Origin: a virus
Direction: 5' to 3' (one strand)
DNA: 44,680 nucleotides
IMG/VR virus record: IMGVR_UViG_3300007735_000740
Coordinates: 1 to 44,680 of that record
Both the position numbers and the translations under genes were made by a program. The notes beneath the pieces are model-generated. The model was not told the origin of the DNA and did not search any database. It worked only from the letters and a program-made list of their open reading frames with translations. This document shows, piece after piece, positions 1 through 44,680 of this stretch (position 1 is its first letter; each line of letters begins with the position of its first letter).

Positions 1-28
1 TGTGACTCTACCGTTGAGTTACATCCGC
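1..28 (-). tRNA. tRNA, 5' part only (possibly tRNA-Gly)
   Basis: Reading down from 28, the sequence starts with a GCGGATG acceptor strand, then TA, then a D arm with CTC/GAG stem and a short AACGGTA loop. The window ends before the anticodon. The 7-nt D loop resembles bacterial tRNA-Gly, but identity cannot be settled without the anticodon. A good promoter lies directly upstream. Confidence 0.75.
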
Positions 29-38
29 TTATGAGACA

Positions 39-67
39 ACCATAAACCATTTAGGTTTGATTGTCAA
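39..67 (-). promoter_or_regulatory. sigma70-type promoter for the partial tRNA
   Basis: TTGACA at 67-62 and TATGGT at 44-39 are separated by exactly 17 bp. The predicted start, near 32, is about 4 nt before the first tRNA base, so the tRNA would have almost no leader. Inferred from consensus only. Confidence 0.55.
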
Positions 68-158
68 GTCTGATGGAGTAAGTGTGATATACCTCATAAG
101 GATATAACAGGGACTTACCCTCTATCAGTTTATATATTACACCAGTTCTGGAATAGTG

Positions 159-629
159 TCAAGTCCAAAGATTGTGGTCATATTCCCAATGACAATTTGG
201 ACATAATGGCATTATATTTTCACGAGCATTAATTACACTTATCATAACCTCATCACTAAAAGAAGATATTGGTTTAATATGTGCTATTTCAATATGTTTA
301 TAATATCCACATTTAATACATTCAGTAAATCCAAATTTTTTACCAACTGCTCTTGCTCTTGTTCTCACTAAGGCGAATGCTGATGATTTGTGATGTTTTT
401 CATATATTGCTTCTTTAAGAGTCATATCTTTTACTTCTCTATTCTTACACCATATCAAATAGTGTTCCATACAACGAGCACGATTTGCTGTTATAGGTTT
501 CCCACAATCAACACATTTATGTTCTGGTTTTCTTTTAGGAACCTTTTTATTGTTATAGGAAGCAGCACAACTTCTACCACAAAATTTGGGATTGGAAGTC
601 TCCTTTCCGCAAAATAAACATTTAACCAT
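159..629 (-). CDS. free-standing HNH homing endonuclease
   Basis: The 156-residue protein has an N-terminal cluster of zinc-binding Cys pairs (CLFCGKE, CGRSC, CVDCGKP) and a C-terminal HNH nuclease domain. The latter shows CIKCGYY, then IAHIKPISSF, then an N and CPNCHWEYDH, a Cys-stabilised beta-beta-alpha-metal fold. Such proteins nick or cut DNA and spread themselves or linked introns. It lies between two tRNA genes, immediately downstream of an intron-containing tRNA-Arg but outside the intron. The ATG at 629 has an AAGG Shine-Dalgarno about 8 nt upstream, and a CATAAATA late box lies at 650-657. Family assignment is firm; its target is unknown, though the adjacent tRNA gene is an obvious candidate. 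Confidence 0.88.
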   Translation of the reverse strand: MVKCLFCGKETSNPKFCGRSCAASYNNKKVPKRKPEHKCVDCGKPITANRARCMEHYLIWCKNREVKDMTLKEAIYEKHHKSSAFALVRTRARAVGKKFGFTECIKCGYYKHIEIAHIKPISSFSDEVMISVINARENIMPLCPNCHWEYDHNLWT

Positions 630-649
630 AATGGAACCTTTTAGTTACT

Positions 650-657
650 ATTATTTA
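650..657 (-). promoter_or_regulatory. T4-type late promoter box (HNH gene)
   Basis: CATAAATA on the minus strand matches the NATAAATA late consensus of T4-like cyanophages. Its proximal edge is 21 nt from the HNH start codon. Confidence 0.6.
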
Positions 658-677
658 TGCATTAAAAGGTTCAAAAA

Positions 678-953
678 CGTCTCAGGAGGGACTCGAACCC
701 CCGACCAACTGCTTAGCTTACCACTACGGATTTCTCCGCCATTTCTGTTTGTGGTCTGGACTTTCTCTTTACCATATCCAAAGGACTTAGGCACTTCCCG
801 TAAAGTCTCTACACCTTCATCTTGCGATGCTTGGCTCGGGATTGCCATTTTACAGGTTTCCCCGAATTTGAGAAGTTACATCCATAAAGTTTCCTTTATG
901 ACGCTCCGTTTATGTTTAAGGCAGATGCTCTATTCCGACTGAGCTACTGAGAC
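678..953 (-). tRNA. tRNA-Arg(UCU) interrupted by a group I intron
   Basis: The 5' exon (953-918) gives acceptor GTCTCAG, TA, a GCTC/GAGC D stem and TCTGCCTT. The 3' exon (716-678) starts CTAAGCAG and ends in a GGGGG/CCCTC T arm, CTGAGAC and discriminator G; no CCA is encoded. Joined, they form a 75-nt tRNA with a perfect 7-bp acceptor stem and the 7-nt anticodon loop CTTCTAA, so the anticodon is UCU (reads AGA). The variable loop is short. The insertion falls between U34 and C35. One oddity is a U27-U43 mismatch closing the anticodon stem. Its promoter is at 1040-1068. Confidence 0.92.
717..917 (-). ncRNA. group I intron (IC3-like, self-splicing type) within tRNA-Arg
   Basis: The 201-nt insert follows an exon U and ends in G, as group I splicing requires. 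A GAG guide sequence (within 904-907) can pair with exon CUU to form P1 with the U-G pair. P2 is a perfect CATAAAG-GAAA-CTTTATG hairpin (900-883). Core elements occur in order: P at 868-854 (AATTCGGGGAAACCT), Q at 843-829 (AATCCCGAGCCAAGC), R at 815-797 (GGTGTAGAGACT...) and S at 769-758 (AAGAGAAAGTCC), where R/S form P7, the guanosine site. These nearly match the remembered Anabaena tRNA-Leu intron core. It carries no endonuclease gene. Confidence 0.92.
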
Positions 954-1039
954 AAGAGACCTCCTGATTTGTGCATCGTTGAGAGGCATAGGAGGTGAGA
1001 GACTTACACAAGGTTTGGACCCCTGTTGCTCATGAAAGT

Positions 1040-1068
1040 ATTCTATCACTCTTTGATTTAGTCGTCAA
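1040..1068 (-). promoter_or_regulatory. sigma70-type promoter for tRNA-Arg
   Basis: TTGACG (1068-1063) and TAGAAT (1045-1040) have a 17-bp spacer. The -35 box lies inside the last codons of the upstream gene. Predicted start is near 1033, giving an 80-nt leader before the tRNA. The leader can form CCTCCT...AGGAGG with a large loop. Confidence 0.55.
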
Positions 1069-1459
1069 CCCAGGAGGCATGAATTCTTATTTCTCCTCCA
1101 AGTGCTTTACAGTCATCAGTATAACACACAGATGTATCTACTGGTTTTTCTGAGTATCTTTGTTTATATTTCATATCATAATCGGAAATAATTTGATTAT
1201 ACTCTGGAGTAACAGCATCAATTGCTCTATCCACATCTCTATGAACTCTTCTGTCAAGTTTTTCTGGATCTTTAATAATAAAGTCGTTGATAATACTTTG
1301 AGGAAAATATCTTCTTTGAACTTCATCAAGTAAATCCCAAATTGTATTTTCTTTAATATGAGTGCATTGAGAAAGGGTTGCAACAATAGAACTTAATACA
1401 ATTCCTACAATTGCATATTGTTTTATATCTGGTTTCTTTTTACCAAAATTAAAATTCAT
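1058..1459 (-). CDS. hypothetical protein with N-terminal membrane segment
   Basis: No family is recognised in this 133-residue protein. After a charged start (KKKPDIKQ) there is one hydrophobic stretch, about residues 15-29 (YAIVGIVLSSIVATL), followed by a Cys and a polar, charged remainder. That suggests an anchored protein with most of the chain outside the cytoplasm, or a lipoprotein-like signal. Its ATG overlaps the stop of the 55-residue gene upstream (ATGA), and both follow the lysozyme-type gene, so a lysis-related role is conceivable but unproven. Confidence 0.75.
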   Translation of the reverse strand: MNFNFGKKKPDIKQYAIVGIVLSSIVATLSQCTHIKENTIWDLLDEVQRRYFPQSIINDFIIKDPEKLDRRVHRDVDRAIDAVTPEYNQIISDYDMKYKQRYSEKPVDTSVCYTDDCKALGGEIRIHASWVDD

Positions 1460-1623
1460 TCGAGACCTTGAAGGAATACTCTTAAACTTCTTTTCAATTC
1501 TTCAATTGAGAGGTTTGGTTCATCATACAAATATGAGTTTAGAACCATTTTACATTTATTTTTAAGTTCATTATCACTGGACCAATCTAATAGTTCGGAA
1601 ACTACTTGTGCTGCGATTGTCAT
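1456..1623 (-). CDS. small hypothetical protein (55 aa)
   Basis: A 55-codon frame starts with ATG (MTIAAQVVSELLDW) and ends with a TGA that overlaps the next gene's ATG, an arrangement typical of this genome. The protein is acidic and predicted helical. No family is recognised. The upstream region forms AAGGGGA/TCCCCTT, a stem that contains a GGGGAGGA sequence lying rather far (about 20 nt) from the start. Confidence 0.6.
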   Translation of the reverse strand: MTIAAQVVSELLDWSSDNELKNKCKMVLNSYLYDEPNLSIEELKRSLRVFLQGLE

Positions 1624-1656
1624 AGGAAAGGGGAAGAAATGTCCTCCCCTTATATA

Positions 1657-2298
1657 TCAGACTTCTACTTGAATCAGTCGTGAAGCATAATCATAGGCAT
1701 ATGAGGTTCGGGCACCATGATATCCCCAACCAATCCAACTATACGCATCATTCATGTAAGAGTAGATAGATTTTCCAGGTTTTTTCATTCTATCTTCAAT
1801 ACTCTTCCATTGAACTTCATTTGTTAGATAACGAAGTTGCGTTTCAAGTGATGATGGAGAACCACCATACTTTTTAGCAAAATCACCCAATCCATAATAA
1901 CGATTCGCAGATGTCCATTGAATCAGTCCATAACCACCCCAGCAGGAGTGATAGGACCTTTTACTACCACCTTCGCAAATATTAGGCACGAATGTTGATT
2001 CTTGCTTGATATTGCCAAGAATAGTAGCAAGGGCGTTTCTGTCTTTAATTCCAATGTCCTGAAAATAATTCAGGGCAACATTTTCATTTTCATTACACCC
2101 TTTACAAATTAACCTCTTCTCTTTTGACTTTTCGGGAGCAACCTCTTTGGTCGCTGTCTTTGATGTAGGCTCCTCTTGAATAATAGAGAATGGTGGTAAA
2201 CCATTCACAGGGGGAGGAGGAAACACTTTAGGCAGTGTTGCCGAACTGGTTGTAACCGATACCAAAAGAGGCAAGGTTACTGTAAAGAAATTTTGCAT
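1657..2298 (-). CDS. secreted phage tail-lysozyme-type peptidoglycan hydrolase
   Basis: The 213-residue protein has a signal-peptide-like start (about residues 1-20, MQNFFTVTLPLLVSVTTSSA), a Pro/Lys-rich linker, a CKGC pair, and a C-terminal domain from about residue 75. That domain carries ALNYFQDIGI, ILGNIKQESTFVP, GYGLIQWTSANRY and a late WIGWGYHG segment. This is the pattern of the phage tail-type lysozyme family (Phage_lysozyme2), in which the Glu of KQES is the likely catalytic acid. An export signal rather than a tail-protein context suggests a periplasmic endolysin. No good Shine-Dalgarno precedes the ATG; a tiny frame at 2304-2381 may couple translation. Confidence 0.75.
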   Translation of the reverse strand: MQNFFTVTLPLLVSVTTSSATLPKVFPPPPVNGLPPFSIIQEEPTSKTATKEVAPEKSKEKRLICKGCNENENVALNYFQDIGIKDRNALATILGNIKQESTFVPNICEGGSKRSYHSCWGGYGLIQWTSANRYYGLGDFAKKYGGSPSSLETQLRYLTNEVQWKSIEDRMKKPGKSIYSYMNDAYSWIGWGYHGARTSYAYDYASRLIQVEV

Positions 2299-2303
2299 TT
2301 AGT

Positions 2304-2381
2304 TTAATTGAACTCTACATCCGTATAGGGAGAGCGCACATCCTCCTTCTCAGGAGGCAAACCCCACGGCTCTAATTTCAC
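2304..2381 (-). CDS. possible micro-ORF (25 aa) before the lysozyme gene
   Basis: A GTG-initiated frame encodes a KLEPWGLPPEKED-like start and a VRSPYTDVEFN end, stopping 5 nt before the lysozyme ATG. An in-frame stop lies just upstream, so the start must be within this stretch; only a weak GAG precedes the GTG. The frame spans a CCTCC-TGAGAA-GGAGG hairpin. It could be a leader peptide that couples translation into the lysozyme gene, or chance. Confidence 0.3.
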   Translation of the reverse strand: MKLEPWGLPPEKEDVRSPYTDVEFN

Positions 2382-2398
2382 GTCAAAGTCTCATTATG

Positions 2399-2421
2399 AA
2401 AAAACCCCACTCATAATGGGG
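2399..2421 (-). terminator. rho-independent terminator
   Basis: CCCCA (2421-2417) and TGGGG (2409-2405) pair around a 7-nt loop, followed by six Ts (2404-2399). It ends the transcript of the gene at 2481-2693. Confidence 0.7.
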
Positions 2422-2480
2422 AATCCTTAAAAGATTTTTAACATAATAACTGACTATTTAGATTTTGTCAATGATTATGT

Positions 2481-2693
2481 TTACCGAACATCAACTTCTT
2501 GTTCGTCAGTCCAATCGTTATTTTCAATACAAAGATAATCAATTTCTTGAGTTCCTTCAGGAATGTCTAACCATTCATCAAATTCTGCAACTAATGCCAT
2601 TGCATTTTTATGTCGATCCTGATCATGCAAAGATTCAATTCTATCTATTGCCCAATCACGAACTTGAACTACAGGTTCAATCGTTGTTTCCAT
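2481..2693 (-). CDS. hypothetical protein (70 aa)
   Basis: The open frame extends further upstream into the GIY-YIG-like gene. The most plausible start is the ATG at 2693 (METTIEPVVQVRDW), which overlaps that gene's last 17 nt. The product is acidic (ends WTDEQEVDVR) and mostly helical. Its start resembles the TVEPVVHW start of the RegA protein in this window, but this is too short to mean much. Longer starts (2777 or 2870) would create a deep overlap and look unlikely. Confidence 0.55.
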   Translation of the reverse strand: METTIEPVVQVRDWAIDRIESLHDQDRHKNAMALVAEFDEWLDIPEGTQEIDYLCIENNDWTDEQEVDVR

Positions 2694-3120
2694 AATAATC
2701 TTTTCGGAAGTACCTGTTAAGGATGTTGCTATTGTAGTATCTTGGTACTCCGTTGTCAAGGGACTCTGTGAGGACATTGTGTGTGAAAAGTTGTCTTGTC
2801 TCTTCAAAGTTTGTTTTGCCCTTTGTTTTATGTAATGATAAAATAGTGCGCGTAAAATTCTCCCTACCATATTTTTCTACATCTTCTTTGAGTTCTGGAC
2901 ATGATCCATAGTATTTTTTCCAATCAGACTCTGATTTAACTTTTCTAAATTTGCCTTTTGGTGTGCGGTATGACCACAGATATTTCCTACCAATGTAGCT
3001 ACGCCCAGTTGTATTGCAGTGAATATGATAAACAAAACCAAACCAATCTTGAATATCAGAAGACTTAAATACTTCTCCATTGTATATCCAAGGGTTTTCA
3101 TAGTCAATATCTGTACTCAT
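2677..3120 (-). CDS. GIY-YIG-like endonuclease
   Basis: This 147-residue protein has a degenerate GIY-YIG signature: GFVYHIH (about residue 27) for GIY and SYIGRKYLW (about 41) for YIG. It then has a DWKKYYGSCPEL segment and a Glu near 105 (NFEETRQL) in the position of the catalytic acid. Free-standing proteins of this type are Seg-like mobile nucleases in T4-like phages. A CATAAATA box lies at 3147-3154, inside the upstream small gene. The start overlaps that gene's end. The divergent first motif leaves activity uncertain. Confidence 0.65.
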   Translation of the reverse strand: MSTDIDYENPWIYNGEVFKSSDIQDWFGFVYHIHCNTTGRSYIGRKYLWSYRTPKGKFRKVKSESDWKKYYGSCPELKEDVEKYGRENFTRTILSLHKTKGKTNFEETRQLFTHNVLTESLDNGVPRYYNSNILNRYFRKDYYGNND

Positions 3121-3259
3121 CTAAGATATCAATAAGATCATTCAGATATTTATGTCCCAGTTTCTTTTCTTGCCAAGGTGCTTTTTCATTTTCCAGTTGA
3201 TGCTTGAGTTTTAAAACACGAACTTTCATTTCATCTTTAGTGATTTTATTTTTAGACAT
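3104..3259 (-). CDS. small conserved-looking protein (51 aa)
   Basis: A frame of 51 codons (MSKNKITKDEMKVRVLKL...) ends in LNDLIDILDEYRY and overlaps the next gene start by 17 nt. It is highly charged and helical, with no recognised family. The ATG directly follows the T-run of the nrdB terminator, whose 5' arm carries the only Shine-Dalgarno (GAGGAGG), 18 nt from the start. Confidence 0.6.
   Translation of the reverse strand: MSKNKITKDEMKVRVLKLKHQLENEKAPWQEKKLGHKYLNDLIDILDEYRY
3147..3154 (-). promoter_or_regulatory. T4-type late promoter box (GIY-YIG-like gene)
   Basis: CATAAATA on the minus strand, with its edge 27 nt upstream of the ATG at 3120. It lies within the coding sequence of the small gene before it. 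Confidence 0.5.
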
Positions 3260-3284
3260 AAAAAAAGAGGAGTGTTACCTCCTC
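3260..3284 (-). terminator. terminator after nrdB
   Basis: GAGGAG (3284-3279), loop GTAACA, CTCCTC (3272-3267), then seven Ts (3266-3260) running straight into the ATG of the next gene. The 5' arm is also a Shine-Dalgarno sequence. Confidence 0.75.
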
Positions 3285-3308
3285 TATCTATAAGATTTTA
3301 TTATATTA

Positions 3309-4496
3309 TTACAATTTAAAACCACTAAATGTGTCCTTTTTCACATCTTGCTTAATTCCACCAACTACATAACTTTCTACTTCGGTTTCCTGGGGAGCCA
3401 CCTGGAGTCCTTTAGAGGAAATCCAGTGCTGAGTCCAAGGAAGAGGATTGTTTTTTGCTGAAATATCGTATTGTGGTTTAAGTCCTATTGCTTTGAGTCT
3501 TCGGTTTGCAATCCATTCAACATATTGTTGAAGAAGTTTATCATTAAGTCCAATCATGCTGCCGTCTTTGAAGAGATAATCTGCCCATTTTTTTTCTTCA
3601 TTTACTGCACGATCAAACATTGCGTAAACCCACTCTTCTTCCTCTTTTGCAATCTGTTGCATTTCAGGATCATCACCTTCTCTCCACTTATTCAGAATAT
3701 TCTGAGTAAGTGCTAAATGTTGATTTTCGTCTCTTGCGATGAGACTAATGATTTTAGCGGATCCTTCCATAAGCTTAAGTTCACCAAAGGCGAAACTACA
3801 AGCAAAACTAACGTAGAACCGAATACCTTCAAGAATGTTAACGTTTGCGACTGCTCTGTACAGTTTTCGTTTGACATCATTGATTGTTGCTTTTGCGTAT
3901 GAGACTCCTTCAAGACTGTGTAACCAGGCATCGGATACACCATATTGTTGTGCTGATTGAATAAAGTCATCATAAGACTCTGTGACGCTCTTAGCACGTT
4001 CCAGAATACGTTCATCACCAATGATAGTATCAAATACCTCAGAAGGGTCAGAATACACGTTTTTGATAATGTAGGTATAGGAGCGACTATGAATCATCTC
4101 CATAAACCCCCACACTTCCATACAAGCTTCCAATTCAGGAAGAGAACAATAAGGAAGAAATGCCATTCCAGGACCACGACCCTGAACAGAATCAAGCATA
4201 ATCTGATACTTCAAATTAGAAGTATAAATATGCTTTTGTTCTGGACGAAGTGTTTGATAATCTCCACGATCCTTCTGAAGAGATACCTCTTCAGGTCTCC
4301 AGAAGTAACCAAGTTGTTGAGTTGTTAATTTATCGAAGACTGGATATTTGTATGAATCATACCTTTGGATTCCCAAAGGTTTGCCAAAGAACATTGGTTG
4401 TTTTTTAGTATCAACGTGTTCTGTATTAAAAACTGTCATTCCTTTAATTGTTGTAGTTTCTTCTGTGGAAGAAATTTTAAACTGCACAGGATTCAC
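3309..4496 (-). CDS. nrdB: ribonucleotide reductase class Ia beta subunit
   Basis: The 395-residue protein is the diiron/tyrosyl-radical subunit that works with NrdA to make dNDPs for phage replication. Ferritin-like helices with metal ligands are visible: LPELEACMEVWGFMEMIHSRSY supplies the Glu and Glu-x-x-His pair, and ISLIARDENQHLALTQ the later Glu-x-x-His pair. Length fits T4 NrdB (about 388). The chosen start is GTG at 4496: it has a strong GGAGGG Shine-Dalgarno 5 nt away inside the nrdA tail and overlaps nrdA by 20 nt. The internal ATG at 4439 lacks proper spacing. The C-terminal FSGFKL tail is the usual type that docks into NrdA. Confidence 0.95.
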   Translation of the reverse strand: MNPVQFKISSTEETTTIKGMTVFNTEHVDTKKQPMFFGKPLGIQRYDSYKYPVFDKLTTQQLGYFWRPEEVSLQKDRGDYQTLRPEQKHIYTSNLKYQIMLDSVQGRGPGMAFLPYCSLPELEACMEVWGFMEMIHSRSYTYIIKNVYSDPSEVFDTIIGDERILERAKSVTESYDDFIQSAQQYGVSDAWLHSLEGVSYAKATINDVKRKLYRAVANVNILEGIRFYVSFACSFAFGELKLMEGSAKIISLIARDENQHLALTQNILNKWREGDDPEMQQIAKEEEEWVYAMFDRAVNEEKKWADYLFKDGSMIGLNDKLLQQYVEWIANRRLKAIGLKPQYDISAKNNPLPWTQHWISSKGLQVAPQETEVESYVVGGIKQDVKKDTFSGFKL

Positions 4497-6774
4497 ACTC
4501 TCCCTCCTCTACTGAAATTAACTCACTTAGTAAATCTTGAAGATTGGGTTTCTCTTCTACTACCTCATCAGTCTTAATATCGTAAGTGTTTTGGTAATAA
4601 GAAGTTTTCCACCCGTACTTGTATGTAGTCAAGAAGTCATTTGCCATTACGCTAACAGGTACTTCATTATCGGTATAATTTTCTGGATTATACGACCAGT
4701 TTCCAGAAATTGCTTGATCAAAGAACTTCTGCATAACTGCAACAATATTAATATACCCAGTATTGCTAAGCATATCCCAAAGAAGCGTATAATTGTTTTT
4801 AAGTGTCTGGTACTGTGGGACAATTTGCTTGAGGGGGCCTTTTTTAGACTTTTTAATTGAAAGGAATCCTCTTGGTGGTTCGATACCATTAGTTGCATTA
4901 GAGACGACGGAACTGCTCTCTGAGGGCATTTGTGCGGACAATGTGGAGTGTCGGAGTCCATACTCTAAAATAGACGCTCTAAGTGCTTCCCAGTCGTGCT
5001 GAAGAGCAATGGAGGAAATCTCATCAACATCTCTCTTATAAGTATCAATTGGAAGAATTCCATCGGCATACTTAGTGCGTCCAAAATATTCACAATGTCC
5101 TTTCTCTTTAGCAAGTTGATTGGATGCTTTGAGAAGATAATACTGAAATGACTCTGCAAGTCCATGAACTGCATCCCAAGCTCCCTGTGAATCATACTTA
5201 TGACCAAGTTTGGCAAGATAGTGTGCAAGACCAATAAATCCTACTCCAAGAGAACGACGTGCTTTGGTTCCAATTTCTGCAGCGACTACAGGATATTTTT
5301 GGTAGTCAATGAGTTCATCCAAACCACGAACAGAAAGATCACAAAGTTCCTCCAGTTCTTCATCGGACTTTACCTTACCAACATTAATAGCAGAGAGAAT
5401 GCAAAGAGCAATTTCACCATTTGGATCATCAATGTGTTGAAGAGGATATGTCGGTAAAGTAATTTCTTGACATAGATTGCTCATCTCAACTTTATCCTTA
5501 AAGGAGGAGTGAGAATTGCAATGGTCAATATTCATAATATAGATACGACCCGTCTCAGCACGTTCTTTGAGGAGACTAAGAATAAGTTCTTGCGCCTTAA
5601 CACTTTTCGACGGAATGGATGAATCTTCTTCATATTGAAGATATAAATCGTCAAACTTGTCTGTTCCAAAAGCATCGTAAAGTCCAGGGACATCGTGCGG
5701 AGAGAAAAGCGTGATTTTACCGTCTTGAATAAACCTTTCATAGAACAACTTACTAATTTGAATAGAGTAATCCAATTTACGGACGCGGTTATCCTCAGTG
5801 CCCTTATTATTTTTAAGAACTAAAATATCTTGGATTTCTTGGTGCCAGATAGGAAAGTGAACTGTAGCAGAACCACCTCTGATGCCGTTTTGTGTGCAGC
5901 ATCGCACAGTTGCTTCAAACTTTTTAAGGAAGGGGACAACGCCTGTGTGTTGTACCTCTCCACCTCTGATTTTAGAGTTGATACCACGGATTCGACCTGC
6001 GTTAATGCCGATGCCAGCCCTTTGTGAGACATACCTACCAATAGCCATATCGCTGCTAAAGATACTATCGAGGGAGTCATCAACATCAACGAGAACACAA
6101 GATGCAAATTGCCTGAGAGGTGTTCTAACTCCTGCCATGATGGGCGTTGGGATGTTGATTCTGTGCTTGCTGATTGCGTCATAATACCTCTTTACATAAG
6201 AGAGACGGGTTTCTTTTGGATACTCTGCAAAGATAGTCAGAGCGATCATCATGTACATGAACTGAGGAGTTTCATATACTCCACCACTACTACGATCTTG
6301 AACCAAATATTTATCAACTACTTGACGTAGACCTGCATAGGTGAACAGATAATCTCGGTCATGACGAATAAAAGAATTTGCAGTATCAATTTCTTCTTTT
6401 GAGTACTTGTTGAAGATATCATTATCATAGACCTCCGCATTTACACAAGTGTAAATGTGATTTTCAAGATGAGGAAGTTCCTGCATCTTTCCATAAAGTT
6501 GTTTGCGAACTGCAAAAAGAAGCAGTCGTGCAGCAACAAATTGATAATTTGGATGATCCAAATCAATCAAGTCAGATGCAGAACGAATCAAAATTTCTTG
6601 AATCTCTCCAGTAGTAATTCCATCATAAAACTGAATACCAGATTGCATTTCAACCTGTGATGCAGAGACTCCTGCAAGACCCCTACATGCTTCTTCAACC
6701 ATCACATGCATCTTATCAAGGTTAATACCTTCAATCGACCCATTTCTTTTTTGAACTTTAAGACCGTTGCTCAT
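4477..6774 (-). CDS. nrdA: ribonucleotide reductase class Ia alpha subunit
   Basis: The 765-residue catalytic subunit has an N-terminal ATP-cone (VQKRNGSIEGINLDKMH). The active-site cysteines are all visible: SCVLVDVDD and ALCILSAINVG as the redox pair, and MSNLCQEI as the thiyl-radical Cys. TSYYQNTYD holds the radical-transfer Tyr pair, and CESCAV at the end holds the shuttle cysteines. GGSATVHFP also fits. The ATG at 6774 overlaps the primase stop (ATGA) with GGAAG 5 nt upstream; a TTG at 6786 is less likely. It forms an operon with gp61 and nrdB. Confidence 0.96.
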   Translation of the reverse strand: MSNGLKVQKRNGSIEGINLDKMHVMVEEACRGLAGVSASQVEMQSGIQFYDGITTGEIQEILIRSASDLIDLDHPNYQFVAARLLLFAVRKQLYGKMQELPHLENHIYTCVNAEVYDNDIFNKYSKEEIDTANSFIRHDRDYLFTYAGLRQVVDKYLVQDRSSGGVYETPQFMYMMIALTIFAEYPKETRLSYVKRYYDAISKHRINIPTPIMAGVRTPLRQFASCVLVDVDDSLDSIFSSDMAIGRYVSQRAGIGINAGRIRGINSKIRGGEVQHTGVVPFLKKFEATVRCCTQNGIRGGSATVHFPIWHQEIQDILVLKNNKGTEDNRVRKLDYSIQISKLFYERFIQDGKITLFSPHDVPGLYDAFGTDKFDDLYLQYEEDSSIPSKSVKAQELILSLLKERAETGRIYIMNIDHCNSHSSFKDKVEMSNLCQEITLPTYPLQHIDDPNGEIALCILSAINVGKVKSDEELEELCDLSVRGLDELIDYQKYPVVAAEIGTKARRSLGVGFIGLAHYLAKLGHKYDSQGAWDAVHGLAESFQYYLLKASNQLAKEKGHCEYFGRTKYADGILPIDTYKRDVDEISSIALQHDWEALRASILEYGLRHSTLSAQMPSESSSVVSNATNGIEPPRGFLSIKKSKKGPLKQIVPQYQTLKNNYTLLWDMLSNTGYINIVAVMQKFFDQAISGNWSYNPENYTDNEVPVSVMANDFLTTYKYGWKTSYYQNTYDIKTDEVVEEKPNLQDLLSELISVEEGECESCAV

Positions 6775-7754
6775 ATTTTCTTCCAAATGTTAAATTTAAG
6801 TTTTGCTTCTAAACCAGAATAGTTGCTACATTCTACCATACGTTGCACATCACGTCCAGCAAGAACCATATCATTAATGTCCTTTTCTTTGATGTGCGAA
6901 TTCCAAATTACAACCCTTTCTCCGCGATCAATACACTTTGAGATCCTATTGAGGATTTCTGGATTTCGTGGTTCGTTATCATAGATCCACACAGGATTGC
7001 TAATCCCCCACTTACCAACATCACCATCAGCTCCACAAAGAGCAATCGCATTATGAATGAATGTTGAGTCAAATGGTCCTTCGGTGATGTAGACAGTTTC
7101 AGTTTTTTGTATTTTATCAAGACCATAAATTTTTGGTGCGTCATCATTAATCATCACGGTAATATATTTAACCTTGCTTCGACCAAGTGCTCTACCCTGA
7201 AATCCAACCAACTCATTGTTATAAAAGAGAGGAATAATAATCCTTGGTTCATCATATTTTATATCATCAAAGGTATGGACTAAAGAATTAGTCCATACCT
7301 TAAACTTTTCCGCATAATAGAATTTATCTGGGTTCAATTTCCTTTTAATCAGATATTCATTTGCAGCAGGATTTTCTGACGCCCTGGGAATATTCAGTTC
7401 TTCTGGTTGTTTGTGTTTTATGAAAACTGGTGCTTTGAACTCAAACTTTGGTTCTTCAACAACAAAATTTCTTCCCGTGCTACCTTCTTTAAATTTCTCA
7501 AATGCATATTGTTTATAGATTATTGGATCTAATTGTTTGAGAAAATTGTTGAAGGAGATATTTAATCCACAATTATGGCACTTGAAATTTGTATTATTCT
7601 TTACTTGATACAAATACCCTCTTGCTTTGTTCTTATTTTTTTGAGAATCTCCACAAATCGGACAACGAAAGTTGTAGAGATTATTCTTTACCTTCTTGAA
7701 CTTTTGAAAGCGAGAAGATATCAAATTGATGTACTTAACATCAACAAAATCCAT
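6771..7754 (-). CDS. 61: DNA primase (T4 gp61-like)
   Basis: The protein makes RNA primers for lagging-strand synthesis with helicase gp41. The N-terminal zinc ribbon is CPIC (about residues 31-34) and CHNC (59-62). The TOPRIM domain follows, with RIIIPLFYNNELVGFQGRAL and ETVYITEGPFDS supplying the catalytic Glu, then ALCGADGDV and VWIYDNEPRN as the acidic metal site. Length (327) is close to T4 gp61 (342). The ATG at 7754 is preferred over a TTG two codons earlier; no clear Shine-Dalgarno is seen. It is the first gene after the promoter at 7779-7806. Confidence 0.93.
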   Translation of the reverse strand: MDFVDVKYINLISSRFQKFKKVKNNLYNFRCPICGDSQKNKNKARGYLYQVKNNTNFKCHNCGLNISFNNFLKQLDPIIYKQYAFEKFKEGSTGRNFVVEEPKFEFKAPVFIKHKQPEELNIPRASENPAANEYLIKRKLNPDKFYYAEKFKVWTNSLVHTFDDIKYDEPRIIIPLFYNNELVGFQGRALGRSKVKYITVMINDDAPKIYGLDKIQKTETVYITEGPFDSTFIHNAIALCGADGDVGKWGISNPVWIYDNEPRNPEILNRISKCIDRGERVVIWNSHIKEKDINDMVLAGRDVQRMVECSNYSGLEAKLKFNIWKKI

Positions 7755-7778
7755 AATCAAATGATAACCAGTTGATCT

Positions 7779-7806
7779 ATTCTATCAGACTATCTTGCTT
7801 TGTCAA
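7779..7806 (-). promoter_or_regulatory. sigma70-type promoter for gp61-nrdA-nrdB
   Basis: TTGACA (7806-7801) and TAGAAT (7784-7779) with a 16-bp spacer. Predicted start near 7772, about 18 nt before the primase ATG. Confidence 0.65.
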
Positions 7807-7808
7807 GA

Positions 7809-7838
7809 CAAATGGATGTCATAATCGCTGTCCATTTG
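7809..7838. repeat. inverted repeat just upstream of the gp61 promoter
   Basis: CAAATGGA (7809-7816) and TCCATTTG (7831-7838) flank a 14-nt centre. It sits 3 bp from the -35 box, where an operator or the end of an upstream transcript could lie. Confidence 0.5.
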
Positions 7839-7868
7839 ACAACAGAATTTGTAAGTTTTTGAAGCGAA

Positions 7869-7920
7869 TAAAGTGTTGTTTTTCTTTTTATTTTCATTGG
7901 CATTTTGTGCCAACACTTTA
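7869..7920. repeat. nested, mutually exclusive inverted repeats
   Basis: Perfect 10-bp arms TAAAGTGTTG (7869-7878) and CAACACTTTA (7911-7920) enclose a second hairpin, TTGGCA-TTTTG-TGCCAA (7897-7913), that shares three bases with the outer right arm. The two folds cannot both be complete. The element lies just after the stop of the gene at 7925-8341. No U-run follows, so it is not a classic terminator. Confidence 0.5.
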
Positions 7921-7924
7921 CTAT

Positions 7925-8341
7925 TTATTTTAATTGATGTTGTTGAATATCTCTTGCATCTTGCATTCCACCAGGAGTCCACCATCCAGATGCAAGTGTT
8001 GAAAATGCAGATGCCAATACAGCAAGCAACACTCCACATCCTATAGTCATCCATTTAATTTTTGCCACTTCTCCTATTTCTTTTTCAAGAGCTACGATTC
8101 TTTCGTTAGCTTTTTTATGGTCCTCTGCATTTTCCAATTTAACATCATCAAGCATTTTCAATAAAAAATCTTCATTCTTTTGATGTTGATCTATTTTTTC
8201 ATCATGAACAGCAAGCATTTTGATTACATTTGTATTAACTTCGCTTAGTTTTTGAATTGCATCATCTAATTTATTAACTATATTAGAAAAATCTGCAAAT
8301 TTTTGTTCCAATACAGCAACTTTTACTATTTCTTCTGACAT
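7925..8341 (-). CDS. hypothetical coiled-coil protein with C-terminal membrane segment
   Basis: In this 138-residue protein, residues 1-90 show heptad-like helices (VAVLEQKFADF, IVALEKEIGEV). One hydrophobic segment follows at about 97-117 (WMTIGCGVLLAVLASAFSTLA) and then a short polar tail. Long coiled coil plus one terminal membrane span is the topology of XhlA-type holin-associated proteins, but no sequence match is claimed. It could equally be a membrane-tethered virion or lysis accessory. It is the last gene of a late-gene block. Confidence 0.75.
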   Translation of the reverse strand: MSEEIVKVAVLEQKFADFSNIVNKLDDAIQKLSEVNTNVIKMLAVHDEKIDQHQKNEDFLLKMLDDVKLENAEDHKKANERIVALEKEIGEVAKIKWMTIGCGVLLAVLASAFSTLASGWWTPGGMQDARDIQQHQLK

Positions 8342-8407
8342 GTTAGATAGAGCAAAGTATAGTGATTAGGTAAAAAGCACTTTGCTAATATAATTCGTAT
8401 ATTGAAA

Positions 8408-8626
8408 TTATTTATCTTTTGTCCACCTTTTACGAGAACCTGGAGGCAATTTGATTTGAGGACCTTTTCTTTTTGTCATTCCCATCACAGGGTCAAATCC
8501 AACCAATCCTTGATTTCCTTTTGGATCAGTTAGACTACCACCACCTCCTCCTTTACCGGGAGGATTTGCAGTCATCATTTCCTCTCTAATAAGATTAATT
8601 ATCCAATCCAGTTTCTTCTTTTCCAT
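8408..8626 (-). CDS. small conserved phage protein (72 aa), function unknown
   Basis: The helical start (MEKKKLDWIINLIREEM) is followed by a Gly-rich linker (GKGGGGGS), a VGFDPVMG motif and a very basic tail (RKRWTKDK). A similar layout, helix, Gly-rich linker and GFDPVMG, recurs in small proteins of marine T4-like phages as I remember them. It overlaps the upstream gene by 32 nt and has no clear Shine-Dalgarno, so translation is probably coupled. Confidence 0.7.
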   Translation of the reverse strand: MEKKKLDWIINLIREEMMTANPPGKGGGGGSLTDPKGNQGLVGFDPVMGMTKRKGPQIKLPPGSRKRWTKDK

Positions 8627-8999
8627 TATAGATTTTGTAAAGTTCTGACAGGCAATTAAGATCTACTTTAATATCGTGTATTCCTGATTTAGGATATTCT
8701 GGAAGTCTATTTAAAAAAATAATAAAACTTTTCATCGCAGACCAAAGTTCTTTTTCTATTTTAAAAAAAAGCATTGGAGTTGTTGCCTCTCCAAAAATAT
8801 TATATAAAACAATAAAATGATTGAGAAGAAGGTGAGTTTTTAGCTCACCCGTATTTTTATATCGTTTCAAAAGTCTTTTGATATATTTGAAATGATTTAA
8901 GTCCTTATCAAAATCTTCTCTAGTTACTGCTTGAGGATTTTCATAATGTTTAATAGCAAATAAGAGAAAATTATCCTCATTCAATTCATTGAAAATCAT
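8595..8999 (-). CDS. conserved phage hypothetical protein (134 aa)
   Basis: This protein is almost entirely helical, with aromatic-rich helices (NDFL-type start ELNEDNFLLFAIKHY, then LLLNHFIVLYNIFG, ELWSAMKSFIIFLNRLPEY). The pattern is that of a small soluble protein widespread in T4-like marine phages and annotated only as a DUF; I cannot name it with certainty. It sits 6 nt after the structural gene 9006-9788 and is likely cotranscribed from the late promoter at 9823. Confidence 0.75.
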   Translation of the reverse strand: MIFNELNEDNFLLFAIKHYENPQAVTREDFDKDLNHFKYIKRLLKRYKNTGELKTHLLLNHFIVLYNIFGEATTPMLFFKIEKELWSAMKSFIIFLNRLPEYPKSGIHDIKVDLNCLSELYKIYNGKEETGLDN

Positions 9000-9005
9000 T
9001 TAGTT

Positions 9006-9788
9006 TCAAGCAGTAATTGTTAATGTAGTAGTACCAATACCTACAGGAAGTCCAGTATCTCTATGTACGGACATATATGTTCCAGCACCACCAACATTAC
9101 AAATAAGATCAGAAGAAAGTGTTTTTGTCACAGGACCACCACCAGAGAAATCTGTGATAGTACCAACAACGCCAGTTGCCAAATCAATTGAAAGAACAGT
9201 TCCTATTCCAGATAATGCGACTGGTACTGGGAAAGCAAACGCAATTCTATTTGAAATTTGTCCATTAAATGTATCTACAACATAACCATCGGAATTGGTA
9301 TAATTTACCACAGAAGTTCCAATGGAAGATGCCGTTCCAATTAATGGTGTTCCAGTAGAACGTAAAATTCTAATAGTTGCTCCTGCAGAACAATAAACAT
9401 TCTCATTCCAAACTACATGAACATAACCAGTTCTACCTGTTCCGATGCCACTAGTTCCACCACCACCAACAGAAATTATTGAAGATAAGTTTGGATCTTC
9501 AAAGAAAACAGCAACTGGAGTTGCAGTTCCAAGTCCAGTATTATTTGCACCATTTCCGGGAGAATCAGTTCCAGTATTAAGTCCAGCAACAGGAACTAAA
9601 ACCTCATCATAATATGAAGAAGAAAGTCCAGAATGCTCGGACGTGCCGTATCTTCTATAAATCCAACCACGTACATCAGCAAAGGTATTCCAAGGTGTTC
9701 TGTTTCTATCTACACTATGCTTATACTTTGGAATAGCATAATTATTTGCTGCCGTTTCAGTTGTTGTTGAGATGCCCCAGAGTGCCAT
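9006..9788 (-). CDS. virion structural protein (MALWG-type)
   Basis: This 260-residue protein begins MALWGISTTTETAANNY, a start I recall from structural proteins of marine T4-like phages. A domain with GWIYRRYGT follows, and the rest is Gly/Ser/Thr/Val-rich beta-type sequence (ISVGGGGTSGIGTGRTGYV, VHVVWNENVYC). Composition and low charge suit a surface decoration, neck or fibre-like component. An exact TATAAATA box lies 35 nt upstream and an AAAGG Shine-Dalgarno precedes the ATG. The exact position in the virion is unknown. Confidence 0.75.
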   Translation of the reverse strand: MALWGISTTTETAANNYAIPKYKHSVDRNRTPWNTFADVRGWIYRRYGTSEHSGLSSSYYDEVLVPVAGLNTGTDSPGNGANNTGLGTATPVAVFFEDPNLSSIISVGGGGTSGIGTGRTGYVHVVWNENVYCSAGATIRILRSTGTPLIGTASSIGTSVVNYTNSDGYVVDTFNGQISNRIAFAFPVPVALSGIGTVLSIDLATGVVGTITDFSGGGPVTKTLSSDLICNVGGAGTYMSVHRDTGLPVGIGTTTLTITA

Positions 9789-9822
9789 TCTTTTTACCTT
9801 TACTAATTTGTTTTCGTAGAAA

Positions 9823-9830
9823 TATTTATA
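9823..9830 (-). promoter_or_regulatory. late promoter TATAAATA
   Basis: Exact T4 late consensus, 35 nt before the gene at 9788, fused to the T-run of the preceding terminator. Confidence 0.75.
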
Positions 9831-9860
9831 AAAAAAGAAGACCTTGATTTTCAGGTCTTC
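9830..9860 (-). terminator. terminator after the 62-aa gene
   Basis: GAAGACCT (9860-9853) pairs with AGGTCTTC (9844-9837) over an 8-nt loop, then seven Ts (9836-9830). The last T is also the first base of the late box. Confidence 0.8.
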
Positions 9861-9881
9861 TTTAATATTTTTATTTTATTT

Positions 9882-10070
9882 TCAACCTTCTTTTTTTGTT
9901 CTTAAATAATTTTGAGCCTGAAGAATAAGGAATGAAAGAATTCCATTTGCTTTAACTCTTGGATCTAATCCAAGTGCTTCAGACACTGCTAAAAGAATAC
10001 CAAGAGCAAGTTGAAAGTTTGCTGCGCTAATGCCAGACTTGACAGCAGCAAATACTAATGCAGTAGTCAT
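9882..10070 (-). CDS. small hydrophobic hypothetical protein (62 aa)
   Basis: It has an Ala/Leu-rich amphipathic helix region (VFAAVKSGISAANFQLALGILLAVSEALG broken by polar residues) and a basic end (YLRTKKEG). No clear single membrane span and no known family. It follows the large gene at 10115-12859 and ends at a strong terminator. Confidence 0.65.
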   Translation of the reverse strand: MTTALVFAAVKSGISAANFQLALGILLAVSEALGLDPRVKANGILSFLILQAQNYLRTKKEG

Positions 10071-10114
10071 AATAACCTCTATAAAAAAGTAACTCCTTAC
10101 TTATTTAGTATTTG

Positions 10115-12859
10115 TTATGTTCCAAATGATGAAGTTGGAACTCCAGCGGGAGTTGATCTAGTTGCTTGAAGTTTCTTTTGGAGAATATTAATTTCAGCAG
10201 ACTTTGCTCTTTGAGCAGCAACTTTTGCTTTTTGGTCTAATTGTGTTTTTGGAGATTGTTGTGGTGATTGTGATTGAGTTGTATCAACTTCTTCACCCAT
10301 ACCTCTTTTTGCTGTATGTCTTCTTCTTTGAGTTTCTTTTGTAGATTTTGATGGAGTTGTATGAGATCTAATACCAATATTACTATCTAAAGGTTTTTTT
10401 TCTGCGCCAACTCTTACTGGAACAATATCCCCAGGTTTTACTTTTCCTTTTGCTTTTGTTGCAGGTTTTGATTGATATGCCCTAATTTTAGATCCTGGAG
10501 ATACTGATGCTGCCGCTGCTGCCATATGCCTTACATTTTGAAGATGATCATCTGTAGTAATTACTTTTTTAGTTTCTGGTTTCACAATTTTTTTAACAAC
10601 TTCTGCTTTTTTTTCAGGACCAGAACCTTGACGCATTCCTCCAGTAAAATGAACGTTTTTTCTTTCAAGTCCCTTTACACCAATTCTGGTTCTTAAATCT
10701 GTAGCAAACTCTCCAGGTTTATCCATGGGAGTGCTTGGTTTTTTACTTCCAAAAGGAGATCCTCCGCGAGCAGTAACCACAGATTTTTTTGCTGACCTTT
10801 TTGAACTATCACCCAATCTTACTACTGGTTTATTTGGTTTGGTTGTTTCTTTAAATTTTTTAGAACTTCTAAATTCATCAAATCCATATTTATCACCTGG
10901 ATCATTTTGTTCTTCTTTTATTGGTTCTCCTGGTTTTCTGAGTTTATGGTGAGCAAACTGACTAGGAGTTAATGATTGAACTTTTTTCCATTCGCTTCCA
11001 GTTTTTCTCATTACATCAATCTTAGCAGCATCTTTTGCTCTTTGATCTGCGAGATTATCATCAACATCATGTATTACTTGAGTTTTGTTTTGTTTAGGAA
11101 GAGGATTTCCCTTGGCATCATATCCTGTTTTTCCAATATTTTGTGTTTTTTTTTGAGATCTTGGAAGTTTTGCCTCATCAACATAACTTTCCTTAATCTT
11201 TTTTGCTATTTTAGTCGCAGTCGCATACATTACTTCTTTACCGCGACCAGGATATCTCTTTTCAAAATCTTTTAAATTTGCTTTCATTGACTTTACAATT
11301 CTTTCTTTTTCTTTTGTTTCAAAATCGGTCAAAGTTTTTTCTGCAAAATAGTCTTCATTAACTTTCTTTTTTTTCTTTTTTGTTTTTTTGATATTATCAG
11401 AATTTAACATTCTCAGTAATTCGCCAGGAGATTTTCCATTTCTTTTGGACGAAATAGATACTGGATTGGTTATAGTTCTAGATCTTAATTCTGGAACATT
11501 ATCATTCTCTTCGTTTTGTTGTTTTCTTTTTGCAGCAGCAGATCTTCTTTCCTCATCACTTATTCCAGAAACATCAGCCAAAACATCTTGATATAATCTT
11601 TTTCTTTGTTTTTTAGTAGGTGCTTCTATTTTAGTTGTTTTTGTTTTTAGTGGAGTTGTTGCACTACCTTCCCAAGGATCAGAGGGTTTCTCTACTTTTT
11701 TCTTAGTAGGTGGAGTGTAAGAACCACTGCTTACTCTTTCCTTTTGTCCTGCACCAGCACCACGATAGGTTGATGGTTTTCTTGCTGTGGTTTGCGTTTT
11801 TTTGTCGCCACTTTCTATCCTGCGGGCAACATTTCTTGCTCCTCTAGAAACTGCTCTTGCTCCTTTTGCAACGACTCTTTTTAATCCACTCTTGAGAGCA
11901 GAACCGATTCTTCCAAGAAGTCCTGGTCTCGAAGATCCAGTTGAAGAAGACCTGCTAGATGTTTCTTTAGAAGAACCATATGGTCTACCGCCACCCGAAG
12001 ACCCATATCTACCTCTTACATATCCTTTAGAAAATTCCCTACCTGCTGCTTTTGCTCCCCTTACGGCAGCACCAGCAACATAACCAGCTCCATGAGCAAC
12101 TGCTTTTCCAACTTTCTTAACAGCAGTCTTTACTTTTTCAAGTCTATCACTTTTGATTTTTGTATCATGCCCTAAAGTCACTTTTGCTTCATTTAAAAGA
12201 GCAGCAGAAAGTTCAATAGATTCCACTAAAGTATTTTCAATATACTCAAGGTCATAACCTTCTTCCAAATACTCTTGGAAAAATTCCTCCACAACTTCTT
12301 CAATTAAATCATTAGATAATAAGAATATTTCAGATTCGGTAAGATCATCAAAAATAGAATCAAAACTTTCAATTTCAACCATTTCAAGAAGAGTTCCACC
12401 AAGACTTTCTATAGATTCGCCAATTTTCATTGATGGATTAATTACAACTTTATTGTTTATTTTTTTTTCAGTAATTTTTGCATCATTATCTTCTTTATCA
12501 ATAATATCAATTACTTCAGAAAGATCTTGTCTCCAATTTGAATATCCCTCTTTTCTTAATGCAATTGCCTTTCCACGAACCTTTCTTCGATTTTTTAAAT
12601 ACACATCTGTCTTATCTACATCTCCATCATTATCAATATCATCATCCTCTTGTCCCACCGGATCTAGTGCTTCCTTTTGAGTTGAAATTTTTTTTCCAAT
12701 TGTTCTTCTACGATTAAGTAAATACTTATCTGATTTTGTATTTTTTTTACCATCATTATCTACGTCAGCATCTTCTTTTCCTACTGGATCTAATGCTTCA
12801 GATACGACAATCTGTTCCAAATAAATTTTGGAGATATCATGAATAGGATTATTAGACAT
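10115..12859 (-). CDS. large low-complexity virion-type protein with calcium-loop repeats
   Basis: The 914-residue protein starts with two tandem copies of an EALDPVG(K/Q)ED unit. Each holds a DxDxDG EF-hand/dockerin-like loop (DADVDNDGKK, about residues 30-40, and DDDIDNDGDVDKTD, about 71-84) and ends in YL-NRR. An acidic segment (FFQEYLEEGYDLEYIE) follows, then a very long basic Ser/Arg/Gly/Lys-rich disordered region. A TATAAATA box lies 34 nt upstream. The composition suits an internal or ejected virion protein that binds DNA. No enzyme domain is recognised. Confidence 0.75.
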   Translation of the reverse strand: MSNNPIHDISKIYLEQIVVSEALDPVGKEDADVDNDGKKNTKSDKYLLNRRRTIGKKISTQKEALDPVGQEDDDIDNDGDVDKTDVYLKNRRKVRGKAIALRKEGYSNWRQDLSEVIDIIDKEDNDAKITEKKINNKVVINPSMKIGESIESLGGTLLEMVEIESFDSIFDDLTESEIFLLSNDLIEEVVEEFFQEYLEEGYDLEYIENTLVESIELSAALLNEAKVTLGHDTKIKSDRLEKVKTAVKKVGKAVAHGAGYVAGAAVRGAKAAGREFSKGYVRGRYGSSGGGRPYGSSKETSSRSSSTGSSRPGLLGRIGSALKSGLKRVVAKGARAVSRGARNVARRIESGDKKTQTTARKPSTYRGAGAGQKERVSSGSYTPPTKKKVEKPSDPWEGSATTPLKTKTTKIEAPTKKQRKRLYQDVLADVSGISDEERRSAAAKRKQQNEENDNVPELRSRTITNPVSISSKRNGKSPGELLRMLNSDNIKKTKKKKKKVNEDYFAEKTLTDFETKEKERIVKSMKANLKDFEKRYPGRGKEVMYATATKIAKKIKESYVDEAKLPRSQKKTQNIGKTGYDAKGNPLPKQNKTQVIHDVDDNLADQRAKDAAKIDVMRKTGSEWKKVQSLTPSQFAHHKLRKPGEPIKEEQNDPGDKYGFDEFRSSKKFKETTKPNKPVVRLGDSSKRSAKKSVVTARGGSPFGSKKPSTPMDKPGEFATDLRTRIGVKGLERKNVHFTGGMRQGSGPEKKAEVVKKIVKPETKKVITTDDHLQNVRHMAAAAASVSPGSKIRAYQSKPATKAKGKVKPGDIVPVRVGAEKKPLDSNIGIRSHTTPSKSTKETQRRRHTAKRGMGEEVDTTQSQSPQQSPKTQLDQKAKVAAQRAKSAEINILQKKLQATRSTPAGVPTSSFGT

Positions 12860-12860
12860 C

Positions 12861-14147
12861 TTAATAAGTACTTAATTTTTTTGCCTTATACTTATTTATA
12901 AAATTTATTCCATATGATTTACCTCCTTTTTGGAGATTTTTTTTATTAATTCCAATTGCTCCAGGAGTCATTCGTGAATAGTGAATAAATGCCCCTTTAG
13001 TTCCAACCAAAGTATTTGGATGTTGTTTATCTCTCATTGGACTATCCATTTTAACTTCCGTATACTCCATTACATCTTTAATCCACGATTTAAACATTAC
13101 GTCACTTTCAGTAACGCATATTAAATAATTTGTTCCTCTACGAATTACTTTACCGACTAATCCAGTATTCATATTTTCAATAATATCATTGATTTTAAAA
13201 ACTTTATTATTAATATAATTTTCTCTCAAATTTTTAAAGTCAAGTCCAGGAGCGATTTCCCATAAGTTATAATTTTCCTTTACTTCAGGTTTAAATCCCA
13301 TCGCTTTTCTAATTTCATTAAATAATTTTTTACTATCATTTTCATCCATAGTTTTAGGCATTCCTCTTTTAAATTCTCTAATGTTGTTATCTGCTGCTGC
13401 TTTTCTTAGCATTCCAGAAGAAATACCAGAACTATCTTTTTCAGCATCAAAATTTCCTGTTGGCACCACTTTTATATCAGTAAATTCATAAAATTTTCCA
13501 TTATACTTAGTAGATAAACTTTGCATTTCTGCTTGGCGATCTGATCCAACTACAATATTAATGTTTGAATACCCATCTTCATTTGCAGATATTAATACAT
13601 CAAATATTGTTTTCATTTCTGGATTATTAACAATATCATCAGCAATTTCAGGAAACATTTTTTTAATATAAGCAATTTTTCTATTTGCACTTAATGGATT
13701 TTTCTTTTTATCTTCTGCTCTTGATGGATAAATTCTAATTTCTCCACCTAAAGAAACTCTTTGAGCAGCAGAAAATAATTTGCTATGCTCTTTTGTGGGA
13801 GGATTAAATCTTCCAAAAACTACTGTTAAATATTCATCTTCTGCAGGAAGTTGTTCTTGATTTTGTGTCCCAACTTGCCTTGGTATTATTTTTTGACCTT
13901 GTTGCTGCGTAGATGCAAGAGATGTTTGTGGAGTTACTACTGCTCCTTGTTTGGGAGGTCTATCTCTTTGTCCTACAATTTGACCTTTATTAAAAAACTC
14001 AAGTTTTCCCTTTACGGTCTTAGCAACAAATTCTCCCTGAGCATTATACCAATCACCATGCCCGTCTCCAACAAGACCAAGTTTTTTTGCTTGCTCTGAT
14101 GCTCTTGTTTCTTTTGCTTCTAATATAAATTGAGAAAATTTCTTCAT
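12861..14147 (-). CDS. virion-type protein with a nucleotidyltransferase-fold domain
   Basis: The N-terminus (MKKFSQFILEAKE) resembles the leader of cyanophage structural proteins. Residues about 105-255 look like a HIGH-superfamily nucleotidyltransferase (NMNAT/FAD-synthetase type): TVVFGRFNPPTKEHSKLF carries the TKEH version of HxGH, NIVVGSDRQAE is the nucleotide strand, and DSSGISSGMLRKAA matches the C-terminal ISSTxxR motif. The remainder (LWEIAPGLDFKNL...) is a separate domain. A TATAAATA box at 14164-14171 makes it late. It may act on NAD metabolism or tRNA ends, or be a structural relic; the substrate cannot be read from the sequence. Confidence 0.72.
   Translation of the reverse strand: MKKFSQFILEAKETRASEQAKKLGLVGDGHGDWYNAQGEFVAKTVKGKLEFFNKGQIVGQRDRPPKQGAVVTPQTSLASTQQQGQKIIPRQVGTQNQEQLPAEDEYLTVVFGRFNPPTKEHSKLFSAAQRVSLGGEIRIYPSRAEDKKKNPLSANRKIAYIKKMFPEIADDIVNNPEMKTIFDVLISANEDGYSNINIVVGSDRQAEMQSLSTKYNGKFYEFTDIKVVPTGNFDAEKDSSGISSGMLRKAAADNNIREFKRGMPKTMDENDSKKLFNEIRKAMGFKPEVKENYNLWEIAPGLDFKNLRENYINNKVFKINDIIENMNTGLVGKVIRRGTNYLICVTESDVMFKSWIKDVMEYTEVKMDSPMRDKQHPNTLVGTKGAFIHYSRMTPGAIGINKKNLQKGGKSYGINFINKYKAKKLSTY
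12893..12900 (-). promoter_or_regulatory. late promoter TATAAATA
   Basis: Exact consensus, 34 nt before the ATG of the 914-residue gene, inside the 3' end of the upstream gene. Confidence 0.7.
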
Positions 14148-14163
14148 TTTATGGTTTTATAGG

Positions 14164-14171
14164 TATTTATA
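14164..14171 (-). promoter_or_regulatory. late promoter TATAAATA
   Basis: Exact consensus overlapping the last codons of the upstream gene, 17 nt before the ATG at 14147. Confidence 0.7.
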
Positions 14172-15318
14172 TTCTTTGTAAAAATGCCCCATTTATATTT
14201 GGCATAAAGAATTTAGATGAAGATTTTTTGTTTGAAAATTGAATTCTAAACCCAGGATAATTTGGCATAAGAGCAGAAGCATTTGAAGAGCTAGGAACAA
14301 TAGTCAAATAAACATCATCTTTCATTCTAATGATATCAGAAGATGTTTTTGTATATACAGTATTTGAATTCAAATCTAATTTATAATCTTCTCCGCCCAT
14401 TCCAGTTTTTCTTACTTCTTTAAAATCTCCTGGATTATATGAATTTATTAAAATATAATTAATTTTATTTTCATTTTCCCCAAAACAATATTTTTTTATT
14501 TCTCCAACAGTAGCAAGTAATTTTATTCCTTCTATTTTTTTACCTGTAGTTGGATCCTTAATTTCCGTGCGTCCAGTACCATTTTTAGAAATTTGTATTT
14601 GATTTGTTTTAACCAAATGATCTATAATATTTTTTGCAGCAGCATATTGACTTGCACTACTCCAAAATGAAAAATTTTCTTTTTTAAGAGAGATATTTAT
14701 ATTTTCTTTATCTGTTTTTATTCTTATATCAGTTTTTCCCAACTCTTGACCCACTCTTTCCACAAATTTTATTGGACCTACTGTATATTTTTTTACATTA
14801 TTTTCATATATTCCTAACAACAATCTTGGATTAAAAACATTTGGCAATCCAACTTCAGTTTTAGCTTCTTTTAATTTGCCAATTGCATCACTAATAACAG
14901 AAGCAAAATATTCTTCATTTAAAACACCAGGTCTCAATAATTCTGGAAGTTTATCTTTTATTGGACTTTTTGATGTTTTAAATAATATTTTTACAGTCTT
15001 AACTTGTTGTTGTAAATTTAAAATAAAATTAATTCCAACAATATTTGATGTTTGTGATGTCGTAAATATCTTCTTTTTTCGCATCAAAACATCCATAGAA
15101 AATAATTTCGCAACATCATCAAATATTTTTTCAATATTTGATGCATATGAAGGTTTAACAATAATTAATATTTTAGTTTCTGATAATTTTTTTATATCAA
15201 AATAAATATTTCTTATATGTGGATAATTTCTACTACTTTGAACTACTCCAGAAGTCAATACGTTTATAACAGTTCTTGCATTTAAAACTCCATAATTTGA
15301 ACTATCAATAATTGCCAT
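14167..15318 (-). CDS. late protein, possible PD-(D/E)XK-like fold
   Basis: No family is recognised with certainty in this 383-residue protein. Around residues 195-214, GKTDIRIKT...INISLKKENF resembles the metal-binding hairpin of PD-(D/E)XK nucleases (D197, then S-L-K212), except that the expected Glu/Asp before x-K is Ser. The C-terminal PGFRIQFSNKK also recalls restriction-type proteins. It could be a degenerate nuclease packaged in the virion or a plain structural protein. The start codon follows a terminator hairpin whose loop holds a TCTAAATA late box and whose 3' arm is the Shine-Dalgarno. Confidence 0.65.
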   Translation of the reverse strand: MAIIDSSNYGVLNARTVINVLTSGVVQSSRNYPHIRNIYFDIKKLSETKILIIVKPSYASNIEKIFDDVAKLFSMDVLMRKKKIFTTSQTSNIVGINFILNLQQQVKTVKILFKTSKSPIKDKLPELLRPGVLNEEYFASVISDAIGKLKEAKTEVGLPNVFNPRLLLGIYENNVKKYTVGPIKFVERVGQELGKTDIRIKTDKENINISLKKENFSFWSSASQYAAAKNIIDHLVKTNQIQISKNGTGRTEIKDPTTGKKIEGIKLLATVGEIKKYCFGENENKINYILINSYNPGDFKEVRKTGMGGEDYKLDLNSNTVYTKTSSDIIRMKDDVYLTIVPSSSNASALMPNYPGFRIQFSNKKSSSKFFMPNINGAFLQRI

Positions 15319-15320
15319 AC

Positions 15321-15360
15321 AAAAAAAATCCCCCCCTTTTTTATATTTAGAAAAGGGGGG
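15321..15360 (-). terminator. terminator that masks a Shine-Dalgarno
   Basis: CCCCCCTTTT (15360-15351) pairs with AAAA plus GGGGGG (15340-15331) around a short AT loop, followed by eight Ts (15328-15321). It ends the 204-residue gene. The G-rich 3' arm is the only Shine-Dalgarno for the ATG at 15318. Confidence 0.8.
15344..15351 (-). promoter_or_regulatory. late-promoter-like TCTAAATA inside the terminator loop
   Basis: Differs from TATAAATA at one base. Initiation about 7 nt downstream would yield a transcript lacking the 5' C-rich arm, leaving the Shine-Dalgarno free. The same variant occurs at 41078-41085. Confidence 0.45.
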
Positions 15361-15382
15361 ATTATATTTAATTCATTTTAAA

Positions 15383-15997
15383 TCATCCAAGAATACTTTC
15401 AATCCACTCTTCACTCATATGAACCATAATTGCATTTGCCGATTTCACATCATCTGCATATCCTTCATCAAGTAAGTGTGAGAGGATCACATCATAGAGG
15501 TCAAACTCTTCATTCTTTGGTTTTCTAACAATTTCACGACTTGGTTTTGACTTCATTCTTGGCATTGTAACTGATTGAGGTTCCCCTGGACCTTCAATTG
15601 CTCTTGTAACAGCAGAAGCAGTACGACTTCCTTGTTTTGTGAATAAAGGAGAAAATGGTCTTGTTGCGTAAGGCTTTTCACGGTCCATTCTTTGCGAAAC
15701 AGTTTCAACACTTCCATCTTTTCTCGTACTTGTTGAAGATGGAGTTGAACGAAGTTTCCAGTCACTCTTGAACTTATCTTCAGGACCATAACCTGGTTTA
15801 CCAGCACCTGCTGCTGCTTTTTTCTTTGCTGCTGCTGCTGCATCTGCTCTCACTTCTGCTTGAGACATTCCTGGTTTATAAGGTTTTACTCCAGGTGCTC
15901 TTTCTTCTTCGACAGAATTTTCCATTTCTTCACGAAGATCTTGATCATATACCGCAAGATATGAAAGTGCAATCTCTTTAAAAATTTTTGAATCCAT
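15383..15997 (-). CDS. cyanophage virion-type protein (204 aa)
   Basis: An N-terminal helix is followed by an Ala/Lys-rich stretch (ADAAAAAKKKAAAGAGKPGYG) and a basic disordered middle. The C-terminal module EEFDLYDVILSHLLDEGYAD...AIMVHMSEEWIESIL is a motif I recall at the ends of several cyanophage structural proteins, where it may be a shared docking or packaging helix pair. A TATAAATA box lies 24 nt upstream. No enzyme motif. Confidence 0.7.
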   Translation of the reverse strand: MDSKIFKEIALSYLAVYDQDLREEMENSVEEERAPGVKPYKPGMSQAEVRADAAAAAKKKAAAGAGKPGYGPEDKFKSDWKLRSTPSSTSTRKDGSVETVSQRMDREKPYATRPFSPLFTKQGSRTASAVTRAIEGPGEPQSVTMPRMKSKPSREIVRKPKNEEFDLYDVILSHLLDEGYADDVKSANAIMVHMSEEWIESILG

Positions 15998-16020
15998 TTT
16001 TTTACAAATGCTTTTTTATT

Positions 16021-16028
16021 TATTTATA
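16021..16028 (-). promoter_or_regulatory. late promoter TATAAATA
   Basis: Exact consensus fused to the T-run of the terminator at 16028-16054, 24 nt before the ATG at 15997. Confidence 0.75.
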
Positions 16029-16054
16029 AAAAAAACCTCCTACAAGAGGAGGTT
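16028..16054 (-). terminator. terminator of the UvsX-gp41-MazG cluster
   Basis: AACCTCCT (16054-16047), loop CTTGT, AGGAGGTT (16041-16034), then Ts to 16028. A strong 8-bp stem ending the early replication transcript just before the late block. Confidence 0.85.
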
Positions 16055-16058
16055 GAAA

Positions 16059-16241
16059 TTAAAGAGTATGCTTACTAATTTGATTGTCAATATCTAAAAT
16101 AACCTCACGAATATCAATTACACGAGGAGGAACAGATGTTTCATTATATGTGTATCCTTTTTGTGCTTCAAATAGAACTTGACGAACTGCTGCTGCAGTG
16201 TGAGTATCCATTTTAATAGTTACTTGTTTTTCTTTACTCAC
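16059..16241 (-). CDS. small hypothetical protein (60 aa)
   Basis: A GTG start at 16241 overlaps the MazG stop (GTGA) and has a strong AAGGAGGG Shine-Dalgarno. The sequence (KQVTIKMDTHTAAAVRQVLFEAQKGY) suggests a short strand plus helix, like a small ribbon-helix-helix-sized protein. No family can be named. It is the last gene before the terminator. Confidence 0.7.
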   Translation of the reverse strand: MSKEKQVTIKMDTHTAAAVRQVLFEAQKGYTYNETSVPPRVIDIREVILDIDNQISKHTL

Positions 16242-16663
16242 AGGTCTCCCTCCTTACGATTTTCACTTCTATATACGTCAAATGCTCCTTCAGGATAACG
16301 AGCACTCAGTTTTTCATAATTCATTTCCATGATTTCACGGAAATTGGTATCAAGTGACATACACGCTTGAGCAATATACCAACAGATATCACCAAGTTCA
16401 CGCTTCATATGGAAGACGTTCTCTTCAGTATATGGTTTACCCTGAAGAATAATTTTTTTGACTACCTCAGTAAACTCACCTGCTTCTGCAGACATACCAA
16501 GAGCAGCAGTGAGAAGACGAGGAACATCAGCATCATTATTTGCTTCAAGTTCAGTCATACGAGCAAGAAGTTGTGCAAAATCACTACTTGCAGGACTTGT
16601 TGTTTGGCGTACAAATTCAATGTACTTATCGGAATCAATAACTTTTTTTGTATCTTCTGTCAT
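16238..16663 (-). CDS. mazG: MazG-like nucleotide pyrophosphohydrolase
   Basis: The all-alpha NTP-PPase fold is indicated by the paired acidic motifs: SAEAGEFTEVVKKI supplies ExxE, and KRELGDICWYIAQ supplies the ExxD helix. Such enzymes hydrolyse NTPs or dNTPs to monophosphates; phage MazG has been proposed to act on (p)ppGpp or to recycle nucleotides. MazG is frequent in cyanophages. The ATG at 16663 matches the usual N-terminus, but a TTG at 16714 has a GAGGG 9 nt upstream and overlaps the helicase stop, so a 17-residue longer form is possible. Confidence 0.85.
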   Translation of the reverse strand: MTEDTKKVIDSDKYIEFVRQTTSPASSDFAQLLARMTELEANNDADVPRLLTAALGMSAEAGEFTEVVKKIILQGKPYTEENVFHMKRELGDICWYIAQACMSLDTNFREIMEMNYEKLSARYPEGAFDVYRSENRKEGDL

Positions 16664-16710
16664 AGTAAATTTAGTAGAACCATTGATAAGAACTTCTTTT
16701 TCAATATTAA

Positions 16711-18087
16711 TCAAAACTTAAATCCCTCAAATGATTTTTTAGGTTTTCTTTCTTCATAATCATACTCCTCTTCTTTTCCATTGTCAAGAATATCTTGTTG
16801 AGCAGATTGTTCACAATCATAAAGACGCATTTTTGCGCGATCAATACCAACCACAAAACGTTTATGAATGGTTGGATCATTATAACGGTTCTTTAATTGT
16901 TTTACAAGAATCTGACCTAACCCCTCCAACTCTTCCGTGCTAATAAGAGCAAACATAAGATCAGCAGTAGCAGGAAGACCAAAGGATTCAGAAGTATCAG
17001 TAAGTTCAACATCAGAGTTTCCATAACCACTACGAGTAGTTTGAGTGGCGGAAACAATAGGAACATTAAACTCAACTGCAAGACCTCTAAGTTCTTCTGC
17101 AATTGATTTGACCAACGTATAAGAATTAACGTTATTACCTCCTCTAAACCGAGAGGAAGAACAAATATTAAGGTAGTCAATAAAAATAATATCGGGTCGG
17201 AATGATTTTTTAAGAGCAAGTTCATTAAGAAGTGCCTTGAAGTGACCAGAGTGAGCAGAAGCAGTAGGATACTCTTTAATAATCAGAGTTCCTTGAGTCT
17301 TTTTAGCAAGATTAGTAACTTTATTCTCAAACATTGATTTTGGAAGGTCTGCAATATCCTGAATGGGAACATTCAAGAGGTTTGCGTCAATTCTTTCAGC
17401 AATTCGCTCCTCCGCCATTTCAAGAGTGATATAGAGTACGTTCCTGCCCTGTAGCAAGGCGGAACTAGCCACATGACACATAAACAGAGATTTCCCAACA
17501 CCTGTTCCAGCGAGAGCAATATTGAGAGTCTTATTAGGTAGACCACCCTTAGTGATCTTGTTGAAGTATTCCAGATCAAATTCAATCTTCTCTTCCTTTT
17601 TGTGATAAGACTCATAACGTTGTTCGTAATCTTGAAGATAGTCATGCCCTACGTGAGCATCAAAACTTACTGCAAGAGCATCAGAAAGGATTGAAGGAAT
17701 ACTGTCACGATTCTTCTTTTCATCCTTGCCGTCAGCAATATGAATTGATTCCATAAGAGCAAGATAAATTGCTCTATCACGACACCACTTTTCAGTAGTA
17801 TTTACCAACCATTCAAATTCAACAGGAACATCATCAAGACATTCAATCAAATGAACAATTTCTTTGAAAGAATCGTCATTAATATCTTTACGCTTTTCTA
17901 CCTCAATACATAGAACTTCTTTTGTTGCAAGTTGATTATACTCCTGAATAAATTTAAGAATTTCTTCAAATACAATCTTCTGATTTGCATCCTCAAAATA
18001 TTCCGATTTTACAAAGGGTATGACTTTTCTTGTATATTGTTCATTATGTAAAAAGTTTCTTAGAATAAGAAATTCAACTTTATCCAT
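16711..18087 (-). CDS. 41: replicative DNA helicase (T4 gp41-like, DnaB family)
   Basis: The helicase unwinds the fork and partners with primase gp61. The N-terminal helical domain spans about residues 1-140. The RecA-like motor has Walker A AGTGVGKS (about 193-200), LYITLEMAEERIAERIDAN, Walker B PDIIFIDYLNIC, and a Gln sensor ATQTTRSGYG. Length (458) is close to T4 gp41 (475). The ATG at 18087 lies within the end of the oxygenase gene; longer starts are less likely. Confidence 0.95.
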   Translation of the reverse strand: MDKVEFLILRNFLHNEQYTRKVIPFVKSEYFEDANQKIVFEEILKFIQEYNQLATKEVLCIEVEKRKDINDDSFKEIVHLIECLDDVPVEFEWLVNTTEKWCRDRAIYLALMESIHIADGKDEKKNRDSIPSILSDALAVSFDAHVGHDYLQDYEQRYESYHKKEEKIEFDLEYFNKITKGGLPNKTLNIALAGTGVGKSLFMCHVASSALLQGRNVLYITLEMAEERIAERIDANLLNVPIQDIADLPKSMFENKVTNLAKKTQGTLIIKEYPTASAHSGHFKALLNELALKKSFRPDIIFIDYLNICSSSRFRGGNNVNSYTLVKSIAEELRGLAVEFNVPIVSATQTTRSGYGNSDVELTDTSESFGLPATADLMFALISTEELEGLGQILVKQLKNRYNDPTIHKRFVVGIDRAKMRLYDCEQSAQQDILDNGKEEEYDYEERKPKKSFEGFKF

Positions 18088-18616
18088 GAGGCATATCAAA
18101 TACAAATGTTATTCTTGTCTCATCACCGATATTTACGGTTCCATGAGGTAGTTTATTATTGAACCACAAAAGAGTTCCTGGTTCAACAATGATAGTATCA
18201 GTCCCACAAAAATATTGATATCTACCAAGAATAGAAAGATGATACCTATCTCTTGTTAGATAATATGTTCCTTCATCAATATGAGCACCAACTATTTCAT
18301 CGACAGGAAGAGAAAGAAATCCACAACGATGTAGTTCTCTATTTCCAAGGTGCTTGCGTATAATCTTTCTGATTTCGCTGTGATGTTCGTATGCTGGAGT
18401 CTTGATATTAATCTCAGAGTCTCCAACAAAGTCTTCTTTTTTCTTGACCCCACCCATTATAAGTTGAAGAGCACTTACTGGCAAGTCAGAAAATCCCCTA
18501 TCAACTAAGGACTGAGAATCTTTTAAGTGTTTTTGATGATCCCAATCCTGTGGATGTTTTTTAAGTTGATCTACAACTTTAGATACATTGATTTCAGTTT
18601 TGAGAACCTTGATCAT
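18080..18616 (-). CDS. 2OG-Fe(II) oxygenase, aspartyl/asparaginyl hydroxylase type
   Basis: This 178-residue cupin-fold enzyme shows an H112-x-D114 iron motif (VGAHIDEGTY), distal H158 (NNKLPHGTVN) and an Arg (TRITFVFD, R168) that would bind 2-oxoglutarate. The pattern fits the aspartyl/asparaginyl beta-hydroxylase family. Small 2OG oxygenases are common in cyanophages, with unknown targets. It is coupled to uvsX by ATGA and runs into gp41, so a role during replication, such as modifying a replisome or host protein, is a reasonable guess. Confidence 0.85.
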   Translation of the reverse strand: MIKVLKTEINVSKVVDQLKKHPQDWDHQKHLKDSQSLVDRGFSDLPVSALQLIMGGVKKKEDFVGDSEINIKTPAYEHHSEIRKIIRKHLGNRELHRCGFLSLPVDEIVGAHIDEGTYYLTRDRYHLSILGRYQYFCGTDTIIVEPGTLLWFNNKLPHGTVNIGDETRITFVFDMPHG

Positions 18617-19617
18617 GATCCATAACTAAATTCACCTTTAGCAATCACATCAAGTTTTTGCATTACTTCTTCAGTAAAATACTTTTCAGGATTTTTTAAA
18701 ATCTCTTTTGCATAAAGTTTTTTACCATCAATCTCATACCTACCCGCAACATTTTTCCACATGCCACCCAGTTCACCCAATTCAAGAAGACCATAATATC
18801 TATCAAGACCGCGTTCATCATAATAAAGACGAACTTCAACATCCTGATTTTCTTTACTCAAACGCGACTTAGCAGTCTTTGCTTTGATAATGTTTCCAAT
18901 GACTTCTGTGCCATCTTTCTCCTTTTTCTTCGAGAGATGAATAATGGTAGAAGCAGCATACTTAAGACCACTACCACCTCCCATCTCTTTAGTAGGAACA
19001 TAAGCGCCGATAACATCGTAGGTATGATTTGTTACGATCATTGGAATGTTTGCTTGACCAAGTTTCAAGGTGAGCATTCTAAATGCACCTTTAATCAGTT
19101 GGGATTTAGTCATATCCCTAACTTCTTTATCATTCAGAGCATCATTAATTTCCTTACTGGTTGAAAGCATTCCCAAAGAATCCAGAACAAACATACAAGG
19201 ACTACGTTCTCCCTCTGGTTTCTTCATATACAAATCAACTGCTTTCAGTGCCTTACCACGAAACTCCTCAACTGTAACCACATTGACCACAACCAATCGA
19301 GTTGTATCAATGCCTCTGCTCTCCAATAAGGATCGTGTGATTGCAGCTTCAGTATCAAAGTACAAGCAATATCCAGTAGGATTATTATCAAGGAAATTCT
19401 TAACCACAGCCAAACTAAAGAAAGTTTTTCCTGTAGAACTTTCACCAGCGATTGCAGTAATCTTGTTACCAGATACACCACCAAAGATGCTACCACTGAC
19501 AAGAGCATTAAATATGTACGAACCTGTATCCACAAAAGTTTCAGTTTCGTCAATTTCTGATGCGAGTTGTGTGTATTCTCCGCCAATTTCTTTTACAATA
19601 TCTTTTAAAAAGTCCAT
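18613..19617 (-). CDS. uvsX: UvsX RecA-like recombinase
   Basis: This strand-exchange protein drives recombination-dependent replication and repair. Visible are Walker A GESSTGKT (about 58-65), YFDTEAAI, Walker B PCMFVLDSLGML, and a DNA-binding loop region with MIVTNHTYDVIGAYVP and MGGGSGLKYAAS. Length (334) is near T4 UvsX (391), with a shorter C-terminus. The stop overlaps the oxygenase start. Confidence 0.95.
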   Translation of the reverse strand: MDFLKDIVKEIGGEYTQLASEIDETETFVDTGSYIFNALVSGSIFGGVSGNKITAIAGESSTGKTFFSLAVVKNFLDNNPTGYCLYFDTEAAITRSLLESRGIDTTRLVVVNVVTVEEFRGKALKAVDLYMKKPEGERSPCMFVLDSLGMLSTSKEINDALNDKEVRDMTKSQLIKGAFRMLTLKLGQANIPMIVTNHTYDVIGAYVPTKEMGGGSGLKYAASTIIHLSKKKEKDGTEVIGNIIKAKTAKSRLSKENQDVEVRLYYDERGLDRYYGLLELGELGGMWKNVAGRYEIDGKKLYAKEILKNPEKYFTEEVMQKLDVIAKGEFSYGS

Positions 19618-19781
19618 TATGCTACCAATCCGTATTGTTCACGAAGAATTTTTTTATAAGGAAGACCTTGATCTCTAAGTTCCTTTACCAGTTTTAGTTT
19701 ATGGTAGAGTGCTGCATCTCCTCCAAATCCAAGAGCACTAATAATTTTTTGAAGTTCGTTGTCGTTAATAGGGAGATCCAT
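19617..19781 (-). CDS. small conserved-looking protein between gp43 and UvsX (54 aa)
   Basis: The ATG at 19781 overlaps the polymerase stop (TAATG). The protein (MDLPINDNELQKIISALGF...) looks like two or three helices, ending in PYKKILREQYGLVA, with a possible helix-turn-helix-like stretch. Its stop abuts the uvsX ATG. No family is recognised; position suggests a replisome-linked role. Confidence 0.75.
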   Translation of the reverse strand: MDLPINDNELQKIISALGFGGDAALYHKLKLVKELRDQGLPYKKILREQYGLVA

Positions 19782-22276
19782 TAAGAGAAAAATAGGTCTA
19801 AGTTTGCAGTTTTTTCCACATTCCACCCAATTGCATCAAGAATAATCTTGAGTGGTTCCAGAAATGCCTTCTCAAATTGTAATTCATAATCAATGTATTT
19901 GTCAAGATTAAGTTCCTTAGGAAACTCTTGAATAAAAGAAATAATATTCTCATGAATAGTATTTGGTTTCTTCAGATAAACAAATTTGATTTTCTCACCA
20001 TTCTGAATAAGTGAATATTTATTTGTCAATTTTGCCTCATTAATATAGTGATTAAAGAGAAGTGCTCCACGAACATGAATAGGCGTTCCCTTTGCATAAA
20101 TTGCTGCAGATGATTTATATTTGTTTATATCAGATGCAGAGCGTGGAAATGAAATTTGCTCCGGAGGAAGTTTTTTAAATTCTTTGCGGGCATTATCAAT
20201 GAATTCAATTACATCTTCCTCAGTTCCATTCATCACCAATTTGAGTGCATCCTTAATCATCTGACGACAAGGTGCAGGAGTAGAAGATTTGACTGCTTCA
20301 ATACCCATCATCTTAAGTTTGGGTTCTGCATATGCCACTCCCTCGCTGTTCCATACGTTCAAGATATAACGCTTCTTAGCGGTCCAGATTCCACGGTCAG
20401 CAATATTCTCACGTTTCATCTGCATCTTCTGGTCGTATGCATTTACATAGTCCGCCAGTTCTTGGTAAGAACTTTCAATATATTTTTCAAGTTCCAATGA
20501 AGCGACCTTATCAAGGAACGAGACAATGCTTTCAGTAGTTTTCTCTCTTCCTTTGAATACAGTTTCAACCACAGGACCCATATTAAGATAAATGGAATCA
20601 GTATCTGAAGCAATAACATAATCTACATTCTCTGTCTTAAGAAGTTTATTAATATAGGTATTCATTTTGGTTTCAATCCAACGAATAGAAACCTGACCAC
20701 TTAGAGTAATTGCTTCAGCATTCTCAAGTTTGTAATAACGAAAGTATTGATTACCAATAGCACCATAAGCTGAGTTAAGAGAAATCTTTTTCGCCATTTG
20801 AATGTTATTGCATCGTGCAATTTCTTTCTCAAGTTCTTTTGTCTTTTTCTTTTCATATGCTTTCTTTGCTTCAATCATCTTCTTCTTAAAGATGACTCGT
20901 TCGTTATACATCTTCTCCATCAGTTCAGGAAGCATTCCACGAACATCTTTACGGAACATTGCACCATTTGCACATACTGCATAGTCCTTATATTCATCAA
21001 AGTTAAGTTCTTGATTGAGAATTCTATCGACAGTTGCAGTAGGATGACGTTCATCCATTAGAGTTTCTGGAGAAATATTGTATTGCATAATCAGGTGAGG
21101 ATATAGACTATTCAAGTCAAAGTTCACCACCCAATCATACTTACCAGGAATCGGTTCTTTTACATAAGCACCAGCATACTTCTCATTCTTTTGAGATTTG
21201 TTTCTTGGAGGAATTACAATATTACGCTTTTTGAGATAATTGTAAATGATATTATCCCACATTCGAACTTGATAAAATACATCAACATAATTTACTTTCG
21301 CATCATATGCCATCGTAAGTGCAAGTTCAATCAACTTCATCTTGTCTTCCAATCGGTCAACAAGTTCTACGTCAACAATATTATATTCAATAAACTTCTG
21401 CCAACCTTTAGTATAAAAGTCCTTAAAAGTATCATACTCGCTGTGGTCCAGTTTTTTCTGACCAAGTTCAACTTCAGCAATATAGTCCAGACGATATGAT
21501 TCCTGTGCTTTATAAGTGAACTTCTTATAAAGATTTAAGTAGTCAAGTTGAGTCACTCCACCAACATCAAATGTGGTGTGCTTACGTCCATTGATATAAG
21601 TTTCACCTTCGGTTACAAGTCCCCAAAGAGAAAGACGCTTCATCAACTTCTCACCAAGGACACGATTAAGGCGCTTGGCAATATAAGGAATATCATACAA
21701 CTCAAGGTTCCAACCAGTAACAACTTCTGGTGTATTTTGCATCCAGTAGTTAATGAATGAATTGAGAAGTGCATGTTCAGATTCGCAAAGATGATAAGTT
21801 ACATCCTTACGAACATTGTTAAAAGGTTTAACCCCCCAAGTAATAATCTTCTTGGTTGTATAATCCTGAATGGTAATTGCAAGAATTTCTTCAACACAAG
21901 ATTCTACATCAGGGAATCCCTGTTCTGATGCAACTTCGATATCCAAGGTCACAAGTTTGATTTTGCTAATATCAAATTTAATTTCATCCTCAGGATACTT
22001 TTCAGAAATATACTGGTAGATATACCTATCATTTCCATAGATTTCAAATCCATCTACAGAATCATACTTCTTATAAAACTCCCTACAATCACGAACATAT
22101 CCTGGTTGAATAGGTTCTACAGATTCTCCACTTAATGTCTTATATTTGGATTCTTTTTTAGATTTTACAAAGAGAGTAGGAATAAACTCATCTCTTGTTT
22201 CAAAACTTTTACCATTTTCATAACCACGAACTAAAAACTGATTTCCAATCAACTGAACATTAGTGTAAAAGCGCAT
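19781..22276 (-). CDS. 43: DNA polymerase (family B, T4 gp43-like)
   Basis: The 831-residue replicative polymerase has a 3'-5' exonuclease. Exo I is VTLDIEVASE, Exo II VTGWNLELYDIPYI and Exo III YNIVDVELVDRL. Polymerase motif A is FDLNSLYPHLIMQYN, motif B KKISLNSAYGAIGNQYFRYY and motif C VIASDTDSIYLNM. All catalytic Asp/Glu are present. It is slightly shorter than T4 gp43 (898). A short clamp-binding tail is likely at the C-terminus (NLDLFFS), which should contact gp45. Confidence 0.97.
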   Translation of the reverse strand: MRFYTNVQLIGNQFLVRGYENGKSFETRDEFIPTLFVKSKKESKYKTLSGESVEPIQPGYVRDCREFYKKYDSVDGFEIYGNDRYIYQYISEKYPEDEIKFDISKIKLVTLDIEVASEQGFPDVESCVEEILAITIQDYTTKKIITWGVKPFNNVRKDVTYHLCESEHALLNSFINYWMQNTPEVVTGWNLELYDIPYIAKRLNRVLGEKLMKRLSLWGLVTEGETYINGRKHTTFDVGGVTQLDYLNLYKKFTYKAQESYRLDYIAEVELGQKKLDHSEYDTFKDFYTKGWQKFIEYNIVDVELVDRLEDKMKLIELALTMAYDAKVNYVDVFYQVRMWDNIIYNYLKKRNIVIPPRNKSQKNEKYAGAYVKEPIPGKYDWVVNFDLNSLYPHLIMQYNISPETLMDERHPTATVDRILNQELNFDEYKDYAVCANGAMFRKDVRGMLPELMEKMYNERVIFKKKMIEAKKAYEKKKTKELEKEIARCNNIQMAKKISLNSAYGAIGNQYFRYYKLENAEAITLSGQVSIRWIETKMNTYINKLLKTENVDYVIASDTDSIYLNMGPVVETVFKGREKTTESIVSFLDKVASLELEKYIESSYQELADYVNAYDQKMQMKRENIADRGIWTAKKRYILNVWNSEGVAYAEPKLKMMGIEAVKSSTPAPCRQMIKDALKLVMNGTEEDVIEFIDNARKEFKKLPPEQISFPRSASDINKYKSSAAIYAKGTPIHVRGALLFNHYINEAKLTNKYSLIQNGEKIKFVYLKKPNTIHENIISFIQEFPKELNLDKYIDYELQFEKAFLEPLKIILDAIGWNVEKTANLDLFFS

Positions 22277-22503
22277 TATTTAATCAAGTCCTCGTATTTT
22301 TCAAGAAGGGTTGGTTTTGGATCTGCAAGAGTTAAAATCTTATCAGAACTTATCATAAAAGTATTTTGACTTGTAACATCAATTAACCAAGGAGATAATG
22401 TATTATCAGCATTAAAAACAAATGGTTCAATCAATTTACAATCAGGTTCACCAATATCAGCACCTATCTCCTCAATCTGACTGATTAGAATCTGTTGATC
22501 CAT
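22276..22503 (-). CDS. small protein with possible Sm-like pattern (75 aa)
   Basis: The ATG at 22503 (MDQQILISQIEEIG) lies within the last codons of the upstream gene. The second half (CKLIEPFVFN..., LSPWLIDVTSQNTFMISSDKILTLADP) resembles the P...PW...F.I....ILTL pattern of the proteins at 22472-22852 and 38191-38586. The first Sm motif is not obvious, so the fold call is tentative. It overlaps the gp43 ATG by one base. Confidence 0.7.
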   Translation of the reverse strand: MDQQILISQIEEIGADIGEPDCKLIEPFVFNADNTLSPWLIDVTSQNTFMISSDKILTLADPKPTLLEKYEDLIK

Positions 22504-22852
22504 TAGTACTATTACTTTGATTATCTTTTCCATAATTGATTACATCCTCAGTGTACATTTCAGTAAGTTTAGCAATTGGTTCTACAATAGTTACAACCCA
22601 GTCTGCGGGAACAGGAATTACTTTATCAGCAGACAAAGGCATCCAGGGATAAAGAGAAACTTCAAAAGCTGCCTTTTTTTGTTCTTCTGCATTTTGCTCA
22701 GTAAGAACATTTGGATTCCTCATTTTTACAATACAAGGTCTATTGAGAAGATATCCAATCACTCTCCTTTCATCTTCTTCTCCTGCAACCATTTCTTGAA
22801 CGTCTGCAATCAAATCTTCTCCAGACTTAAGTAGCAAAAGTTTAATAGTCAT
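22472..22852 (-). CDS. Sm-like protein (cyanophage type)
   Basis: The start MTIKLLLLKSGEDLIADVQEM has the Sm1-like strand pair with SGE turn. RPCIVKMRN, FEVSLYPWMPLSAD and IPVPADWVVTIVEP follow as further strands. The tail is Asn/Ser/Asp-rich and disordered. A structure of an Sm-like protein of putative cyanophage origin from marine metagenomes has been published, and this looks like the same family. Such proteins form rings that may bind RNA. It is the first gene after a strong promoter at 22874-22902. Confidence 0.7.
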   Translation of the reverse strand: MTIKLLLLKSGEDLIADVQEMVAGEEDERRVIGYLLNRPCIVKMRNPNVLTEQNAEEQKKAAFEVSLYPWMPLSADKVIPVPADWVVTIVEPIAKLTEMYTEDVINYGKDNQSNSTNGSTDSNQSD

Positions 22853-22873
22853 TTTTACTCCATACCTCTTAGT

Positions 22874-22902
22874 ATTATAGCAACAAAAAAAGGAGGAGTC
22901 AA
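22874..22902 (-). promoter_or_regulatory. strong extended -10 promoter for the gp43 cluster
   Basis: TTGACT (22902-22897), 17-bp spacer, TATAAT (22879-22874) preceded by TGC (extended -10). The -35 box and spacer lie in the 3' arm and T-run of the preceding terminator. Confidence 0.8.
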
Positions 22903-22926
22903 CCTGGGTTTTGCCAGGTGCTCCTC
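22885..22926 (-). terminator. compound-stem terminator after the Hsp20 cluster
   Basis: Outer GAGGAG/CTCCTC (22926-22921 with 22898-22893) and inner ACCTGG/CCAGGT (22919-22914 with 22907-22902), then seven Ts (22891-22885). Confidence 0.8.
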
Positions 22927-22949
22927 GCGGCGACGATATTCAGTTGTAT

Positions 22950-23066
22950 TTATCTTTTTCTTTTAAATTTACAAACTTTCTTTCCAGGTAACATTGCATA
23001 AGTCGTTGTCTTTCCATAACAATTTGGTTTTGATGGTTTTACGCCAAAACCATAATCACCCTTCAT
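22950..23066 (-). CDS. small basic protein (38 aa), possible
   Basis: A frame of 38 codons starts inside the last codons of hsp20 (MKGDYGFGVKPSKPN) and ends VCKFKRKR before the terminator. It has two cysteines and many Lys/Arg. The start overlaps the hsp20 end, as is usual here, but Shine-Dalgarno spacing is poor. No family known. It fills an otherwise empty gap, which favours it being real. Confidence 0.55.
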   Translation of the reverse strand: MKGDYGFGVKPSKPNCYGKTTTYAMLPGKKVCKFKRKR

Positions 23067-23535
23067 TTCCTGGATTATTTGCATGAACTCCTGAAACGAT
23101 TTCATAAACCTTTTTCTTCTGATGTTCTGGAATAACTCTATTTAGTTTGATAGTGAGTAGTCCATCAACAAAGGCAACATCTTTAACTTCCACATCATCG
23201 GATAGGGTCCAGGTGCGTGTGAATGCCCTCTTAGCAAGTCCCTGATGTAAATATTCCTCACCAGTATCGTTAGATTTCTTTGCTTCTACAAAAAGTTTAT
23301 TCCATTCTGTAGTAACTTCAATCTCTTCTTGTTTAAATCCAGCAAGAGCAATTTCCAATCTAAAAGTAATACTATCTTCTTTTACAAGATTGTATGGTGG
23401 ATAGTTTGTGTGCGTCTCAAACGCACTATCAAACCTCTTAAACCACTCATCCAATCCAATACTATTTCTTTGAATATCTGCCAAATATTTTGCAGTTTCT
23501 GGTATTGAAAGTGTAAGTGAATTTGTTCCAAACAT
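23056..23535 (-). CDS. hsp20: small heat shock protein (Hsp20/alpha-crystallin)
   Basis: A holdase chaperone. The alpha-crystallin domain runs from about residue 45 (NYPPYNLVKEDSITFRLEIALAGFKQEEI) to GLLTIKLNRVIPE, with the conserved A-x-x-x-G-x-L-type motif (AFVDGLLTIKL) before a KKKVYEI tail. The ATG at 23535 has a near-perfect AAGGAGGT Shine-Dalgarno at 5 nt; the longer GTG start at 23586 is rejected. Hsp20 genes are characteristic of T4-like cyanophages. The leader forms a strong hairpin. Confidence 0.93.
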   Translation of the reverse strand: MFGTNSLTLSIPETAKYLADIQRNSIGLDEWFKRFDSAFETHTNYPPYNLVKEDSITFRLEIALAGFKQEEIEVTTEWNKLFVEAKKSNDTGEEYLHQGLAKRAFTRTWTLSDDVEVKDVAFVDGLLTIKLNRVIPEHQKKKVYEIVSGVHANNPGNEG

Positions 23536-23555
23536 AGTAGACCTCCTTGAGCGTC

Positions 23556-23592
23556 TTAGTAGTGATTGGACCCTTTCGGCATCCACTACTAA
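23556..23592 (-). promoter_or_regulatory. structured 5' leader of hsp20
   Basis: TTAGTAGTG (23592-23584) pairs perfectly with CACTACTAA (23564-23556), enclosing a smaller stem with a GAAA tetraloop. The element ends about 12 nt before the AAGGAGGT Shine-Dalgarno. It does not obviously cover the Shine-Dalgarno, so a thermometer role is only a suggestion. Confidence 0.55.
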
Positions 23593-23606
23593 TTATAAGA
23601 GATTAT

Positions 23607-23633
23607 AAAAAAAGCGGGATGTTGTTTCCCGCT
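23607..23633 (-). terminator. terminator after regA
   Basis: AGCGGGA (23633-23627) pairs with TCCCGCT (23619-23613), followed by seven Ts (23613-23607). Confidence 0.8.
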
Positions 23634-23638
23634 CCTTT

Positions 23639-24085
23639 TTATTCGGTTTCCTGGGTCTTACCCTTTTTACCAATATTATACTTTTGCTCAAGAATCCATT
23701 CACCTTTGTCTTTATATGCAAGAACTTTGATTTGGTTTAATGGAGCAATATCAAGAACAGATTCCTCTTTTACAATAGTAATAAGTCCCCAATCAGCAAG
23801 CAAACGAACAATACGATTGCGGCGTTGGACATCATTTACTGTAAGATTTGCATGTTTACCGTCAAGGGCAAACAATTCTTTAAAGTGAACAATGTAGTAC
23901 CTACCCTGCTTATGCAGAATATGGCAGGACTGATAGAGTTTCTTTTCCTTACGTGATGCAACTCCAATACGGGTTAAAGTCTCACGGACTTTTAGAAAGT
24001 CGTCAGGTTCATTAAGAATTACCTCTACCATTTGATCCTGAGACCAATGGACTACAGGTTCTACTGTTTGTTGGGCAGTAGTCAT
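23639..24085 (-). CDS. regA: RegA translational repressor
   Basis: RegA binds early mRNAs near start codons and blocks ribosomes. The core LKVRETLTRIGVASRKEKKLYQSCHILHKQGRYYIVHFKELFALDG is very close to T4 RegA, as is the DWGLI segment (WGLITIVKEES). It carries an N-terminal extension (MTTAQQTVEPVVHWSQ) and a longer basic C-terminus than the 122-residue T4 protein. Its start overlaps the gp62 stop (ATGA). It sits in the same order as in T4: 45-44-62-regA-43. Confidence 0.96.
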   Translation of the reverse strand: MTTAQQTVEPVVHWSQDQMVEVILNEPDDFLKVRETLTRIGVASRKEKKLYQSCHILHKQGRYYIVHFKELFALDGKHANLTVNDVQRRNRIVRLLADWGLITIVKEESVLDIAPLNQIKVLAYKDKGEWILEQKYNIGKKGKTQETE

Positions 24086-24459
24086 TTTTTTCCTCCAATT
24101 TCAAGTCTTTGTTTAATGAAAGCAATTTGTTCTTTTGATAAGATTTTCAGAGCTTGGGATGCTTTTTCATTACTATAACCATAGTATTGTTTAACACATT
24201 CTAAGTCTGTGACTTTATCCTTTCGGAGCCAGGGAGAAAATCTCTTCTTTTTCCTTAGACTATTTAGATAAAATGAATATTGCATATCTTTATCAAGTTG
24301 ATGGTATATATTCATTTCATTTGCATACATTAGGCAATCAATATGTCCTGATAGACAACGATTGATAATAAAGGGAGCATAATCTTTTTTTGTTGATGGA
24401 TCTTCCATCAAGTTTTCCTTGGTGAAGTTAATTGAGTTTAACCAGTCCTTCAATTCCAT
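24082..24459 (-). CDS. 62: clamp loader small subunit (T4 gp62-like)
   Basis: The start MELKDWLNSINFTKENL and the FIINRCLSGHIDCLMYANEMN segment are typical of T4-like gp62, which with four gp44 subunits loads the gp45 clamp. The ATG at 24459 lies within the 3' end of the methyltransferase gene; longer readings run deeper into it. Length (125) is smaller than T4 gp62 (187) but usual for cyanophages. It is separated from gp44 by two inserted genes. Confidence 0.9.
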   Translation of the reverse strand: MELKDWLNSINFTKENLMEDPSTKKDYAPFIINRCLSGHIDCLMYANEMNIYHQLDKDMQYSFYLNSLRKKKRFSPWLRKDKVTDLECVKQYYGYSNEKASQALKILSKEQIAFIKQRLEIGGKK

Positions 24460-25282
24460 AATTAAAAAGTAGTAGTTCTTTACGTTGTTTTTGCTCTCGC
24501 ATATAATCACCAACCGAACGCATTGTATAAGTCAAGTCAAACTCAACAGCAGTCCATTTTCCCCCAAGGAAACGATTTTTTATTAGTTGATCAGAATTAT
24601 AACTTACTAACATATCCATATTATTACTGTTGCAATCAGCAGCAAACTTATCGTGATCAAATCCTTTGTGCATTGATCCCTTACGCCCATAGAGATTATC
24701 CTTAATGTCATAAGGAGGATCGAGATACATAAAAGCACCTTTGTTTCCATCCATCAGATAATCGTAGGAATAGTTAGTTATACGCCACTTTTCAATAAGT
24801 TTAGAATATTCAGGCAGTTTCTCAATTCCACGCAAAGAAAAGTTACTATTAGATGCTTGCTGCGAGAAGGAAGAACTTTCGGTCAATCCAGAAAAAGAAC
24901 ACTTATTTACAATATAAAATGAAAAGGCACGACAAAAATCAGTCATATCTTTATCATTAATCTTTTCCTTAGAAAGTAAGAAAAGTTCCTTTGCTTTATC
25001 TGGAGTATTATAAGTGCTTTTAAGTTCTGTAAGAATGTTGGTAAGTTCAATACCAAACATCTGAAGTTGTTGCCAAAAGTTTACGAGAGGTTCATAAAGA
25101 TCATTTACCCAAACATCTAAGTTGGGATATTTTTTTGTAATATGAATAGCAACACTTCCTCCACCAATAAATGGTTCACGGAATTCATCATAGTTTCGTA
25201 GATCTGGAAAATATGGATCCATCTTAGCACAGGCACGAGACTTACCTCCCGGATAGCGCAACGGTGTCTTCAAAGATTTCAT
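24428..25282 (-). CDS. dam: DNA adenine methyltransferase (D12 class, Dam-like)
   Basis: This N6-adenine methyltransferase has LRYPGGKSR (about residues 8-16), the SAM motif FREPFIGGGSV (34-44) and the catalytic FMYLDPPYD (DPPY at 188-191), the order of the D12/Dam family. Dam, DpnII-type and EcoRV-type enzymes share this class, so GATC is likely but not certain. It overlaps the putative nuclease gene upstream (ATGA) and gp62 downstream. It would protect phage DNA from cognate cleavage. Confidence 0.93.
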   Translation of the reverse strand: MKSLKTPLRYPGGKSRACAKMDPYFPDLRNYDEFREPFIGGGSVAIHITKKYPNLDVWVNDLYEPLVNFWQQLQMFGIELTNILTELKSTYNTPDKAKELFLLSKEKINDKDMTDFCRAFSFYIVNKCSFSGLTESSSFSQQASNSNFSLRGIEKLPEYSKLIEKWRITNYSYDYLMDGNKGAFMYLDPPYDIKDNLYGRKGSMHKGFDHDKFAADCNSNNMDMLVSYNSDQLIKNRFLGGKWTAVEFDLTYTMRSVGDYMREQKQRKELLLFNYGIEGLVKLN

Positions 25283-25797
25283 ACCGATTCCTCAATCAAT
25301 TGATAAAGTTTAGCAGCAAAATCACCTTTATTTACTGGCGATACATTTTTTGCTAAAAAAGTAATATCACTATGGTTTACAGTAAATGAAACATTTGCAT
25401 CTTTAAGTTTTGCATTTTTAATACAATCGTCCCAAGAACAAATACCAACACTATAGTTTTTAGTATCCCAAAGAAGCATGTAGTCAAATGTTTTTTCAGG
25501 AAGACCTAAATTTTTTCCTTGAAAATTTTTTAATGTAATTTCTTTAGTGTATGGTACGGTTTTTTGAAACAATCCATCCTTACCTTTAGATTCATAATAA
25601 AGATTATCTACAATACCATAAAAGTCTCTCCCATCTTCTTTATCGCCAATATATTGCAGTTGACCACCACTATACTTTGCGATTCCAATTTCTTGAACTT
25701 CTGTTCTCAAAGGACGAGTTTGATTTCTTTTTAATCCATCTGTAGATTTGACAACTCCAAAAATAGAAGGAAAATCAAAAAGTTTTGGATTAATCAT
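25279..25797 (-). CDS. candidate PD-(D/E)XK restriction-type endonuclease
   Basis: The 172-residue protein is not firmly recognised. RDFYGIVDNLYYESKGKDG fits a PD-(D/E)XK hairpin: D58, ten residues, then E69-S-K71. The following ITLKN and YMLLWDTKNYSVGI strands suit a compact alpha/beta nuclease. Four-nt overlaps couple it tightly to gp44 upstream and to the methyltransferase downstream, the arrangement of a small type II restriction-modification pair. It could instead be a methyltransferase accessory or an unrelated clamp-loader partner. Confidence 0.55.
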   Translation of the reverse strand: MINPKLFDFPSIFGVVKSTDGLKRNQTRPLRTEVQEIGIAKYSGGQLQYIGDKEDGRDFYGIVDNLYYESKGKDGLFQKTVPYTKEITLKNFQGKNLGLPEKTFDYMLLWDTKNYSVGICSWDDCIKNAKLKDANVSFTVNHSDITFLAKNVSPVNKGDFAAKLYQLIEESV

Positions 25798-26738
25798 TTA
25801 AATTCACATTCACACATAATTTCAGTAAGAGCAGCAAGAAGATTCACCTCTTGATCCGCCACAAAGGCAATCTGATATTGGTATTTTGCAATAACAAGAA
25901 CAGCGGCAGGAATAGAACCAGGAACGAGAGCATCGTAAAGTGTGTCATAAACCCTGCGAAGAATAACGGAAGAGTCATTATCCAGATTAGAAACAACCCA
26001 TTTACGAACCTCCGTGAAGTTCTTCTCTTTGAGATATTTAATGAGATCATTTACAGAGATGTCTGAGAAAGATGCAAGAATTGCTGCGTCGATTTTTCCT
26101 CCTGTAGAATAACGTTGGCATTCGTTGAGGACGCGACGAAAATCTGGAAAATGCTTGGATACCAGTTCTGCAAGGACTTTTTGATCATACTCGATGCTTT
26201 CCTCATCCAAGATGTTTTGTAGACGCTTGAAGAAGGATCCTGCCAACTGCGCTTTCTGTTTTCCTTTGATTGTGAAATCAATGACTGCACATCGGGAATG
26301 AAGAGGTTCGATGATCTTGTTCTTGTAGTTGCAGGTGAAGATGAAGCGACAGTTGTTATAAAATGCCTCAATATTCGCCCGTAGTAGGAGTTGAACATCT
26401 GCGGTTGTGTTATCACTCTCATCCACAATAATGACTTTATGCCTACCATTTCCTTGAAGTGATACGGTCGAAGCAAAGTTCTTTGCTTGGTTTCTGACAG
26501 TATCCAAGAAACGCCCTTCGTCGGATCCATTAATGACATAATAATCTGCTCCTAACTGTTCACATAATGCTTTGGCAATCGTAGTTTTTCCAATACCAGG
26601 AGGACCCGAAAGAAGAAGATTGGGAATTTCACCTTTTTTGATAAAATCCAAAAAAGTTTTTTTAGTATCCTCTGGGAGGATACAATCTTCTACTGTTTTT
26701 GGTCTCCACTTTTCCACCCACAAAAAATTGTCACTCAT
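25794..26738 (-). CDS. 44: clamp loader ATPase subunit (T4 gp44-like)
   Basis: This AAA+ ATPase opens and loads the gp45 clamp. WVEKWRPKTVEDCILP is the family's N-terminal signature; Walker A is SGPPGIGKTT, Walker B VIIVDESDN, and the arginine-finger region FYNNCRFIFTCN...LHSRCAVIDF contains the SRC motif. Length (314) matches T4 gp44 (319). The ATG at 26738 overlaps the HNH gene stop (ATGA), and its GGAG Shine-Dalgarno lies in that gene's last codons. Confidence 0.96.
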   Translation of the reverse strand: MSDNFLWVEKWRPKTVEDCILPEDTKKTFLDFIKKGEIPNLLLSGPPGIGKTTIAKALCEQLGADYYVINGSDEGRFLDTVRNQAKNFASTVSLQGNGRHKVIIVDESDNTTADVQLLLRANIEAFYNNCRFIFTCNYKNKIIEPLHSRCAVIDFTIKGKQKAQLAGSFFKRLQNILDEESIEYDQKVLAELVSKHFPDFRRVLNECQRYSTGGKIDAAILASFSDISVNDLIKYLKEKNFTEVRKWVVSNLDNDSSVILRRVYDTLYDALVPGSIPAAVLVIAKYQYQIAFVADQEVNLLAALTEIMCECEFK

Positions 26739-27187
26739 CAATAAACTCCATTCAATACATTCCAAATACTTCGTTGATTTTTACCCATAATATCAGCAAT
26801 CTTTCTTTGAGACAATCCCTGTTCCGAAAGATTTATAATTTCTTGTTTTACTTCAACTTCCATTTGAGGTCTTCCTTTTTTAGGTTCTGATCTCCCCAAA
26901 TGAGATCTTCTTGTGTTTTCCGAACGAGGCAACCACCTTAGGTTTTCTATTTTGTTGTTAGTTTTATTCTCATCAATATGATCTATACACCAATCTTTAC
27001 CTTTTGGTCTTGGTTCGCCCCAACATTCTACCACAAGTTGGTGTAGTCGTTTTTCACGAACTACAACATATCCATCTCGTTTATCAACTCTTCCAATAGG
27101 TTTAACATTTAGAATTTTACCACAAGCACTAACATAAATGTCAGGATAAGTTTTTGATTGTTTGTAGATAATTCCGTCGAGTTCCAT
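26738..27187 (-). CDS. HNH homing endonuclease with C-terminal helix-turn-helix
   Basis: The N-terminal NUMOD4-like module (YPDIYVSACGKILNVKP) is followed by a classic HNH motif, CIDHIDENKTNNKIENLRWL, then NTRR. The C-terminal segment EQGLSQRKIADIMGKNQRSI is a DNA-binding helix-turn-helix. This is the I-HmuI-like architecture of phage free-standing homing nucleases. The stop overlaps the gp44 ATG, so the mobile gene is translationally coupled to an essential one. A TATAAATA box lies 22 nt upstream. Confidence 0.92.
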   Translation of the reverse strand: MELDGIIYKQSKTYPDIYVSACGKILNVKPIGRVDKRDGYVVVREKRLHQLVVECWGEPRPKGKDWCIDHIDENKTNNKIENLRWLPRSENTRRSHLGRSEPKKGRPQMEVEVKQEIINLSEQGLSQRKIADIMGKNQRSIWNVLNGVY

Positions 27188-27208
27188 TATAAAAGTTGTA
27201 ACTAATAT

Positions 27209-27216
27209 TATTTATA
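27209..27216 (-). promoter_or_regulatory. late promoter TATAAATA (HNH gene)
   Basis: Exact consensus, 22 nt before the ATG at 27187, directly following the hairpin at 27216-27244. Confidence 0.65.
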
Positions 27217-27244
27217 ACCAAACGACATTTCGTGTAGTTTGGTT
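27216..27244 (-). terminator. hairpin after the 62-aa gene, possible terminator
   Basis: AACCAAAC (27244-27237) and GTTTGGTT (27223-27216) form an 8-bp stem over a 13-nt loop. The downstream run is AT-rich rather than pure T, so termination efficiency is uncertain. Confidence 0.5.
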
Positions 27245-27246
27245 AT

Positions 27247-27435
27247 TCATACTTCTTCCAAATAATACTTCATATGCTTGAACTTTTTATCCTTATCACG
27301 GATTGTTTTTCCACGAAATCTAAAAAGTTTTTGTTTGCCTTCGTCAGACACAATCCACAATACAGGTCCTTGTAATGTGTTTTGGAACATAGATTTTGAT
27401 TTTTCTGGAGCAGTAAAAGTTGTTAGTGTTTTCAT
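27247..27435 (-). CDS. small hypothetical protein (62 aa)
   Basis: The product is strand-rich and basic, with LQGPVLWIVSDEGKQKLFRFRGKTI and a KKFKHMKYYLEEV tail. No family known. It lies between two HNH genes and may have been carried along with them or be a displaced replication-cluster gene. Confidence 0.65.
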   Translation of the reverse strand: MKTLTTFTAPEKSKSMFQNTLQGPVLWIVSDEGKQKLFRFRGKTIRDKDKKFKHMKYYLEEV

Positions 27436-27457
27436 AGTTTTTTATATTCAATAAGAT

Positions 27458-27970
27458 TTATATTACCCAAGATGGTCTCCTTTCTGGCATACGAAGATAA
27501 TTAGATGCAACCCAAGGTTTGGATGCGATATACATCTTGTAAGCAGTAAAAGTGTCAATGCTGTCGTCAAGTTTATACTCATCAGGCATCGCCCTTGCAA
27601 AAGGTGTTACTTCTGTAATTTTACCTCTGGGAAAAAGATAATAAGCATCTACAAGTGTTTTGTAACAAGAATGAACTTTACCGTAGCGAAGAGTATATTC
27701 ATCACACAGATTCATTCCGTGTTTAATTAACCAATAGGCATTATGAATAGATTCTGCTGCCCATTTGGTGCAAGGATGATTTCTAAATGCACCTTTCTCA
27801 GTCGCATAAGGAGTGTTATCTGCCTTTAGAAGAGGTCCATAGTTATGATACCACTTGGAGGCAACTAACGACAATAGTTGGCAGCATTCAAGAGGCATCT
27901 TCACTATATGTTTGTCCGGAAGTACAATTGCACTTTCCGCAGGAAATTTATTTGTTACAAAAACATTCAT
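27458..27970 (-). CDS. conserved phage protein, possibly pyrimidine-dimer glycosylase-like
   Basis: The ATG at 27970 (MNVFVTNKFP) is chosen over a TTG four codons earlier. The 170-residue protein has LPDKHIVKMPLECCQLL, NHPCTKWAAES, YWLIKHGMNLCDEYTLRYGK and a final P-x-W. This DKHxxKMxLExxQ pattern recurs in a widespread phage family that I associate with distant similarity to pyrimidine-dimer DNA glycosylases; that link is from memory and unverified. A DNA-repair role would fit a sunlit host. Confidence 0.75.
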   Translation of the reverse strand: MNVFVTNKFPAESAIVLPDKHIVKMPLECCQLLSLVASKWYHNYGPLLKADNTPYATEKGAFRNHPCTKWAAESIHNAYWLIKHGMNLCDEYTLRYGKVHSCYKTLVDAYYLFPRGKITEVTPFARAMPDEYKLDDSIDTFTAYKMYIASKPWVASNYLRMPERRPSWVI

Positions 27971-28532
27971 AATAATTAGCAAGTTTCCTTAACTCATCAA
28001 TTGTAGCATCTTTTTTCAAGATATTTGCTCTTCTGCTGACGATAATGATATTGTCCTTAACATATCCTTTTGTATTGTCAATTCTGTCAATACTTGGAGA
28101 ATACATCCAAGTTTCTCTATCCTCTCTTTTTAGAGGAAATCCAAATACAGGACAAGTATCTGGAATATCAATATCTTCTTTGGTAAGAGTAAATTCTATG
28201 TTTGATTTTTTTGCTCTTTGTTTTGCATTATCGTAAAGAATTTTTTTTGCATCAAATTTCCAATCTCTATCTCTTTTATTTTTTTCATTTAATTTAGCAG
28301 AACATTTTTTACAAATATTTTTTGTATCTGAATTGATATTCCATTTTTCAATTAAACTAAATTTATTGAGATTTAAAGATTGATTGCATTCTTTACAAAT
28401 CTTGTATCTGTTTGGATTTTCTTCTCTGTGCTTCATACCAAATTCTCTTGCATTATATACATTCATACATTTGCAAGAGCAAAACTTTTTTTGTCTTTTA
28501 CCAAGAGTAGAATTACATTCCAAACAATACAT
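27948..28532 (-). CDS. HNH endonuclease with N-terminal zinc fingers
   Basis: Three Cys-pair zinc knuckles (CLECNST, CSCKC, CKECNQ/CKKCSAK) precede an HNH-type domain. Its core SPSIDRIDNTKGYVKDNIIIVSRRAN is typical of a phage HNH subgroup in which DRID replaces the first His region. Lys-rich linkers suggest DNA binding. A TATAAATA box lies 25 nt upstream. Its end overlaps the start of the next gene by 23 nt. Confidence 0.85.
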   Translation of the reverse strand: MYCLECNSTLGKRQKKFCSCKCMNVYNAREFGMKHREENPNRYKICKECNQSLNLNKFSLIEKWNINSDTKNICKKCSAKLNEKNKRDRDWKFDAKKILYDNAKQRAKKSNIEFTLTKEDIDIPDTCPVFGFPLKREDRETWMYSPSIDRIDNTKGYVKDNIIIVSRRANILKKDATIDELRKLANYYECFCNK

Positions 28533-28556
28533 CTGCTTACATTCTAACTACATAAC

Positions 28557-28564
28557 TATTTATA
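28557..28564 (-). promoter_or_regulatory. late promoter TATAAATA (HNH gene)
   Basis: Exact consensus preceded by a T-run, 25 nt before the ATG at 28532. Confidence 0.65.
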
Positions 28565-28585
28565 AAAAAGAATACTTACAGATGT

Positions 28586-29251
28586 TCATCCGAATGTTGA
28601 ATCAGGTTCCAGAGCAATATAATACTGCACATCAAAGGCAGTATTCTTGAATCGTGACAAAAGTTTAGAAGAAATTACAACCTCATAAGAACCAGGAATG
28701 ATTTTAATATTTTCTACCTTGAAGTTAAAAGTGAATACCTCATCAGTCTCACCAACAACAACAGAAAAATCGTTAGAGGTATCATTCTTCTTATCACGAA
28801 CCACAAGACGAATTACACCTGCTTCACCAACCACAGACAAATCTGGAAGTTGATAAACTGCTGCTGCTTTTAGAAGTTTATCAAGTTCTTTAGTATCGAG
28901 AATAAAACAAACATCTTCAGAAGGAAGAGAAATGGATTTATCAGGAGGAGTAACAATTACATTTGGATCTGCAAAGAAATACTTGGAACGAGACTTGTTT
29001 TCTTTGATTACCACATAATTATCATTTGCAAAATCAAGTTCTGCATTTTGATGAAGAGCAAGTCCATTCAGAAACTGGTTCAAATCATAGATACCAAAGT
29101 CTTTAGGAAGTTCTTCTTCAATTGTTGCTTCAGCAAGAATGTTCTTCATCACAGAAATGGTGCGAAGTGAATTACCTTCTTTAAACAGAATAGACTGGTT
29201 AATGGAAGAAAAGTTCTTGAGAAGCGTAAGAGTTTTGTCAGAGAGTTTCAT
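28586..29251 (-). CDS. 45: sliding clamp (T4 gp45-like)
   Basis: The trimeric processivity clamp for gp43, also the activator of late transcription with gp55. The start MKLSDKTLTLLKNFSSINQSILFKEG and the repeated beta-alpha-beta pattern (YDLNQFLNGLAL, FILDTKELDKLLKAA, IIPGSYEVVIS) match T4 gp45 (228 residues; 221 here). Five nt separate it from the gene upstream. In T4, gp45 couples replication to the late promoters seen throughout this window. Confidence 0.95.
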   Translation of the reverse strand: MKLSDKTLTLLKNFSSINQSILFKEGNSLRTISVMKNILAEATIEEELPKDFGIYDLNQFLNGLALHQNAELDFANDNYVVIKENKSRSKYFFADPNVIVTPPDKSISLPSEDVCFILDTKELDKLLKAAAVYQLPDLSVVGEAGVIRLVVRDKKNDTSNDFSVVVGETDEVFTFNFKVENIKIIPGSYEVVISSKLLSRFKNTAFDVQYYIALEPDSTFG

Positions 29252-29256
29252 AATAA

Positions 29257-29928
29257 TCAGCGAGTGAATTCAGTAAGTCCGTTGTCTTTGCGAGAATAAT
29301 GCCCATCAAAGTGAAGCAGTAGCATAGCATAGTGAATGACTTTCATCAAATCACGTTTGTTACGTCCATCCTTATCACCATAACGAGAACCATATTTCAA
29401 GATATTTGCTTGACAAAAACCTACGGCAAGTTCTTTTGCTGCCATCAGGTCAATTGTTTGAATATCATTGTAGTCTTGATTATGACCACAATAGTGACTA
29501 CCATAAGTGCTGGTCACATAGTCCTGAATATCTTTCAGGATTTTATCTTCATTGTATTTCCAAAGATGATTAGTAGATTGAGTCACAGGTTGGGATTCAG
29601 ATTTGAGAGTAAAGGTGTTAGAATTAAAATTAAAAGATTGTGATTGGGGAAGATTTTTTTTAAATTCCATTGCAGGAACTGGATTTCCAAAATTAATTGT
29701 ATCTAAAGCAGCATAAGGATTACCAGTCAAACTGTATCCATCATCAATCCAATAATCATTGATGCGAATATGATCTTCGCCCATGCCACCAGAAATACCA
29801 GATCCAACATAAGCAATCTTATCATTCCCAGATAAAGAAAAATTAACAGGAACGGTATCGCCACCAACTACTCCAGCAGAATTATTGGGAATTGTGTTTT
29901 CATAAGTGCTTTCAAAGTTTTCGGACAT
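29257..29928 (-). CDS. DUF3310-like C-terminal domain protein
   Basis: Residues 1-150 are low-complexity, rich in Asn/Ser/Gly. The C-terminal part, LMAAKELAVGFCQANILKYGSRYGDKDGR...DLMKVIHYAMLLLHF, resembles DUF3310, a short phage domain often linked to nucleotide kinases, with the N-x-x-K-Y pattern. Cyanophages frequently carry it beside gp45. Function unknown. Confidence 0.7.
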   Translation of the reverse strand: MSENFESTYENTIPNNSAGVVGGDTVPVNFSLSGNDKIAYVGSGISGGMGEDHIRINDYWIDDGYSLTGNPYAALDTINFGNPVPAMEFKKNLPQSQSFNFNSNTFTLKSESQPVTQSTNHLWKYNEDKILKDIQDYVTSTYGSHYCGHNQDYNDIQTIDLMAAKELAVGFCQANILKYGSRYGDKDGRNKRDLMKVIHYAMLLLHFDGHYSRKDNGLTEFTR

Positions 29929-29948
29929 TTTAAATTACAATAAAGAAC

Positions 29949-29975
29949 AAAAGGGGAGGCACTTTTTACCTCCCC
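29949..29975 (-). terminator. terminator after the CobS-like gene
   Basis: GGGGAGG (29975-29969) pairs with CCTCCCC (29959-29953), followed by TTTT (29952-29949). The stem is strong and the U-run short. Confidence 0.65.
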
Positions 29976-29983
29976 CAATTATA

Positions 29984-31084
29984 TCAAAAAGGAGCAGGTT
30001 CGTCAACAGGAAGTTCAAAATTTACATCAATTTTGTCGTAGAGTTCCAAGAATGCCTGTTTAGTTTCGTCATCAAAACGATTGATACATACTTGGATTGC
30101 CTTTGCTTTATCGTTAAAGATAGAATATGCACGGATGACGTGAACCAGACGACGAGTGCTGATGATTTCCTCAATACCACCGTCATAGAAAGTTTTCCTA
30201 ATAATATCAGACCAATTTACCAACTGCTTACAGAAATCACGGTCTTCCACACCCAGGTCCAGAGCGATACCTTCCAGAATCTTCTGCTCGGTAGCAGGAG
30301 CAGGATAGGACTGCTCAAAGGTTACTGGGAATCGCTCAAGGAAGGCTTCGTTGAGCACGTTAGTTCCAATAAAGCGTCCATCCTCAGAACCTTTACCTTT
30401 AGTGTTTGCAGTAGCAATTACATTAAATCCAGGAACAGGTTTGACAAACTTACCAATTTTCTTCAGGAAGACACCTTTACCTTCCAGAACAGATTGAAGA
30501 CACAGAATCTTATTAGAAGCAAGGTCAATCTCATCCAGCAGCAGCACAGCACCACGCTCAAGTGCTTCAATCACAGGACCGTTATGCCATGCAGTTTCGC
30601 CATTCACAAGACGGAAACCGCCAATCAAATCATCCTCATCAGTTTCAATAGTAATATTGACACGAATCAGTTCACGCTTAAGTTGAGCACACGCTTGCTC
30701 CACACTGAACGTTTTACCATTACCCGAAAGACCCGTAATGAACGCAGGATAAAATAAACGGGACTGAATAATTTTTTTAATGTCGTTAAAATTACCAAAC
30801 TTGACGAAGGTATCATCTTTATCAGGAATAAGATTTTGATGGTGATCGGGAAGAACTGCCACAGAATTATAGTTACGTTCGATTTCTTCAACTTTTTCTA
30901 CAGTCACTTCAAAATTCCATTTACCACGTTGAACTTTGAATTGATCAAGTTTATTTGTTACAGTTTGATAATTAGTATCATTCAAAGCACACCATGCTTT
31001 GATTTCAGCAGAGGTAACGTCATTACCATAAATTGCTTTAAGAGAAGAGACGATGTAATCAGTACTCATTTTGGTGAGGGACAT
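29984..31084 (-). CDS. cobS: MoxR/CobS-like AAA+ ATPase
   Basis: The 366-residue AAA+ protein has Walker A TGLSGNGKTFSVE, ETDEDDLIGGFRL, Walker B GAVLLLDEIDLAS, sensor 1 FNVIATANTKGKG and an arginine region (EAFLERFPV). This is the CobS/MoxR/CbbQ class. Cyanophage copies are usually called cobS (cobaltochelatase subunit), but MoxR ATPases generally pair with von Willebrand A proteins as metal-insertion or remodelling machines, and such a partner lies just upstream. The N-terminal 100 residues look phage-specific. The alternative start at 31069 cannot be excluded. Confidence 0.9.
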   Translation of the reverse strand: MSLTKMSTDYIVSSLKAIYGNDVTSAEIKAWCALNDTNYQTVTNKLDQFKVQRGKWNFEVTVEKVEEIERNYNSVAVLPDHHQNLIPDKDDTFVKFGNFNDIKKIIQSRLFYPAFITGLSGNGKTFSVEQACAQLKRELIRVNITIETDEDDLIGGFRLVNGETAWHNGPVIEALERGAVLLLDEIDLASNKILCLQSVLEGKGVFLKKIGKFVKPVPGFNVIATANTKGKGSEDGRFIGTNVLNEAFLERFPVTFEQSYPAPATEQKILEGIALDLGVEDRDFCKQLVNWSDIIRKTFYDGGIEEIISTRRLVHVIRAYSIFNDKAKAIQVCINRFDDETKQAFLELYDKIDVNFELPVDEPAPF

Positions 31085-31155
31085 TAAGTGGTTTGTTTCA
31101 ACTGAAGTTATTATAAAGGAAAAAGAGGGATGAAAATCACCTCATGTGCCAGTTT

Positions 31156-31365
31156 TTAATCTGGTTCTAAGGGAATATTATTGTGTTTTTTTGAACAGGC
31201 ATCTCTTGCCCAAGCACGACTTAAACTATTTACATAAGAACAAGGTTTTTTATATTCCCCACAATAAGGACACTTAGCATCTGGAGGATCTGCAATGTAT
31301 CCATCAGGTGTGTACATCCTCTTTTTCTTTTGATTCTTTGCCTGTTTATGTTTCCTATGGTTCAT
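31156..31365 (-). CDS. small zinc-finger-like protein (69 aa)
   Basis: It has a basic start (MNHRKHKQAKNQKKKRMY), then CPYCGEYKKPC and a later Cys (RDACSKKHN) that could form a small zinc site. It lies between the CobT-like and CobS-like genes. No family known. A weak AATAAATA box lies only 9 nt upstream. Confidence 0.55.
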   Translation of the reverse strand: MNHRKHKQAKNQKKKRMYTPDGYIADPPDAKCPYCGEYKKPCSYVNSLSRAWARDACSKKHNNIPLEPD

Positions 31366-31373
31366 TTTTTGAG

Positions 31374-31381
31374 TATTTATT
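31374..31381 (-). promoter_or_regulatory. late-promoter-like AATAAATA (weak)
   Basis: Fits NATAAATA but is only 9 nt from the ATG at 31365, which would leave almost no leader. Confidence 0.25.
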
Positions 31382-33579
31382 TAAGCGACTAGTTCGATGA
31401 ACTCACCAAGAACTTTTTTGTTCATTTTTTTGGACTTAAGTGATTTTACAAATGCTGTTTTGATTTGTGCTTTAGAAGCATCATCAGCAACTTCAAACTC
31501 AGAATCTTGAGAAAGTGCTGAAGATGAAAGTCCAAAATAAGCATCATAACCAGAGTTGGTAATGTTAAAACTTTTCAGTTTCTTCCAATCATTTTGGATT
31601 TTTTGATACTGTTTATCACTTTCATTATGATAAAGATTGATAAAGCGATTTGCATTACGCCCCTCAAGAACACGAATACCAATGAAGTTTACGGTTGGAA
31701 ACTTATCTTTAAGATTACGAAGAAGAGTATCAGTGTAATGATGATACCCATAATCAAACTTATACGTGGTTCCAAGTTTCCTGTCTCGAAGAAAAGTGTT
31801 ATGTGGACTTACACCACGAACTCCAATATAAGGTTCTTTATCCCAAGCACGTTTTACTTCTATATGATAAGGAAGGTGGTTTGCTTCTCCATCAGTTAGA
31901 ACCACACACTGAACTTTTTGCAATTTATTTTCTTTTTGAAATTTAGGAAGAATTTGATGTAGTGCAACCAAAGATTCATTCAAAGGAGTTCCAGAAAGAC
32001 AAAGGCGATTTGGATGTGTATATTTTGCATAATATGCATCAGAGAAGCAAACTGCAATTCTCCAAATATTCAACATTTGATGTTCCAATTCTTTACCATT
32101 TACTTTACTGGTGAAGAGATTCATCAATGCAAAATCAGGTTCAATAGAAACAAGTCCTTCTTTCTTCTCATAGTGTGGAGAAGGAAGACTTGCTTGATTG
32201 TATGAAGGACGCAACCACTCATTTGTAAAAGCATAAACTTCAAAAGGAATTGCAACTTTCTTACAAAACCAAATCAAATTGAAGAGTTGCTTAAGAGTAT
32301 CAAGCAGAACGTGTTGCATAGAACCACTCCAATCCAGAATAAAAATCAAACCATGATTTTTACCATCAGGAATTACAGTGACTTTTTTAAACAAATCCTC
32401 ATTGAACTTATAAGTGTGAAGACGAGCAGTATCAAGAACACCCGTGCGAGCAGTGGATGCACGAGCATAACTATCTGCTGCTTTACGGCACTCAAATTCT
32501 TTTACCAGATAGTTCACTTCTTTTTGTGCAGATGCTTTGAACTTTTTAAATTCAATATCTGAAGTAGAAAACATATAATTTTTTATTTCTTCCAAAGAAG
32601 TTTTCTCACGATTTTCTTTAGCAAATTCATAGGAACGATTTACTTGTTCTACAAAAGATTCATCAATTACTTGATGAACTTCTGAGTTTTTGCCAATTAC
32701 ACTTTCAAGATTCAATTTAGGAATTTCAATATAGACATTATCATATCCACTTTCATTCACCAAATCTTTAATTTTTTCGCGCAGAGCATCATCGGTGCGA
32801 ACTTCGGGTTCACTATCTTGCTCTGATGAAAGATTTGTTTGATCACCATGAGCAGTTCCACCATAACTACCAGACTCTTCTGGTTGTGTTTGATTAGATT
32901 CTCCTTCTCCAGATTCTTCAGGTTCTGATTGTTCTACTTGTTCACCAGAAGCAGAACCTTGTTGATTATCGTGAGAATCAAAATCAACAACTTTTTGTTC
33001 TTGCTCTTTTTCTTTTTTGCAATATTGATATAGTTCTTCTGCAGCAATCAATACATCATCAAAAGTTTCACATTCGGAAATGTGATTAATAATTACTTTT
33101 TCTTCTACCGTAAAATCAATAGGCAAAAAATTACCAACTTTAAAATAAAGGTTGGTGCGGTCAGCAAGATTAAAAGCAGAAATATCTTCATCCTCCAACT
33201 GAAAGAAGTCTTCATCATTCAACTCTCTGTAACCATTATAAAAAGTTTTAGCAAGTCCACCATATTTACGCTTCATCAGTTTTTCAACACGAGCATCCTC
33301 AACCACATTTACAAACTGCTGTGGAATTTTATGCTCCACCATCCAATCTTCATCTGGCGTAAAGAGAGCATGTCCGACTTCATGTCCAACCAACAAGTCA
33401 TAAACAATATTACTCGCCTTTTCCCATAGGGGAAGAGTTAGAACGCGAGTGTGAACATTAAAGCAAGCAGTTGTAACTTTTTTATGTTCTACTACCAAGT
33501 CTTCAGTAGCAAGCAGACGAGCAAGTTGAGATTTGATTTCGTGATTGACTGCCATTGGTTTTGTTTCGTATAACATCAT
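31381..33579 (-). CDS. CobT-like protein: HExxH metalloprotease plus VWA domain
   Basis: The 732-residue protein starts with a zincin-like domain (LLVGHEVGHALF, HEVGH at about residues 66-70, with NVVEDARVEKLM following as in phage peptidases). A disordered Gln/Glu/Ser-rich linker (about 205-280) follows. The C-terminal von Willebrand A domain has the MIDAS motif FILDWSGSM (about residue 410), a Thr (LSGTPLNES) and CVVLTDGEAN. The CobS-like ATPase downstream would be its partner. Its Shine-Dalgarno (GGAGGTT) is buried in a hairpin at 33590-33610. Function in infection is unknown; cobalamin synthesis is only one possibility. Confidence 0.88.
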   Translation of the reverse strand: MMLYETKPMAVNHEIKSQLARLLATEDLVVEHKKVTTACFNVHTRVLTLPLWEKASNIVYDLLVGHEVGHALFTPDEDWMVEHKIPQQFVNVVEDARVEKLMKRKYGGLAKTFYNGYRELNDEDFFQLEDEDISAFNLADRTNLYFKVGNFLPIDFTVEEKVIINHISECETFDDVLIAAEELYQYCKKEKEQEQKVVDFDSHDNQQGSASGEQVEQSEPEESGEGESNQTQPEESGSYGGTAHGDQTNLSSEQDSEPEVRTDDALREKIKDLVNESGYDNVYIEIPKLNLESVIGKNSEVHQVIDESFVEQVNRSYEFAKENREKTSLEEIKNYMFSTSDIEFKKFKASAQKEVNYLVKEFECRKAADSYARASTARTGVLDTARLHTYKFNEDLFKKVTVIPDGKNHGLIFILDWSGSMQHVLLDTLKQLFNLIWFCKKVAIPFEVYAFTNEWLRPSYNQASLPSPHYEKKEGLVSIEPDFALMNLFTSKVNGKELEHQMLNIWRIAVCFSDAYYAKYTHPNRLCLSGTPLNESLVALHQILPKFQKENKLQKVQCVVLTDGEANHLPYHIEVKRAWDKEPYIGVRGVSPHNTFLRDRKLGTTYKFDYGYHHYTDTLLRNLKDKFPTVNFIGIRVLEGRNANRFINLYHNESDKQYQKIQNDWKKLKSFNITNSGYDAYFGLSSSALSQDSEFEVADDASKAQIKTAFVKSLKSKKMNKKVLGEFIELVA

Positions 33580-33736
33580 AATACAACGAAACCTCCTGGT
33601 TAGGGAGGTTCATGTGACGCTTTTTAAACTGTGCCAGTCGTTTCTTTGCTTGACGAATGGCTTGGGGTTTTTTCTTCCCCTTGTCGGGACGGCGCGACGG
33701 GTGGCGCCCACTCTCCCAAATCTTGTGGTGTGCCAT
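33503..33736 (-). CDS. alternative overlapping ORF (77 aa), doubtful
   Basis: An ATG frame (MAHHKIWESGRHPSRRPDKG) runs through the GC-rich patch and 77 nt into the CobT-like gene in another frame. The first 45 residues are very basic (AKKRLAQFKKRHMN), but the tail reads like out-of-frame translation. It may be a small basic protein or a shadow of the GTG gene at 33806. Confidence 0.3.
   Translation of the reverse strand: MAHHKIWESGRHPSRRPDKGKKKPQAIRQAKKRLAQFKKRHMNLPNQEVSLYYDVIRNKTNGSQSRNQISTCSSACY
33590..33610 (-). promoter_or_regulatory. hairpin covering the CobT-like Shine-Dalgarno
   Basis: AACCTCC (33610-33604) pairs perfectly with GGAGGTT (33596-33590). The second arm is the Shine-Dalgarno 10-12 nt from the ATG pair at 33579-33574. 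Translation should be limited unless the hairpin is opened or absent. Confidence 0.5.
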
Positions 33737-33806
33737 AAATCCAACGATCTAACTTCTCTAACATTCTATCTATAAACTCATCAATCCTATCTCGTTCATG
33801 TGCCAC
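33624..33806 (-). CDS. small hypothetical protein (60 aa)
   Basis: A GTG at 33806 lies immediately after the gp46 stop, with AGGATGG 8 nt upstream. The product begins with an amphipathic acidic helix (RIDEFIDRMLEKLDRWIYG) and ends in a Pro/Ser/Thr-rich tail. Start signal and codon choice support it. The second half crosses an unusually GC-rich patch and overlaps another open frame. Confidence 0.5.
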   Translation of the reverse strand: MAHERDRIDEFIDRMLEKLDRWIYGTPQDLGEWAPPVAPSRQGEEKTPSHSSSKETTGTV

Positions 33807-35519
33807 TTATGAAACCATCCTACTAAAACCTTTAATTTTTTCAAATTTTATAACACTCTCAAATTTGTCCTCAAGTCCAGTCTTGTGAGAGATGACAAAA
33901 ATGTTTGCATCTTTAATCACATAACGAATAATTTTGAGAAACTCTTCGGTTCCAAATCCATCAAGGGAACTATCAAAAACTTCATCCATAATTAAAAGAT
34001 TTGTATTAACTGAGTTTTTCATTCTTGCAACTTCTCTCCAAGTAAAAAGTAATGATAAATCAATTCTCATTTTTTCTCCTTCACTGAAAGAAGCATAAGA
34101 AAAATCTTCATGAATTGGTGACTGGACAGTTTCATTAAATTCTTCATCAAGAGTGAAGTTAATATAAAAGTCCATCATTTGCAAATAACGATTGACTTGT
34201 TGATTAATCAACGGTAGATACTTCTTGATGATTTTGGATTTTACTCCACCGTCTTTAAGTAAACCATATGCAAAATCGTAATAACTGATTGAGTCTTTTT
34301 TAGTCGCAAGTTCTTCGTATGTGATTTTTAAGTTTTTATTGAAAGATTCTAACTTCTCATGTTCTGAATTTTTGTTTGCAAGGTTCTCAGTAAGAACTTG
34401 AATTTCATTCTCAAGATTTCGAATCTGTTTTTGCAATCCATTAATCTTAATATTATTTTGAGAAATGCAATTAGTTAATTTTGAGATATCTTTTGATAGA
34501 GAGGTAAATTGACGCTCTCTTTCTTCTTCCTCTTTAATTGCTTCTTCCAATTCCTTATAACCAGATTGCAGTTCTTTAGCTTTAAACTGAGCATCTGCAA
34601 TTCTATTTAATCGAAACTCTTCTTCAATCGACTGAGTGCATGTGGGACATACCGTATTTTCTGTAAAAAACTTATGCTCTTTAGTAATTGTCGATACTTT
34701 CTGAGAAATTTTACCCTTCAGATTTCCAAGTTTACGAAGTTTTTCTGCATATCCAATCAATTGATCTTGTTCTCTAATATATTCACGAAGAGGTTCCTCC
34801 ATAGAAGAATTCTCTTCAATATGATTACCAATTTCCTCATTTAAATTGGCAATTTTCTTTTTGTTGGCATTAATATTAGCATTACCACGATTTTCAAGTT
34901 CCTCAATAAATTCTTTTTGCATCTTGACTTTATCAAGAAGAGATTCTTTTTTAAGTTCTAAAACTTTAATATCTTCTTTAGACTGACGAATCTTTTCTTT
35001 AATAACAAGATTCATTGAGGAAAAGATTTTGATATCAAGAAGATCTTCAATGACTTCTCTACGGTGAGCAGCAGAAAGTTGCATAAAAGGAACAAAGGTG
35101 CTACTACCCAAAATAACAATTTGAGTAAAAGACTTATAGTTCATTTTGAGAACATTTTGCTCTAACCATTTTTGTTGATCTAAAGCAGCAGATGATTGAT
35201 CGAGAACTTTACCATCTCGCTCAATCTCAAAAATAGCAGGTTTAATTCCGCGAACAACTTTCCACTCAGTAGATCCAATAGAAAACTCAACTTCAACTCT
35301 ACAATCCTTTTCATTTACAGTATTAATAAGTTGAGGTTTATTAATCTTACGGAATGGTTTGCCAAACAAAGAGAAGGTCAATGCATCCAAAACAGTGCTT
35401 TTTCCAGCACCATTTGTACCAATAATCAAATTAGTCGTATTCTTCGTAAAATCAAGTTCAGTTTCGTGTTGTCCTGTAGAAAGAAAGTTCTTCCAACGAA
35501 TCTTTTTAAATAAAATCAT
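33807..35519 (-). CDS. 46: recombination endonuclease subunit (T4 gp46, Rad50/SbcC-like)
   Basis: This ABC-type ATPase works with gp47 to resect DNA ends for recombination-dependent replication and host DNA breakdown. Walker A GTNGAGKST is at residues 34-42, followed by a Q-loop region (SFTQIVILGSS). Long coiled coils flank the zinc hook CPTC (residues 291-294). Near the end come signature SFSEGEKMRIDLSLLF, Walker B LLIMDEVFDSSLD and the switch His (FVISHK). Length 570, T4 560. Confidence 0.96.
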   Translation of the reverse strand: MILFKKIRWKNFLSTGQHETELDFTKNTTNLIIGTNGAGKSTVLDALTFSLFGKPFRKINKPQLINTVNEKDCRVEVEFSIGSTEWKVVRGIKPAIFEIERDGKVLDQSSAALDQQKWLEQNVLKMNYKSFTQIVILGSSTFVPFMQLSAAHRREVIEDLLDIKIFSSMNLVIKEKIRQSKEDIKVLELKKESLLDKVKMQKEFIEELENRGNANINANKKKIANLNEEIGNHIEENSSMEEPLREYIREQDQLIGYAEKLRKLGNLKGKISQKVSTITKEHKFFTENTVCPTCTQSIEEEFRLNRIADAQFKAKELQSGYKELEEAIKEEEERERQFTSLSKDISKLTNCISQNNIKINGLQKQIRNLENEIQVLTENLANKNSEHEKLESFNKNLKITYEELATKKDSISYYDFAYGLLKDGGVKSKIIKKYLPLINQQVNRYLQMMDFYINFTLDEEFNETVQSPIHEDFSYASFSEGEKMRIDLSLLFTWREVARMKNSVNTNLLIMDEVFDSSLDGFGTEEFLKIIRYVIKDANIFVISHKTGLEDKFESVIKFEKIKGFSRMVS

Positions 35520-35775
35520 GATCAGTAGGAGGAATTACAATGTCATCTGGAGTAATAATTGTATATTGATATCTGTGCATTTCACAAGTCTTTAGCATTA
35601 CTTTGTCTTCAATTTCAATGACATGCATTTCTGGGTATCCATCTTCTTCTAACATCATAGCATATCTTACGGCATCATCTTCTTCTTCAAAAAGATAAAG
35701 AATTTGATCCCCATCATCATCAGTAACTGAATATGCTCCTTCTTTTTCTTTTCCGTTAATGGTTAAAATAAACAT
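35506..35775 (-). CDS. DUF3110-like protein
   Basis: The 89-residue protein shows GDQILYLFEEEDDAVRYAMMLEEDGYPEMHVIEIE, close to the FEEEDDATRFA pattern of DUF3110, a small domain of cyanobacteria and plastids. That points to acquisition from a cyanobacterial host. It overlaps gp46 by 14 nt and sits 1 nt after gp47, so all three should be cotranslated. Function unknown. Confidence 0.75.
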   Translation of the reverse strand: MFILTINGKEKEGAYSVTDDDGDQILYLFEEEDDAVRYAMMLEEDGYPEMHVIEIEDKVMLKTCEMHRYQYTIITPDDIVIPPTDHDFI

Positions 35776-35776
35776 T

Positions 35777-36811
35777 TTAAACTAATTCACAAGCTTCTTG
35801 ATAAACCTCCTGCAACAATTTTTGAACGATTGTTTTATCAAGATTTACTTCTGCCTCCTCAATATATCTATTCAAAATAGACATTGTATCCTCAGAATCA
35901 AATGCTTCAAAATCTTCAGACTCTTGAATTTGAAAGTTTTCAACAATTTTAAGTTCTGATACATTTACAGAATAAAGTTTATCAATAAACTTTTCAAATT
36001 GTTTGACATCTGATTTTTTACGAACTATTACTTTTACAATTTTATTCTCATATTCAGATGCATCGAACATTTGATAAGGAGTGTCCTCATAGTAAATGTT
36101 ATAGAACAATCTATAAGGATTATTAATTGGTGTATGCTCTAAGGTTTCAGTATCAAAGATAGTAAAACCACGAGGATCATTTACATCATTCCAAAACATC
36201 TCATAAGGATTGCCCAAATAGAAGATAGTTCCATTATCAGAACGAGTATGGTAATGACCAGAAAATACCTTTGTGAAGTTCTTAAAAATATCTGCTTCCA
36301 ATCCATGTTCCATCACTATAGAACGATTTACACGAAATCCTTGAAGTTCAAGATGTCCCATTGCAATCTTACATTTAGTTTTTTTAATCAACTTAAGTGA
36401 TTGCTCTTCATTTTCCATACAAATCCAAGGAAGTAAAAGCACATTCAAATTGCCAACTTTAATTTCAGTTGGAGATGAATAAGTTTGAATGTTTGGATAA
36501 TCCTTTAGCAGAAGTTGTGGTGAGTTTATTTTAGTGGAATTGCGAAGAAAAATATCATGGTTTCCTACAATCATATGAACATTATATTTTAAAAGTGGAT
36601 CTAAAACCACTTTACGTGTCCAATCTAATCCCCAAAAATCAATACTTTTACGATTATCAAAAGCATCCCCCATATGAATAACTGTTGTAATCCCATACTG
36701 TTCCAGCGTTGGGAAGAACACATTTTTATAAAAGAGTTCAAAATAATCGTGAAATAATCTTGAAGATTTTCTTGCCGACCAATGAGTGTCTGTAATAATA
36801 GCAACTTTCAT
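35777..36811 (-). CDS. 47: recombination nuclease subunit (T4 gp47, Mre11/SbcD-like)
   Basis: This calcineurin-type phosphoesterase partners with gp46. All metal motifs appear in order: TDTHW (D8, H10), HMGDAFDNR, VGNHDIF, MGHLEL and FSGHYHTR. Length 344 matches T4 gp47 (339). A homing nuclease gene ends 3 nt upstream of its start. Confidence 0.96.
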   Translation of the reverse strand: MKVAIITDTHWSARKSSRLFHDYFELFYKNVFFPTLEQYGITTVIHMGDAFDNRKSIDFWGLDWTRKVVLDPLLKYNVHMIVGNHDIFLRNSTKINSPQLLLKDYPNIQTYSSPTEIKVGNLNVLLLPWICMENEEQSLKLIKKTKCKIAMGHLELQGFRVNRSIVMEHGLEADIFKNFTKVFSGHYHTRSDNGTIFYLGNPYEMFWNDVNDPRGFTIFDTETLEHTPINNPYRLFYNIYYEDTPYQMFDASEYENKIVKVIVRKKSDVKQFEKFIDKLYSVNVSELKIVENFQIQESEDFEAFDSEDTMSILNRYIEEAEVNLDKTIVQKLLQEVYQEACELV

Positions 36812-36814
36812 AAT

Positions 36815-37549
36815 TTAATTTATATAATACCAATCTTGATACCTTTCTAATCTACACCTGCGTCTTATATTAACAGGATCTATTCCGATTACTTTACTTG
36901 CCTCAATAGCACTCTCATATATTATACCACAACAAAAAACTTTTTGGGTAGTCCTTGGTTTTCTTTTAGCATTTTTTATATTTGTTATCCATTTCTCTGA
37001 CTTATTTTTTAGTCTTAATTTGTTTTCCTCCCGCGCTTTTAACATTTTGTCGGTTGGATTTTTCCACTTTTCTTTTAATTCTTTAGACTTTACTTTTTTA
37101 TTTTCCTCACTTAATTTTTTTCTTCTTTCTATAGATTTTTCAGTATTTTTATCCCAATAGTTTTTAGTAATTTGTCTTATTTTTTCTTTTGTTTCTTCAG
37201 TTCTTGGAACCGACACCCATCCAGTTGTAGCAATAGACTTATTAAAGTATTCTTCACTATTTTTAACATCTAATTTTAATTGATACTTTTTTTCCTCCTC
37301 AACTAATTCAATCGGAGTTATTTCATTATATTGAATAATTGTTTCAAAAAGAAAATCATTTTTATTTTCTTTTATTTTTTTCTTCCACCACTCACTAATA
37401 ATAAATTCTTCAGTATACCAATCTTTTTGTTTGGATGAAGGAGACCCCCAATAGTTTTCATTATAATCATATTTTGATCCAACATAATAATAAGGAGGAG
37501 TTTGATTTTTTAAATGAGGTAGATAAGTTATTTTATAAATTATATTCAT
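36815..37549 (-). CDS. GIY-YIG homing endonuclease (Seg-like)
   Basis: The 244-residue protein has IIYKITYLP as GIY, YYYVGSKYDYNE as YIG, then NYWGSP, and a Glu in ELVEEEKKYQ as the catalytic acid. Next comes a Lys/Glu-rich NUMOD3-like region (RTEETKEKIRQI, WKNPTDKMLKAREENK), and a C-terminal NUMOD1-like helix-turn-helix ESAIEASKVIGIDPVNIRR. This is typical of free-standing Seg nucleases. It lies between gp55 and gp47 with its own TATAAATA box. Confidence 0.9.
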   Translation of the reverse strand: MNIIYKITYLPHLKNQTPPYYYVGSKYDYNENYWGSPSSKQKDWYTEEFIISEWWKKKIKENKNDFLFETIIQYNEITPIELVEEEKKYQLKLDVKNSEEYFNKSIATTGWVSVPRTEETKEKIRQITKNYWDKNTEKSIERRKKLSEENKKVKSKELKEKWKNPTDKMLKAREENKLRLKNKSEKWITNIKNAKRKPRTTQKVFCCGIIYESAIEASKVIGIDPVNIRRRCRLERYQDWYYIN

Positions 37550-37574
37550 TTATTATTAGTTATTACCATGATAC

Positions 37575-37582
37575 TATTTATA
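37575..37582 (-). promoter_or_regulatory. late promoter TATAAATA (GIY-YIG gene)
   Basis: Exact consensus, 26 nt before the ATG at 37549 and 8 nt past the gp55 stop. Confidence 0.65.
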
Positions 37583-37589
37583 AAAACAC

Positions 37590-38087
37590 TCAATACCTTA
37601 GCTTACTGTGAACTCCGTCTTTGATACTATTATAATCGGAATAGTTTCCACCGTCAATAGTGTTGTCATCCGTAAACACTTCACTAAACCCAGACTTCTC
37701 AAGAATTTTATTTTTGATTTCTAACTGACGTTTCTCTCTTTGAATGCGACGAAGAAAGGCATAGTGAATAATTTGCGTAAAGTATGCAAAGGGATTTTGA
37801 GACTTCTCTGGATTGAAATTATGAATGTACTGTACACAGTTTTCAATACCGTCAGAAATCATATCTTCCTTGAACATATAGTTCACGAAGTTTGGTTTGA
37901 ACGATAGGTGATTCGCAATCTTCAGGAAACACTCTCCAATGTAGCGAGGAATGGGGGGTTTTGGTTTTCCTTGAATCTCTGCGATTTCCTTGTCTTCACG
38001 GTATTTGATGAGAGCAGCAAGAAACTCTTTGTTATTGACATAATGCTCTGACCTCTTTCTTTTGGCCATAACTGCTGTAGTTATCAT
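37590..38087 (-). CDS. 55: late transcription sigma factor (T4 gp55-like)
   Basis: A small divergent sigma factor directing host RNA polymerase to TATAAATA boxes with gp45 help. HYVNNKEFLAALIKY and KEDMISDGIENCVQYIHNFNPEKSQNPFAYFTQIIHYAFLRRIQREKR match T4 gp55 closely, including the region 2-like core. Starts at 38087 or 38069 are both possible. Its early promoter (38113-38141) is excellent, as expected for a regulator made before late genes. Confidence 0.95.
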   Translation of the reverse strand: MITTAVMAKRKRSEHYVNNKEFLAALIKYREDKEIAEIQGKPKPPIPRYIGECFLKIANHLSFKPNFVNYMFKEDMISDGIENCVQYIHNFNPEKSQNPFAYFTQIIHYAFLRRIQREKRQLEIKNKILEKSGFSEVFTDDNTIDGGNYSDYNSIKDGVHSKLRY

Positions 38088-38112
38088 AAGTTTTCATCAT
38101 TATTATGTATAG

Positions 38113-38141
38113 ATTATACCACTTTAGTAAATGCTTGACAA
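38113..38141 (-). promoter_or_regulatory. sigma70 promoter for gp55
   Basis: TTGTCA (38141-38136), 17-bp spacer, TATAAT (38118-38113). Predicted start near 38106, about 19 nt before the first ATG. Its -35 overlaps the -35 of an opposing promoter. Confidence 0.8.
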
Positions 38142-38163
38142 GGTATTCAAAACTTTGTATAAT
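38135..38163 (+). promoter_or_regulatory. perfect consensus sigma70 promoter on the plus strand
   Basis: TTGACA (38135-38140), exactly 17 bp, TATAAT (38158-38163). The predicted start is near 38170, reading antisense into the Sm-like gene and UvsW. No plus-strand gene follows. Confidence 0.7.
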
Positions 38164-38190
38164 AACCTTTGTCGAGGTTGATAAGTTGTA

Positions 38191-38586
38191 TTAGCTACTT
38201 TTATAAAGCTTCTCTAAGATCTCTTTAGCATCATTGACATTAGCAATATATCCCATTCTACGATTTGGTTTAGATTGATTTCTTTTTTCTTTATAAGACT
38301 GACGAACATAAGATTGATACATCATAATCATTTCAATATCAGAAGATTCTGAAAGGGTCAATACATCTTGTAAATTAATAATAAACATATCTTCTGTAGT
38401 TGTTTTTAACCATGGTTCAAACTTATATCCAACTACACCTATCCTACTTTTAATTTCAGATATTATAATTGGATTAGAAATAATAAGCATGGTTCTGTCT
38501 TCTTCTTCTGAAGCAGCAACTTTAGCAAATATTTCTTCACCTGATTTTAATTTAACTGTAGCGTAAAAATCTTCTTCAATTCCCAT
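38191..38586 (-). CDS. Sm-like protein (cyanophage type)
   Basis: FYATVKLKSGEEIFAKVAAS followed by MLIISNPIIIS, KFEPWLKTTTEDMFIINLQDVLTLSE is the five-strand Sm-like pattern: SGE turn, NP, PW, then the IxxxxVLTL strand. It is followed by a helical and basic tail (YKEKRNQSKPNRR). The protein shares these features with the one at 22472-22852. It overlaps the UvsW end by 11 nt. RNA binding is inferred from fold only. Confidence 0.7.
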   Translation of the reverse strand: MGIEEDFYATVKLKSGEEIFAKVAASEEEDRTMLIISNPIIISEIKSRIGVVGYKFEPWLKTTTEDMFIINLQDVLTLSESSDIEMIMMYQSYVRQSYKEKRNQSKPNRRMGYIANVNDAKEILEKLYKSS

Positions 38587-40057
38587 TTTTCTTGAGTTGT
38601 ATAGTAATTATCTCATAATTAAAATTCTCTTCATTATAGATTTTAATTCTTTCAATAAGATGATTTAGTGTATAGTTTTTTCTTGAATTACAAGTACAAT
38701 CATCTGAAATATCATACAATACTGCTTTTGTTTTATTTTTTCCTTTTCTTAAAACTCTTCCGATTGATTGGAGGTTCCTGATTCTGGATTTTGAGGGAGA
38801 AGAAAAAATAACATTATGTAAATTTCTAATATTGATTCCAGTGCTAAAAGTTCCATAAGAAGCAACAATAATTGCACTGTCTTCTCTTTCCGTAATTTCC
38901 CTTACCAGTTCTCTTTCTTCTGTATCTACACCACCATGAATAAAAAATACTTTCCTATCACTTCGCTTGTTAGTATTTATCAAGTCAAAAAGTACTGCAC
39001 CATGAGATTCTACACGACTGAAAAGTAAAAGAGTATTTCCTTTTAGATCAAGAGTTAGATTTGTAATAAATTTATTCCTTTGCTCATGAGAGATTAAATA
39101 TTGAATTTCATCCTCATAAGTTTCAAATTTTTGTGGCGGATGCTTAAGAACAAGGCATTGAATGTCCAGTTGAGAAAGATGTCCTTGTTTCATCAACTCA
39201 TCTGTTCTTGTTACCTTATATGATGGACCAAATAATCCTTCCAGAACCCATTTATGTGTTTGAGTTCCATCAAGTGTTCCAGTAAATCCAAAACGATATT
39301 TTGCATGGTGAAGTTTAGTCATAATCTCTATAAGAGATTTGGACTTGAATAAATGTGCTTCATCGCCTATAATCACACCATAGTCTTCAAAAAATGAACG
39401 TTCCAGTTTATATACAGATTGCCATGTAGTAATCGTAACTGGAAACTCATTTGTTTTTTCTCTACCAGAATAGATACGGTGACAATATGACTCAGCATCC
39501 CAACCATAATCTTGGAAGTCCTTATACATCTGCTCTACCAGAGATGTCGTTGGAACGACTAAAAGTATTTTTTCGTTCTTATCAACATAGTATCTCACTA
39601 ACGAATAAATCATCAGAGATTTGCCTGATGCAGTGGGACTTATCAATAGCTTTCGATTATGTCTTAATGCACCGTATACTCCCTCTACTTGATACTGTCG
39701 AGGAGAATGGGTGCAAATAGAATGCATATAATCTTTTACACCCTCGTATGAAATCATCTCATTGACTTCAAACGGTTGCCCGTAAAACTTATTATCTTCA
39801 AACTTGTAAGAGTATCCATACTGTTCGCAGAAATTAACTATCTTATCCAAAAGACCGACATAAATTTGCTTAGATCTCATATCATATAGATGTATTTCTC
39901 CATTCCAATTTCTACCTCTGTATTGAGGCATAAATTTTGCTCCAGGAACCTCAAACTTAAAATGATCTCTTAGTTCATATTCAATATGAGGTTCTGTCTT
40001 TATTTTTAAAAATACTTCGTTTGATTTGCTTATAATCAAATTAGGGTTATTAATCAC
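38576..40057 (-). CDS. uvsW: UvsW RNA/DNA helicase
   Basis: This SF2 helicase removes R-loops at origins and promotes branch migration, switching T4 to recombination-dependent replication. PRQYQVEGV is the Q-type motif, LLISPTASGKSLM motif I, LVVPTTSLVEQM motif Ia, VIIGDEAHLFKS motif II (DEAH), FGFTGT motif III, and SIGRVLRKG motif VI. The N-terminal extension matches T4 UvsW. A late-type AATAAATA box lies 22 nt upstream; T4 uvsW is also late. Confidence 0.95.
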   Translation of the reverse strand: MINNPNLIISKSNEVFLKIKTEPHIEYELRDHFKFEVPGAKFMPQYRGRNWNGEIHLYDMRSKQIYVGLLDKIVNFCEQYGYSYKFEDNKFYGQPFEVNEMISYEGVKDYMHSICTHSPRQYQVEGVYGALRHNRKLLISPTASGKSLMIYSLVRYYVDKNEKILLVVPTTSLVEQMYKDFQDYGWDAESYCHRIYSGREKTNEFPVTITTWQSVYKLERSFFEDYGVIIGDEAHLFKSKSLIEIMTKLHHAKYRFGFTGTLDGTQTHKWVLEGLFGPSYKVTRTDELMKQGHLSQLDIQCLVLKHPPQKFETYEDEIQYLISHEQRNKFITNLTLDLKGNTLLLFSRVESHGAVLFDLINTNKRSDRKVFFIHGGVDTEERELVREITEREDSAIIVASYGTFSTGINIRNLHNVIFSSPSKSRIRNLQSIGRVLRKGKNKTKAVLYDISDDCTCNSRKNYTLNHLIERIKIYNEENFNYEIITIQLKKNGN

Positions 40058-40078
40058 TTAGATGCATTCATCTAAGAG

Positions 40079-40086
40079 TATTTATT
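40079..40086 (-). promoter_or_regulatory. late promoter AATAAATA (uvsW)
   Basis: Fits NATAAATA, 22 nt before the uvsW ATG and touching the uvsY stop. Confidence 0.5.
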
Positions 40087-40523
40087 TACCCCAGTCCAGC
40101 ATTAAATCTCATAAACTCAATTGCATTTTTAATCTGATAAGTTCTGTTTTGTATTACTTTAAGAATACTTTCCAGATAAACAAGCATTGTATCATAATAA
40201 TCAATCTTCAAGCAGACTGTTGAAAGTTTTTCGTCTGCATCAAGATACTTTTGCATTGTATCTTTATCTCTAATTTTTTTTGGAAATGGATTTTCTATAT
40301 AAGTTTCTGGATCTGCTTTTCCAGAATAATACTCATATCTGTCGTGACGAATATTTCTTTTTTGCTGTTCTGCTTTTTTCCTTAAAAGAAAAATTGTATT
40401 ATAGAGGTCAAAATATTTTGCATGAAGAACGGGAATATTTAAAGATTCTGTGTGTAGATTGTCTTGATCTATCTTTGAATCTTTTTCCCACATTTCTTGA
40501 ATTTTATCAAGATCAATACTCAT
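40086..40523 (-). CDS. uvsY: UvsY recombination mediator
   Basis: UvsY loads UvsX onto gp32-coated ssDNA. The 145-residue protein shares T4 UvsY's layout: acidic start (IQEMWEKDSKIDQDNL), KYFDLYNTIFLLRKKAEQQK, the RYEYYSGKADPETY basic/aromatic DNA-binding segment, and the C-terminal heptad helix YLESILKVIQNRTYQIKNAI. It overlaps the structural gene upstream (ATGA). Confidence 0.9.
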   Translation of the reverse strand: MSIDLDKIQEMWEKDSKIDQDNLHTESLNIPVLHAKYFDLYNTIFLLRKKAEQQKRNIRHDRYEYYSGKADPETYIENPFPKKIRDKDTMQKYLDADEKLSTVCLKIDYYDTMLVYLESILKVIQNRTYQIKNAIEFMRFNAGLG

Positions 40524-41065
40524 AAGGGAGTTCCGCCAAGATCTGTTATATTGTAGATAGTATACTTGAAACTTACGTCTGCTGTAAAGTATGAAACATC
40601 AGTTGCTGTTGCATCAAAAGTAAGTGTTCCTAATGAATATGGAAACAAATCTTTAAAAACTACTTGAAAATTTGGAATTTTACTACTGGTCAGTACTTGT
40701 AAAGTTCCATCCGAATATATGTTCTGCCTATCTTGAACATAATTGCCCTGAATTATACCCTGATTTTGCAAGTCTGCAAACTGCTTTAAACTTTCGGGAT
40801 ATCCAAGACCACGAATCCAATTTTGAATTTCCATATAATTTTCAAGATTCTCGTCAACCAAAAATCTTAAATTTAAATCTCCAAAAACTATTTTATCTCC
40901 TGGAAGATCAATATCTTTTAGATATGAAGGTTGTACTGCAACACCAAGATTTAAATCTGGAATATTTGCCTCATTGCAAAAAAATGCAACCTTAGGACTT
41001 TTTTTTAAAGTAAACTTAAATCCTGTAGGTGATAAAAAATTCCTATTTTCAATCTGAGTTGCCAT
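40520..41065 (-). CDS. virion protein resembling tail-tube/baseplate-hub components
   Basis: FLSPTGFKFTLKKSPKVAFFCNEANIPDLNLG, then PGDKIVFGDLNLRFLVDENLENYMEIQNWI, is the pattern of tail-tube-fold proteins in marine T4-like phages (related to tube or tube-initiator subunits). Length 181. It is placed after the gp23 terminator with a TCTAAATA box 13 nt upstream. Exact virion position unknown. Confidence 0.75.
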   Translation of the reverse strand: MATQIENRNFLSPTGFKFTLKKSPKVAFFCNEANIPDLNLGVAVQPSYLKDIDLPGDKIVFGDLNLRFLVDENLENYMEIQNWIRGLGYPESLKQFADLQNQGIIQGNYVQDRQNIYSDGTLQVLTSSKIPNFQVVFKDLFPYSLGTLTFDATATDVSYFTADVSFKYTIYNITDLGGTPL

Positions 41066-41077
41066 TGTTTTTTTAAA

Positions 41078-41085
41078 TATTTAGA
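41078..41085 (-). promoter_or_regulatory. late-promoter-like TCTAAATA
   Basis: One mismatch to TATAAATA, immediately after the gp23 terminator T-run and 13 nt before the ATG at 41065. Same variant as at 15344-15351. Confidence 0.45.
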
Positions 41086-41086
41086 T

Positions 41087-41114
41087 AAAAAAAGGGACCC
41101 TTTTGGGTCCCTTT
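41087..41114 (-). terminator. terminator after gp23
   Basis: AAAGGGACCC (41114-41105), loop AAAA, GGGTCCCTTT (41100-41091), with the T-run continuing to 41087. The strongest terminator in the window, as expected after the capsid gene. Confidence 0.9.
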
Positions 41115-41132
41115 AAAATTTGTGAGAAAGAC

Positions 41133-42566
41133 TCACATGAGATTTTTGACAGCAACACGTCTGTAGTAACGGTTTTGGTCAACTTGCAATCTACCAAGAC
41201 CTTGAGTAGTTCCTTCAGCAAATGGGTTAGCAACGAGACCATAACGGGTCTTGAATCCAATTTTTGGTTGGAAGGAGTTCTCACCAACGGCACGAACCAT
41301 TTGGAGAGGAACATAAGGACAGTAGAAGAGACCTGCATCATAAGGGGAAGAACCCTTATAACCAACAACGTAGTATTGGTTGCCAGGAGTCGTGTTGGAA
41401 GAAGTCAGGTTAGCAGAATATGGGTCAATATATACACGGAATTTGCCCATCAAAGTACCAGCAAAGGTGTTGCCAGTATCATCAACGCTCAGATTAGCGT
41501 TGAGTGCAGGGGTGTAATCGAGAACACCAGCCATGGTCAATGCTGAAGCAACGTCAGCAGAGCACATGACGATGTTACCCTTTCCGCGACGAGTTCTTTG
41601 TGCGATTGCGTTAGCATCACGCTCGATTTGGAAAAGGAGACCTTTGAATTTCTCAACTGACCAACGACCGTTGGAGTCAACGTCAAGGTCGAATACACCA
41701 GCAGTAGCAGTGTTTTGAACAGCACCTTGCTCAGCAACCTTGTAGATGGTACGAATAACTTCGCGGTTGATTTCAGCAAGAATCTCAGTTGAGAGAATGT
41801 TTGCTAATTCCGCTTCAGCATTCAGACCATGGATTGCCTTGAGGTCTTGTGCAAGTTCTAATGAATACTCAGCTTTCAGAGCGCGTGACTTCGCAGTAAC
41901 GGTAACTTTCTCAATTGAGAAAGCCATTTCGTTGAAGTAGTTGCCTGCTGCATCGCCAAGTGCTTCAGCATCACCTGTTGGCATACCTTGACCAACGTTA
42001 TATGCAGTCTGGTCTCCAGCTCCACCAACAGGGTTAAGAACTGAAGGATTATTGCCTCTTTGAGGTCCAGTTGTACCAAGACCAGCATTGGTGCTACCAA
42101 ATCCAGCAATATTGAATCCAGCATCCTGACCTGAGAATGAAGAATCAACTTCATTGTAGAATGCTTCAGTACCGCTTTGGTTGCTATAGCGCGAACGCAT
42201 TGCGAAGATAAGTCCAGTAGGACCACTCATTGGTTGAACACCTGCGAGGTCATAAGCGACCAGGTTAGGCATTGAACGACGAATCAATGAAATTAGAACT
42301 GGATCGAAACCAGCGGTAGGACCACCAGCAGCAGAAGTGCCACCAAAAGCACCACCAGCACCAGCAGCATTACCACTGTTGGTTGGTGCTTCCATTAGGT
42401 TGGCGATACCACCTAAACTAAATGCAGATTCTTCTCTTAAAAATCTTTCTTGGTTTTCGAGCAGGACAGCGGTTACAGCCTTACGATGGGAATCTTTGAT
42501 TGGATCAAGACCCTCATAGTTGAGGAGTGGAGCCCACTTTTCCTGCAGATGCTCGGATTGGAACAT
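41133..42566 (-). CDS. 23: major capsid protein (T4 gp23-like precursor)
   Basis: HK97-fold capsid subunit. The start (KWAPLLNYEGLDPIKDSHRKAVTAVLLENQE) and the core (LVAYDLAGVQPMSGPTGLIFAMRSRY) are classic T4-like gp23. NLME (ending at E59) fits the gp21 protease site L-x-E, implying removal of the first 59 residues. Later PGNQYYVVGYKG and FYCPYVPLQM also fit. An AAAGG Shine-Dalgarno precedes the ATG. Length 477 is usual for cyanophages (T4 521). Confidence 0.97.
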   Translation of the reverse strand: MFQSEHLQEKWAPLLNYEGLDPIKDSHRKAVTAVLLENQERFLREESAFSLGGIANLMEAPTNSGNAAGAGGAFGGTSAAGGPTAGFDPVLISLIRRSMPNLVAYDLAGVQPMSGPTGLIFAMRSRYSNQSGTEAFYNEVDSSFSGQDAGFNIAGFGSTNAGLGTTGPQRGNNPSVLNPVGGAGDQTAYNVGQGMPTGDAEALGDAAGNYFNEMAFSIEKVTVTAKSRALKAEYSLELAQDLKAIHGLNAEAELANILSTEILAEINREVIRTIYKVAEQGAVQNTATAGVFDLDVDSNGRWSVEKFKGLLFQIERDANAIAQRTRRGKGNIVMCSADVASALTMAGVLDYTPALNANLSVDDTGNTFAGTLMGKFRVYIDPYSANLTSSNTTPGNQYYVVGYKGSSPYDAGLFYCPYVPLQMVRAVGENSFQPKIGFKTRYGLVANPFAEGTTQGLGRLQVDQNRYYRRVAVKNLM

Positions 42567-42620
42567 TTGCGTTTACCTTTTGTAGTGTGATTGTTTGCGT
42601 TTGAATTATATTAAATTCAA

Positions 42621-43838
42621 TTATTTGCTGAATGCTGAAAGAGTCTTCAGATAAGCAGCCATTGGACCTGAGACGGACTCAGGAGCACCAGTTACTCCTT
42701 CTGAAAGAGTATCAGATTTAGCAGATGGAGAAACTCCTTTTGATGGGAAATATGATTCCCTTAATGTCTCCAGTTTTTCACGATAATTATCTTCACTTTC
42801 AAACTCAACACTTTCGGCAAGTGAAGCGAGCTTGTCTTTCTGAGTAAGTGCAAGACCCTCAGAAACTTGATCTAAGATTCCATCAGCAACCGACTCTGCG
42901 AGACGCTTGTTAAGGGAAACGTTTTTCTCAATTTGCTCGTTGAGTTTTGTCTCCATTTCATCAAGTTTTTCTACCATGCTTTCTAATACATCATATCTAT
43001 CTTCAGGGATTGTTACATAATGTTCTTCAAAAAGACCCTTCATTCCTTGAAGGAATGATTCAGTCATTTCGGTCTTAAGGCCGTTTTCAATGACAAGTGC
43101 GTTCTCAGCGAACCACTCATCCGAAACATACTCAAGATATGCATCTACACGTTCTGAGAGTTCAAACTTGATTTCTTCTACTTCTTCAGAAAGGGCAGTA
43201 GCATATTGCTCTTCAAGTGATTCTTTGATTTCAAAAACTTTTGATCTCAAAGCAGCTTCAAAGATTGTTCTTGCTTTCTCTTGGAATTCCTCAGAAAGTT
43301 CTTCACCGGCAAGAAGAGCATTGACATCTTCTTCAATGTCAAATTCTTCATCTAAATCTTCTTCATCATCGTCATCTTCTTCATCATCATCGTCGTCGTC
43401 GTCATCTTCTTCTTTTTTCTTAGAAGATTTTTTCTTAGATTTTCCTGACTCGTCTTCTTCATCATCATCTTCTTCATTATCTTCTTCTTCTGCTTCCTCT
43501 TCTTCTTTTTTAGCAGCTTCAAGAAGATCCTCATCTTCATCATAATCAGCGTCTTCTTTCGTAAGACCTTTCATAGAATCGGCAGCTTTAGCACCTTTGT
43601 TAACAACATCTTTAACTTGCTTAAGTGTTGCTCCAGGTGTTTTCAATTTTGCTGAATCATCATCTGAACGATAATTGGAAGGATCAGGACCTCCTAAATC
43701 TTCCCAACTTGCGGTTTGACCGTCAGGAATATTTCCTGACAATTTTGGCATTGCATCCGCTGCTTTTGCATTAGCATTAACTGCGGTTTTGGATTGCTTT
43801 GTGCCTACTTCCATTTCTTGTAAATCTCCACGAGACAT
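42621..43838 (-). CDS. 22: prohead scaffold protein (T4 gp22-like)
   Basis: The internal scaffold of the prohead, degraded by gp21 at maturation. The protein (405 residues) is much longer than T4 gp22 (269). It is extended by an N-terminal segment and a striking run of Asp/Glu (about residues 110-170) interrupted by a short Lys/Ser patch. The C-terminal half is the helical, acidic scaffold core (FEAALRSKVFEIKESLEEQ, MVEKLDEMETKLNEQIEKN). Position between gp21 and gp23 confirms the call. Confidence 0.92.
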   Translation of the reverse strand: MSRGDLQEMEVGTKQSKTAVNANAKAADAMPKLSGNIPDGQTASWEDLGGPDPSNYRSDDDSAKLKTPGATLKQVKDVVNKGAKAADSMKGLTKEDADYDEDEDLLEAAKKEEEEAEEEDNEEDDDEEDESGKSKKKSSKKKEEDDDDDDDDEEDDDDEEDLDEEFDIEEDVNALLAGEELSEEFQEKARTIFEAALRSKVFEIKESLEEQYATALSEEVEEIKFELSERVDAYLEYVSDEWFAENALVIENGLKTEMTESFLQGMKGLFEEHYVTIPEDRYDVLESMVEKLDEMETKLNEQIEKNVSLNKRLAESVADGILDQVSEGLALTQKDKLASLAESVEFESEDNYREKLETLRESYFPSKGVSPSAKSDTLSEGVTGAPESVSGPMAAYLKTLSAFSK

Positions 43839-43872
43839 TTGAACTCTCCGTTTAACCTTAGGTTATAAACTA

Positions 43873-43884
43873 TATTTATTTATA
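43873..43884 (-). promoter_or_regulatory. tandem late promoter boxes (gp22-gp23)
   Basis: TATAAATA (43884-43877) overlaps a second AATAAATA (43880-43873), 35-39 nt before the gp22 ATG. Confidence 0.7.
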
Positions 43885-43903
43885 ATCTAATAAATTACAC
43901 TAA

Positions 43904-44554
43904 TTATAATGAATTTAAAAATTCATTATAGAGTGATAACTTATGCTCTTCCAGACGCCTTTGGTCTACAAGAGTATTGATTCTTCTTTGTGTTTCTCTT
44001 GCTACTTTTTCTCTCAGCATTCCACCATCCCATACCCACTCCTTACCTTCCATAATTCCTTGAACAAATGCATCAGGTGCAGATGGATCGGCAACAATAT
44101 CAGCAGCAGTTGCAAGCATAAAATCTTCACCAACTTCATTATATCCTTCGCGGGTTGGTCTTACTGAACCAATACCACGAGATGAAACTCCTAAAGTTAC
44201 ACCTTCTTTAAGAAGAGACTCTGCAATTTTGCCCATGGGTGTAGATAAAATTTGAGCTTTACCAATAAAATTATTTCCTTCACGATGAAGTGAAATAATT
44301 TTATGAGAAACTCTATCAAGATTTACGGTAGGTCCATCAGGATGTCCAAGTTCACCAAGAGCACGACCTTTATTCACATATTGCTCAGTATATCTTTTAA
44401 CCTCTCTTTCCATTACTGGAAGACGATATACTCTATTATTGCGATTTGGTTGTTCCGTTTGAAGGAAAGGTCCTTGAATAAAAAGAGTTTTTTTACCGTT
44501 TACACTTTCGGTAATAACTTCTACTGCTTCAATTTCTTCGGTAATGAGTTTCAT
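43904..44554 (-). CDS. 21: prohead core protease (T4 gp21-like)
   Basis: This serine protease cleaves scaffold and capsid proteins at L/I-x-E sites. NRVYRLPVMEREV, GRALGELGHPDGP (catalytic His) and GVTLGVSSRGIGS (catalytic Ser) are the S78-type signature of T4 gp21. Length 216 equals T4's 212 closely. The ATG overlaps the stop of the upstream gene (TAATG). Confidence 0.96.
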   Translation of the reverse strand: MKLITEEIEAVEVITESVNGKKTLFIQGPFLQTEQPNRNNRVYRLPVMEREVKRYTEQYVNKGRALGELGHPDGPTVNLDRVSHKIISLHREGNNFIGKAQILSTPMGKIAESLLKEGVTLGVSSRGIGSVRPTREGYNEVGEDFMLATAADIVADPSAPDAFVQGIMEGKEWVWDGGMLREKVARETQRRINTLVDQRRLEEHKLSLYNEFLNSL

Positions 44555-44680
44555 TATGCTTGGTTGGTAATTTGGACTTGTTGATAATAAACTGTTCCAC
44601 CACCACCTGCTCCATAAGCAGCAATTTTTTGAGAAATAACTGCGGTTGCATCAGGTGGTGCAAAAGCAGTCAAAATTCCA
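44554..44680 (-). CDS. C-terminal part of an unidentified protein upstream of gp21
   Basis: An open frame enters from the window edge and ends with GAGGGTVYYQQVQITNQA before a TAA that overlaps the gp21 ATG. The Gly-rich, beta-type ending suggests a virion protein. In T4 this position holds prohead core genes, but no match is visible in the 41 residues present. Confidence 0.65.
   Translation of the reverse strand, partial: GILTAFAPPDATAVISQKIAAYGAGGGGTVYYQQVQITNQA

Follow-up and report, generated by a model that had tools for sequence, protein, structure and literature searches.

A conserved promoter-like element opposing the uvsW and Sm-like genes of T4-like cyanophages

Why should a viral genome keep an exact consensus promoter on the plus strand at a locus whose flanking genes are all read from the minus strand? 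The locus occupies positions 38113-38163 of the window, by which we mean the whole 44,680-nt stretch of viral DNA analyzed. On one side lies the gene for gp55, the late sigma factor (37590-38087, minus strand; phrog_234, E=2.5e-68; PF04542), and on the other a gene for an Sm-like protein (38191-38586, minus strand; PF16243, E=2.8e-12; phrog_471), the 3′ end of which faces the plus-strand element. The Sm-like gene carries the annotation "methylamine utilization" in relatives, and the matches to its protein in the phage collection are all in cyanophages or marine single-cell viruses. Beyond it is the gene for the UvsW helicase (38576-40057, minus strand; PF21241 UvsW_N, PF04851, phrog_16), the upstream member of the operon across which an antisense RNA would extend, and uvsY, also among the flanking genes, has the same orientation. 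The genes are thus as the initial annotation had named them, and the promoter-like element points away from gp55, against the coding direction of the Sm-like gene and of uvsW. The window also contains a homing-endonuclease-like gene with an I-TevI DNA-binding domain (36815-37549, minus strand; phrog_7504), inserted between gp55 and gp47; in the isolates examined, no gene annotated as a homing endonuclease is found between those two genes.

The promoter pair in the window

The antisense element has a -35 box (TTGACA, 38135-38140, plus strand) that matches the consensus at 6/6 positions and, 17 nt past it, a -10 box (TATAAT, 38158-38163), so that the exact TTGACA-17-TATAAT consensus claimed for the plus strand is borne out at 12/12 positions. 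TTGACA and TATAAT-like hexamers separated by 16-18 nt are the form of a sigma-70 (housekeeping) promoter; a T4-type late promoter, with its TATAAATA-type -10 and no -35, has a different form. Counting 7 nt past the -10, the RNA is predicted to start at ~38170-38171, within a conserved downstream element (AACCTTTGTCGAGGTT, 38164-38179, plus strand; family consensus AACnnTGTnnGGGTT). On the minus strand, the gp55 promoter consists of a -35 box (TTGTCA, 38136-38141), a 17-nt spacer and a -10 box (TATAAT, 38113-38118), with the TG of an extended -10 (TGn) at 38121-38120. The opposing -35 boxes were said to overlap by all but one base, and indeed five of the six bases (38136-38140) are common to both.

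The antisense site is the sole exact match to TTGACA-(16-18)-TATAAT in the 44,680 bases, on either strand. Since 0.05 such matches are expected by chance and 5 of 100 shuffles of the window contained one, a single match is modestly beyond chance (~5%), and the weight of the argument rests on conservation.

Conservation and geometry among relatives

Relatives were drawn from five viral-contig scans with different gp55 proteins, plus isolates, giving 381 usable loci; having been selected for their resemblance to a handful of query proteins, these do not form a random sample. The promoter was called present where an exact TTGACA was followed at 16-18 nt by a -10, with at least 9 of 12 matches overall (TTGACA-(16-18)-TAnnnT), between the Sm-like and gp55 genes. 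By this definition it is present in 377/381 loci and in 43/45 clusters at 85% gp55 identity, the -10 reading TAGAAT, TACAAT, TAGACT or TACACT in variants. With one member per cluster, the 43 positives compare with a mean of 0.575 and a maximum of 3 over 200 shuffles. A separate set, fetched with the Sm-like protein of another clade, has the promoter in 80/80 loci, with an exact TTGACA in 75. On inspection, one of the loci not called (L258) has an exact -35 with a TAGACT -10 at 17 nt, and in another (L278) the antisense promoter adjoins the Sm-like gene after an insertion; the -35 of L083 reads TTGCCA, and the antisense -35 is gone from isolate S-H34 (L090).

Three studied isolates, Syn9, P-HM2 and S-PM2, all carry the antisense promoter on the strand opposite the genes, with predicted starts at ~123698 in Syn9 (DQ149023.2), ~120709 in P-HM2 (GU075905.1) and ~84439 in S-PM2 (AJ630128.1; promoter at ~84446-84474, between the Sm-like gene and gp55). 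Across seven whole genomes, the antisense site is the only opposing-strand TTGACA-(16-18)-TAnAnT common to all. The initial annotation had suggested comparing both promoters in relatives, and had regarded loss of the antisense boxes beside a retained gp55 promoter as telling against its reading; both promoters prove to be conserved, and the antisense boxes are kept. Such near-universal retention in the T4-like cyanophages examined argues that the antisense promoter is preserved by selection, and the element is, on this comparative evidence, very probably a real, selected promoter. That an opposing promoter is conserved at least as well as the late sigma factor's own is unexpected in near-one-strand genomes.

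Because the two -35 boxes coincide in the window, where CTTGaCAAG is near-palindromic, the antisense -35 might be a mirror image of the gp55 -35, paired with a fortuitous -10. The gp55 -35 coincides with the antisense -35 in 165 loci; in 212 it does not. When sites were located by the -10 and downstream element alone and the -35 spacing was then scored, an exact TTGACA lay at 17 nt in 105/110 loci with separate -35 boxes and in 65/80 of the shared class. The antisense -35 is thus exact where the sense -35 sits elsewhere, which rules out a mirror image or chance and leaves this explanation a next to negligible probability. Nearly all located sites have the exact hexamer at 16-18 nt, and no other spacing occurs within 10-29; the spacer columns are variable and the hexamers strongly conserved. 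Where the boxes coincide, the gp55 -35 (TTGTCA) misses its consensus by one base and the antisense direction has a perfect match, but this follows from requiring an exact antisense box and is an illustration, no independent test.

What is held constant is the position of the antisense promoter relative to the Sm-like gene. The distance from the Sm-like stop to the antisense -10 has a median of 27 nt (sd 6.5), and that from the gp55 start a median of 70 (sd 13.6). The coincident -35 boxes of the window are therefore one geometry among several; the fixed features are the antisense promoter itself and its distance from the Sm-like stop. These measurements bear on the main rival explanation, in which the antisense promoter would occlude the gp55 promoter, delaying late onset or cutting noise, with the RNA itself irrelevant. 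Promoter cores overlap in 262/377 loci and lie within 10 nt of each other in 94 more, and in E. coli the two directions of a bidirectional promoter do compete when strongly driven (PMC12825309), but the inter-promoter geometry varies among clades, whereas the Sm-like-stop distance hardly does. Moreover, in one insertion lineage (L595, L624, L626 and L627, two sequence variants), a gene of ~190 codons stands between the promoter pair and gp55, which lies at a distance of ~720 nt; the interval between the Sm-like stop and the antisense promoter is still 26-27 nt. The paired sense promoter is retained there as well and might yet drive gp55 by read-through, so this lineage is compatible with either model. 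On balance, competition between the promoters is an unlikely account of the site.

The pair also invites comparison with the bidirectional promoters described by Grainger and colleagues (PMC12825309, PMC10268837), in which, likewise, polymerase is sent in both directions from a single short sequence and the two complexes should exclude each other. Those promoters share a -10 and have starts 7-25 bp apart; in the cyanophages, the predicted divergent starts have a median separation of 65 bp (5-95% range, 55-84), and it is the -35 that is shared, in under half of the loci. By its spacing, then, the pair falls outside the bidirectional promoters of Warman and Grainger.

The downstream signature and the body of the putative antisense RNA

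The complete, extended signature of the antisense site occurs one to three times per genome, a frequency that rules out a general early-promoter motif. Viral and genome contigs together contain 83 exact matches, of which ~61 are the antisense site; others precede cpeT, CP12, a small ORF and another conserved gene, oriented as those genes are, and this use in gene direction supports the direction assigned to the antisense promoter. In four contigs (L514:2581, L519, L535 and L549:9412), the signature is followed, 31-37 nt on, by a gene that opens with MKPQSAKAKGRNLQKW or a similar sequence, and a contig assigned by binning to freshwater Synechococcus UW140 has a full signature as well (L470:3408-3451), which may be a host promoter or belong to phage DNA.

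A partial dyad (AACC-N-GGTT) adjoins the -10 in many loci, and the site could on that account be a protein-binding operator built on the dyad AACC...GGTT rather than an active promoter. This is very improbable: the hexamers, 17 nt apart, are an exact fit to sigma-70, the signature precedes several genes in gene direction, and P-HM2, which lacks the downstream element, keeps the core promoter without the dyad.

The initial annotation found no plus-strand gene here, in agreement with which the window has no plus-strand ORF of at least 30 aa at 38164-38600; a hidden gene can be set aside, none being common to the relatives looked at. The site thus lies opposite the Sm-like gene and encodes no protein, as expected of a cis-antisense RNA. 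A known RNA family was likewise ruled out, Rfam giving no family match for the site. The ~15 conserved bases just downstream of the antisense -10, together with the Sm-like fold (PF16243) of the protein encoded opposite, would be compatible with a trans-acting small RNA, possibly bound by that protein. This we consider quite improbable in view of the Rfam result, of the loss of the downstream element in P-HM2 with retention of the core promoter, and of two further negative results: no conserved antisense terminator was found among the relatives looked at, and the overlapped part of the Sm-like coding region has no excess synonymous conservation. The body of the putative RNA therefore seems free to change, which favors transcription itself or simple complementarity over a structured small RNA. 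Such weak constraint suggests that what matters is the cis act of transcription rather than a defined small RNA.

The P-HM2 paper reports antisense RNAs for the host, and CfrI of S-PM2, which the initial annotation cited, is likewise antisense transcription, in a T4-like cyanophage (PMC2984593, PMC5931967). Kinship with CfrI is not upheld, however: CfrI, as described in PMC2984593, runs opposite psbA and the homing endonuclease gene next to it, the site studied here lies between the Sm-like gene and gp55, and S-PM2 has its own copy of the antisense promoter at that place. The two differ, too, in that CfrI was detected as an RNA, and the antisense site is family-wide, its RNA being putative.

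A candidate role in the timing of uvsW expression

The genes that the antisense promoter opposes have the marks of a late operon, in part of the family at least. In the window, a late-promoter-like AATAAATA (40079-40086, minus strand) lies 21 nt before the uvsW start, and 16/39 clusters have a NATAAATA-like motif a short way before uvsW; the other 23 gave no late motif immediately before the gene. A sigma-70 promoter (at least 10/12 matches) occurs in just 1 of 256 uvsW upstream regions, and NATAAATA occurs, on the gene strand, in 2/381 gp55 upstream regions. Directly behind AATAAATA, at the uvsW start, is a hairpin (CTTAGATG-AATG-CATCTAAG, 40057-40076), the arms of which differ in several relatives yet still pair. 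Read on the plus strand, it is followed by AGTATTTATT, an interrupted T tail, and the two together are a weak candidate for the end of the putative antisense RNA. The hairpin at the cyanophage uvsW start is reminiscent of those T4 late genes for which long read-through messages go untranslated.

The lack of a shared ORF, of a conserved terminator and of extra synonymous constraint favors pre-late antisense transcription that would interfere with the late uvsW/Sm-like operon, a reading to which we give slightly less than an even chance. Host RNA polymerase would fire the antisense promoter before late transcription, and the opposing transcription, through collision or mRNA pairing, would hold down read-through expression of uvsW and the Sm-like gene; gp55 would later redirect polymerase to late promoters and so lift the hold on the late operon. 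The antisense promoter probably serves as a timing device.

T4-like cyanophages are described in PMC2984593 as being without the MotA/AsiA system of T4, and sigma-70-like motifs are reported there to precede the S-PM2 and Syn9 homologues of early genes. Host-like sigma-70 promoters of this kind have the same hexamers and spacing as the antisense promoter, which differs from them in pointing against genes and in carrying an extra downstream element. Its activity would be early or middle; Doron et al., in 2016, are said to have assigned the host-like promoters of Syn9 to middle genes.

A reason to delay UvsW is suggested by T4, in which a late promoter drives uvsW and the protein clears R-loops from origins (PMC3016281). 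In a T4-type phage, uvsW and the uvsY genes are convergent, so uvsW there would already face opposing pre-late transcription, as it would in the cyanophages; in the latter, uvsY runs in the same direction as uvsW, and a dedicated promoter would be the source of the opposing transcription. The same T4 biology raises the prospect that the antisense promoter gives rise to an R-loop from which replication is primed, in the manner of the T4 middle promoters at oriF and oriG. Although oriF lies at uvsY, near uvsW, and UvsW acts on origin R-loops (PMC3016281), no change in GC skew accompanies the antisense site in the window, and an origin here is highly improbable.

Some observations count against the timing role: S-H34 is without the antisense -35, 23/39 clusters are without a late motif before uvsW, and in some clades the hairpin at the uvsW start may block early translation, which would make a second device redundant. 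It is possible, though on the unlikely side, that the locus forms a built-in clock, in which host polymerase would oppose the late operon until gp55, made next door, ended the opposition; if so, the late sigma factor and uvsW would be coupled by an intergenic stretch of ~100 bases. Should the antisense promoter fire, the passage from early to late transcription in these abundant ocean phages would gain a further level of control, acting in cis. With respect to late transcription more generally, the TATAAATA late promoter is in excess in the window, with 10 found, 9 of them on the minus strand, versus 3.8 expected.
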